A stretch of DNA of 34,990 bases from Acidiferrobacteraceae bacterium (GTDB lineage Bacteria; Pseudomonadota; Gammaproteobacteria; HyVt-429): the NCBI GenBank assembly GCA_011052015.1, contig DRJZ01000182.1, forward strand, positions 1-34,990. The letters are read 5' to 3'. Below are positions 1 to 34,990 of this stretch, one piece after another. Made by a program: the position numbers and the translations under genes. Within the stretch, counting starts at the first letter, position 1. The number at the start of each line of letters is the position of its first letter. Under the pieces are notes generated by a model. The model was not told the origin of the DNA. It did no database searches and saw nothing but the letters and a program-made list of their open reading frames with translations.

Positions 1-254
1 AAGCAAAACTGACTACCAGAAAAGCTTACGGTTTTCGGACCTACCATGCCGCTGAAATCGCTTTATATCATACACTTGGGGCGTTACCCGTACCGCAAAC
101 TACCCACGAATTTTTCTGACGAGGCATAAAAATCAACAATCTATTAGCTTGACGACCTTGGCGGTTGAACGTATTAATCAGAGGTTCCTAAGTTTCCTCC
201 ATATTTTCCTCTGCGAATCCTTTGCGCCTTAGCGTCTAGAAACTCAAACAATCA
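1..254. other. Gene-free left edge with degraded R3 repeat
   Basis: I see no convincing gene here. Roughly 128-191 matches a repeat that recurs at 4888-4991 (family R3 in this annotation): the right half and its flank 'aatcagaggttcct' appear at 4888-4918 in reverse complement. The stretch 195-235 ('ctctgcgaatcctttgcgcc') looks like the arm of yet another interspersed repeat but has no full partner in the window. No clear terminator was found for the rep gene that ends at 255. Confidence 0.5.
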
Positions 255-2276
255 TCAAGACGACAACATCGCACGTATGCTTTCGATATGGGCCCTGGCG
301 CGCTGTTTCTTTTCTTCCGGGTCCAGGTCCTGATCGCCGCCTTCCCATTGCAGATCGTCCTGGGGCAGTTCCTTCAGGAACCGGCTGGGTTCACAATCAA
401 TGGTGTCACCAAACCGGCGTCGTTTTGCGGCCATGGACAAAGTCAGTGTCTTCATGGCGCGGGTGATGCCGACGTAAAATAGGCGCCGCTCTTCTTCCAA
501 ACCGTCCTCCTCCACACTGGTCCGATGGGGCAGTAGATTTTCCTCCATACCGACGATAAACACATGGGGAAACTCCAATCCCTTGGCGGCGTGCAAGGTC
601 ATCAAGGCAACTTGATCCCCCACCCCATCTTTATCGTTTCGCTCCATGATATCCGCCAAGCTGATGTCCGCGACCAAATCGGCAAGAGTCTTGGTCCTGT
701 CTTTGTTATGCAAGCGACGCAACCAATTGAGTAATTCCAGGACATTACCCCAGCGCCGCTCAAAGCCCTTTTCGTCTTCGGTGGTCTCGCGTAGCCAGCC
801 CTCATAACCTGACTCCTTTACCAACTCTTGGGCCAACTCAACAGGGTTTGCACTCTCGACCTTCTCCGCCACCTGCGTGATCCATGATGTAAACTGGCGT
901 ATGGCGGCCGCTTGCTGATCTGCTAATCGGGCGTAAAAGCTATTGTCAAGTCCCGCTTGCAACAGACCCACCGCCGTCAGTCCGGCGTGGGTACTTAGCT
1001 TTTCCAGGCTCGCCGGGCCAATACCACGGCGAGGGGTGTTGATAATGCGCAAGAAGGCATTGTCATCGCTGGGATTTACCGCCAAACGCAGATAGGCCAA
1101 CACATCCTTAACTTCGCTGCGATCAAAGAACGAGGTCTCGCCGCTGAGGAAGTAGGGAATGCGGTGTTCCCTCAGAATCTTTTCAAATACCCTCGATTGA
1201 TGGTTGCCACGATATAAAATGGCATAGTCGCCATAGGACGCGGCCTGACTAAAGCGCTGATGCAACAGTGTCGACACCACCCGCTCGGCCTCATGTTCTT
1301 CATTAACGGCGCGCATTACTCGAACCGGGTCACCATGACCCAACTCGCTCCACAAAACCTTTTCAAAAATATGGGGATTGTGCGCAATCAAGGCATTGGC
1401 AACCTTTAAGATGCGGCCACTGGATCGGTAATTCTGCTCAAGCTTGATGACTTCCAGGCCAGAGAAATCCTGCTTGAGTTGCAATAAATTCTCGGGCTGG
1501 GCGCCACGCCAGGCATAAATAGACTGATCGTCATCCCCCACCACCGTCAGCGATGTCCGCTCCCCCACCAGGGCCTTGACCAAGCCATATTGGGTCACAT
1601 TGGTATCCTGGTACTCATCCACCAACAGATAACGAATGCGTTCACGCCAGGCCCCGGCAATCTGCGGAGCATCCTGAAGTAGCTGCGCGGGCAATAACAC
1701 GAGATCATCCAGATCCATGGCGTTGCAGGCCTTCATCTGACGCTGATAGGGCTCATACACCCTGGTCGCAGCCTGGGCTATGGCGTCGTCACCACAAAAT
1801 TTTGCGGCTTGGTTCGGCAGGATGTGGGCATTCTTCCAGCTTGAAATCCGGTATTGCACTTGGGTGGCAAGCCCGCTATCAACAGACTCGGTGCGCATAA
1901 GCTCACGAATAAGCTGGCTGCTGTCCTCATTATCAAAGATAGAAAAACCTTTCTTATAACCCAGGGCATCCAACTCACTGCGAATGATGCGCAAGCCCAG
2001 ACTATGAAAGGTGGAGACAGTCAGGCCACGACCCTCACCCTTGCCGAGCAAATCCGATACCCGTTTGCGCATTTCCCGGGCGGCCTTATTGGTAAAGGTC
2101 ACCGCCGCGATATGGCGCGGGTCGAGACCATTGTCACGAATCAACCAGGCGATCTTGTGGGTAATAACACCGGTCTTGCCGCTACCGGCACCGGCCAACA
2201 CCAACAGGGGTGAGGCTACGTGCCTGACGGCGCGTCGTTGATGGGGGTTGAGTCGATGCACGGCGTGACGAAGCAA
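255..2276 (-). CDS. rep: ATP-dependent DNA helicase Rep (UvrD/Rep superfamily 1)
   Basis: This is a 3'-to-5' SF1A DNA helicase that helps replication forks pass protein roadblocks. All helicase motifs are visible: Walker A AGAGSGKT at about residues 28-35, motif II VDEYQDTN, motif III GDDDQSIYAWRGA, motif IV QNYRS, motif V TLHAAKGLEFPHVF and motif VI FYVGITRAM. The 673-residue length matches Rep; UvrD is usually about 720 with a longer tail, so Rep is the better name. The longest frame opens with TTG at 2276. The in-frame GTG at 2261 would give M-H-R-L-N-P, closer to the usual family start, and neither has a clear Shine-Dalgarno sequence. It looks monocistronic, separated from the RDD gene by about 150 bases. 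Confidence 0.93.
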   Translation of the reverse strand: MLRHAVHRLNPHQRRAVRHVASPLLVLAGAGSGKTGVITHKIAWLIRDNGLDPRHIAAVTFTNKAAREMRKRVSDLLGKGEGRGLTVSTFHSLGLRIIRSELDALGYKKGFSIFDNEDSSQLIRELMRTESVDSGLATQVQYRISSWKNAHILPNQAAKFCGDDAIAQAATRVYEPYQRQMKACNAMDLDDLVLLPAQLLQDAPQIAGAWRERIRYLLVDEYQDTNVTQYGLVKALVGERTSLTVVGDDDQSIYAWRGAQPENLLQLKQDFSGLEVIKLEQNYRSSGRILKVANALIAHNPHIFEKVLWSELGHGDPVRVMRAVNEEHEAERVVSTLLHQRFSQAASYGDYAILYRGNHQSRVFEKILREHRIPYFLSGETSFFDRSEVKDVLAYLRLAVNPSDDNAFLRIINTPRRGIGPASLEKLSTHAGLTAVGLLQAGLDNSFYARLADQQAAAIRQFTSWITQVAEKVESANPVELAQELVKESGYEGWLRETTEDEKGFERRWGNVLELLNWLRRLHNKDRTKTLADLVADISLADIMERNDKDGVGDQVALMTLHAAKGLEFPHVFIVGMEENLLPHRTSVEEDGLEEERRLFYVGITRAMKTLTLSMAAKRRRFGDTIDCEPSRFLKELPQDDLQWEGGDQDLDPEEKKQRARAHIESIRAMLSS

Positions 2277-2424
2277 GATTAATCAGAAAAAGGCTGGGAC
2301 TCTATCCTATGACAAGAACCACGAGTAGCAAAACTTCAATTGTAGACGCATTGGCCATCATCGCGATATTTAATGTACGCGACCGAAAGACTGCTCTACA
2401 CGGTTTTGATTGTGGCCCATGTAA

Positions 2425-2832
2425 TTATTTCTTAACGACCACCGTCTCTGCTACACGATCACCCAGACGTTGACATTTGTCGGAATTCCAGATCAAGATA
2501 ATACCTACGATGTAGAAAAACGGCAACGCATCAATGATACGTAAAAGATTACGTATCAAAGAAGGCACCCAACCTATGGGACCACTACCATCGAGCTTGA
2601 CCACCTTTAACCCCAGGGCCATCTTGCCTACAGTGCCCCCAAGCTGGGCCTCCATGGCGATGTAGTAACCAAAACTTATTGCAAAAAACAATAAGGCAGA
2701 GGGGCCCTGCATACTAAATCCACTGGCTGTAGTATCGCCAGTAAATATCGCCAACACATAACCAATACCCATCAAAACGATCATATCAATAATCTGGGCT
2801 ACCAATCGCATTCCTACACCAACATAATTCAT
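2425..2832 (-). CDS. RDD family integral membrane protein
   Basis: This 135-residue protein has about three hydrophobic segments (near residues 10-30, 45-62 and 95-115). It carries the family signatures: an Arg and Asp in helix 1 (MRLVAQIID), a central GKMALGLKVV and a C-terminal QRLGDRVAETVVV. RDD proteins are small inner-membrane proteins of mostly unknown role; some members have been linked to ion transport. An AAGGGAG Shine-Dalgarno sequence lies just upstream of the ATG at 2832, supporting this start. The neighbours (rep downstream, DUF255 upstream) give no functional hint, and substrate cannot be assigned. Confidence 0.85.
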   Translation of the reverse strand: MNYVGVGMRLVAQIIDMIVLMGIGYVLAIFTGDTTASGFSMQGPSALLFFAISFGYYIAMEAQLGGTVGKMALGLKVVKLDGSGPIGWVPSLIRNLLRIIDALPFFYIVGIILIWNSDKCQRLGDRVAETVVVKK

Positions 2833-2878
2833 AAATTTCTCCCTTGTTATTTAAATGTACTATTTCCCGTAAGACAAA

Positions 2879-2908
2879 ATATAAGCAAGACGTGACAACA
2901 TCCTGCAA
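2879..2908 (-). promoter_or_regulatory. Possible sigma-70 promoter for the RDD gene
   Basis: Read on the minus strand, a TTGCAG hexamer (2908-2903) is followed after 18 bases by TTATAT (2884-2879), about 45 bases upstream of the RDD start codon. The region is AT-rich compared with the genes. Both hexamers are imperfect, so this is a candidate only. Confidence 0.3.
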
Positions 2909-2953
2909 CATAAAAAATATCACCCATCAAATGCTTAAAAATGACATCTTAGT

Positions 2954-4867
2954 TTACTTTCTTCTTGAAATAGGCGCTATTGCAATCAGCATGGCCCGAA
3001 TCTGACTGGTAAACCAGAATGGGTTGCTACGCACGAGATTATGGCCGCTATTGAGCGCACCCAGAGTACGGTGCCGCAATTTTTCGTTTCCGAACTTTTT
3101 TGCCAAACGCAGGCTCGTAGCCAGAAGTATGCCAGAAGGCGACGGCATGGGGCCATCAAACAGGACATCACTACCGGTTTCTGCGCCGATCAAGCTGTCC
3201 TCGCCCATACGCCAGCCCTGCGGGGTATAAAACCGTTTCCATGCCTGTTCACTTACCACCAGGGCATCGGCAAAATCTTTTTTGCCTTGGGTGAGTTCGG
3301 CCCAACTTAGCAGACCTTCTGCTACATAGGCATAATCCTCCACTGCCGCCTTGCCTATGGCGTGATGGTCTTTGCCGGTTACTGAACGTTTAAGTTCAGA
3401 CCCATTCCAAAGTCTGTCCATCAAAAAATCACGTATGTCCTGAGCGGCCTGACGGTATTGTTTGTTGCCTGTTTGCGCTGCGGCCTCGGCAAAGGCCGTT
3501 AGGGTCAGACCATTCCAGGCAGCAAGTAATTTAATGTCGACAGGTAATTTACGCTTAGCTTGTGCCGCAAGTAATTTTTTCTTGGCGCCGGCCAACAACT
3601 GTTGGACTTGGGTGCTGCTCAGCCCCATGGTCTTGGCAATGTCGTTAACCGACTGTCCGAGTACCGGCAAATAACCCCCATCAAAGGGTGGCGCGTCTTG
3701 CACTGACCAAGCCAAACGATAAGCCTGGCTTTCCTTGGTATCCAGCAATTTATCCAGCTGCGCCGAGCTCCAAAGATAGTACCCCCCCTCTATGCCCTTA
3801 TCATCCAGGGCCGACAGCGAAGCATAGTAGGCGCCGTTGGGCGCACGCATGGTACGCATTAGAAACTCGAGGGTACGATCCGCAATATCAGTATAACGAT
3901 TCTGTCCCAACACTTGGGCGGCTCGCCGATAGACACGGGCCAACTGTGCATTACCATAGAGCATCTTTTCAAAATGGGGCGTCCCCCATCCCGGGTCCAC
4001 GGTATAGCGAAAGAATCCTTCCCCCACATGATCATAGAGCCCATAATCGGCCATATGGTCCAAAGTGAGCGTTAGAAACGATTTTAGTTTGGCGGCCTCA
4101 CTATCGCCAGTGACAACCTGATCAAGCAGAAATTCCAGCTGAGGGGCAGAGGGAAATTTGGTCTGCTCGCCAAAACCACCGTGCACCTCGTCACCCATTT
4201 GCAGGGCCTGTCCCACAATAGACAGGGCATAGGCCCTGATCTGGGTACGATTGAGTTCAGGTTTTCCCGGTCCCTGGCCCTGGGTGGCATCGGCCTTGGC
4301 AAGATCAACCAGACTCTTGGAATCTTCTAACCACAATTCACCGAGACGTTTTAATACCGACATGAATTGTTTGGGTGGCATATATAGTACCCCGTACAGC
4401 GGGTAACCATCAGGCGTAACAAACACGTTCAAAGGCCATCCCCCTCGACCCCGGGTACGCTCTACAAAATCGATCATGCGGGCATCCAAAGCAGGTTGCA
4501 GTTCGCGGTCCACCTTGACCGGGACAAAATATTTATTAAGGTAAGCGGCAATATCTTTGTTTTTGTAACTCTCCTTCTGCATCACATGGCACCAATGGCA
4601 GGAGAAGTAGCCAATAGAGATATATAAAAGTTTATTCTCCTTGCGCGCCCGCTTGACTGTAGCCTTATTCCAGTCCTGCCAAGCCACCGGGTCATCGGCA
4701 TGCAAGGCCAGATAGGGCGAGGGGTGGTTCTTAAGTTGATTGCTCAGAGCATGGGCGGCCCAAGGCACACACAATGCGATAAGCAAAATAAATTTGCTCT
4801 CGCAAAGGCGCCGAGGCCGCAAAGAATGATCGGATTTATTCAACATGTGGTCATATGTAGACCGCAT
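2954..4867 (-). CDS. Exported DUF255 thioredoxin-fold protein (YyaL/SPATA20-like)
   Basis: The 637-residue product has an N-terminal thioredoxin-like DUF255 domain with the family motif SIGYFSCHWCHVM (the two cysteines at about 90 and 93) and GGWPLNVFVTPDG. A long helical region follows, resembling the six-hairpin glycosidase-like C-terminal part of YyaL/SPATA20 proteins. Many family members start directly at the equivalent of 'NxLxxxxSPYL'. Here that is preceded by a basic stretch, a hydrophobic core FILLIALCVPW and an AHA cleavage-like site near residue 40, so export to the periplasm is predicted (inference). The catalytic role of this family is not established. An alternative start is the ATG at 4846. 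Confidence is high for the family and low for the reaction. Confidence 0.85.
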   Translation of the reverse strand: MRSTYDHMLNKSDHSLRPRRLCESKFILLIALCVPWAAHALSNQLKNHPSPYLALHADDPVAWQDWNKATVKRARKENKLLYISIGYFSCHWCHVMQKESYKNKDIAAYLNKYFVPVKVDRELQPALDARMIDFVERTRGRGGWPLNVFVTPDGYPLYGVLYMPPKQFMSVLKRLGELWLEDSKSLVDLAKADATQGQGPGKPELNRTQIRAYALSIVGQALQMGDEVHGGFGEQTKFPSAPQLEFLLDQVVTGDSEAAKLKSFLTLTLDHMADYGLYDHVGEGFFRYTVDPGWGTPHFEKMLYGNAQLARVYRRAAQVLGQNRYTDIADRTLEFLMRTMRAPNGAYYASLSALDDKGIEGGYYLWSSAQLDKLLDTKESQAYRLAWSVQDAPPFDGGYLPVLGQSVNDIAKTMGLSSTQVQQLLAGAKKKLLAAQAKRKLPVDIKLLAAWNGLTLTAFAEAAAQTGNKQYRQAAQDIRDFLMDRLWNGSELKRSVTGKDHHAIGKAAVEDYAYVAEGLLSWAELTQGKKDFADALVVSEQAWKRFYTPQGWRMGEDSLIGAETGSDVLFDGPMPSPSGILLATSLRLAKKFGNEKLRHRTLGALNSGHNLVRSNPFWFTSQIRAMLIAIAPISRRK

Positions 4868-4887
4868 TGTACCGACAATAATTCCCT

Positions 4888-4991
4888 AAGGAACCTCTGA
4901 ATAATACGCTCAACCGCCAAGGCGCCGAGAACGCCAAGAATTCTCTTTTGAAAATCAACAATCTATTATCTTGGCGGCCTTGGCGGTTCAA
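4888..4991. repeat. R3 interspersed inverted repeat
   Basis: An inverted repeat has left arm 'caaccgccaaggcgccgaga' (from 4911) and right arm 'cttggcggccttggcggttc' (to 4990). Between the arms lies 'aaaatcaacaatctatta'. That core and the right arm recur at 128-170, and the left flank 4888-4918 recurs reverse-complemented at 163-191. It fills most of the gap between the DUF255 gene and tatC. No coding capacity is seen, and it resembles a small non-autonomous element. Confidence 0.7.
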
Positions 4992-5012
4992 GTTCAATCG
5001 ATCAGAATTCCC

Positions 5013-5843
5013 CTAATCTTTGGCATTCTTTTTGTCTGTCTCACCGTTAAAACGGTCAAATTCGACGTCCATCTCTTCATCACTCAATTCTTGAAACTCG
5101 TCTTCTTCCGCATTTTCATCTCTGGACTTAATTCTGCGGGCAAAAAACAGGCCCACCTCAAACAACAACATCATGGGGATGGCGAGCAAGGTTTGCGAAA
5201 TGACATCAGGCGGCGTCATCAACATGGCAATAACAAATATCCACAGCACCACATAGTGCCGTTTTTTTGCCAGGTTATCCGGATTCACCATGCCGGCCTT
5301 GGTCAACAGGACAATAGCCACCGGGACTTCAAATGCCAAACCAAAGGCAAACACAATGCTGATCACAAAATCCAGGTAGTCCTTGATGTCGGGCATATAC
5401 TTAATGCCCTCCGGGGTGACCTGGGTAAAGAAGGTGAACACCAACGGAAACACCACAAAGTAGGCAAAGGCCATGCCCAAATAAAATAACAACACACTGG
5501 AGATCAACAAGGGTGAAGCGATACGGCGCTCGTGTTTATACAGGCCCGGGGCCACAAAGGCCCACAACTGATAAAGTAGTACCGGCATGGACAAGATCAC
5601 CGCCGACCATATGGCCAACTTGATGGGGGTAAAAAACGGCGATACCACCCCGGTGGAAATCATCTCACCCGCACCGGGCAACACCGCCTTCAGGGGCTCG
5701 GCGATAAAGAGATAGAGATCTTTACTAAAAAAAGCAAAAGGCACGAACACCACCGCCACAGTAATCACCGATTTGACCAGGCGGTCGCGGAGCTCCAGGA
5801 GGTGAGAGATAAAGCTACCCTCCGCATTATTCTCCTGAGCCAT
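5013..5843 (-). CDS. tatC: Sec-independent protein translocase TatC
   Basis: TatC is the polytopic core of the twin-arginine translocase and binds the twin-Arg signal peptide together with TatB. The 276-residue sequence opens with the conserved cytosolic SHLLELRDRLVKS motif and shows six hydrophobic segments, with the family-typical FxxP-rich first periplasmic loop and 'FAFGLAFEVPVAIVLL' in the fourth helix region. The C-terminal tail after the last helix is acidic (EENAEEDEFQELSDEEMDVE), a little longer than in E. coli TatC. It lies two bases downstream of tatB and is the last gene of the tatABC set that follows hisE. Confidence 0.96.
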   Translation of the reverse strand: MAQENNAEGSFISHLLELRDRLVKSVITVAVVFVPFAFFSKDLYLFIAEPLKAVLPGAGEMISTGVVSPFFTPIKLAIWSAVILSMPVLLYQLWAFVAPGLYKHERRIASPLLISSVLLFYLGMAFAYFVVFPLVFTFFTQVTPEGIKYMPDIKDYLDFVISIVFAFGLAFEVPVAIVLLTKAGMVNPDNLAKKRHYVVLWIFVIAMLMTPPDVISQTLLAIPMMLLFEVGLFFARRIKSRDENAEEDEFQELSDEEMDVEFDRFNGETDKKNAKD

Positions 5844-5845
5844 GC

Positions 5846-6355
5846 CTAGTTCACCTTCGCCTTCTTTCTGCCTTTCTTAGTTCTCCTGGAGGGTCTTGTC
5901 GAAACCTTCTTTTTCTTTTTGGGGATGGCGGCCTTTTTACCCACCTTCTTTTTCTTTGTGGTTTTGGTCAGAGTCTTGGTGAGGGCTTTAGTTTTCTTCT
6001 TGGTCTTTTTCTTGCTGGTAGATTTTTTCTTTTTAGCTTCTAGATGAGACTTGGCATCTGCATCATCGGCAATACTTTGCGCACCATGACTCAGGTCTTT
6101 AACCAACTGAAATGATGACTCCTCCAATATCTGCTTGGTCTTGACCAACTCTTTCTGAAGGCGCCTGAACTCTGCAAGATCCCCGGATTGGATTTCACTG
6201 TTCAGATCCCGCTTTACATTGGCAACAAACTGGCGAAGCTTGCCCACCCAACGACCTGCGGTGCTCGCCGCCTCGGGCAAACGCTTCGGGCCCAAGACGA
6301 TAAGGGCAAGCAAGCCAATGAGGGTGAGTTCCCAAAAACCAATATCAAACATCAA
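5846..6355 (-). CDS. tatB: Sec-independent protein translocase TatB with long Lys-rich tail
   Basis: TatB forms the Tat substrate receptor with TatC. The N-terminus has the expected single membrane helix and hinge (FDIGFWELTLIGLLALIVLGPKRLP shortened here to its key residues: E8 region, G-P-K-R-L-P hinge near 22-27), followed by an amphipathic helix. Residues from about 105 to 169 form an extremely lysine-rich tail with runs such as KKKKSTSKKKTKKKTK and PKKKKKVSTRPSRRTKKGRKK. TatB tails are variable and dispensable in part, but this basic composition is striking. It sits directly upstream of tatC and 32 bases after tatA. The first two codons are both ATG, so the start may be one residue later. 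Confidence 0.93.
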   Translation of the reverse strand: MMFDIGFWELTLIGLLALIVLGPKRLPEAASTAGRWVGKLRQFVANVKRDLNSEIQSGDLAEFRRLQKELVKTKQILEESSFQLVKDLSHGAQSIADDADAKSHLEAKKKKSTSKKKTKKKTKALTKTLTKTTKKKKVGKKAAIPKKKKKVSTRPSRRTKKGRKKAKVN

Positions 6356-6387
6356 ACGAGTTCACTGCCCACAACATGGGGCTAACA

Positions 6388-6618
6388 CTAGACCTTGTCT
6401 TCTTTCTCGACAGTAACCTCGCCGTCAATCACGCGGCCTGTCTTGTTCTCGACTTTTTCTGCATCCGCAGCATCGGCCGAACCATCCTTGACAGATTTCT
6501 TAAAATTCTTAACGGCTGATCCCAGATCCCCACCCATATTGCGTAGTTTCTTGGTGCCAAAAATTACGATCACAATCAGCAGCACAATGACCAACTGCCA
6601 AATACCTATACCACCCAT
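6388..6618 (-). CDS. tatA: Sec-independent protein translocase TatA
   Basis: TatA is the small pore-forming or membrane-thinning subunit of the Tat system. The 76-residue product has one N-terminal transmembrane helix ([18 protein letters not shown]), the [14 protein letters not shown] hinge and amphipathic helix with the invariant Phe-Gly pair, and an acidic C-terminal tail. Length and order match the family. An 'agagag' purine stretch precedes the ATG. It follows hisE, as in many beta- and gammaproteobacteria where tatABC ends the his gene run. Confidence 0.95.
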
Positions 6619-6651
6619 GCTCTCTCTCCAGTAACACGACTCATTCAGATT

Positions 6652-6681
6652 GACCCCCCGATACCGCGAAGACGGGGGGTC
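6652..6681. other. GC-rich hairpin overlapping the hisE stop codon
   Basis: The arms gaccccccg (6652-6660) and cggggggtc (6673-6681) form a perfect 9-bp stem with a 12-base loop. The stem covers the hisE stop codon and lies upstream of tatA. No T-run follows on either strand, so it is more likely an RNA-processing or attenuating structure than a full intrinsic terminator (inference). Confidence 0.55.
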
Positions 6682-7000
6682 AGGATTCTACACGACTGGC
6701 CTTTTCCTCGATACCAGAGGTGCCAAAACGGCGTTCCAGTTCGGCCAGCACGTCATCCGGCCCCAAACCCTGGTGGGCCAGCATTACCAGAGTATGAAAC
6801 CATAGATCCGCGGTTTCATGGATAATTTGGCCCGCATCACCAGACTTTGCGGCAATGACGGTCTCGGTGGCCTCCTCACCAATCTTCTTCAAAATGGTGT
6901 CCAGACCCCGGTCGTAGAGCTTGGCCACATAAGACCTGTCGGGGTCATCGCCCTTGCGCTGCTCCAGAACCGCAGCCAATTCTTTTAAAACATCAGACAT
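6680..7000 (-). CDS. hisE: Phosphoribosyl-ATP pyrophosphohydrolase HisE
   Basis: HisE hydrolyses phosphoribosyl-ATP to phosphoribosyl-AMP and pyrophosphate, the second step of histidine synthesis. The 106-residue sequence has the all-alpha NTP-pyrophosphohydrolase (MazG-like) pattern with the metal-binding [11 protein letters not shown] motif and a later HETADLWFH motif. It is a separate protein, not fused to HisI as in E. coli. It ends the his gene run, 207 bases downstream of hisI, and the gap between them holds an R1 REPIN. Confidence 0.96.
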
Positions 7001-7056
7001 CAGCCTATCCCGGCGCGGTCACTCGCGCACTCAGTGGTATGTGCACCCCTATAGAT

Positions 7057-7178
7057 ACCCTCTCCCTCCAGGAGCACCCAACAGGGCATGAAAGGGTGAG
7101 GGTGAGGGGATAAAATTAAGAACAACGTATTGATTTTAATATCCCCTCATCCTCACCTTCTCCCGGAGGGAGAAGGGA
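7057..7178. repeat. R1 REPIN-like inverted pair, copy A (hisI-hisE gap)
   Basis: Two related units face each other. The left unit (7057-7111) begins 'accctctccctcc' and ends 'ggtgaggggat'. The right unit (7141-7178) begins 'atcccctcatcctcacc' and carries a perfect 9-bp hairpin ccttctccc-gga-gggagaagg. Reverse-complementing the right unit reproduces the left unit, except that the left has an extra stretch of about 17 bases containing 'cacccaacagggcatg'. A 29-base AT-rich spacer separates them. This is the geometry of a REPIN (two REP units in inverted orientation). Copies B (20638-20755) and C (34840-34895) share it. Confidence 0.8.
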
Positions 7179-7207
7179 CTAAATAGTCAACAGAAACGCC
7201 CGTGTAT

Positions 7208-7600
7208 TCATTTGCGGCCATAGATTTCATCCGCGTCCCGCAACACCGGCTCCACTGCCTTCCAACCCCCACTATCGTGTTGCTGGAAAAAACAGTGATG
7301 GCGGCCAGTATGGCAGGCGATACCCCCCTTCTGCTCCACAACCAACAACACCGTATCATTATCACAATCGAGGCGGATATCCTTTACGATTTGTTCATGC
7401 CCCGACTCCTCGCCCTTGCGCCACAGACGTTGCCTGGAACGGGACCAGTATACCGCCTTGCCTGACTCCGCAGTGGCTGCCAGAGCCTGGCGATTCATCC
7501 ACGCCAGCATCAGCACCTGACCACTACCTACCTCCTGGGCAATAGTCGGCACCAAGCCGTCCGCGTTCCACTTGATATCGTCGAGCCAGTCTTCACTCAT
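7208..7600 (-). CDS. hisI: Phosphoribosyl-AMP cyclohydrolase HisI
   Basis: HisI opens the adenine ring of phosphoribosyl-AMP, the third step of histidine synthesis, using zinc and magnesium. The 130-residue protein shows the family blocks [28 protein letters not shown], the acidic metal-binding region IRLDCDNDT and the zinc-binding [10 protein letters not shown] motif. It is monofunctional, with HisE encoded separately. It lies between two repeat-filled gaps: R5 upstream (between hisF and hisI) and R1 downstream. Confidence 0.96.
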
Positions 7601-7642
7601 ATTCCAATATTACTACGGTTTTCGGCGCGCTGTACTAACGGG

Positions 7643-7750
7643 TGGCCGTCTGGGATGCTCTATCCAGGGCCGTCAGCAGCAGGGATGCTGCTGTCGAGCG
7701 CACAGGGATGTGTTTACCGCGTGCCCTGGATAGGGCATCCCAGACGGCCA
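7643..7750. repeat. R5 long cruciform hairpin (hisF-hisI gap)
   Basis: Two 28-base arms (7643-7670 and 7723-7750) are inverted copies with one difference that would still pair as G-U in RNA. They begin 'tggccgtctgggatgc' and end 'ggatagggcatcccagacgg'. The 52 bases between them hold a second hairpin, cagcagc-agggat-gctgctg (about 7675-7694), and a weaker one around 'cacagggatgtg'. The 'agggat' motif recurs in both loops. The element lies wholly within the intercistronic gap and could fold in mRNA. Confidence 0.8.
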
Positions 7751-7830
7751 TTTTGCACGGCCTCATCGAGAAGTGCCTGAAATTTTTAGCCAAGATCGTA
7801 CATTACCGCGCCATCCTTTGGTGCCACCCA

Positions 7831-8601
7831 TCATAACCTCACCTCAATCCCCGCCGCCTGCATGCAACGCTTGGCCTCTTCCACGGTATGCTCGGCAAAA
7901 TGAAATATACTCGCCGCCAACACCGCATCCGCATGACCCTCAATGACACCCTCCACCAGATGGTTGAGATTGCCCACCCCACCCGAGGCGATCACCGGGA
8001 TCTCCACCGTGTCGCACACCCTACGGGTCAGCGGCAAATCAAATCCATTACGGGTACCGTCCCGATCCATACTGGTCAACAGAATCTCGCCAGCGCCATA
8101 ATCAGCCATGCGCCGACACCATTCGATGGCATCAATGCCGGTGGCCTTGCGACCCCCGTGGGTAAAAATTTCCCACCGGGGCGTATCACCTCCGGTGACC
8201 TGCTTCGCATCCACCGCAACCACGATGCATTGGGAACCACAGTGGTCTGTGGCTTGTCTGACAAACTCTGGATGGGCCACTGCAGCAGTATTGATCGCCA
8301 CCTTATCGGCACCGGCATTGAGCATCCGCAACACGTCATCGACCTTGCGGATTCCGCCACCTACGGTCAGTGGGATAAATACTTCACCGGCAACCTGCTC
8401 CACCACATGGATCATGGTCCCACGATTATCGGAACTGGCGGTGATGTCTAAAAAGGTGAGTTCATCCGCCCCTTCCTGATCATAACGCCGCGCAATCTCC
8501 ACCGGATCGCCAGCATCACGAATGTCGACAAACTGAACGCCCTTGACCACACGGCCATTGTCCACATCAAGACAGGGGATAATACGTTTAGCCAGACCCA
8601 T
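7831..8601 (-). CDS. hisF: Imidazole glycerol phosphate synthase subunit HisF
   Basis: HisF is the cyclase barrel of IGP synthase. It uses ammonia delivered by HisH to convert PRFAR to imidazole glycerol phosphate and AICAR. The 256-residue TIM barrel has the catalytic Asp in [16 protein letters not shown] and Asp near TSMDRDGT, and the phosphate-binding loops [10 protein letters not shown] and IASGGVGN. Only 12 bases separate its ATG from the R2 repeat at 8614-8765. No strong Shine-Dalgarno sequence is left in the short 'ggctgagttaattta' leader, which may lower or alter its translation (inference). Confidence 0.97.
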
Positions 8602-8613
8602 TAAATTAACTCA

Positions 8614-8765
8614 GCCACAGAGGCACGGAGTTCACAGAGAAAAGCATATATCTACATCATCATTCATAACTGTGCTGCATAACTAAGGGTACACCCAAAA
8701 TCAGCCTGGCGATCAACAGCCTAGGCATACAAGGTTATTTTCTGTGAACTCCGTGCCTCTGTGGC
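8614..8765. repeat. R2 MITE-like element, copy 1 (hisA-hisF gap)
   Basis: The terminal inverted repeats start 'gccacagaggcacggagttc' (8614 onward) and are mirrored at 8738-8765, with 24 bases matching perfectly. The core of about 95 bases includes 'catcatcattcataactgtg' and 'cctaggcatac', which align with the core of copy 3 (19529-19751). It fills 152 of the 172 bases between hisA and hisF. There is no reading frame for a transposase. Confidence 0.8.
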
Positions 8766-8773
8766 AAGAATTT

Positions 8774-9517
8774 TTACGACTCTTTGCATAGATTATCGGC
8801 CAATTTCTGCCCCTCGGCAAAATCAAGGGTGCCTTCGTATATGGCCCGGCCGGTAATAGCGCCGGTGATTCCTGAGTCTCGTTGCTGACAAAGGGCACGA
8901 ATATCATCCAGGGTCTTGATGCCCCCAGAGGCCACTACTGGAACTCGCACCGCCTCTGCCAAGCGTGCCGTCGCCTCCACGTTGACACCGCTCATCATGC
9001 CGTCACGACCGATGTCGGTGTAAATAATTGCCACGACCCCATCGTGCTCAAAATGCTGGGCCAAGTCGATAACATCATGGTGTGATAGCTTGGACCAGCC
9101 ATCAATGGCCACTTTGCCGTCTTTGGCATCGAGCCCCACAATGACATGGCCGGGAAACTCGGCGCACATATCACTCACAAAGTGGGGAGCGTTGACCGCT
9201 TTGGTACCAAAAATCACATATTGAACCCCCGCATCCAGATAAGCCTGCACCGTATCCTCATCACGGATTCCACCCCCCACCTGTATAGGCAAATCCGGGT
9301 GATTCTCGGCAATGCATTTGATGACACCCGCATTTTCGGGTTTGCCGGAAAATGCGCCATTGAGATCTACGATATGCAGGCGTCTGGCCCCGGCCTTGGC
9401 CCACCGATCCGCCATCGCCACCGGGTCATCCGAGAACACGGTTTCGTCATCCATGCGTCCCTGACGCAGGCGCACACACTTACCATCCTTAAGGTCAATC
9501 GCAGGTATCAGCAACAT
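8774..9517 (-). CDS. hisA: ProFAR isomerase HisA
   Basis: HisA is the TIM-barrel isomerase that opens the ribose of ProFAR to give PRFAR, the fourth step of histidine synthesis. The 247-residue protein has the catalytic Asp in [16 protein letters not shown], a second acidic residue in the TDIGRDGM block, and phosphate-binding loops [11 protein letters not shown] and [11 protein letters not shown]. HisA and HisF are homologous barrels and their genes are adjacent here, separated only by R2 copy 1. It follows hisH by 18 bases. Confidence 0.97.
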
Positions 9518-9535
9518 AATACATTCCTTAAAGGT

Positions 9536-10168
9536 CTACCCATCAGCACCATCCCATCCCACAAAATTCTCCAGTAACTTCAGCCCCGAATGCTGACTTT
9601 TTTCGGGGTGAAATTGTACCGCGAAAAGATTGCCCCGACTCGCTGCCGATGTAAAACTGACACCATATTGAGTGACGCCAACAACCTCGGCAAGTTCACT
9701 GCTGTCAACATAATAGCTGTGGACAAAATAAAACCGGGCCCCCTGCTCAATCCCCGACCACAACGGGTGAGGATTCTGATCGACCTGGTTCCATCCCATA
9801 TGGGGGATCTTGAGGGCACCATCTCCGGGGGCCGGAAAGCGTTTTACCCGACCCGCCAACACGCCCAGACAATCGATACCCCCATCTTCCTCGCTGTGTT
9901 CGTACAGCGCCTGCAACCCCAGGCAAATACCCAGCAAGGGTTTTGACGTGATGACCTCGCCGATGGCCTGTCGCATACCGGTGGCATCAATAGCCTGCAG
10001 GCAACTGCCGATGGCACCCTGTCCAGGAAAGATCACCCGGTCCGCCGCCACCACCTCCTCAGGTCGATTACTGACCGTAACCGATGCCCCGTTAGCCACA
10101 TGCTCAATGGCCTTACGCACCGAGTGCAGGTTGCCAGAACCAAAATCAATAACGACGATGGATTGCAT
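9536..10168 (-). CDS. hisH: Imidazole glycerol phosphate synthase glutaminase subunit HisH
   Basis: HisH hydrolyses glutamine and channels ammonia to HisF. This is a class I glutamine amidotransferase of 210 residues: oxyanion region PGQGAIGSC, nucleophile Cys82 in LLGICLGLQAL, and the His187/Glu189 pair in VQFHPEKSQ. All three catalytic residues are present. It lies between hisB and hisA in the usual order. Confidence 0.97.
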   Translation of the reverse strand: MQSIVVIDFGSGNLHSVRKAIEHVANGASVTVSNRPEEVVAADRVIFPGQGAIGSCLQAIDATGMRQAIGEVITSKPLLGICLGLQALYEHSEEDGGIDCLGVLAGRVKRFPAPGDGALKIPHMGWNQVDQNPHPLWSGIEQGARFYFVHSYYVDSSELAEVVGVTQYGVSFTSAASRGNLFAVQFHPEKSQHSGLKLLENFVGWDGADG

Positions 10169-10232
10169 GGGTATTAATGAGTTAGTAGAAGCGCAGACAA
10201 GGACAGGCTGTTAACACAGCCGGTCTTGATCG

Positions 10233-10838
10233 TTATAAATTGCCCTTGGTCGAAGGGACCACACCCGCCATGCGTGAATCCTGTTCCAGGGCCATACGCA
10301 AGGCGCGACCAAAGGCCTTAAAAAGGGTCTCGGCAATGTGATGGGCATTGGTGCCTGATAAATTATCGATATGCAGCGTCACCAGGGCATGATTACAGAA
10401 TCCCTGAAAGAATTCGTTAATCAGATCAACGTCGAACTCCCCGATCCGGGCGCGGGGATACTGAACCCGATATTCGAAACCGGGCCGACCGGACAGATCG
10501 ATCACCACCCGTGACAGGGCTTCATCCAGGGGGACATAGGCAACACCATAGCGACGGATACCCTTCTTGTCCCCCACCGCACGGGCCAAAGCCTGTCCCA
10601 GAGTGATACCAATATCCTCAACCGTGTGGTGGGCGTCAATTTGGAGGTCACCTTTAGCCTTGATATCCAGATCAACCATACCGTGGCGCGCCACCTGATT
10701 CAGCATGTGCTCCAAAAATGGTATGCCGGTGTCGAAATTGGAGCGGCCTTCACCGTCCACATCAATAGATGCGGTAATGGTGGTTTCATTGGTCCTACGC
10801 TCGACAGTGGCCTTGCGCGGGTTCATTGCTGTATCCAT
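10233..10838 (-). CDS. hisB: Imidazoleglycerol-phosphate dehydratase HisB (monofunctional)
   Basis: This enzyme dehydrates imidazole glycerol phosphate to imidazole acetol phosphate. The 201-residue sequence contains only the dehydratase domain, with the manganese-binding motifs [17 protein letters not shown] and NAHHIAE. The N-terminal histidinol-phosphate phosphatase domain of the E. coli bifunctional enzyme is absent, so that phosphatase must be encoded elsewhere. The in-frame ATG at 10826 ([11 protein letters not shown]) is the more usual family start; the annotated start is the longer option. Confidence 0.96.
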
Positions 10839-10931
10839 TTCAATACTCGACTACGGCTGTGCTGCGATAGTACCAGAGGTGCCAGGGTTTCTGACAGTAA
10901 TTGCGCCATCCGAACGACCCGGCCGACGGTG

Positions 10932-12008
10932 TCAGGCCGCCTGCACCAAAGCCGATAGAAAGGCATCATTTTCTTTGCACAGGCCAATGGTGACCCGCAG
11001 ACAACTGTCTAGGGCGGCACTCACCCCATTGAGGTTTTTAACCAGGATGCCAGACTGTTTAAGTCGCATAAATACGGTATCCGCATTTTCGACCCGGAAC
11101 AGGATAAAATTGGTATGACTTGGATAGACCTTAACCCCAGCAATGGCCTGCAAGGCCTCAATCACCCTCTGGCGCTCAACACAGATTTGCTCAATTTGCC
11201 CACCAATCAAGCCCTGGTGCTCCAGAACGAAGGCTGCACCTGTCTGGGTCAGGCTGTTGATATTGTAAGGCAGACGAATCTTCTCAAATTCCTGTAACCA
11301 GGCCCGTTTTCCGGCGAGCACGCCGAGACGCAGGCCCGCCATACCCATCTTCGACAAGGTACGCATCACCAAGAGATTGTCGTATTGGTCAAGACGGGAC
11401 ATCCAGGTCTTTTTGGAGAAGGGCTGATAGGCCTCGTCGATAACGACCAAGCCAGGACTGGCCTCAATCACCGCCTCCAGCGCTTGGGTATCGAACAGGT
11501 TGCCGGTGGGGTTATTGGGCCAAGCAATAAACACCAGTGCCGGCTGGTGTTCTTCAATCGCCACACACATGGCGTGGGCATCCAGATCAAACGAATCCCT
11601 TAAAGATACCGCGACGAATTCCATGCCCACCGCGGCGGCGATCATTTCATACATCACAAAACTGGGTGTGGGGGCCAGTACCTTGCGCCCGGGGCCACCC
11701 ACCGCCAATTGTAGAAGCTGGATCAATTCATCCGACCCATTTCCCAACATGATATCCAATGACGCCGGTATATCCATGTAGGTCCGCAAGGCGTCTTTCA
11801 ACTCCTGGGCACGGGCATCGGGATAGCGATTGATTTGGACAGCACCCAAGGCCTGCAGCCAGGCCTGTTCAAGCTCACCTGGCCAAATATTGGGGTTTTC
11901 CATAGCATCGAGCTTGATCATGTTCCCAGCGTCGGCCACATGATAGGCGCGCAAGGTGCGCACGCTAGGGCGGATCCAATGTTCTATGCGTTTAGTCAGG
12001 GCGCCCAT
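10932..12008 (-). CDS. hisC: Histidinol-phosphate aminotransferase HisC
   Basis: HisC is a PLP-dependent class I/II aminotransferase that converts imidazole acetol phosphate to histidinol phosphate. Visible features are the N-terminal LDAMENPNIWP substrate-binding block, GNGSDELIQLL, AWPNNPTGNLF, VIDEAYQPF and the PLP-lysine region RTLSKMGMAGLRLG. The frame can be extended upstream to a GTG at 12032, but that codon lies inside the R2 repeat arm. The ATG at 12008 (MGALTKRIEHW) is preferred and gives about 358 residues, typical of the family. Confidence 0.95.
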   Translation of the reverse strand: MGALTKRIEHWIRPSVRTLRAYHVADAGNMIKLDAMENPNIWPGELEQAWLQALGAVQINRYPDARAQELKDALRTYMDIPASLDIMLGNGSDELIQLLQLAVGGPGRKVLAPTPSFVMYEMIAAAVGMEFVAVSLRDSFDLDAHAMCVAIEEHQPALVFIAWPNNPTGNLFDTQALEAVIEASPGLVVIDEAYQPFSKKTWMSRLDQYDNLLVMRTLSKMGMAGLRLGVLAGKRAWLQEFEKIRLPYNINSLTQTGAAFVLEHQGLIGGQIEQICVERQRVIEALQAIAGVKVYPSHTNFILFRVENADTVFMRLKQSGILVKNLNGVSAALDSCLRVTIGLCKENDAFLSALVQAA

Positions 12009-12021
12009 AATATGAGTTTTC

Positions 12022-12167
12022 GCCACAGACACGGAGAGCGCAGAGGATGATTTTGCATACTATAGCTGATGGCCGTCATGATGGCTTCGGGTATATCCCC
12101 TTATTTATATATAAAGTTGAAGATGATGCAGACATGTTTTTCTCTGTGCCCTCCGTGTCTCTGTGGC
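12022..12167. repeat. R2 MITE-like element, copy 2, inverted (hisD-hisC gap)
   Basis: The arms 'gccacagacacggagagcgc' (12022 onward) and 'ccctccgtgtctctgtggc' (to 12167) form imperfect terminal inverted repeats. The core, when reverse-complemented, aligns along its whole length with copy 3. Shared blocks include 'gtctg(c/t)atcatc' and 'tatagtatgcaaa', so this is the same element in the opposite orientation. It ends 14 bases upstream of the preferred hisC start codon. Confidence 0.8.
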
Positions 12168-12250
12168 AAAGGTGAATGGTTATCCATTCAATATAGGGAA
12201 GAGACAAAATAAATACCATCACAGTCTGGCGGCGTTCAACCGCAACAACT

Positions 12251-13567
12251 TTAATCGTCTTTAATACGATACTCGGCAGAACAAGCGTGGGCAGTCAAGC
12301 CCTCGGCTCGCGCCAACACGCTGGCCACACGACCCAACTCAGTGGCCGTATTCTGGCTACAGTGAATCAGACTGGTGCGTTTTTGAAAATCATAGACCCC
12401 CAGGGGTGAACTAAAGCGTGCTGTACCTGACGTCGGTAAGGTGTGGTTGGGACCGGCACAGTAATCCCCCAGCACCTCGGTGGTATAGTTGCCCATAAAG
12501 ATTGCCCCGGCGTGGCGAATATTGGCGAGCAGATCCTTTGGGTGGCTGACCAAAAGCTCCAGGTGTTCGGGGGCAATACGATTGACCAAGTCCACTGCCT
12601 GACCCAAATCGTGCACCTGGATCAGAGCGCCCTGTGCAGACAGTGACCGGCGAATGATCGCCTGCCGCTCCATTTGCGGAAGCAAGCTGTCGATGGCCTG
12701 TCGCACTTTTTCGATAAAGGCGCTATCGGGACTGATCAAAATAGATTGGGCTTGTTCGTCGTGCTCGGCCTGGGAGAACAGATCCATGGCTACCCATTCT
12801 GGGTCCACACTGCCATCACAAACCACCACGATCTCCGAAGGCCCGGCCACCATGTCGATCCCCACCTGACCAAACACCTTACGCTTGGCGGTGGCCACAA
12901 AAATATTTCCGGGGCCCACAATCTTGTCTACCGCCGGCACCGTTTGGGTGCCATAGGCCAGAGCGGCAATGGCCTGAGCGCCACCCAGGGTAAACACCCG
13001 GTCCACCTCGACGAGGGCGGCGGCCGCCATCACCAATTCATTCAGTTCTCCATGGGGGGTCGGCACGGTCATGATCAACTCACCCACCCCCGCCACCCGC
13101 GCCGGAATGGCGGTCATCAAAACGGTTGAGGGATAGGCGGCCTTGCCCCCCGGCACATACAGGCCCACCCGATCCAGGGCCGTCACCTGTTGACCGAAGA
13201 CGCTGCCGTCGGCCTCGGTGTACTGCCAGGATTCAAGCTTGTGATGCTCATGGTAGCTGCGTATGCGACCGGCAGCTAGGCGCAAGGCCTCACGCTGATC
13301 ATCGGCAATAGTGTCGAGGGCTTGTTGGAGCCGCTGGGTGGGAAGCTCTAATTCGGTCACCTGGGTCACTGCCAGGCCGTCGAGTTTGCTCGTATAATCG
13401 ACCAGGGCCTGATCGCCCTGGCTGCGCACTGCCTTGATGATGGTGTCCACCGTGCCTTCGACCTCTGGGTCCAGGGCGCGATTCCGATTCAGCAATGCGG
13501 TCAAAGTGGCATCAAAACCCGAGGCACTGACGTTGAGTACGCGCAGCTGACATGGCACCGGGGTCAT
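12251..13567 (-). CDS. hisD: Histidinol dehydrogenase HisD
   Basis: HisD is the zinc-dependent NAD enzyme that oxidises histidinol to histidine in two steps. The 438-residue protein carries [33 protein letters not shown], the [15 protein letters not shown] block, AGPSEIVVV, the [11 protein letters not shown] zinc region and the catalytic-base motif [10 protein letters not shown]. It overlaps hisG by one base (TAATG), which suggests translational coupling. Downstream, 218 bases with R2 copy 2 separate it from hisC. Confidence 0.97.
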
Positions 13568-14211
13568 TATCCCACTGCCTGCTCTATTTGCTTGACCACG
13601 TCCTTCACGATCTGGTGTTTCATGCGCATGGATGCGGTGTTGGCTACCAAACGGGAACTGATATCGGCGATGTGCTCGACCTCGACAAGCTTGTTGGCGC
13701 GCAGAGTATTACCGGTGTCCACCAAATCGACTATACGATCAGACAGTCCCGCCAACGGGGCCAACTCCATAGAGCCATAGAGTTTGATGATTTCGGTTTG
13801 AATCCCCTTAGCGGAAAAAAAACGCCGCGCGATGTTGACGTATTTTGTCGCGATCCGCAGACGGCTCCATCGACCCAGATCGTCATTTTTCGCCAACGTC
13901 TCTGGTTCGGCCACCATCATACGGCAACGGGCAATCTTCAAATCCACCAACTCATACAGACCATCACCCTCGAACTCCATGAGCACATCCTTGCCTACAA
14001 TACCGAGATCAGCAGCACCAAAGCGTACGTAGGTCGGTACATCTGCGGCACGAATGATAACGAGTTTAATATTCGTCTGATTGGTATCCAGGATCAGCTT
14101 GCGGCTGGTATCGGGATCGTCCACGGGCACAATGTCCGCCGCCTTGAGCAGGGGTAGACTTTCCTTAAAGATGCGCCCTTTAGACAGGGCAATGGTCAAG
14201 GTTTGGAGCAC
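13567..14211 (-). CDS. hisG: ATP phosphoribosyltransferase, short form HisG(S)
   Basis: HisG condenses ATP with PRPP, the first and feedback-controlled step of histidine synthesis. The product is 214 residues, with [16 protein letters not shown] at the start, the [16 protein letters not shown] block and the PRPP-binding region ending [10 protein letters not shown]. The C-terminal regulatory domain of the long form (about 300 residues) is absent. Short-form enzymes are known to need the HisRS-like subunit HisZ, which is not in this window. The start is GTG, four bases after the murA stop. Confidence 0.96.
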
Positions 14212-14214
14212 GGC

Positions 14215-15711
<1,497 letters not shown>

Positions 15712-16023
15712 TTAATTGGTGGATTCGACTAATTTCTGTAACTCACCGTTTTCATATAACTCCACCATAATATCACTACCGCCCACAAACTCGCCCTTGA
15801 TATAGAGCTGGGGGATAGTGGGCCAGTTGGAAAATTGTTTGATACCCTCTCGGATATCCGGGTCTGCCAACACATCCACCGATTCAAATTTTGCGCCCAC
15901 CGACTGCAACAACTGGACCGCCCGACCTGAGAAGCCGCATTGTGGGAACTGGGGGGAACCCTTCATATACAGGACGATGGCGTTGCTCCCTAAGGTGTCT
16001 TGGATACGTTCGTTGGTGTTCAT
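15712..16023 (-). CDS. grxD: Monothiol glutaredoxin, Grx4/GrxD type
   Basis: This 103-residue monothiol glutaredoxin has the CGFS active site (Cys29, context FPQCGFSGRA) and the glutathione-binding WPTIPQLYIKGEFVGGSDI block. CGFS glutaredoxins bind and deliver [2Fe-2S] clusters rather than acting mainly as thiol reductants, and they form complexes with BolA-family proteins. The next upstream gene, ibaG, encodes exactly such a partner. Insertion of grxD between ibaG and murA differs from E. coli. Confidence 0.95.
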   Translation of the reverse strand: MNTNERIQDTLGSNAIVLYMKGSPQFPQCGFSGRAVQLLQSVGAKFESVDVLADPDIREGIKQFSNWPTIPQLYIKGEFVGGSDIMVELYENGELQKLVESTN

Positions 16024-16109
16024 CTCATAACCTCTTTGCTGGTGTCTATGGATCTATTGGACGCGATTGACCGAGACCCCCCGAAAAACCAAAGGTAGTC
16101 CCGGTCCGG

Positions 16110-16349
16110 CTAATCCCCTTGAGCAGCCTGTTCCGGTGTCAGGGTGCGCATGGACAGGGCATGGATCTCGGCCTTCATCTTGTCGCCCAGAGCCGAGTAA
16201 ACCATCTGATGCTGCTGGATTATAGACTTACCACTAAAATCGGGACTCACGATCACGGCATTAAAATGGTGGCCATCACCATCACATTCAACCTGTGAAC
16301 CATCGAGACCGGTCTCGATCCATTGCTTAATATCTTGAGGTGTCACCAT
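16110..16349 (-). CDS. ibaG: BolA family protein IbaG
   Basis: This 79-residue BolA-fold protein corresponds to E. coli YrbA/IbaG, which sits at the same place between mlaB and murA. Conserved features are the GDGHHFNAVIVSP strand-turn and the HQMVYSALG helix with the conserved His that can ligate an Fe-S cluster in BolA-glutaredoxin heterodimers. It is adjacent to grxD, supporting a joint role in iron-sulfur trafficking. The name is assigned by synteny as well as sequence. Confidence 0.93.
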   Translation of the reverse strand: MVTPQDIKQWIETGLDGSQVECDGDGHHFNAVIVSPDFSGKSIIQQHQMVYSALGDKMKAEIHALSMRTLTPEQAAQGD

Positions 16350-16439
16350 CCGTATGGGAAGCCTGATTCTCGGGGTTTTGGGGTCGACTACTGGATTTAA
16401 GTCTCTAAAGCATAGCCTATGGCACAGGTACCCGAAATA

Positions 16440-16493
16440 TCCCCTTTGGGGACCCTAGCACCGCCCCCCAGCTACCCAGAAAAAGACTGGGGG
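16440..16493. other. Pair of hairpins between mlaB and ibaG
   Basis: Two small palindromes are visible: tcccc-ttt-gggga at 16440-16452, and cccccag/ctggggg with arms at 16465-16471 and 16487-16493. On the minus strand the second lies about 10 bases after the mlaB stop codon. No T-run follows, so these are candidates for mRNA processing or partial termination between the mla genes and ibaG. Confidence 0.45.
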
Positions 16494-16502
16494 AAACCTG
16501 AA

Positions 16503-16796
16503 CTAATCGTGCAGGCCAAAGGTTTCTGACAGACCGCTGATACGGATAAGCTGGGCCAATTGATCCGGGACATGGGTAAAATGTAGCTCAGTTCGACTCG
16601 ACCGGGCTTGGCCCAGCCATTCCACCAACAGGGCCAATCCAGCACTATCGCTACGCCCTACATCGGCAAGATCCAGCACCGCAGGCATCTGCTCGGCCCA
16701 TTGGCCGCTGGCAACGCGATACAACTCGGGCACGGTGGCAAAGCTCAGGTCGCCATGCAACCGGTAATCCCCTGTTGCCGTCCTTTGCAGACCCAC
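16503..16796 (-). CDS. mlaB: MlaB, STAS-domain subunit of the Mla phospholipid transporter
   Basis: MlaB is the cytoplasmic STAS-domain protein that stabilises and stimulates the MlaFEDB ABC transporter. The 97-residue protein has the STAS pattern, with a conserved Asp-Ser loop (LADVGRSDSAGLALLVEWL) where the Ser/Thr of anti-sigma antagonist homologues lies. It starts with GTG, four bases after mlaC, and ends the mlaFEDCB set. Confidence 0.9.
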   Translation of the reverse strand: MGLQRTATGDYRLHGDLSFATVPELYRVASGQWAEQMPAVLDLADVGRSDSAGLALLVEWLGQARSSRTELHFTHVPDQLAQLIRISGLSETFGLHD

Positions 16797-16799
16797 GGT

Positions 16800-17420
16800 T
16801 TACAACCCGGCCTCACGATTCTTGGCGGCCAGTTCCTCGATCACGGCATCAAGACTCTTGTTCTGCACTTCACTGCGCACAATGCTGCGCAATGTGGCCA
16901 CAATACTAATGCCCTCAATAGCCACGTCCATGGCCTGCCAGGCCCCTTCCTTTTTATATAAGATATAGTTCACCGAAATCTTGGGGCCCCCACCCTTGGG
17001 ACGAGTCTCGGTCTTCACCAACACCTGCTTGTCGCTCTCCTTGTACTTGCTAGGAATGAATTTGAAATCGGCATCAATATAGGTCAGCAAGGCGGTAGCA
17101 TAGGTGCGTACCAGATGATGCCGAAATTCATGCTCGAATCGGCTGCGCTGAGTTTTACTGGCGTTACGCCAGTGCTTTCCCAGCACCAATCTGGAAAAAC
17201 GATTGTAATCGATATAGGGCGCAGTAATTTCGTCAGCCAATAGGTAAAGTTTTTTAGGGTCTTTTTGCAGTTCAGACTTCTGGGCTCGCGCTTTGCTCAC
17301 CCAAGCACCGTATAACTCCTTAACCAAGGCATCGGGGCCCTTCTCCACCGCCGCTGTTGTGGCCGCTAACATCGCAAACATCACGAGTAGACCCGTTATG
17401 AATGATAGAGATCGCTTCAT
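16800..17420 (-). CDS. mlaC: MlaC, periplasmic phospholipid-binding protein
   Basis: MlaC shuttles phospholipid between the outer-membrane MlaA complex and the inner-membrane MlaFEDB transporter. The 206-residue product has an N-terminal signal peptide (SFITGLLVMFAMLAATTAA) and the MlaC/Ttg2D family pattern, including YIDYNRFSRLVLGKHWR, HHLVRTYATALLTY and the C-terminal VAIEGISIVATLRSIVRSE. The start overlaps the mlaD stop by four bases. Confidence 0.95.
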   Translation of the reverse strand: MKRSLSFITGLLVMFAMLAATTAAVEKGPDALVKELYGAWVSKARAQKSELQKDPKKLYLLADEITAPYIDYNRFSRLVLGKHWRNASKTQRSRFEHEFRHHLVRTYATALLTYIDADFKFIPSKYKESDKQVLVKTETRPKGGGPKISVNYILYKKEGAWQAMDVAIEGISIVATLRSIVRSEVQNKSLDAVIEELAAKNREAGL

Positions 17421-17890
17421 TTTCCTTCCCCTGAATCTGATTTGTTATAAAGGAATTTACCAATAAGGTCTTCCAAGACCAAGGCCGACTGGGTCAACAT
17501 AATTTGATCGCCATCCTTGAGAAAGCTTTCATCACCCCCTGGGTCCAGGGCAACGTACTGCTCACCCAGGATACCCGCAGTCTGGATGACTGCCGTGGAA
17601 TCCGCCGGTAGATTGGCATAGCGGCCGGCAATATCGAGAATCACGACGGCACGGTAGTCGTTGGAGTCCACGTAAATTTCTTTGACCCGCCCAATACGGA
17701 CCCCGGAGAGAGTGACCCGGGAACGCACTTTCAGGCCACCAATATTGTCGAAGCGGGCCTCAATCTGATAGGCGTCGGCCACATCAGCACTGCTGAGATT
17801 GCCCACCTTTAACGCCAACACCCCAAACGCGGCCAATCCAATGACCACGAACACCCCTACCCATGTTTCCATCGCTTGTCTTTGCGTCAT
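17417..17890 (-). CDS. mlaD: MlaD, MCE-domain substrate-binding subunit
   Basis: MlaD is the inner-membrane-anchored MCE protein that forms a hexameric ring above MlaE. The 157-residue sequence has one N-terminal membrane helix (VGVFVVIGLAAFGVLALKVG) and one MCE domain with the GLKVRSRVTLSGVRIGRV signature. A hydrophobic stretch near GILGEQYVALDPGG corresponds to the pore-lining helix region. It is shorter than E. coli MlaD (183), mainly at the C-terminus. It sits between mlaE and mlaC with near-zero spacing. Confidence 0.95.
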   Translation of the reverse strand: MTQRQAMETWVGVFVVIGLAAFGVLALKVGNLSSADVADAYQIEARFDNIGGLKVRSRVTLSGVRIGRVKEIYVDSNDYRAVVILDIAGRYANLPADSTAVIQTAGILGEQYVALDPGGDESFLKDGDQIMLTQSALVLEDLIGKFLYNKSDSGEGK

Positions 17891-17891
17891 G

Positions 17892-18671
17892 CTATACGTC
17901 TCCGAACATTAACGAGGTCAATATAAAATCCAGCGCTAACACCGCCAGGGAGGCGTTGACCACAGTACGGGTGGTCGCCCGACTGACACCTTCTGCGGTA
18001 GGCACGGCATCGTAACCTTCGAATACCGCGATCCAGGTCACCACAAAACCAAACACGATACTTTTGACGATACCGCTAACAATATCATCATGAAAATCTA
18101 CCCCCTCTTGCATGGATGACCAAAATACGCCCGCATCTACACCGAGCACTGTCACACCAATAAAATGACCACCGGCTACACCCACTGCGGTAAATAGCGT
18201 GGCCAACAAGGTGAGGCTAAAAAAACCGGCGAAAAATCTCGGCGCCACCACCCGCTCAATGGGATTGACGGCCATCATCTCCATGCCCGCCAGTTGCTGG
18301 GTAGCCTTCATCAAACCTATTTCGGCAGTGAGGGCCGATCCCGCACGCCCGGCAAACAGCAGTGCCGCCAACACCGGCCCTAATTCCCGGGTAAGGGACA
18401 GCGCCACCATCAGCCCTAAAGAAGACTCGGCGCCAAAATCCACCAACGTATTATAACCCTGGAAACTGAGCACCATGCCGACAAAAAGTCCGGCCACCAG
18501 AATAATCGTCAGGGTCAACACCCCCACCGCGTAGATCTGATGAACGAGCAAAGATGGCCGGGTGAAAATTTGCCAGCCTCCTAAAAACACCCGATACAAA
18601 AAGACGCTGGCCCGGCCCAGACGGGAAATATGGGCGATCACCCCACCACCGATTAACGCAAACAACTTCAA
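17892..18671 (-). CDS. mlaE: MlaE, permease of the Mla phospholipid transporter
   Basis: MlaE is the membrane permease of the MlaFEDB complex. The 259-residue protein has five to six hydrophobic segments and the MlaE family blocks YAVGVLTLTIILVAGLFVG, SFQGYNTLVDFGAE, ELGPVLAALLFAGRAGSALT and AEIGLMKATQQLAGMEMM. The latter forms the coupling region to the MlaF ATPase. Its start codon overlaps the mlaF stop by four bases, implying coupled translation. Confidence 0.96.
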   Translation of the reverse strand: MKLFALIGGGVIAHISRLGRASVFLYRVFLGGWQIFTRPSLLVHQIYAVGVLTLTIILVAGLFVGMVLSFQGYNTLVDFGAESSLGLMVALSLTRELGPVLAALLFAGRAGSALTAEIGLMKATQQLAGMEMMAVNPIERVVAPRFFAGFFSLTLLATLFTAVGVAGGHFIGVTVLGVDAGVFWSSMQEGVDFHDDIVSGIVKSIVFGFVVTWIAVFEGYDAVPTAEGVSRATTRTVVNASLAVLALDFILTSLMFGDV

Positions 18672-19495
18672 TCCAACCCCCCTCGAAGCAAATCGTCTTC
18701 GTAGGCAACTGCAGGGTAGTGGTAAGGCACCGGTCCATCCGGCAGGCCATCCATAAACTGGCGCACTTGAACTTGCTGGGAGGCCTGCAATTCCTCAGGC
18801 GTACCTTGGGCGATAATCTGTCCGTCTGCAATCAAATACATATAGTGGGCAATGGCATAGGCCTCCGCCACGTCGTGGGTCACCACCACAGAGCTAATGC
18901 TCAGGGCATCATTGACCTCGCCTATTAACTTAACGATGACTGCCATCGAGATCGGATCCAGGCCAGCAAAAGGCTCATCGTACATCACCAACATGGGATC
19001 CAGGACGATGGCCCGGGCCAAGGCGACTCGCCTGGCCATGCCGCCGGACAATTCACTGGGCATCAGCCGACGGGCGCCACGCAGCCCCACCATCTCCAGC
19101 TTGAGCAAAACCAGGTTTCGCAACACCGGTTCGGGTAGACGGCAATGTTCACGAACGGGAAAGGCGATATTCTCAAAGACATTGATATCGGTTAATAGGG
19201 CGCCACTTTGGAACAACATGCCCATACGTCTACGCAGTGCGTAAAGCTGCTTGAGCCGCAGCCTGGGTACAGACAACCCATCGACAATGATATCGCCATG
19301 ATCGGGACGCAGCCGTCCGCCGATAAAATTTAGCAAGGTTGTCTTACCGGTACCGCTGGGGCCCAGTATCGCGGTCACCTTGCCTCGTGGGATAGTCAGA
19401 TTGACCCCTTTCAAAATAGGCCGATCTCCATAGGCAAAATGCACATCGCGAAACTCCACCAACACATCATTACCGGAAGAATTCTTTGCCGCCAT
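18668..19495 (-). CDS. mlaF: MlaF, ATPase of the Mla phospholipid transporter
   Basis: MlaF is the ABC ATPase of the phospholipid transporter that maintains outer-membrane asymmetry. The 275 residues include Walker A GPSGTGKTT, the ABC signature LSGGMARRVALARA, Walker B MLVMYDEPFAGLDP and the H-loop VVTHDVAEA. It is the first gene of the long minus-strand run. Its upstream region is occupied by R2 copy 3, so any promoter must lie within or beyond that element. Confidence 0.96.
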   Translation of the reverse strand: MAAKNSSGNDVLVEFRDVHFAYGDRPILKGVNLTIPRGKVTAILGPSGTGKTTLLNFIGGRLRPDHGDIIVDGLSVPRLRLKQLYALRRRMGMLFQSGALLTDINVFENIAFPVREHCRLPEPVLRNLVLLKLEMVGLRGARRLMPSELSGGMARRVALARAIVLDPMLVMYDEPFAGLDPISMAVIVKLIGEVNDALSISSVVVTHDVAEAYAIAHYMYLIADGQIIAQGTPEELQASQQVQVRQFMDGLPDGPVPYHYPAVAYEDDLLRGGLD

Positions 19496-19528
19496 GATAA
19501 ACGTATTTATTTTATTTAAATGAAATTC

Positions 19529-19751
19529 GCCACAGACGCCTGCATGAACGCAGGCGGTAGAGCGAAGCAGGAGCCAGGGCCGAGGACACGGGGCTCACAA
19601 AGAAGAACATATAATCAAAACTTGTCTGTATCATCATTCATGGCTATGCAAGATAAGAGGATACAGCCGAAATCATCATATCGGGCCAACGTTATAGTAT
19701 GCAAAGTCACTCTACCCCACGAGGGGGTACCGAGGTCTGTGTCTCTGTGGC
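19529..19751. repeat. R2 MITE-like element, copy 3, with nested insertions (upstream of mlaF)
   Basis: The 338-base gap between mlaF and the DUF72-like gene is mostly this element. The arms are 'gccacaga...gacacggggc' at the left and '...ggtctgtgtctctgtggc' at the right, ending at 19751. The left arm is split by 48 foreign bases (19537-19584) that begin with a cgcctgc-atgaac-gcaggcg hairpin and contain 'gagcgaagcaggagcc' (family R6). The right arm carries a small accccacgagggggt hairpin not present in the other copies. The core matches copy 2 in reverse complement and copy 1 directly. Confidence 0.75.
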
Positions 19752-19833
19752 TAATGTACCTGTACCTACTAGTATGGGGAAGAACCGTATTAACAAGCAC
19801 ATTATTCTACCAGTTTGTGGACACCCGATGCGC

Positions 19834-20544
19834 TCACACATCGAGCAGTTCGGCGATGATGCGGACCTGTTCGGCGAGCTGCGGCGCTGGATCGGGTTCG
19901 GTAAAAAACAAGCCCGCACCGCGATTATCCCCCATCCAGTCCCCCAGCTGTTCAACCACTGCCCTCAGGGGCTTGAGTTCGGACTGACCCATAAGTGCGA
20001 CCATAAATTCACCGGGTTCTTCGGGTTTGGGCTCCTGGTTGGGGCGCCAACATAAACTGGCTCCAAAGGCATTCAACAACTCCAACATTTGCCCAGTTCG
20101 AATAGACCCCATGGGCAAATCTACGCAGACAGGAAGGCCGTCATCTAGCGCCTCTAAACGGCCTTGTAACCAAGTGGTCGATAGGTTGGACTCCTTGGAG
20201 GATATACGCAACAAATAAGCCGATAACCAGGGGCGCAAGTCCCGGACCATTTCCTGAAATTGTTGGATCTGCTGCTGCCATTTTTCAAAACCCGGCACTG
20301 CTGTATCCCCAACCCAAGCAGGCAATTCCAATACAAAACGAAATCCCTCATCGATGTCTTCTATCCATTGATTGAGATCAGCGGCAGAAACAGACTCCCA
20401 TTTCTGCGCAGGCACTAACACGCTGCGAATAATGTTGCTGTAATAGCACAAACGCCACTCCGTAGGCAGCGCATCATCATAGAACCCGTCTTGCCACTCG
20501 TCATGTTCCCAACCACGGATTCCGATCAGCAGGCTTTCATTCAT
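19834..20544 (-). CDS. DUF72 (YecE)-like protein
   Basis: The 236-residue product opens with LLIGIRGWEHDEWQDGFY followed by ALPTEWRLCYYS. This resembles the DUF72/YecE pattern 'iGtsGWsyxxWxgxFYPxxLpxxxxLxyYa', and a later block EGFRFVLELPAWV corresponds to the family's FxFxxKxPxxI strand. DUF72 proteins are TIM-barrel-like and of uncertain biochemical role. This one diverges from the standard motif where 'FNTVEINSTFY' is expected (here IIRSVLVPAQKWESV), so it may be a distinct subfamily. It lies between mlaF and caxA, which are direct neighbours in E. coli. Confidence 0.55.
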   Translation of the reverse strand: MNESLLIGIRGWEHDEWQDGFYDDALPTEWRLCYYSNIIRSVLVPAQKWESVSAADLNQWIEDIDEGFRFVLELPAWVGDTAVPGFEKWQQQIQQFQEMVRDLRPWLSAYLLRISSKESNLSTTWLQGRLEALDDGLPVCVDLPMGSIRTGQMLELLNAFGASLCWRPNQEPKPEEPGEFMVALMGQSELKPLRAVVEQLGDWMGDNRGAGLFFTEPDPAPQLAEQVRIIAELLDV

Positions 20545-20943
20545 GTGTTGGGTTCTAGCAGGTTTACAGGGTGGCTAACGCTATCACAGGTGCCTATAGA
20601 TAAAAAATGGGGTCAGGGTCATTGCTGTCCCACTTAATCCCCTCTCCCATCAGGGAGCACCCCTAGGGCATAAAAGGGTTGGGGAGAGGGGATCGAAAGA
20701 TAAGCCATTGTTTTATATATCCCCTCATCCTAGCCTTCTCCCGGAGGGAGAAGGAATAATTCCAACTTCTAGGTTACATGAAGTCATGTCTTTGGTGCCA
20801 ACACTCGCAATCTATGTCCTGATAATCAGCATGTTACGGTGCATTAACATCGTGTTAAGTGGGACAGCAATGGGTCAGGGTCGATTTGCATTGTCCCGCG
20901 CTAACGACTACAACAGGGCACAATATCTATAATGGAGATCAGT
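20545..20943. repeat. Repeat-filled gap: R4 inverted repeat enclosing R1 copy B
   Basis: No gene is seen in these 399 bases. An inverted repeat attgctgtcccacttaa (20621-20637) / ttaagtgggacagcaat (20855-20871) brackets the centre. Each arm sits beside a directly repeated 'gggtcagggtc' (20610-20620 and 20872-20882). Such 'gggtcag' stretches resemble REP units seen near RAYT transposases (recollection, not tested). R1 copy B lies inside the bracket immediately after the left arm. A caxA promoter could lie in 20883-20930, but no convincing pair of hexamers was found. Confidence 0.65.
20638..20755. repeat. R1 REPIN-like inverted pair, copy B
   Basis: The left unit (20638-20693, 'tcccctctcccatcaggg' to 'ggggagaggggat') and right unit (20719-20755, 'atcccctcatcctagcc' with the ccttctccc-gga-gggagaagg hairpin) face each other across a 25-base spacer. 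The right unit is almost identical to that of copy A. A 32-base segment of the left unit (20653-20684) is identical to copy C at 34854-34885. Confidence 0.8.
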
Positions 20944-21951
20944 ATGCTCACTGCTAGTTTATCCCTCGTCGTGGGACTGGCATTGCTCGCCTGGGGGGCC
21001 GATCGTTTCGTCTACGGCGCCACCTCTATCGCTCGCAATTTCGGTGTATCACCTCTCATTGTAGGCTTGACCATCGTCGGCTTTGGCACCTCGGCGCCGG
21101 AATTGCTGGTCTCGACCGTGGCCGCCTGGCAAGGCAATACAGAATTGGCCCTGGGCAATGCGGTGGGTTCAAATATTGCCAATATTGGCTTGGTCCTCGG
21201 CAGTGCCGCACTGATACACCCTCTGGTAGTACGCTCACGTATCCTCAAACGCGAGTACCCCATCATGGCGCTGGTGCTTTTGGCGACACCGGCCTTGTTA
21301 TTGGATGGGCGCCTGGGGCGGCTCGATGGCGTGCTGCTAATAAGTGGGCTCATATTGCTCATCGCCTGGACCATACATATGGGTCTGCGCCAACGGGTCA
21401 AGGCGGGCACCGTCAAGGCTGCGGTGATGGGAAGCGCGGATGAACTGGCCCAGGAATACGCCGAGGAACTCAAACAAGGAGCATCCACACCCGCAGCCAC
21501 AGCCTGGTTAATCGGAGGCCTGCTGCTGTTACTTGGCAGCTCAAAACTGCTGGTATGGGCAGCCATTGTCGTCGCCCAGCATTTTGGTATGAGCGATTTA
21601 CTGATTGGTCTCACCATCGTCGCGGTAGGCACCAGTCTCCCCGAGGTCGCTACCTCCATCGCCAGCATCTTTAAGGGTGAGCACGATATTGCCATCGGCA
21701 ATATCGTCGGCTCCAACATGTTTAACATGCTCGGGGTTATTGGCATTGCCGGAGTAATACACCCGATCAGCATCAGTCCAGAACTCCTGAACCGGGATTT
21801 TCTGGTCATGCTGGTGCTGGCTGCGGCCATGCTAGGCATGGCCTATCGCAGCCGGGCCAGGGCCCGCATCGGCCGCATTGAAGGTGGCCTGCTGCTTATC
21901 GCTTACTGCGGCTATCTCGCTGTCCTGGCTTGGGGATTACAGACAAACTGA
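20944..21951 (+). CDS. caxA: Calcium/sodium antiporter CaxA (YrbG)
   Basis: This is an inner-membrane cation/Ca exchanger of the YrbG family. It has two homologous halves, each with the exchanger signature: GLTIVGFGTSAPELLVS in the first and GLTIVAVGTSLPEVATS in the second, and about ten hydrophobic helices. The frame opens with ATG at 20932, but the ATG at 20944 is preceded at correct spacing by GGAG (20934-20937) and is preferred, giving 335 residues. It heads the block that in E. coli reads yrbG-kdsD-kdsC-lptCAB, but here an orphan minus-strand gene separates it from kdsD. Confidence 0.92.
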   Translation: MLTASLSLVVGLALLAWGADRFVYGATSIARNFGVSPLIVGLTIVGFGTSAPELLVSTVAAWQGNTELALGNAVGSNIANIGLVLGSAALIHPLVVRSRILKREYPIMALVLLATPALLLDGRLGRLDGVLLISGLILLIAWTIHMGLRQRVKAGTVKAAVMGSADELAQEYAEELKQGASTPAATAWLIGGLLLLLGSSKLLVWAAIVVAQHFGMSDLLIGLTIVAVGTSLPEVATSIASIFKGEHDIAIGNIVGSNMFNMLGVIGIAGVIHPISISPELLNRDFLVMLVLAAAMLGMAYRSRARARIGRIEGGLLLIAYCGYLAVLAWGLQTN

Positions 21952-21990
21952 TAAAGAAAACCGGCATCACCCGCACCCACTTATACACCT

Positions 21991-22767
21991 CTACTGTACC
22001 GACGGCGCCTGAGGGACCACGTTCACATTACTTTTCATTGCTTCCGATGAACTCAAATGGGGAGCCACCTGTTTAGCAGGTGGTGTCGTGGCGGTCGGTG
22101 CCCTGACTACCGGAGCGACAGGTGATTTTCTACCCACCGGCGCGGGTTTAACCTTGAGCCCGGCCTTCTCGGTCACGGGCATAGCGGCCTTGGGCGCTAC
22201 CTCGACAACAGCCGGAGTCTTTCCACCAGCCTTATCGCCCACCGGTTTGACTTTCGTCACTTCTGGAAGTTGACCCTTGGGGCCTTTATTGTTTTTGATT
22301 GGGGGCGCTACCATTTTGGGCGCCACCTTGGGGACCATGGGTCCTGCGCCCAAGGCATCGTCGAGGACCTCATCATTCATCACGCTGGTCTTGGCGTTGG
22401 ATTTGACCTCGGTCTTGGATCGTCCCGGCGTGGTGGTGTTTTTTAAAGCCGCACGAAGGGCTTTCAGTTCGGTCTTCAGACCCTTCCCCACCTTGGCCAT
22501 ATCCCACGAATCTCCCGTCGAAGAAAAGCACACTGTTCCTTCGAAACAGGCAACACGCCCTGTTTCTTTGCCATTGTCATTCACCCAGACGCACCCGAAC
22601 TCACTCTGCCCAGACTCCGTATAAGTGCCACCACCCATTGTACAGTCTTCTTTAAACTGCTCCTTGGAATACCCCTCCTCGCTATAGCTTATATCGAATG
22701 GCGTTAAGGCGAACATGAACATCATGGTAATAATCGCCAAATGTTGCAATATCGTTCTCTTCATCAT
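21991..22767 (-). CDS. Orphan exported protein: Cys4 head, Pro/Ala/Lys-rich tail
   Basis: I do not recognise this 258-residue protein. It has a signal peptide (HLAIITMMFMFALTPF core, residues about 9-28). A short head follows with four cysteines (EDCTMGGGTYTES, FGCVWVN, RVACFEGTVCFSS), likely disulfide-bonded if periplasmic (inference). A predicted short helix LKTELKALRAALKN comes next, then a low-complexity tail of about 140 residues rich in Pro, Ala, Val and Lys. A GAGGAGGA Shine-Dalgarno sequence eight bases upstream of the ATG strongly supports it as a real gene. It lies antisense between caxA and kdsD, where E. coli has no gene. The tail could span periplasm or cell wall, in the manner of TonB-type linkers, but nothing proves it. 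Confidence 0.8.
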   Translation of the reverse strand: MMKRTILQHLAIITMMFMFALTPFDISYSEEGYSKEQFKEDCTMGGGTYTESGQSEFGCVWVNDNGKETGRVACFEGTVCFSSTGDSWDMAKVGKGLKTELKALRAALKNTTTPGRSKTEVKSNAKTSVMNDEVLDDALGAGPMVPKVAPKMVAPPIKNNKGPKGQLPEVTKVKPVGDKAGGKTPAVVEVAPKAAMPVTEKAGLKVKPAPVGRKSPVAPVVRAPTATTPPAKQVAPHLSSSEAMKSNVNVVPQAPSVQ

Positions 22768-23248
22768 GACTAAAGTCCTCCTCTTGAGTGCGGAAAGGGG
22801 ACGGAGGGATTAAATATTAGGCAATCCCACCCCGCCCTTCTGAAGTTGCCCTCGTTTCATCTGGCCAAAAACAACACCATAACGCTTTTCGATTTGCTGC
22901 CAAAAGCGGGTAGCAGTATGTAACTGGAGGATAAAAGCCCTTTCCCCCAAAGTCGATAGCTATTGGACAGCCGTTCACCCCGCTTTGCGCCCTGATCGCC
23001 GCGAAATCTTGCTTTGCGCGCTGCCACCGCTTGAATATTTCCCCGCTTTACCTACATGGACGTAGCCAAGGAGCGAGAGCAGGACGCGGGAGCCTTAGGC
23101 CCATTTCCGGCCCATTCTTGCCCCTCAGGCCAACAGATGCCCTCGACAACTCTCCCATGCGTAGCCCTAGCTCCCGCATCCATAGGAACTCCACGGCCAT
23201 TTCGCTATAATTCGCGCAAATCTTAAGCGTGAATAAAATCAGAAATCA
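22768..23248. other. Divergent intergenic region upstream of kdsD, with R6-type repeat
   Basis: This 481-base gene-free stretch separates the divergent orphan gene and kdsD. The segment 23052-23100 ('catggacgtagcc...gagcgagagcaggacgcggg') resembles the 48-base insertion at 19537-19584. It also pairs as an imperfect inverted repeat with 23158-23180: gcgggagccttaggc against gccctagctcccgc. Nothing else structured was recognised in 22800-23050. Confidence 0.45.
23206..23211 (+). promoter_or_regulatory. Candidate -10 box for kdsD
   Basis: A perfect TATAAT lies 37 bases upstream of the kdsD ATG. The matching -35 position (around 23183-23188, TAGGAA) is poor, so the promoter would be weak or need help. 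It would drive the kdsD-kdsC-lptCAB block. Confidence 0.4.
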
Positions 23249-24220
23249 ATGAACGACGAGTCCTTATTGGAGCTTGGCCGTAGCGTCATTAATCTTGAGG
23301 CCGAGGCCGTTGCCCAGCTCACCCAGCGCATGGATAATCAATTCGCCCTGGTGTGCCGAATGATGCTCGACTGCGCCGGTCGGGTCATTGTTGTCGGCAT
23401 GGGTAAGTCCGGCCATATCGGCAGCAAAATTGCCGCCACCTTGGCCAGTACCGGCACCCCCGCATTTTTCGTCCATCCCGGCGAGGCCAGCCACGGTGAT
23501 TTGGGCATGATCACGGCTACCGATCTTGTCCTGGCCATCTCTAACTCTGGTGAGACCCCGGAAATCCTCACCATCTTACCCATCATCAAGCGTATGGGGA
23601 TCAAGCTGGTGGCGATGACAGGCAATCCAGAGTCATCCCTGGGCCAGCAGGCCGATGGTTACCTCAACGTGGGCGTCAATCAGGAAGCCTGTCCCATGAA
23701 CCTCGCCCCCACTTCCAGCACCACCGCGACCCTGGCCATGGGAGACGCCCTGGCCATTGTCCTGCTCAAGTCGCGAGGATTTACCGAGCACGATTTCGCC
23801 CGTTCCCATCCAGGCGGCGCCCTGGGCCGCCGCCTGCTACTCTATGTAACGGACATCATGCACAAGGATAACGCCATCCCAGTAGTGCACGAACAAGACA
23901 GCCTGCGTGACGCCCTGTTGGAAATGAGCAGCAAGGGGCTGGGGATGACGGGTGTGACCGATGACCAAGGTCATCTGTGTGGCATTTTTACCGATGGTGA
24001 TCTACGCCGCGCCCTCAATAGCACTGTGGACCTCTACCAATCGAGCATCGCTGAGGTGATGACCCGCAACCCTAAGACCACCCACCCTGATCGCCTTGCC
24101 GCAGAAGTTGTACAAATGATGCGCACCGATCGCATCAATGGCTTATACGTAGTCGATGAAAACAACGTCATCATAGGTGCTCTAAACATGCATGATTTAC
24201 TCAAGGCGGGGGTCGTCTAA
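23249..24220 (+). CDS. kdsD: D-arabinose 5-phosphate isomerase KdsD
   Basis: KdsD converts ribulose 5-phosphate to arabinose 5-phosphate, the first step to Kdo for LPS inner core. The 323-residue protein has an N-terminal SIS domain (GMGKSGHIGSKIAATLASTG, then SNSGETPE and the PTSSTTATLAMGDALA active-site region) and two C-terminal CBS domains (about residues 205-320). The gene directly abuts kdsC, which acts two steps later. Confidence 0.96.
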   Translation: MNDESLLELGRSVINLEAEAVAQLTQRMDNQFALVCRMMLDCAGRVIVVGMGKSGHIGSKIAATLASTGTPAFFVHPGEASHGDLGMITATDLVLAISNSGETPEILTILPIIKRMGIKLVAMTGNPESSLGQQADGYLNVGVNQEACPMNLAPTSSTTATLAMGDALAIVLLKSRGFTEHDFARSHPGGALGRRLLLYVTDIMHKDNAIPVVHEQDSLRDALLEMSSKGLGMTGVTDDQGHLCGIFTDGDLRRALNSTVDLYQSSIAEVMTRNPKTTHPDRLAAEVVQMMRTDRINGLYVVDENNVIIGALNMHDLLKAGVV

Positions 24221-24775
24221 GTGGACTTTCTTAAACCCTCTCTCACAGTAGACGATAAGACCCTGGCCCTGGCCGCCAAAATCAAACTACTGCTGTTTGA
24301 TGTGGATGGGGTGCTCACCAGCGGCCAACTGTTTATCGGCGACGATGGTCAGGAGCACAAGGCGTTCCACTCCCGTGATGGTCATGGCATCCGCATGCTG
24401 CAAGACAGTGGCGTGCCAGTGGGGCTGATTACCGGACGTACTTCGCAAGTAGTCAAACACCGCGCCAAGGACCTGGATATCAAACATGTGTATCAGGGAG
24501 AACGGGATAAACTCCCTGCCTATATCGCCCTGTGCAAGAAACTAGGGCTGACCTTAGATCAAGTTGCTTTCGTGGGGGACGATGTAGTGGACCTCCCCAT
24601 TATGCTCAAGACCGGGCTGGCGGTAGCGGTCCAGGATGCCCACCCCCTGGTCAAGCAACACGCCCATTGGACCACACCCAGCCGGGGCGGCAGGGGGGCT
24701 GGCCGTGACATCTGTGAGCTCATCCTGTTGGCTCAGGGTCATTACGACCAGGCCATGGGTCACTACTTGAGCTAA
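24221..24775 (+). CDS. kdsC: Kdo-8-phosphate phosphatase KdsC
   Basis: KdsC removes phosphate from Kdo 8-phosphate. The 184-residue HAD-superfamily (C0 type, no cap) protein shows the nucleophile motif LLLFDVDGVLTSG (Asp27, Asp29), the KAFHSRDGHGIRML substrate block, motif II ITGRTS and motif IV FVGDDVVDLPIM. It starts with GTG immediately after the kdsD stop, so translation is probably coupled. Confidence 0.96.
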   Translation: MDFLKPSLTVDDKTLALAAKIKLLLFDVDGVLTSGQLFIGDDGQEHKAFHSRDGHGIRMLQDSGVPVGLITGRTSQVVKHRAKDLDIKHVYQGERDKLPAYIALCKKLGLTLDQVAFVGDDVVDLPIMLKTGLAVAVQDAHPLVKQHAHWTTPSRGGRGAGRDICELILLAQGHYDQAMGHYLS

Positions 24776-24807
24776 ACACACCCTGATAAAGAGACAAGTG
24801 AAATAAA

Positions 24808-25269
24808 GTGCAACAACATGCGGAAAAAATTCTGCTTTACGCCCTGGTTGCCATACTGGGTAGTTTCACCTTTTGGTTACAGTGGGGGCTTGAAGAAAAA
24901 CCCCAGGAAATTGCCGCCCCCGACGAGCGCCATGATCCCGATTTTTATGTTGAAAACTTTAGCGCCACGGGGATGGATGAGCAGGGTCGGCGCAAATACA
25001 CCTTGGAAGCAGAGCGCATGGTTCACTATCCTGATGACAATACGGCGCTATTGGACAAGCCCCATATCATTCAATACGAAAGGGGGCGTCAACCGACTCA
25101 TGCCTATGCCGAGTCCGGCTGGGTCTCTGCAGACGGCGACGAAGTGCTGCTAACCGGTAATGTGCGGGTCATTCGGGGTAAGGACCGGTCCGGTGGTGGC
25201 GCCAGCGTCATGACCAGCAACAAAATGCGGATTCGCCTGAAAAAGGGCACATTCAAAAAAGAGTCCTGA
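24808..25269 (+). CDS. lptC: LPS export protein LptC, shortened
   Basis: LptC is the bitopic inner-membrane protein that receives LPS from LptB2FG and hands it to LptA. It has one N-terminal helix (ILLYALVAILGSFTFWLQ) and a beta-jellyroll start (VENFSATGMDEQGRRKYTLEAERMVHY) as in the family. It ends at residue 153, after TSNKMRIRLKKGTFKKES. E. coli LptC has 191 residues, and by my alignment about 40 C-terminal residues, the strands next to LptA, have no counterpart. Neither other frame downstream restores them. It starts with GTG, 32 bases after kdsC. Confidence 0.85.
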   Translation: MQQHAEKILLYALVAILGSFTFWLQWGLEEKPQEIAAPDERHDPDFYVENFSATGMDEQGRRKYTLEAERMVHYPDDNTALLDKPHIIQYERGRQPTHAYAESGWVSADGDEVLLTGNVRVIRGKDRSGGGASVMTSNKMRIRLKKGTFKKES

Positions 25270-25320
25270 TACACTCCGTCACATAATTTTCTGTAAGTCA
25301 TAAAATACAACAGACCTCGC

Positions 25321-25905
25321 ATGTCAGCCACTACACAAAACTACCGCCTTATACTGTTTATCGGCAGCCTGATGTTGCTGGCAACCCCACCCACATCGGC
25401 TCTGAAATCAGACAAAGACCAAGCTGCCATCGTCGACGCCGATAACATCGAAATGGACTTCAACACCGGCGATCGAATTTACACCGGAAATGTTAGCGTG
25501 CGCCAAGGCAGTATGCTCCTGCGCAGCGATAAACTCGTCGTCAAGTTCAAAGACGATGCCCTGCAAAATGCAGTGGCCTACGGCAAACCGGCCCGGTTTC
25601 GACAACGCCCGGATGGCAAAGGCGAAGATGTGCGAGGCAAGGCCCTGCGCATCGTTTTTGACGAAATCAACAACAAAATCCACCTCTACAACAAGGCCGA
25701 GGTGACTCAAGGTCAAAACACCATCAAGAGCAAAGAAATCCACTACGATATGACGACCAGCAAGGTGATCATCAAGGGTGCTGCGTCGAGCCAATCCGGC
25801 GGCATGGACGCTGGTGGCCGGGCACGCATCATTATTCGACCTAAAGAATCTGCAAGCGGCAACATTCGGCTTAAAGAATCCGCAAGCGGCAACAGCCCCC
25901 CGTGA
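25321..25905 (+). CDS. lptA: Periplasmic LPS bridge protein LptA
   Basis: LptA polymerises head to tail to form the periplasmic beta-jellyroll bridge for LPS. The 194-residue product has a signal peptide ([18 protein letters not shown]), then the OstA/LptA pattern: [34 protein letters not shown], and [21 protein letters not shown]. The last 25 or so residues contain a tandem repeat, [20 protein letters not shown], outside the conserved fold. It overlaps lptB by four bases. Confidence 0.93.
25834..25893 (+). repeat. 30-bp in-frame tandem duplication in lptA
   Basis: Two adjacent 30-base units (25834-25863 and 25864-25893) match at 27 of 30 positions and encode [10 protein letters not shown] and [10 protein letters not shown]. 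The duplication is in frame and lies in the variable C-terminal tail. Confidence 0.9.
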
Positions 25906-26627
25906 GCACCCTAAAAACTCAGGACTTGAGTAAATCTTATCGGGGTTTAAAGGTTGTCAACAAAGTCGACATTGTGATCAATAGCGGCGAGGTGGTGGGC
26001 CTGCTGGGCCCCAATGGCGCCGGCAAGACCACCTGCTTCTATATGATCGTGGGCCTGGTGCCACGGGATGGAGGTAAGATCTGGTTAGACAACGCGGATA
26101 TTACTCATTTACCCATGCATGAACGGGCCCGGCTGGGCATCGGCTACCTGCCCCAGGAACCCTCTGTTTTTCGTAAACTCTCCGTAGAAGACAACATTAT
26201 GGCAGTACTCCAGGCAGTGCCGGACCTGAGTAAAGCCGACCGCGAAAATCGTTTGGAGACCTTGTTGGAAGAATTCGGTGTCGTCCATAAGCGCAAAACT
26301 ATGGGCATCAGCCTTTCAGGAGGAGAACGCCGCCGGGTCGAGATCGCCCGGGCCTTGGCCCTGGAGCCCTTTTTCATCATGCTGGATGAACCCTTTGCGG
26401 GTATTGACCCCAAATCAGTTGTGGACATCCAGCACATTATCTCCCATTTACGCAATATGGGGATTGGCGTCCTCATTACCGATCACAATGTGCGCGAAAC
26501 CCTGGGGATTTGTGATCGCGCTTACATCATGAGCGAGGGACAGGTGATTGCCTCCGGTCTGACGGACGAGATTTTGGAGCACGAAGAGGTCCGTGAAGTC
26601 TATCTCGGCACGAACTTCAGATTGTAG
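25902..26627 (+). CDS. lptB: LptB, ATPase of the LPS transporter
   Basis: LptB is the ATPase of LptB2FG that extracts LPS from the inner membrane. The 241-residue protein has Walker [15 protein letters not shown]-loop [12 protein letters not shown], signature [14 protein letters not shown], Walker [14 protein letters not shown] and H-loop ITDHNVRET. It starts with GTG overlapping the lptA stop. It ends the kds-lpt gene set; 176 bases then precede rpoN. Confidence 0.97.
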
Positions 26628-26803
26628 CCCCTGATTTGAACAAATAATGTTGGCCTTTTCGCCATGATTTGGCCGCAACGCCATATTTTGAATTAAGGGA
26701 ACTTCTATTAATTAGATAAAAGCACCCAAAGGGGCTATGCTATTAACATGAAGGTAGCGATCGTAACGCCCGCAAGTTTTGCGATCACTAGCAGTTATTA
26801 AAA

Positions 26804-28276
26804 ATGCGGCAATCGTTAGAATTAAAACTGGGTCAACGTCTAACCATGACCCCACAATTACAACAGGCCATCCGCCTGTTGCAACTGTCGGCGGTGGAAT
26901 TGCAGTCGGAGATTCAAGAGGCCCTGGAGGCCAACCCCCTGCTGGAGGAAAACGAAGAAGTCGCCAAGACCTCTGAGACCGACTCCCCCGGCAATGGTGA
27001 GGATGTCAGCAGTAACAATGGCGACACCGCCGATCTGAATTTAGACCAAGCCACCCCAAACAACGAGACCGCCGAGGATAGCGGTGACGACTGGGATCCG
27101 CCCGGCTATGAATATCCCGTCGCCCCTGGCGGCAGCCGAGGCACTCAGGGTAACAACAACTTTGAAATAGACGCCCGCACCAGTTCGCCGCTTACCCTGC
27201 ATGATCATCTAAGTTGGCAGATGCGGATGATCTCTTTTTCAAGCAACGACCTGTCTATCGCCCAAACGCTTATCGATTCCATCAGTCATGATGGCTATCT
27301 CAGCTGCACAATAGAAGAGATTTGCCAGACATTACTACCTGATATTGAAGTGGAACCCGAAGAGGTGGAAGCGGTGCTGCACCAAATCCAGAATTTCGAT
27401 CCCGTCGGTGTCGGGGCCCGCGATGTGGGCGAGTGTCTTGGCCTGCAATTGCGTCAATTTGCATCCGACACCCCTGGCTTGGACCCGGCGCGCATCATTG
27501 CAGAACAACATCTCAAACTCCTCGCCAGCCGCGACTTTACCCAGTTGCGCCGAGTCATGAAACTCAGCCAGACAGGGTTGCAACGGGCTATCCAGCTTAT
27601 TCAAAGCCTGAACCCTCGGCCCGGTAGCACCATACAACCTTCCCAGGCTGCCTATGTGATCCCGGATGTTATTGTGCGCAAACGCAAAGGCCAATGGTTA
27701 GTGGAGGTGAGCGACGACGTATATCCACGCATCCGTGTTAATCGCGTTTATGAAAACATGATTCAACGGGGAAACGATAGCCAGGACAATAAGTACCTGC
27801 AGGAACACCTTCAGGATGCGCGTTGGTTCTTAAAAAGTCTGCGCAATCGCCACGATACCTTGCTCAAAGTGGCGCGTGCGATCGTGGATCGCCAGCGGGA
27901 CTATTTTGAACACGGTGAAGAGGCTATGAAGCCCCTAGTATTACACGATATCGCCGAGACTCTGGGTATGCACGAATCTACTATTTCCCGCGTTACCACC
28001 CAAAAATACATGCTGACCCCTCGGGGCATACTCGAGCTAAAGTATTTCTTTTCCAGCCACGTCAGCACAACCGATGGTGGCACCCGCTCGGCAACCGCTA
28101 TTCGTTCCATGATCAAAAAACTGATTGATTCAGAACCTACCATAAAACCGATTAGCGATAGCAAAATCGTTGTGCTGTTAGAGGAAGCGGGCGTTCAAGT
28201 GGCGCGCCGTACCATTGCCAAGTACCGCGAACACATGAAAATCCCACCATCGAACCAGCGCAAGACCCTTGTCTAA
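26804..28276 (+). CDS. rpoN: RNA polymerase sigma-54 factor RpoN
   Basis: RpoN directs transcription from -24/-12 promoters with AAA+ activators. The 490-residue protein has the Gln/Leu-rich region I (LTMTPQLQQAIRLLQLS), an acidic region II (about 45-110), the core-binding and helix-turn-helix parts (LHDIAETLGMHESTISRVTTQKY), and the RpoN box ARRTIAKYRE at about 467-476. All elements are intact. It is followed by hpf and ptsN, as in E. coli and Pseudomonas, where the downstream PTS genes modulate sigma-54 and nitrogen/carbon physiology. Confidence 0.97.
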   Translation: MRQSLELKLGQRLTMTPQLQQAIRLLQLSAVELQSEIQEALEANPLLEENEEVAKTSETDSPGNGEDVSSNNGDTADLNLDQATPNNETAEDSGDDWDPPGYEYPVAPGGSRGTQGNNNFEIDARTSSPLTLHDHLSWQMRMISFSSNDLSIAQTLIDSISHDGYLSCTIEEICQTLLPDIEVEPEEVEAVLHQIQNFDPVGVGARDVGECLGLQLRQFASDTPGLDPARIIAEQHLKLLASRDFTQLRRVMKLSQTGLQRAIQLIQSLNPRPGSTIQPSQAAYVIPDVIVRKRKGQWLVEVSDDVYPRIRVNRVYENMIQRGNDSQDNKYLQEHLQDARWFLKSLRNRHDTLLKVARAIVDRQRDYFEHGEEAMKPLVLHDIAETLGMHESTISRVTTQKYMLTPRGILELKYFFSSHVSTTDGGTRSATAIRSMIKKLIDSEPTIKPISDSKIVVLLEEAGVQVARRTIAKYREHMKIPPSNQRKTLV

Positions 28277-28300
28277 CTTAAATATATACGGAGGAAATCG

Positions 28301-28627
28301 ATGCAATTGACAATTAGTGGACATCAAATCGAAATCACCCCCCCATTACGCGAATATGTATCTGAGAAAATGGACCGGATCAACAGGCACTTCGACAATG
28401 TCACCACCACCAAAGTGGTACTCCATGTAGAAAAAGAGCGCCACCATGCAGAGGCCACCATAAATACCAAGGGCGCAACCTTACACGCCAACGCCCAGGC
28501 ACCCGACATGTATGCCGCCATTGACTCACTCACAGACAAACTGGACAGACAGGTCCGCAAACACAAAGAAAAAACCACAAACCATCACCGCAATGGTGGT
28601 GCACTCAAGGATCAACAATTCCAATGA
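28301..28627 (+). CDS. hpf: Ribosome hibernation promoting factor, short HPF/RaiA type
   Basis: This 108-residue protein is of the S30AE family. It has the MQLTISGHQIEITPPLREYV start, HVEKERHHAEATI and a C-terminal basic helix DKLDRQVRKHKEK. Short HPF binds in the mRNA/tRNA channel of resting ribosomes and, with RMF, promotes 100S dimers in enterics. A perfect GGAGG (28290-28294) six bases before the ATG predicts strong translation. It overlaps ptsN by four bases. Confidence 0.94.
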   Translation: MQLTISGHQIEITPPLREYVSEKMDRINRHFDNVTTTKVVLHVEKERHHAEATINTKGATLHANAQAPDMYAAIDSLTDKLDRQVRKHKEKTTNHHRNGGALKDQQFQ

Positions 28628-29148
28628 TACAAACACACCCCGGTGTTACCGATGAAGTTCAGACCATATCGGTACCGGCATTTCATCTAGCCACTATTCT
28701 CGACCAAGATCGAATCGTGATCGATTCAAAGGTCTCGAGCAAGAAACGGCTGCTGGAGGGGGTCACGGCCCTACTCACCCATGGCTCCACCCTGGACACA
28801 ACTCGGGTATTTCAAATCCTGACGGAGCGGGAGCGGCTGGGGAGTACCGGTATCGGTGAGGGAGTAGCCATCCCCCATGGTCGAATCGACGGACTCGACA
28901 AACCAGTAGGTGCCTTTATTAGCCTGCGGAAAGCGATCAATTTCGACGCCCAGGACCAGCAGGCCGTCAATCTGGTGTTTGGTCTATTGGTGCCTGAAGA
29001 GGCCACCTCTCAACACCTGGCGATCCTCGCCAAACTGGCGGGGATGTTTCGAGATACGGCATTACGCCGGTCCCTGGCCGCTATGAATGATGCCAACGAG
29101 GTATATAATCGGTTGATCCATTGGGATGGAACAACCGGCAATACTTGA
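28624..29148 (+). CDS. ptsN: Nitrogen-regulatory phosphotransferase EIIA-Ntr (PtsN)
   Basis: PtsN is the output protein of the regulatory phosphotransferase system. In relatives its phosphorylation state controls potassium uptake, sensor kinases and other targets. The 174-residue EIIA (fructose/mannitol-type fold) has the phospho-acceptor His85 in GVAIPHGRIDGL. The N-terminus is about 18 residues longer than the usual start (FHLATILDQDRIVID), so initiation could be internal, but the ATGA overlap with hpf favours the annotated start. The stop overlaps the hprK ATG by one base. Confidence 0.95.
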   Translation: MIQTHPGVTDEVQTISVPAFHLATILDQDRIVIDSKVSSKKRLLEGVTALLTHGSTLDTTRVFQILTERERLGSTGIGEGVAIPHGRIDGLDKPVGAFISLRKAINFDAQDQQAVNLVFGLLVPEEATSQHLAILAKLAGMFRDTALRRSLAAMNDANEVYNRLIHWDGTTGNT

Positions 29149-30140
29149 TGACATCGACACCCCAGCTCACCGCCGAGACAATCTTCAATACCTACGAGGA
29201 ACTCCTCGGGCTAGCTTGGCTGGGTGGAAGAAGTGGGCGTCATCGCCCCCTGGAACAGATCAATGCAAAATACCCTGGCCTGGCCCTGGTAGGCCATCTC
29301 AGCCTGATTCATCCCAACCGGGTACAAGTCCTGGGTAAAAATGAACTCGCCTATATTGATGGGATGAATCCTGAGGACAGACAAGAAATCCTCAGCAAAA
29401 TCTTCTCATCTCAATATTGCTCCGCCATTATCATCGCCGACAGTCTAACGCCCTCCACCGACTTCATCACCAACGCCGACGCTCAAAATATGCCGCTGTT
29501 GACGTCGACCGAACCCAGTCCACGCCTGATTGACGCCCTGCAGTACTACCTGACGGCGGCCATGGCTCAGCGGATAACGGAACACGGGGTTTTCATGGAG
29601 GTCATGGGTATCGGCGTACTGCTGACCGGCGATGCAGGTGTAGGTAAGAGCGAGATTGCCCTCGAACTTCTAAGCCGCAATCATCGTCTTATCGCCGACG
29701 ACGCCGTGGAATTGTCCCGTGTCAGCCCACAACTCCTGGAGGGCCGCTGCCCAGAGGCATTACGATACTTCATGGAAGTGCGTGGATTGGGCATCCTCGA
29801 CGTGCGCGCCATGTTCGGCGAAACTGCAACCAAGCGTGCCAAGTACCTGCGTCTCATTGTCCGCTTGGAACAAATGGAAAAACAGGCGATGGATCGACTG
29901 GACCGCCTTCAGGCCGAGACCCAAACGCGAACTATATTGGGCATCCGCGTGCCCGAAGTTATCATACCCATCGCCCCTGGGCGCAATCTGGCAGTGCTAA
30001 TCGAAGCGGCGGTGCGTAATCATATTCAGCATATGCGCGGTAAAAACGCGCTGCATGATTTTATGGAACAACAACAATCCGTTATGCGGCAAAATGAAAT
30101 GCTAACCAATAACGCCGCCACAGATCAACAAAAAGAATAA
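29148..30140 (+). CDS. hprK: HPr kinase/phosphorylase HprK
   Basis: HprK phosphorylates HPr on Ser46 and reverses the reaction. The C-terminal domain has Walker A LLTGDAGVGKSEIALELL (about 159-176), the acidic ADDAVEL motif and the HprK signature MEVRGLGILDVRAMFG. An upstream TTG gives a longer frame, but the ATG at 29148 overlaps the ptsN stop (TGATG) and matches the family N-terminus, giving 330 residues. HprK is absent from enterics and common in beta- and some gammaproteobacteria with incomplete PTSs. HPr encoded at 31408 keeps the Ser46 target. Confidence 0.95.
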   Translation: MTSTPQLTAETIFNTYEELLGLAWLGGRSGRHRPLEQINAKYPGLALVGHLSLIHPNRVQVLGKNELAYIDGMNPEDRQEILSKIFSSQYCSAIIIADSLTPSTDFITNADAQNMPLLTSTEPSPRLIDALQYYLTAAMAQRITEHGVFMEVMGIGVLLTGDAGVGKSEIALELLSRNHRLIADDAVELSRVSPQLLEGRCPEALRYFMEVRGLGILDVRAMFGETATKRAKYLRLIVRLEQMEKQAMDRLDRLQAETQTRTILGIRVPEVIIPIAPGRNLAVLIEAAVRNHIQHMRGKNALHDFMEQQQSVMRQNEMLTNNAATDQQKE

Positions 30141-30995
30141 GTGAATTTCTTCATCATTAGCGGTCTTTCCGGATCTGGAAAATCCATTGCCCTCAATGCC
30201 CTTGAGGACATGGGTTACTACTGTATTGACAACCTGCCTGCCGTATTATTGCCACATTTTGTGAAAGAGTTACTGGGCGAATCAACACCGAACAGCTACC
30301 ATGCTGCGGTCAGCATCGATTCCAGAAATCGATACTTCCTGGAATCGTTGTCAGAAAATCTTAATCAGATCGAGGCCTTGGGGCTAAACTACAAAGTGAT
30401 TTTCCTTGAGGCCGAAGAGTCGACGCTCATCAAGCGGTTTAGCGAGACCCGGCGCAGGCACCCCCTAACCGATGCCACTACTCCACTTATCGAAGGCATC
30501 CGGCTGGAAAAGGATTTACTGACTCCACTGTCCACAAGATCCACCAAACAGATCGACACCACAACCACCACGGCCCATGAGTTGCGGGGCATGATTCGTG
30601 ACTTTGCGGGGGGGATGAGCAAACAAGGCCTGTCTCTACTATTTCAATCCTTCGGTTTTAAACACGGCGCACCATTGGATGCCGATTTTGTGTTTGATGT
30701 GCGCTGTCTACCCAACCCCTATTGGAAATCGGGGCTGCGACCCCTGACCGGTCAGGATCAGGCGGTCATCGACTATCTGAAGGAACAGGAACAAGTCCCG
30801 GCCATGATACAGCAGATAGAACAATTCCTGACATCCTGGCTACCCCATTTCGTTGCCGAACACCGCAGCTATATCACCGTTGCCATTGGCTGCACCGGCG
30901 GCCGACACCGGTCTGTCTATATTGCCAGACAACTTGCGGATCACTTCACATCGCAACCCTATAACGTACAAATTCGACACCGGGAACTCTCATGA
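30141..30995 (+). CDS. rapZ: RNase adapter protein RapZ
   Basis: RapZ (YhbJ) is a P-loop protein that in E. coli binds the sRNA GlmZ and directs RNase E to it, linking to glucosamine-6-phosphate supply for the envelope. The 284-residue sequence has Walker A SGLSGSGKS (residues 7-15), the RRRHPL block, FVFDVRCLPNP and the C-terminal RNA-binding part with IGCTGGRHRSVYIAR. It starts with GTG directly after the hprK stop. Whether a GlmZ-type sRNA exists here cannot be seen. Confidence 0.95.
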   Translation: MNFFIISGLSGSGKSIALNALEDMGYYCIDNLPAVLLPHFVKELLGESTPNSYHAAVSIDSRNRYFLESLSENLNQIEALGLNYKVIFLEAEESTLIKRFSETRRRHPLTDATTPLIEGIRLEKDLLTPLSTRSTKQIDTTTTTAHELRGMIRDFAGGMSKQGLSLLFQSFGFKHGAPLDADFVFDVRCLPNPYWKSGLRPLTGQDQAVIDYLKEQEQVPAMIQQIEQFLTSWLPHFVAEHRSYITVAIGCTGGRHRSVYIARQLADHFTSQPYNVQIRHRELS

Positions 30996-31411
30996 TAGGT
31001 ATTTTAATTTTGGCCCCCGAATCCATGGGCCGAGGCCTGCTAGAGGCCGCAACCCATATTCTGGGTACAGCACCGCCCCAGATTGAACTGTTGACGGTAA
31101 GCGGTACCGTTGAGACACTCAAAAATTTCCGCGTCGACACCCAGGAGGCCATTTACAGGCTGGACACCGGCGAGGGCGTCATCATACTTGCAGATATTTT
31201 TGGCGCCTCCCACACCAACGAGGCTTGCAGACTCCTTCAGCCAGGCCGTGTCGACTTGGTCTCCGGGGTCAACTTGCCTATGTTGGTTCGGGTGCTCAAC
31301 CACCGCCAACTGCGCCTGGACGCCCTCGTCACCAAAGCCAGCGGCGGCGGTAGAGACGGCATCGTCTGTGCCAGCCATCGCACCGCCAGCACAAACCCGG
31401 ATGCTGCATGA
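30992..31411 (+). CDS. Mannose-family PTS EIIA domain protein lacking the active-site His
   Basis: The 139-residue protein has the EIIA-Man fold pattern: start MIGILIL, LLEAATHILG, the central GVIILADIFGASHTNEACRLL, and VSGVNLPMLVRVLNHR. In working family members the first strand ends in Thr/Ala-His (for example ITH or IAH), and this His carries the phosphoryl group. Here the codons read L-A-P-E-S (residues 7-11) and Pro9 stands where that His belongs. The only nearby His (22) matches a non-catalytic conserved position. The frame is otherwise intact and overlaps rapZ and ptsH by four bases each, so it is still translated with its neighbours. It may be a non-phosphorylatable regulator (inference). 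Confidence 0.85.
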   Translation: MIGILILAPESMGRGLLEAATHILGTAPPQIELLTVSGTVETLKNFRVDTQEAIYRLDTGEGVIILADIFGASHTNEACRLLQPGRVDLVSGVNLPMLVRVLNHRQLRLDALVTKASGGGRDGIVCASHRTASTNPDAA

Positions 31412-31677
31412 CCCGCGTCAAACTCAAAATAATCAATAAGCTGGGGTTGCACGCACGTGCGGCCGCAAAACTGGTGGCCATGGCCTCACAGTTTGAAAGC
31501 ACTGTATCGATCATACACAATGACTCGGAAGTCAACGGAAAAAGCATCATGGGCATCATGATGCTCGCCGCCGGTATCGGTGCCGAATTAGAATTGATCA
31601 CCCAAGGCACTGATGAACAGGCGGCCGCCGACGCCATCAAGGCCCTAGTCAATGACCGCTTCGGCGAGGACGAATAG
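31408..31677 (+). CDS. ptsH: Phosphocarrier protein HPr
   Basis: The 89-residue HPr passes phosphoryl groups from EI to EIIA. It has the active His15 in KLGLHARAAAKLV and Ser46 in NGKSIMGIMMLAAG, the target of HprK. In E. coli the equivalent slot holds npr. With hprK three genes upstream, this is a Ser/His dually regulated HPr. It overlaps the EIIA-like gene by four bases and ptsI by one (TAGTG). Confidence 0.95.
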   Translation: MTRVKLKIINKLGLHARAAAKLVAMASQFESTVSIIHNDSEVNGKSIMGIMMLAAGIGAELELITQGTDEQAAADAIKALVNDRFGEDE

Positions 31678-33419
31678 TGTTTGTCCTGTATGGCTCCGGG
31701 GTAGGTAAAGGCATTGCCATTGGCAAGGCCTTCGTGTTACATCGCGATCGGGTCGAGATCCCCGAGTATGTACTTCCTAAATATTTGTTAGATGAAGAAG
31801 TTGAGCGCTTCCATCACGCGGTTCAACAGGCCCGCGAGCAACTCACCGTGATCACTCAACACATCCCCGAGGGCGCCCCACCTGAGACCGCAGGATTTAT
31901 AGACGCCCACTTGCTCATGCTTGAAGATCGCATGTTATTGGAAGCCACCATCAAGACCATTCGCGAAGAACGATACAATGCAGAATGGGCGCTGAAGCTA
32001 CATAGCGACACCTTGATAGCAGTGTTTGACAAAATGGAGGACCCCTATCTACGCAATAAAAAAATAGACATCCACCAAGTGGTGGATCGGGTGCAACGCA
32101 ACCTATTAATGGTACAGGATCAGGAACACGACCGTGTGCTGGATGGCCTGGATGGACACATAGTGGTTGCCAACGACCTCACCCCTGCAGACACCGTTAT
32201 GCTGAAAAATCATCATATCGGGGCTTTTGTCACCAACCTGGGCAGCCCCATTTCTCATACCGCCATCCTGGCCCGTGGCCTGCGTATACCTGCAATAGTA
32301 GGTTTACATGGTGCAGTACGTTACATCCGGGATGGCGATTCGCTCATCATTGATGGCAAACAAGGTTCTCTAATTATTGATCCAGACGACCGGTTGCTAA
32401 GAGAATTCCGCGCCCACAAACGCCAGATGGATCGTCTACGCGCAGAGCTACAAACCTTAAAATCCAGTTTACCCGTCACTCAAGATGCCCAACAAATCGA
32501 CTTAATGGCAAACATCGAATTACCTGGCGACATTAAAGCAGTTAAAAAAGTAGCCGCTGCCGGTGTAGGGCTCTACCGCACCGAGTATCTGTTCATGAAC
32601 AAGGGTATTGTGCCCACAGAATCTGATCACTACAACGCCTATATTCGTGTGATCAAATCCATGGGCGGCAGACCAATCACCATTCGCACCATGGACCTGG
32701 GCACCGACAAACAAGTCAGTAGCATCACAGAGTCCGGGAACCAGGGGGTCAACCCGGCATTGGGTCTGCGCGCCATCAGGCTGTGCCTGCAGGATCCACA
32801 GCTTTTTAAACCACAACTACGGGCCATATTACGGGCCTCTGCCCACGGCAAGATCAGACTCATGATACCCATGATATCCAGCCTTGATGAACTCGATCAA
32901 ACTCTCGACCTCATAGAAGAGGTCAAACGTGAACTCGACCGGAAGCATCAGAAGTTCGATCCCGATTTACCCGTAGGGGGTATGATCGAGGTCCCCGCAG
33001 CAGCAATCTCAGCAGATCTGTTTGCAGAGCACCTAGATTTTCTTTCCATCGGCACCAATGACCTTATTCAATATACCCTGGCCATTGATCGTATAGACGA
33101 CACCGTCAACTATCTATACGACCCCCTGCACCCGTCGGTATTGCGACTCATCAAGATGACCATAGATGCCGGCAATAAGGCCAACATACCCGTTGCCATG
33201 TGCGGCGAGATGGCTGGCGACACCACCTATACCCGTCTACTGCTTGGCATGGGCCTGCGCAATTTCAGCATGGATGCAGAAAATCTGCTTGAAATTAAAA
33301 AAATTGTTATTGGCAGCGATAGTGATCGACTCGCCATCCAGGCAAAACAGGTACTCCAGGCGACGAGCAGCAATGAGGTGCACCGCTTGGTGCACGAAAT
33401 CAATCAGGAAAATGGATGA
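31677..33419 (+). CDS. ptsI: PTS enzyme I (phosphoenolpyruvate-protein phosphotransferase)
   Basis: Enzyme I draws phosphoryl groups from PEP for HPr. The 580-residue protein has the HPr-binding N-domain, phospho-His194 in NLGSPISHTAILARGLRIPA, and the PEP-binding C-terminal barrel (TMDLGTDK, GLYRTEYLF, GTNDLIQYTLAIDR, and the active Cys in AMCGEMAGD). There is no N-terminal GAF domain, so it is PtsI-type rather than PtsP. It starts with GTG. No sugar EIIB/EIIC genes are nearby, pointing to a regulatory PTS. Confidence 0.95.
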   Translation: MFVLYGSGVGKGIAIGKAFVLHRDRVEIPEYVLPKYLLDEEVERFHHAVQQAREQLTVITQHIPEGAPPETAGFIDAHLLMLEDRMLLEATIKTIREERYNAEWALKLHSDTLIAVFDKMEDPYLRNKKIDIHQVVDRVQRNLLMVQDQEHDRVLDGLDGHIVVANDLTPADTVMLKNHHIGAFVTNLGSPISHTAILARGLRIPAIVGLHGAVRYIRDGDSLIIDGKQGSLIIDPDDRLLREFRAHKRQMDRLRAELQTLKSSLPVTQDAQQIDLMANIELPGDIKAVKKVAAAGVGLYRTEYLFMNKGIVPTESDHYNAYIRVIKSMGGRPITIRTMDLGTDKQVSSITESGNQGVNPALGLRAIRLCLQDPQLFKPQLRAILRASAHGKIRLMIPMISSLDELDQTLDLIEEVKRELDRKHQKFDPDLPVGGMIEVPAAAISADLFAEHLDFLSIGTNDLIQYTLAIDRIDDTVNYLYDPLHPSVLRLIKMTIDAGNKANIPVAMCGEMAGDTTYTRLLLGMGLRNFSMDAENLLEIKKIVIGSDSDRLAIQAKQVLQATSSNEVHRLVHEINQENG

Positions 33420-34771
33420 GTCAGGACAATAATAAGGGAAACGCCGACCCCCTCAGCGAATTGCTGGAGGCCCTCAAGCAAGGCTCCTTGGGCGACATTC
33501 GCCATCTGCTTGCCGATCTACATCCTGCGGATATCGCTCATCTACTGGAAGGGACACCACTTGATCAGCGCTTGGTGACATGGGAGCTGGTGCAAGCACC
33601 CATACGAGGCGAGGTCCTTCTTGAGGTGTCCGAGGGGGTACGCGACGATCTCATTGAGGCCATGGACAGTCACGCCGTGGTGGATGCGGTGCGCCAACTG
33701 GATACGGATGAAATCGCCGATCTGCTTCCAGACCTCCCAGACGAAGTGGTTGCTGAAATTCTTTTTACCCTGGACCGCGAAGACCGGCAACGACTCGACA
33801 CGGTCCTATCCTACCCGGAAGACACCGCTGGTGGGCTCATGAACCTGGATATGGTCACGGTTCGCGACAGCGTGTCCTTGGAGGTTGTGCTGCGTTACCT
33901 GCGTCGTCGCGGCGATCTACCTGAATCCACCGATAAGATATTCATTGTGGACTGGAACAATCGGCTAGTAGGCAGCTTGCAACTCACCACCCTGCTGGGC
34001 AGTGACGTCAAAAAACGCGTCCATGATGTTATGAATCAGGATGTGGTGTCGTTTCAATCCATGACCCCGGACCGCGACGTAGCCGCAGCCTTCGAACGCT
34101 ACAACCTGATCACCGCTCCGGTGGTGGATGTAGAAAATCGTATTCTCGGTCGTATAACCGTAGACGATGTAGTGGACGTGATCCGTGAACATGGCGACCA
34201 GGCCGTATTGGCCAGGGCCGGCCTGAGTGTGGACGACGACATCTTCGCCTCGGTCTCTGAGAGCACCCGAAACCGCGCACTCTGGCTCGGGGTCAATCTC
34301 ATCACAGCCTTTATTGCCTCCTGGGTCATTGGTCACTTTGAAACCACCCTATCCAAAATGGTAGCCCTGGCTGTGCTTATGCCTATTGTGGCCAGCATGG
34401 GCGGCAATGCCGGCACCCAAACACTCACCCTCACCATCCGTGGCTTAGCCCTGGGCACCATCACCGGGGCCAATGCCCCTAAGGTCATCAAAAAAGAACT
34501 CATGATAGGCGGACTCAATGGCATCATCTGGGCCCTGGTGGTCGCCTTGGTAGCTACTTTCTGGTTTGACGATATTCTCCTGGGCGTGATTATCGCCGTG
34601 GCCATGATACTCAACATGATCACCGCCGCCCTCGCCGGAGTGCTGCTACCCATCATGCTCAATCGCCTCGGCATCGATCCCGCCCTGGCCGGTACCGTGG
34701 CACTGACCACCATCACCGACGTGATCGGATTTCTATCCTTTTTGGGGCTTGCGGCGGTGTTTTTAGTTTGA
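33416..34771 (+). CDS. mgtE: Magnesium transporter MgtE
   Basis: MgtE is a homodimeric Mg channel gated by cytosolic magnesium. The 451-residue protein has the N-terminal helical sensor domain (about 10-130, with HPADIAHLLEG), a CBS pair (about 140-260, VMNQDVVSF and GRITVDDVVDVI), a plug helix, and five transmembrane helices with the pore signature MPIVASMGGNAGTQTLTL. Its ATG overlaps the ptsI stop (ATGA), so it is probably co-transcribed with the PTS genes. Its 3' end overlaps the convergent DUF559 frame by nine bases. Confidence 0.95.
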   Translation: MSQDNNKGNADPLSELLEALKQGSLGDIRHLLADLHPADIAHLLEGTPLDQRLVTWELVQAPIRGEVLLEVSEGVRDDLIEAMDSHAVVDAVRQLDTDEIADLLPDLPDEVVAEILFTLDREDRQRLDTVLSYPEDTAGGLMNLDMVTVRDSVSLEVVLRYLRRRGDLPESTDKIFIVDWNNRLVGSLQLTTLLGSDVKKRVHDVMNQDVVSFQSMTPDRDVAAAFERYNLITAPVVDVENRILGRITVDDVVDVIREHGDQAVLARAGLSVDDDIFASVSESTRNRALWLGVNLITAFIASWVIGHFETTLSKMVALAVLMPIVASMGGNAGTQTLTLTIRGLALGTITGANAPKVIKKELMIGGLNGIIWALVVALVATFWFDDILLGVIIAVAMILNMITAALAGVLLPIMLNRLGIDPALAGTVALTTITDVIGFLSFLGLAAVFLV

Positions 34772-34990
34772 AACGTTACTAACGTACTCATTAGTAATTT
34801 GGCTCTTCGGGAAAATTTGTGGGTAGCTCTGAAGCCTAGCCCCCTCTACCTCCGGGAGCACCCCTAGGGCATAAAAGGGTTGGGGTGAGGGGGACTCAAT
34901 CAAGGCCGTGTATATTTGCTCAAGCACAATGTCTAACTCACTCAATATCTCATGGTTCCAGAAACGCATGACACGGTATCCCATAGCTTC
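34763..34990 (-). CDS. DUF559 endonuclease-like protein, C-terminal part (5' end beyond window)
   Basis: The frame is open to the right edge and reads EAMGYRVMRFWNHEIL, then DIVLEQIYTAL. This matches the C-terminal end of DUF559 proteins (compare 'xGyrVlRFwnxeVlxxlxxVlexI'), which belong to the Vsr-like PD-(D/E)XK nuclease group. After that the reading frame runs through R1 copy C, giving SPSPQPFYALGVLPEVEG, and stops inside the mgtE 3' end. The catalytic residues lie outside the window. I recall many DUF559 entries ending in translated 'SPSPxPSP' repeats, which fits. Confidence 0.7.
   Translation of the reverse strand, partial: EAMGYRVMRFWNHEILSELDIVLEQIYTALIESPSPQPFYALGVLPEVEGARLQSYPQIFPKSQITNEYVSNVSN
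34840..34895. repeat. R1 unit, copy C, forming the DUF559 gene 3' end
   Basis: A single left-type R1 unit begins 'cccctctacctccggg' and ends 'ggggtgaggggga'. The segment 34854-34885 is identical over 32 bases to copy B at 20653-20684. Unlike copies A and B there is no facing right unit within the window. It lies 69 bases after mgtE and is read as coding sequence by the DUF559 frame on the minus strand. Confidence 0.8.

Follow-up and report, generated by a model that had tools for sequence, protein, structure and literature searches.

The window, by which we mean the whole analysed stretch of 34,990 nucleotides, contains three copies of a short gene-less repeat, R2. With modest confidence, we regard R2 as a MITE-like, non-autonomous derivative, moved in trans, of hairpin elements whose gene-bearing form encodes a GxxExxY protein. 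This reading is based on the repeat family itself, empty sites in a relative, the bracketing of GxxExxY genes by arms of the same class, the presence or absence of the gene-bearing unit, the association of arms and gene among genomes, and the invariant D/ExK/QxxxY residues of the protein.

An R2 unit is approximately 150 nt long and comprises an arm, a core of about 100 nt and a second arm, often with a tail of about 35 nt beyond one arm. The arms, which represent a widespread kind of inverted repeat, are composed of 8-9-nt units of the CRCRRAG type. The initial annotation described a repeat family with copies at 8614, 12022 (inverted) and 19529, and the positions, arms and core were all confirmed. 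The features are as follows:

8614..8641, plus strand: left arm of R2 copy 1 (GCCACAGAGGCACGGAGTTCACAGAG...), 28 nt, 96% complementary to 8738-8765
8642..8737, plus strand: core of R2 copy 1 (96 nt), core profile match E 2.6e-17
8738..8765, plus strand: right arm of R2 copy 1, identified by complementarity to the left arm
12022..12167, minus strand: R2 copy 2, inverted, arms about 12022-12045 and 12142-12167, profile match E 6e-22
12168..12205, plus strand: tail outside one arm of R2 copy 2, common to other copies
19529..19751, plus strand: R2 copy 3, both arms interrupted, profile match E 4e-14
19537..19584, no strand: palindromic insert in the left arm of R2 copy 3, after GCCACAGA, read from the sequence
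19713..19735, no strand: small REP-like palindrome TACCCCACGAGGGGGTACCGAGG in the right arm of R2 copy 3, recurring in the arms of other copies
19752..19786, plus strand: tail outside the right arm of R2 copy 3, from the comparison of tails among copies

The arms of copy 2 are 29 nt long with a complementarity of 79%. No credible reading frame was detected inside the copies, and the co-directional gene run in which they had been placed is real, the main genes from 255 to 20544 all being on the minus strand. Judging from the translations, copy 1 presumably lies between hisF and hisA, copy 2 between what we take to be hisC and hisD, and copy 3 upstream of a presumed ABC-transporter ATPase gene. 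The distances to the downstream start codons are 12 nt (hisF), 13 nt (likely hisC) and 33 nt (ABC-ATPase), respectively. Being hairpins between cistrons, they may have an effect on the his-operon mRNA as well.

The initial annotation made the mobile nature of R2 depend on further copies in the genome, and such copies exist. In the 2.6-Mb own genome (G000) the arm pattern occurs at 52 places, compared to two for the reversed control. BLAST searches with copies 1 and 2 retrieved further full-length copies (E 6e-17 to 1e-9) on contigs C77, C51, C45, C168, C149, C122 and others. Fourteen copies can be aligned across arms and core, and the copies are about 70% alike. A profile built from the core alone, with the outer arms left out, matched 13 places in the own genome (E 6e-24 to 5e-5), 11 of them at E < 1e-13 and two of them partial. 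The R2 family is thus not a product of chance. Hairpins consisting of arms only are found in the genome beside the core copies. The same profile gave two matches in G001, the only same-genus genome among the relatives sampled, and one borderline match (E = 0.005) but no convincing R2 in the 54 other relatives, of which two belong to the same family and the remaining 52 to the same class. Therefore, R2 is genus-restricted as far as sampled, and it is far more numerous in the own genome. An adapter-like sequence (CTTCCAGGTGACAAATTTCTAAGTCATTG...GCGGCCGC) is identical at the ends of own contigs C168, C3, C163, C40 and C55, inside hairpin arms; it is an assembly or library artefact breaking at hairpins.

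Empty sites in relatives, the second observation on which the initial annotation had staked its claim, were found in G001. This genome and the window are collinear, with about 78-87% identity at the nucleotide level, and the sites of 14 further copies were located in it by queries built from their flanks. Among the 17 orthologous sites, nine are without element, six have some other hairpin, complete or partial, and two carry R2. Window copies 2 and 3 are missing from their G001 sites, as are the elements at C159, C49, C88, C149:34031, C118, C77 and C140 (named by own-genome contigs). The site of copy 1 is taken by another hairpin, GCCGCAAAGACGCAAAGGACGCAGAG, and different octamer hairpins or parts are found at the sites of C51, C16, C45, C172 and C11. 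An R2 ortholog is located at the C122 site and a truncated one at the C149:45796 site. Of the 17, three (C88, C16 and C11) consist of arms only, without the core, and C140 is incomplete; excluding these four leaves 13 sites, of which seven are empty, four have another hairpin and two are shared. Flanks of the sites without element are 77-90% identical to G001, and the spacer flanks are diverged, so that the exact insertion borders cannot be read from this comparison. The G001 hairpins occupying the same sites gave no match to the R2 profile, and their homology with R2 was rejected. Since about one third of the orthologous sites have a different hairpin or part in G001, elements are also inserted at hot spots or replaced in situ.

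Alternatively, the family could be old and immobile, and the nine empty G001 sites could have lost their copies secondarily instead of having always been empty. The orthologs at C122 and C149:45796 that are common to both genomes, as well as the mere 70% likeness of the copies, are in line with an old family. We consider this account very improbable, as it calls for nine separate losses while the flanks stay 77-90% identical, and as the two same-family genomes and 52 class members have no convincing R2 core. It is also quite unlikely that the hairpins are structured intercistronic RNA elements, involved in mRNA processing, stability or translation control, which are not mobile now and are remodelled in place in operons. 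The predicted RNA fold of copy 1 is indeed very stable (-77.3 kcal/mol vs -41.6 for shuffles, sd 3.9, z = -9.3), the copies precede start codons within operons by 12-33 nt, and six of the 17 G001 sites have another hairpin or part at the same place. Against this stand the nine sites that are empty despite conserved flanking genes and the hairpins at shared positions, which are unrelated in core. Furthermore, no conserved or consensus RNA structure of the core was found, compensatory change between the arms within a copy was not significant (p = 0.17), and the lack of an Rfam match led to the rejection of a known structured RNA. Terminator-like and promoter-like sites in 8400-20000 occur in the numbers expected from shuffles.

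The tail outside one arm, roughly AAATGTRCCTGGTTACCCACTCAATATNGGGAAGARCC and common to several copies, is found on either side of the core. It is 5' of the core in copy 2, C149:45796 and C159 (and, by eye, C149:34031), and 3' of it in copy 3, C77, C51 and C49 (and, by eye, C118), plus one G001 copy. The R2 core thus flips between its arms relative to the flank, and inversion via recombination between the arms is the simplest account. Opposite orientation alone is consequently no proof of separate insertions: the inverted copy is genuine, as first annotated, while the weight that had been put on copies in both orientations as a sign of mobility is reduced. The suggested search for target-site duplications gave none at the R2 junctions, where the ends are not repeated and the exact borders are not sharp. 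Some mobile elements make no target-site duplication. A non-autonomous mobile element is accordingly supported by the gene-less, dispersed copies and the empty sites, though not by a target-site duplication, and it is from the former that we infer transposition.

Taken by itself, R2 appears to fit the MITE kind: it has terminal inverted repeats, is short, lacks coding capacity, occurs in dispersed copies and displays insertion polymorphism. Bacterial MITEs are 70-300 nt long with terminal inverted repeats of 15-30 nt (PMC3733652). Like NEMIS, RUP, ERIC and Nezha, R2 is gene-less, has a stable fold and is present in many intergenic copies (PMC3733652). Unlike these, it has arms of tandem 8-9-nt units, a core that flips between the arms and no target duplication seen. 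What seems unusual is the partner gene: the relative that bears a gene between arms of this class encodes GxxExxY, a PD-(D/E)XK protein, and not a transposase. Repeats around one gene together with many gene-less copies are also known from REP/RAYT systems and from TIRtrons with tyrosine transposases (PMC3733652). RAYTs, however, are HUH tyrosine transposases (PMC3733652), and the REP sequence is a palindrome of 20-40 nt with a GTAG end, whereas R2 is about 150 nt long with longer, unit-built arms.

Because the initial annotation had asked for a transposase or nuclease gene enclosed by such arms, 56 relatives and 398 genomes of the phylum were searched for PF13366 (GxxExxY). GxxExxY genes (PF13366/TIGR04256) bracketed by the same kind of arms were found. 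The flanks of 41 usable GxxExxY loci were given an inverted-repeat score, with 30 hisA loci scored in the same way as a control. The median score was 19.0 for the GxxExxY flanks, and 34 of the 41 loci were above the maximum over shuffles (13.0). None of the hisA loci exceeded all shuffles (median 8.0, maximum 12.5). When compared to mispaired flanks from other loci, 14 of 41 were above the 99th percentile, this smaller excess being due to the resemblance of the arms between genomes. The arm units include CCACGGAG-GCACGGAG, CCGCAGAG-TACGCAGAG, CCACAAAG-ACACAAAG and CCACAGAT-AAACGCAGAT, and the arms are often no more than about 15 nt from the stop codon. Eight further loci are in plasmid records of named organisms: bracketing arms are clear in Bacteroides finegoldii (CCACAGAGGACACAGAGGTCACAGAG) and Bernardetia sp., and octamer hairpins lie on either side of the gene in Gemmatirosa kalamazoonensis. 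The remaining five were not above shuffles; some of these have a single arm, direct repeats or arms that are very short. Inverted arms of the R2 class hence tightly wrap GxxExxY genes in several bacterial phyla. Phage records and viral contigs gave no GxxExxY.

The own genome encodes one intact GxxExxY protein on contig C82 (TIGR04256 match 3e-43). One arm, ACCACAGAGGACACGGAGGTCACAGAG, reaches the ATG and the opposite arm begins at the stop codon. Gene-less hairpins with C82-type arms are located at C108:11139, C77:10164 and C92:21919, and others are cut by contig ends (C3, C163, C40 and C55). Both the gene and its arms are absent from the corresponding site in G001, as judged on one comparable flank, the own contig ending 150 nt past the gene. 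Of a second GxxExxY copy the own genome retains a remnant (C100, L233), G001 has it intact (C35, L231), and the distant relative G017 has an intact gene (C10, L232) at the same site, the flanking genes of which we take to be trpE and trpG. Its occurrence there in three genomes (two genera, different families) indicates either that the site is preferred or that the insertion is old and shared.

The association between arms and gene was also evaluated across the 398 genomes, those with at least five arm-pattern hits being taken as arm-rich and the counts being read by hand. Among the genomes matched by PF13366, 29 of 64 are arm-rich, compared to 14 of 334 unmatched ones (p = 3e-16). The association is largely between families: it is weak within f89, the family that supplies most carriers (26/45 vs 11/29, p = 0.15), and outside f89 the numbers are 3/19 and 3/305 (p = 0.003). 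G405 has just two arm hits, and both flank the GxxExxY gene. A clear exception is G208 (1.8 Mb), which lacks a PF13366 match in spite of 202 hits of the arm pattern. Such a genome would be expected if R2 were a MITE-like element mobilised by some unrelated transposase that is lost or has escaped notice, with GxxExxY units using the same host process or settling in existing hairpins. The R2 arms, similar but not identical to those of the own C82 gene, and the R2 core, without a trace of a GxxExxY gene, would agree with this as well. We still find it unlikely, since GxxExxY genes are tightly enclosed on both sides, with an arm often touching the start or stop codon, and repeated chance capture across phyla is not expected. 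In addition, GxxExxY is the only gene observed in the own genome to be enclosed by arms of this kind.

In eight GxxExxY proteins D67, E77, K79, Q91 and Y95 are invariant, forming a D...ExK...QxxxY signature. As far as sequence motifs can tell, GxxExxY is a small PD-(D/E)XK nuclease-like protein with the QxxxY motif of RecB/Cas4-type nucleases. Sequence searches for a solved structural relative returned chance-level matches only. The family (TIGR04256, PF13366 PDDEXK_3) is named by motif only, and to our knowledge no activity is known for any of its members. The literature found, which was thin on subscription journals, contained passing mentions of GxxExxY, with no description of its function or of inverted arms of such kind, and the arm sequences were not printed in it.

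Under the reading that we prefer, R2 would be mobilised by the GxxExxY protein. Most likely, the arms would fold into hairpins on single-stranded DNA, the protein would recognise or cut these hairpins, and the excised or copied strand would enter intergenic positions within operons. The arm-only hairpins and R2 itself would then be deletion derivatives moved in trans. More tentatively, octamer-arm hairpins and GxxExxY might together constitute an undescribed class of mobile elements, present in several phyla, in which a small RecB/Cas4-like nuclease replaces the transposase and which is the source of MITE-like and arm-only families; PF05635 proteins with heptamer-type arms may be a parallel case. 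GxxExxY is a widely annotated bacterial family, and its link to the arms offers a clue to the possible target of the protein in cutting or mobilisation. Should the protein act on the arms that surround its gene, its role could be tested directly, and an origin would be at hand for many short, so far unexplained hairpins in bacterial operons.

Five loci of PF05635, the four-helix protein family of the 23S rRNA intervening sequences (L236, L237, L239, L240 and L242), are enclosed by inverted arms built from other short tandem units (GGGATTAGGG, GTGAGGGG, GTAGCTAG, CAGAAGA and GTTAATGG), which looks like a parallel to GxxExxY. The intervening sequences of 23S rRNA with an S23/PF05635 gene, such as the Coxiella IVS, are likewise selfish elements with one small gene (PMC4990558). 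The PF05635 elements differ from the GxxExxY ones in protein fold and in arm units (GGGATTA and GTTAATG types).

Other repeats were noted in and around the R2 copies. Small REP-like palindromes (CCTCGGTRCCCC..GGGGTA type) are nested in R2 arms, apparently at GA/GA positions, including those of window copy 3 and of the copies at C118, C149:45796, C122, C172, C16 and C155. They may be true REP-like sequences, and as the same nesting of REP-like palindromes in arms is found in G001, it seems that the arms are targeted by another family of palindromes. Another octamer-arm family is present in the window at 129-192 and 4886-4991 (CCGCCAAGGCGCC.../CTTGGCGG), joined to TTAATCAGAGGTTCC, which also adjoins a GxxExxY gene in the relative G046 (L229). 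A third, C+T-rich family (ATCCCCTCTCCC...GGGAGAGGGGAT and CCTTCTCCCGGAGGGAGAAGG) occupies positions 7055-7176, 20637-20754 and 34839-34895 of the window and is also found beside other hairpins elsewhere in the own genome.

Follow-up and report, generated by a model that had tools for sequence, protein, structure and literature searches.

What connects a truncated nuclease gene with the palindromic repeat into which it runs at the very end of a contig? The question is raised by the window analysed here, i.e. the whole stretch of 34,990 nucleotides constituting contig C182 in a draft genome (2.64 Mb, 183 contigs, 94% complete), where the preliminary description saw a DUF559 gene ending inside a copy of the palindrome R1 and suspected a nuclease-repeat partnership similar to that of REP sequences. 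The features concerned are as follows.

34763 to 34990, minus strand: C-terminal 75 codons of a DUF559 (Vsr-like, PD-(D/E)XK) open frame (PF04480, E 3e-7)
34901 to 34990, minus strand: the DUF559 domain proper, a profile match to positions 79-108 of the PF04480 model, i.e. its C-terminal third only
34840 to 34893, minus strand: palindromic unit R1, copy C, with the hairpin CCCCCTCTACCTCC..GGGAG/AGGG and the tail TTGGGGTGAGGGGG inward, facing the gene (32-base identity and own-genome BLAST)
34859 to 34875, minus strand: 17-bp insert CACCCCTAGGGCATAAA interrupting one hairpin arm of R1, as compared with the uninterrupted hairpins of C7, C83, C155 and C15
34801 to 34836, minus strand: right terminal inverted repeat (TIR) of a mobile element, GGCTCTTCGGGAAAATTTGTGGGTAGCTCTGAAGCC, 36 bp, outer end at 34801
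20638 to 20754, no strand: gene-less, REPIN-like R1 pair arranged as hairpin-tail-spacer-tail-hairpin, tails inward
7055 to 7176, no strand: gene-less R1 pair of like geometry

Along the minus strand, the DUF559 C-terminus is followed by R1 and the TIR, and then by mgtE. The fragment belongs to PF04480 (30.7 bits for a curated cut-off of 20.6), the 5' part of the gene and the catalytic part of the protein being missing because the contig ends at 34990. The geometry of copy C is that encountered at the 80 DUF559 loci considered below. Regarding the overlap of gene and palindrome, the open frame does overlap R1, running across the whole of it to a stop at 34763, beyond the element, but the DUF559 domain stops just short of R1, at about 34901. 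Similarly, a stop codon does lie within the hairpin in the sister copies C7 and C83 but not in the window copy, whose frame reads through R1 because of the 17-bp insert. Nor is R1 the end of the unit, since the TIR lies beyond it. The core shared with the distant copy is exactly 32 bases as described, which is the longest exact match between the two (GGGAGCACCCCTAGGGCATAAAAGGGTTGGGG, at 34854 and 20653), with 95% identity over 42 nt, and the gene-less inverted pairs are likewise confirmed; both have the layout of R1-DUF559-R1 minus the gene. The insert is common to the gene-linked copies C117, C93, C32 and C180 and the gene-less 20.6-kb copy, and a diverged form occurs in the 7.07-kb copy. Hairpins with a 17-18-bp insert at the same arm position (34859-34875, 20658-20674 and 7073-7090) form an R1 subfamily that includes both gene-linked and gene-less copies; in Legionella, locus L128 has another, longer insert. 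The pair at 20.6 kb sits within a further inverted repeat (20622-20637 / 20855-20870; TTGCTGTCCCACTTAA / TTAAGTGGGACAGCAA) with direct repeats outside (TGGGGTCAGGGTC / TGGGTCAGGGTC), a second type of vehicle in this genome.

A gene cut by a contig end, with all three own-genome copies bearing a DUF559 domain at contig ends, is what chance or an assembly artefact could produce; yet a multicopy element itself yields contig breaks. The element made of the DUF559 gene, the R1 palindrome and the TIR occurs about ten times in this genome and its 3' end about 16 times (BLAST). Ten copies, in subtypes of eight and two, follow a DUF559 3' end or break inside R1; the right flank differs in each and nearly all end at a contig end, because the assembler stops at a multicopy element. 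With some 16 copies of the 3' end and 43 own-genome matches to the R1-core pattern against none for the reversed control, chance is excluded. The terminal sequence GGCTCTTCGGAAAAATTTGTGGGTA has 31 own-genome matches at up to three mismatches, again with none for the reversed control. The left ends of the element also break off at contig ends, and five left/right flank pairs located on different contigs share identical 8-mers (GATTAAAT, TGTTTTTA, ACAAAAAT, AATAAATC and AGAAATTA), for 0.06 expected from shuffling. As duplications join five contig pairs and intact versions are known from G001, L086 and G035 as well as from many finished genomes, an origin in chance or assembly is hardly conceivable. 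The multiplicity of the module in its own genome and its recent movement there are direct observations.

Short gene-less elements bracketed by 8-bp duplications, C23 (ATAAATTT) and C133 (TAAAATCA), have the inverted partner of the right TIR at their left end and, together with C46, have the same ends and a single R1 hairpin; these three look like vacant sites or scars. A second R1 on the 5' side of the gene, for which the preliminary description had called, was found in relatives, namely in the same-genus genome G001 (L039/L085) and in L086. The latter is a complete gene-bearing relative of 598 bp, composed of TIR, hairpin, tail, DUF559, tail, hairpin and TIR, with DUF559 as the sole gene, and the full DUF559 copies in L085 and L086 exceed 150 bits against PF04480. 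The feature at the window end is the 3' end of a mobile element of about 0.6 kb, with the DUF559 nuclease as its only gene.

Beyond this genome, 80 DUF559 loci from named genomes of at least eight phyla were picked by protein alone. Most short DUF559 genes of relatives stand between two R1-like palindromes, whose hairpins point away from the gene and whose G-rich tails point towards it. A flank test made without knowledge of R1, i.e. the strongest local alignment of the upstream flank to the reverse-complemented downstream flank, placed 39 of the 80 loci above the 99th percentile of pseudo-genes (0.8 expected), and 3.5% of mismatched locus pairs. This test preceded the unit-scan criterion; the unit scan and the tail classes, defined only once the flanks had been inspected, gave an inward R1-type unit upstream at 46/80 loci, downstream at 51/80, on both sides at 36/80 and on either side at 61/80, the values for 3026 pseudo-genes being 0.5%, 0.56%, 0.03% and 1.0%, respectively. 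About a quarter of the 80 loci fail the strict unit criterion. The unit tail is a sharply bounded 13-nt G-rich motif, approximately TTRGGGTGAGGGG, and the tags GTAG and CGTC occur in 5/105 and 1/105 units. The core module, i.e. hairpin, inward tail, DUF559 gene, inward tail and hairpin (R1-DUF559-R1), is plainly observed. R1 units are frequent between genes in these genomes, so R1-rich intergenic regions might receive any small foreign gene, the DUF559 link being a mere by-product of insertion-site preference. However, none of 300 other ORFs at these loci is flanked by inward units on both sides (on either side in 16/300), the density of inward units at DUF559 loci is 45-fold that of the rest of the same contigs, and the repeat class follows the protein tree as described next; insertion-site preference is accordingly very improbable.

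The class of the upstream unit is identical to that of the downstream unit at 41 of 58 loci, for 15.3 expected and a maximum of 28 in 2000 shuffles. When mapped on the nuclease tree, the R1 class changes 9 times, against 21.2 times when shuffled (none of 500 shuffles being as low), and the host phylum 10 times against 11.8; the R1 class therefore tracks the nuclease rather than the host. Among 276 genomes of the host's class, which belong to 216 genera and are not fully independent, 59 have DUF559 (E at most 1e-15), and 43 of these show the R1 unit pattern, compared with 29 of the 217 lacking the nuclease (odds ratio 17, p = 3e-18). Ten or more R1 copies are present in 26/59 and 7/217, respectively; these counts cover one R1 variant and miss genomes with other variants, e.g. 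G035. The reversed control gave one match over all genomes. R1-rich relatives lacking DUF559 had been named in advance as evidence against the link, and this applies in part: the more distant G048 and G050 are R1-rich without detectable DUF559, and both R1 and DUF559 are missing from G002 and G003, which belong to the same family. G088, G248, G153 and G079 are also R1-rich without DUF559, but for each a same-genus or same-family genome has the nuclease. Both the co-evolution of repeat class with nuclease clade and the co-occurrence across genomes are observed.

Palindromes close to the ends of genes frequently function at the RNA level, and DUF559 could simply be passive or beneficial cargo of miniature transposons, in Vsr-like repair or defence, with R1 serving only as terminators or mRNA stabilisers. 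Carriage by transposons is indeed apparent from the TIRs and duplications, and Caulobacter VsrA (CCNA_02930), a DUF559 protein, is reported to damage DNA and cause a DNA damage response in vivo, with a proposed role in mismatch repair (PMC12907096). Such cargo would however predict neither symmetrical inward units upstream and downstream nor a matched class on both sides, it fits poorly with the co-evolution of repeat class and protein, and it does not predict abundant gene-less pairs in DUF559-bearing genomes; moreover, short GIY-YIG nucleases of a non-mobile-looking subtype are without such flanks. The cargo explanation is thus rather unlikely. The partnership first suspected from one locus is strongly supported by the two-sided inward flanking, the co-evolution of repeat class and enzyme and the co-occurrence across genomes, and a specific association of nuclease and repeat is very probable. 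The inward-facing R1 framing of DUF559 in very different bacteria suggests a new selfish nuclease-repeat partnership.

As for the enzyme, residues E17, D46, E57, D59, Q62 and H63, including acidic residues of PD-(D/E)XK type, are invariant in the 80 DUF559 proteins and 79 of the 80 copies are free of internal stops; the catalytic residues are intact. By profile comparison with the PDB, the family matches 3hrl (E 8e-41), an endonuclease-like protein that is itself a DUF559 member, and among solved proteins of known role 3r3p, a "mobile intron protein" with weak similarity (E 2.4e-4, profile positions 34-103), comes closest; we take it to be the homing endonuclease I-Bth0305I. Enterotoxin B chains also matched weakly (E 0.15 and above), which was judged due to chance, and membership of the Vsr mismatch endonuclease family was rejected (TIGR00632, about 19 bits for a cut-off of 97.85). 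Caulobacter VsrA and E. coli YcjD (NF007294 match) belong to the same protein family as the window nuclease. The ycjD gene is intact with its neighbourhood, sapF-ycjD-fabI, in 3360 of 5426 E. coli genomes (about 62%), and a clear inward R1 lies 3' of it in strain GN25, a degenerate one in K-12. Unlike the window element, ycjD is confined to one genomic position and has the look of an ancient copy that no longer moves. E. coli strains devoid of ycjD showed an unrelated replacement and no clean empty site for the inner module; in L170-L172 and L175, an RND/MFS efflux gene cluster adjoins sapF instead. Records with DUF559 are scarce among phages (3/50,697) and plasmids (44/72,556), and 2.9 million viral contigs gave 26 loci; the system is therefore chromosomal. 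With so few cases, plasmids offered no vacant within-species counterparts.

The module is found in more than one kind of vehicle. G035 has three copies of 532, 532 and 494 bp with TIRs of about 74 bp and DUF559 as the sole gene; 9-bp duplications flank two of them (GTGCAGATT; GTTTGTAAC) and the third matches at 8/9 positions. The full-length (532-bp) copies are 98% identical and differ at two codons, both non-synonymously, too small a number for a judgement. In G106 and G211, gene-less TIR elements with the ends TAACCCAAGTTGCTACCTA and duplications of about 6 bp (by eye) hold an R1 pair and a short spacer, and the gene-bearing unit has DUF559 in the spacer position. These elements, L251-L265, form a family of about 190 bp in which the central R1 pair is asymmetric, one tail being GTTGGGGTGAGG and the other GCCGGGGGTGAGG. 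With TIRs and target duplications of 8 bp (own genome, five cases), 9 bp (G035) or about 6 bp (G106/G211), the vehicles qualify as TIR elements or MITEs. Vehicles with unrelated ends and duplications of differing length therefore contain one inner module, and such unrelated TIRs and defined duplications are what classical transposases would be expected to give.

The preliminary description had gone further and proposed that the nuclease mobilises R1. In a broader form, DUF559 itself would mobilise or retain the whole element via the R1 hairpins, in the manner of a RAYT or of a scar-recutting, TnpB-type nuclease. In the G106/G211 elements, the gene-less R1 pair and spacer stand where the gene-bearing copy has DUF559, a relation typical of miniature elements and their autonomous parents, and DUF559 is the sole gene in the L086 and G035 elements. 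Besides, the outer ends and the 8-bp duplication of the own-genome element are presumably ISL3-like, and no ISL3 transposase domain (PF01610) was found in the own genome, although PF01610 was the sole transposase family covered, in an assembly that is 94% complete. On the other hand, the length of the duplication varies with the genome (6, 8 or 9 bp) while the enzyme family is constant, and no lone restriction-fold nuclease is known to integrate DNA with fixed duplications. Mobilisation of the element by DUF559 is unlikely; of the original proposal the partnership stands. In this genome, the copies travelled as TIR elements that generate 8-bp duplications, and for that step a classical transposase supplied in trans is indicated.

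A homing-like role of the nuclease is favoured, in part because of the weak similarity to I-Bth0305I. The starting point, the R1-DUF559-R1 module, is observed with its constant geometry, its units of matching class and its gene-less pairs of like layout, and in three genomes it is seen to be carried by TIR elements with fixed target duplications. From there on, the nuclease would recognise its own class of R1, cutting R1-type hairpins or gene-free R1 sites; upon cutting of a vacant R1, repair from a gene-bearing copy would spread the module, as with a free-standing homing endonuclease, and the gene-less R1 pairs would be non-autonomous remnants left behind. In the own genome, the module also rides inside the TIR element (GGCTCTTCGG...) with its 8-bp target duplication, for whose movement a transposase in trans is presumably responsible. 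Against the explanation as a whole count the want of a clean empty site, outer vehicles of the classical-transposase kind, the R1-rich genomes without detectable DUF559 and the quarter or so of loci that fail the strict unit criterion. The homing-like mechanism as such is tentative, its chances being somewhat below even, and the best explanation as a whole, i.e. the R1-DUF559-R1 module together with homing-like spread, is about evenly balanced between right and wrong.

To our knowledge, the only REP-partner enzymes described to date are HUH transposases (RAYTs). REPtrons, i.e. RAYT/TnpA-REP systems with GTAG-tagged REPs and REPINs (PMC3733652; PMC8266576), are the closest kind in logic, as in both cases palindromic units border an enzyme gene, the bordering unit recurs across the genome in inverted doublets that lack the gene, and enzyme and repeat classes co-evolve. 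Two defining features are nevertheless absent: the flanked gene encodes a PD-(D/E)XK/Vsr-like DUF559 protein instead of an HUH Y1 tyrosine transposase, and the R1 units have, in place of the GTAG tag, the 13-nt G-rich tail. On these same grounds, the missing tag and the framed DUF559 gene, a RAYT was ruled out as the explanation of R1. With the EDxHD/Vsr-fold homing endonucleases, which include I-Bth0305I (PMC3943268), the system shares the 3r3p match and a selfish nuclease gene within a candidate recognition site but, unlike enzymes of the I-Bth0305I type, DUF559 stands outside introns and inteins, is rare in phages and is tied to chromosomal palindromes. Like the MITEs of classical TIR transposons, the elements have TIRs, target duplications and short gene-less derivatives; unlike them, they have a nuclease as sole gene and one inner R1-DUF559-R1 module across unrelated TIRs and differing duplication lengths. 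CGTC-tagged REPs, reported as "lacking a dedicated transposase" (PMC3733652), resemble R1 in being plentiful palindromes for which no partner enzyme is known, but the R1 sequence differs and in relatives the CGTC class frames a GIY-YIG subtype instead of DUF559. A literature search in openly accessible papers, conducted mainly on titles and abstracts, returned no link between DUF559 and palindromic repeats.

CCCTC-type palindromes are among the most frequent bacterial repeats without an explanation, and the partnership could account for the spread of some of the commonest ones. If this holds true, a restriction-fold nuclease co-evolving with a palindrome class would provide an origin for CCCTC repeats, with a testable mode of spread, as well as a probable role for the DUF559 domain, including that of ycjD with its wide occurrence in E. 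coli, and homing endonucleases, miniature transposons and REPs would be joined in a single system. Other nucleases suggest that the principle may be more general, albeit from small numbers of loci. A GIY-YIG subtype (YxLASxxNGTLYxGVTS; L226, L232 and L237) is framed by CGTC-type palindromes and other GIY-YIG genes are not; 2/23 GIY-YIG loci lie beyond the flank threshold, exactly those of the CGTC-framed subtype, which bears on the puzzle of CGTC-type REPs without a dedicated enzyme (PMC3733652). By eye, inverted repeats of the ACCACAGAGG type or similar surround the PF13366 (GxxExxY) nuclease genes of relatives at 11/11 loci, of which 5/11 are beyond the 99th percentile by flank score. That DUF559, PF13366 and one GIY-YIG subtype would each drive a repeat class of their own (CCCTC palindromes, ACCACAGAGG-type repeats and CGTC-tagged palindromes, respectively), so that many orphan repeats could be explained by one general principle, is conceivable, though we would not yet call it probable. 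At the PF13366 loci L198-L206, L208 and L209, inverted ACCACAGAGGACACAGAG-type repeats frame the gene, and gene-less pairs of the PF13366-type repeat are present in the window itself, at 8614-8765, 12134-12167 and 4801-4941.
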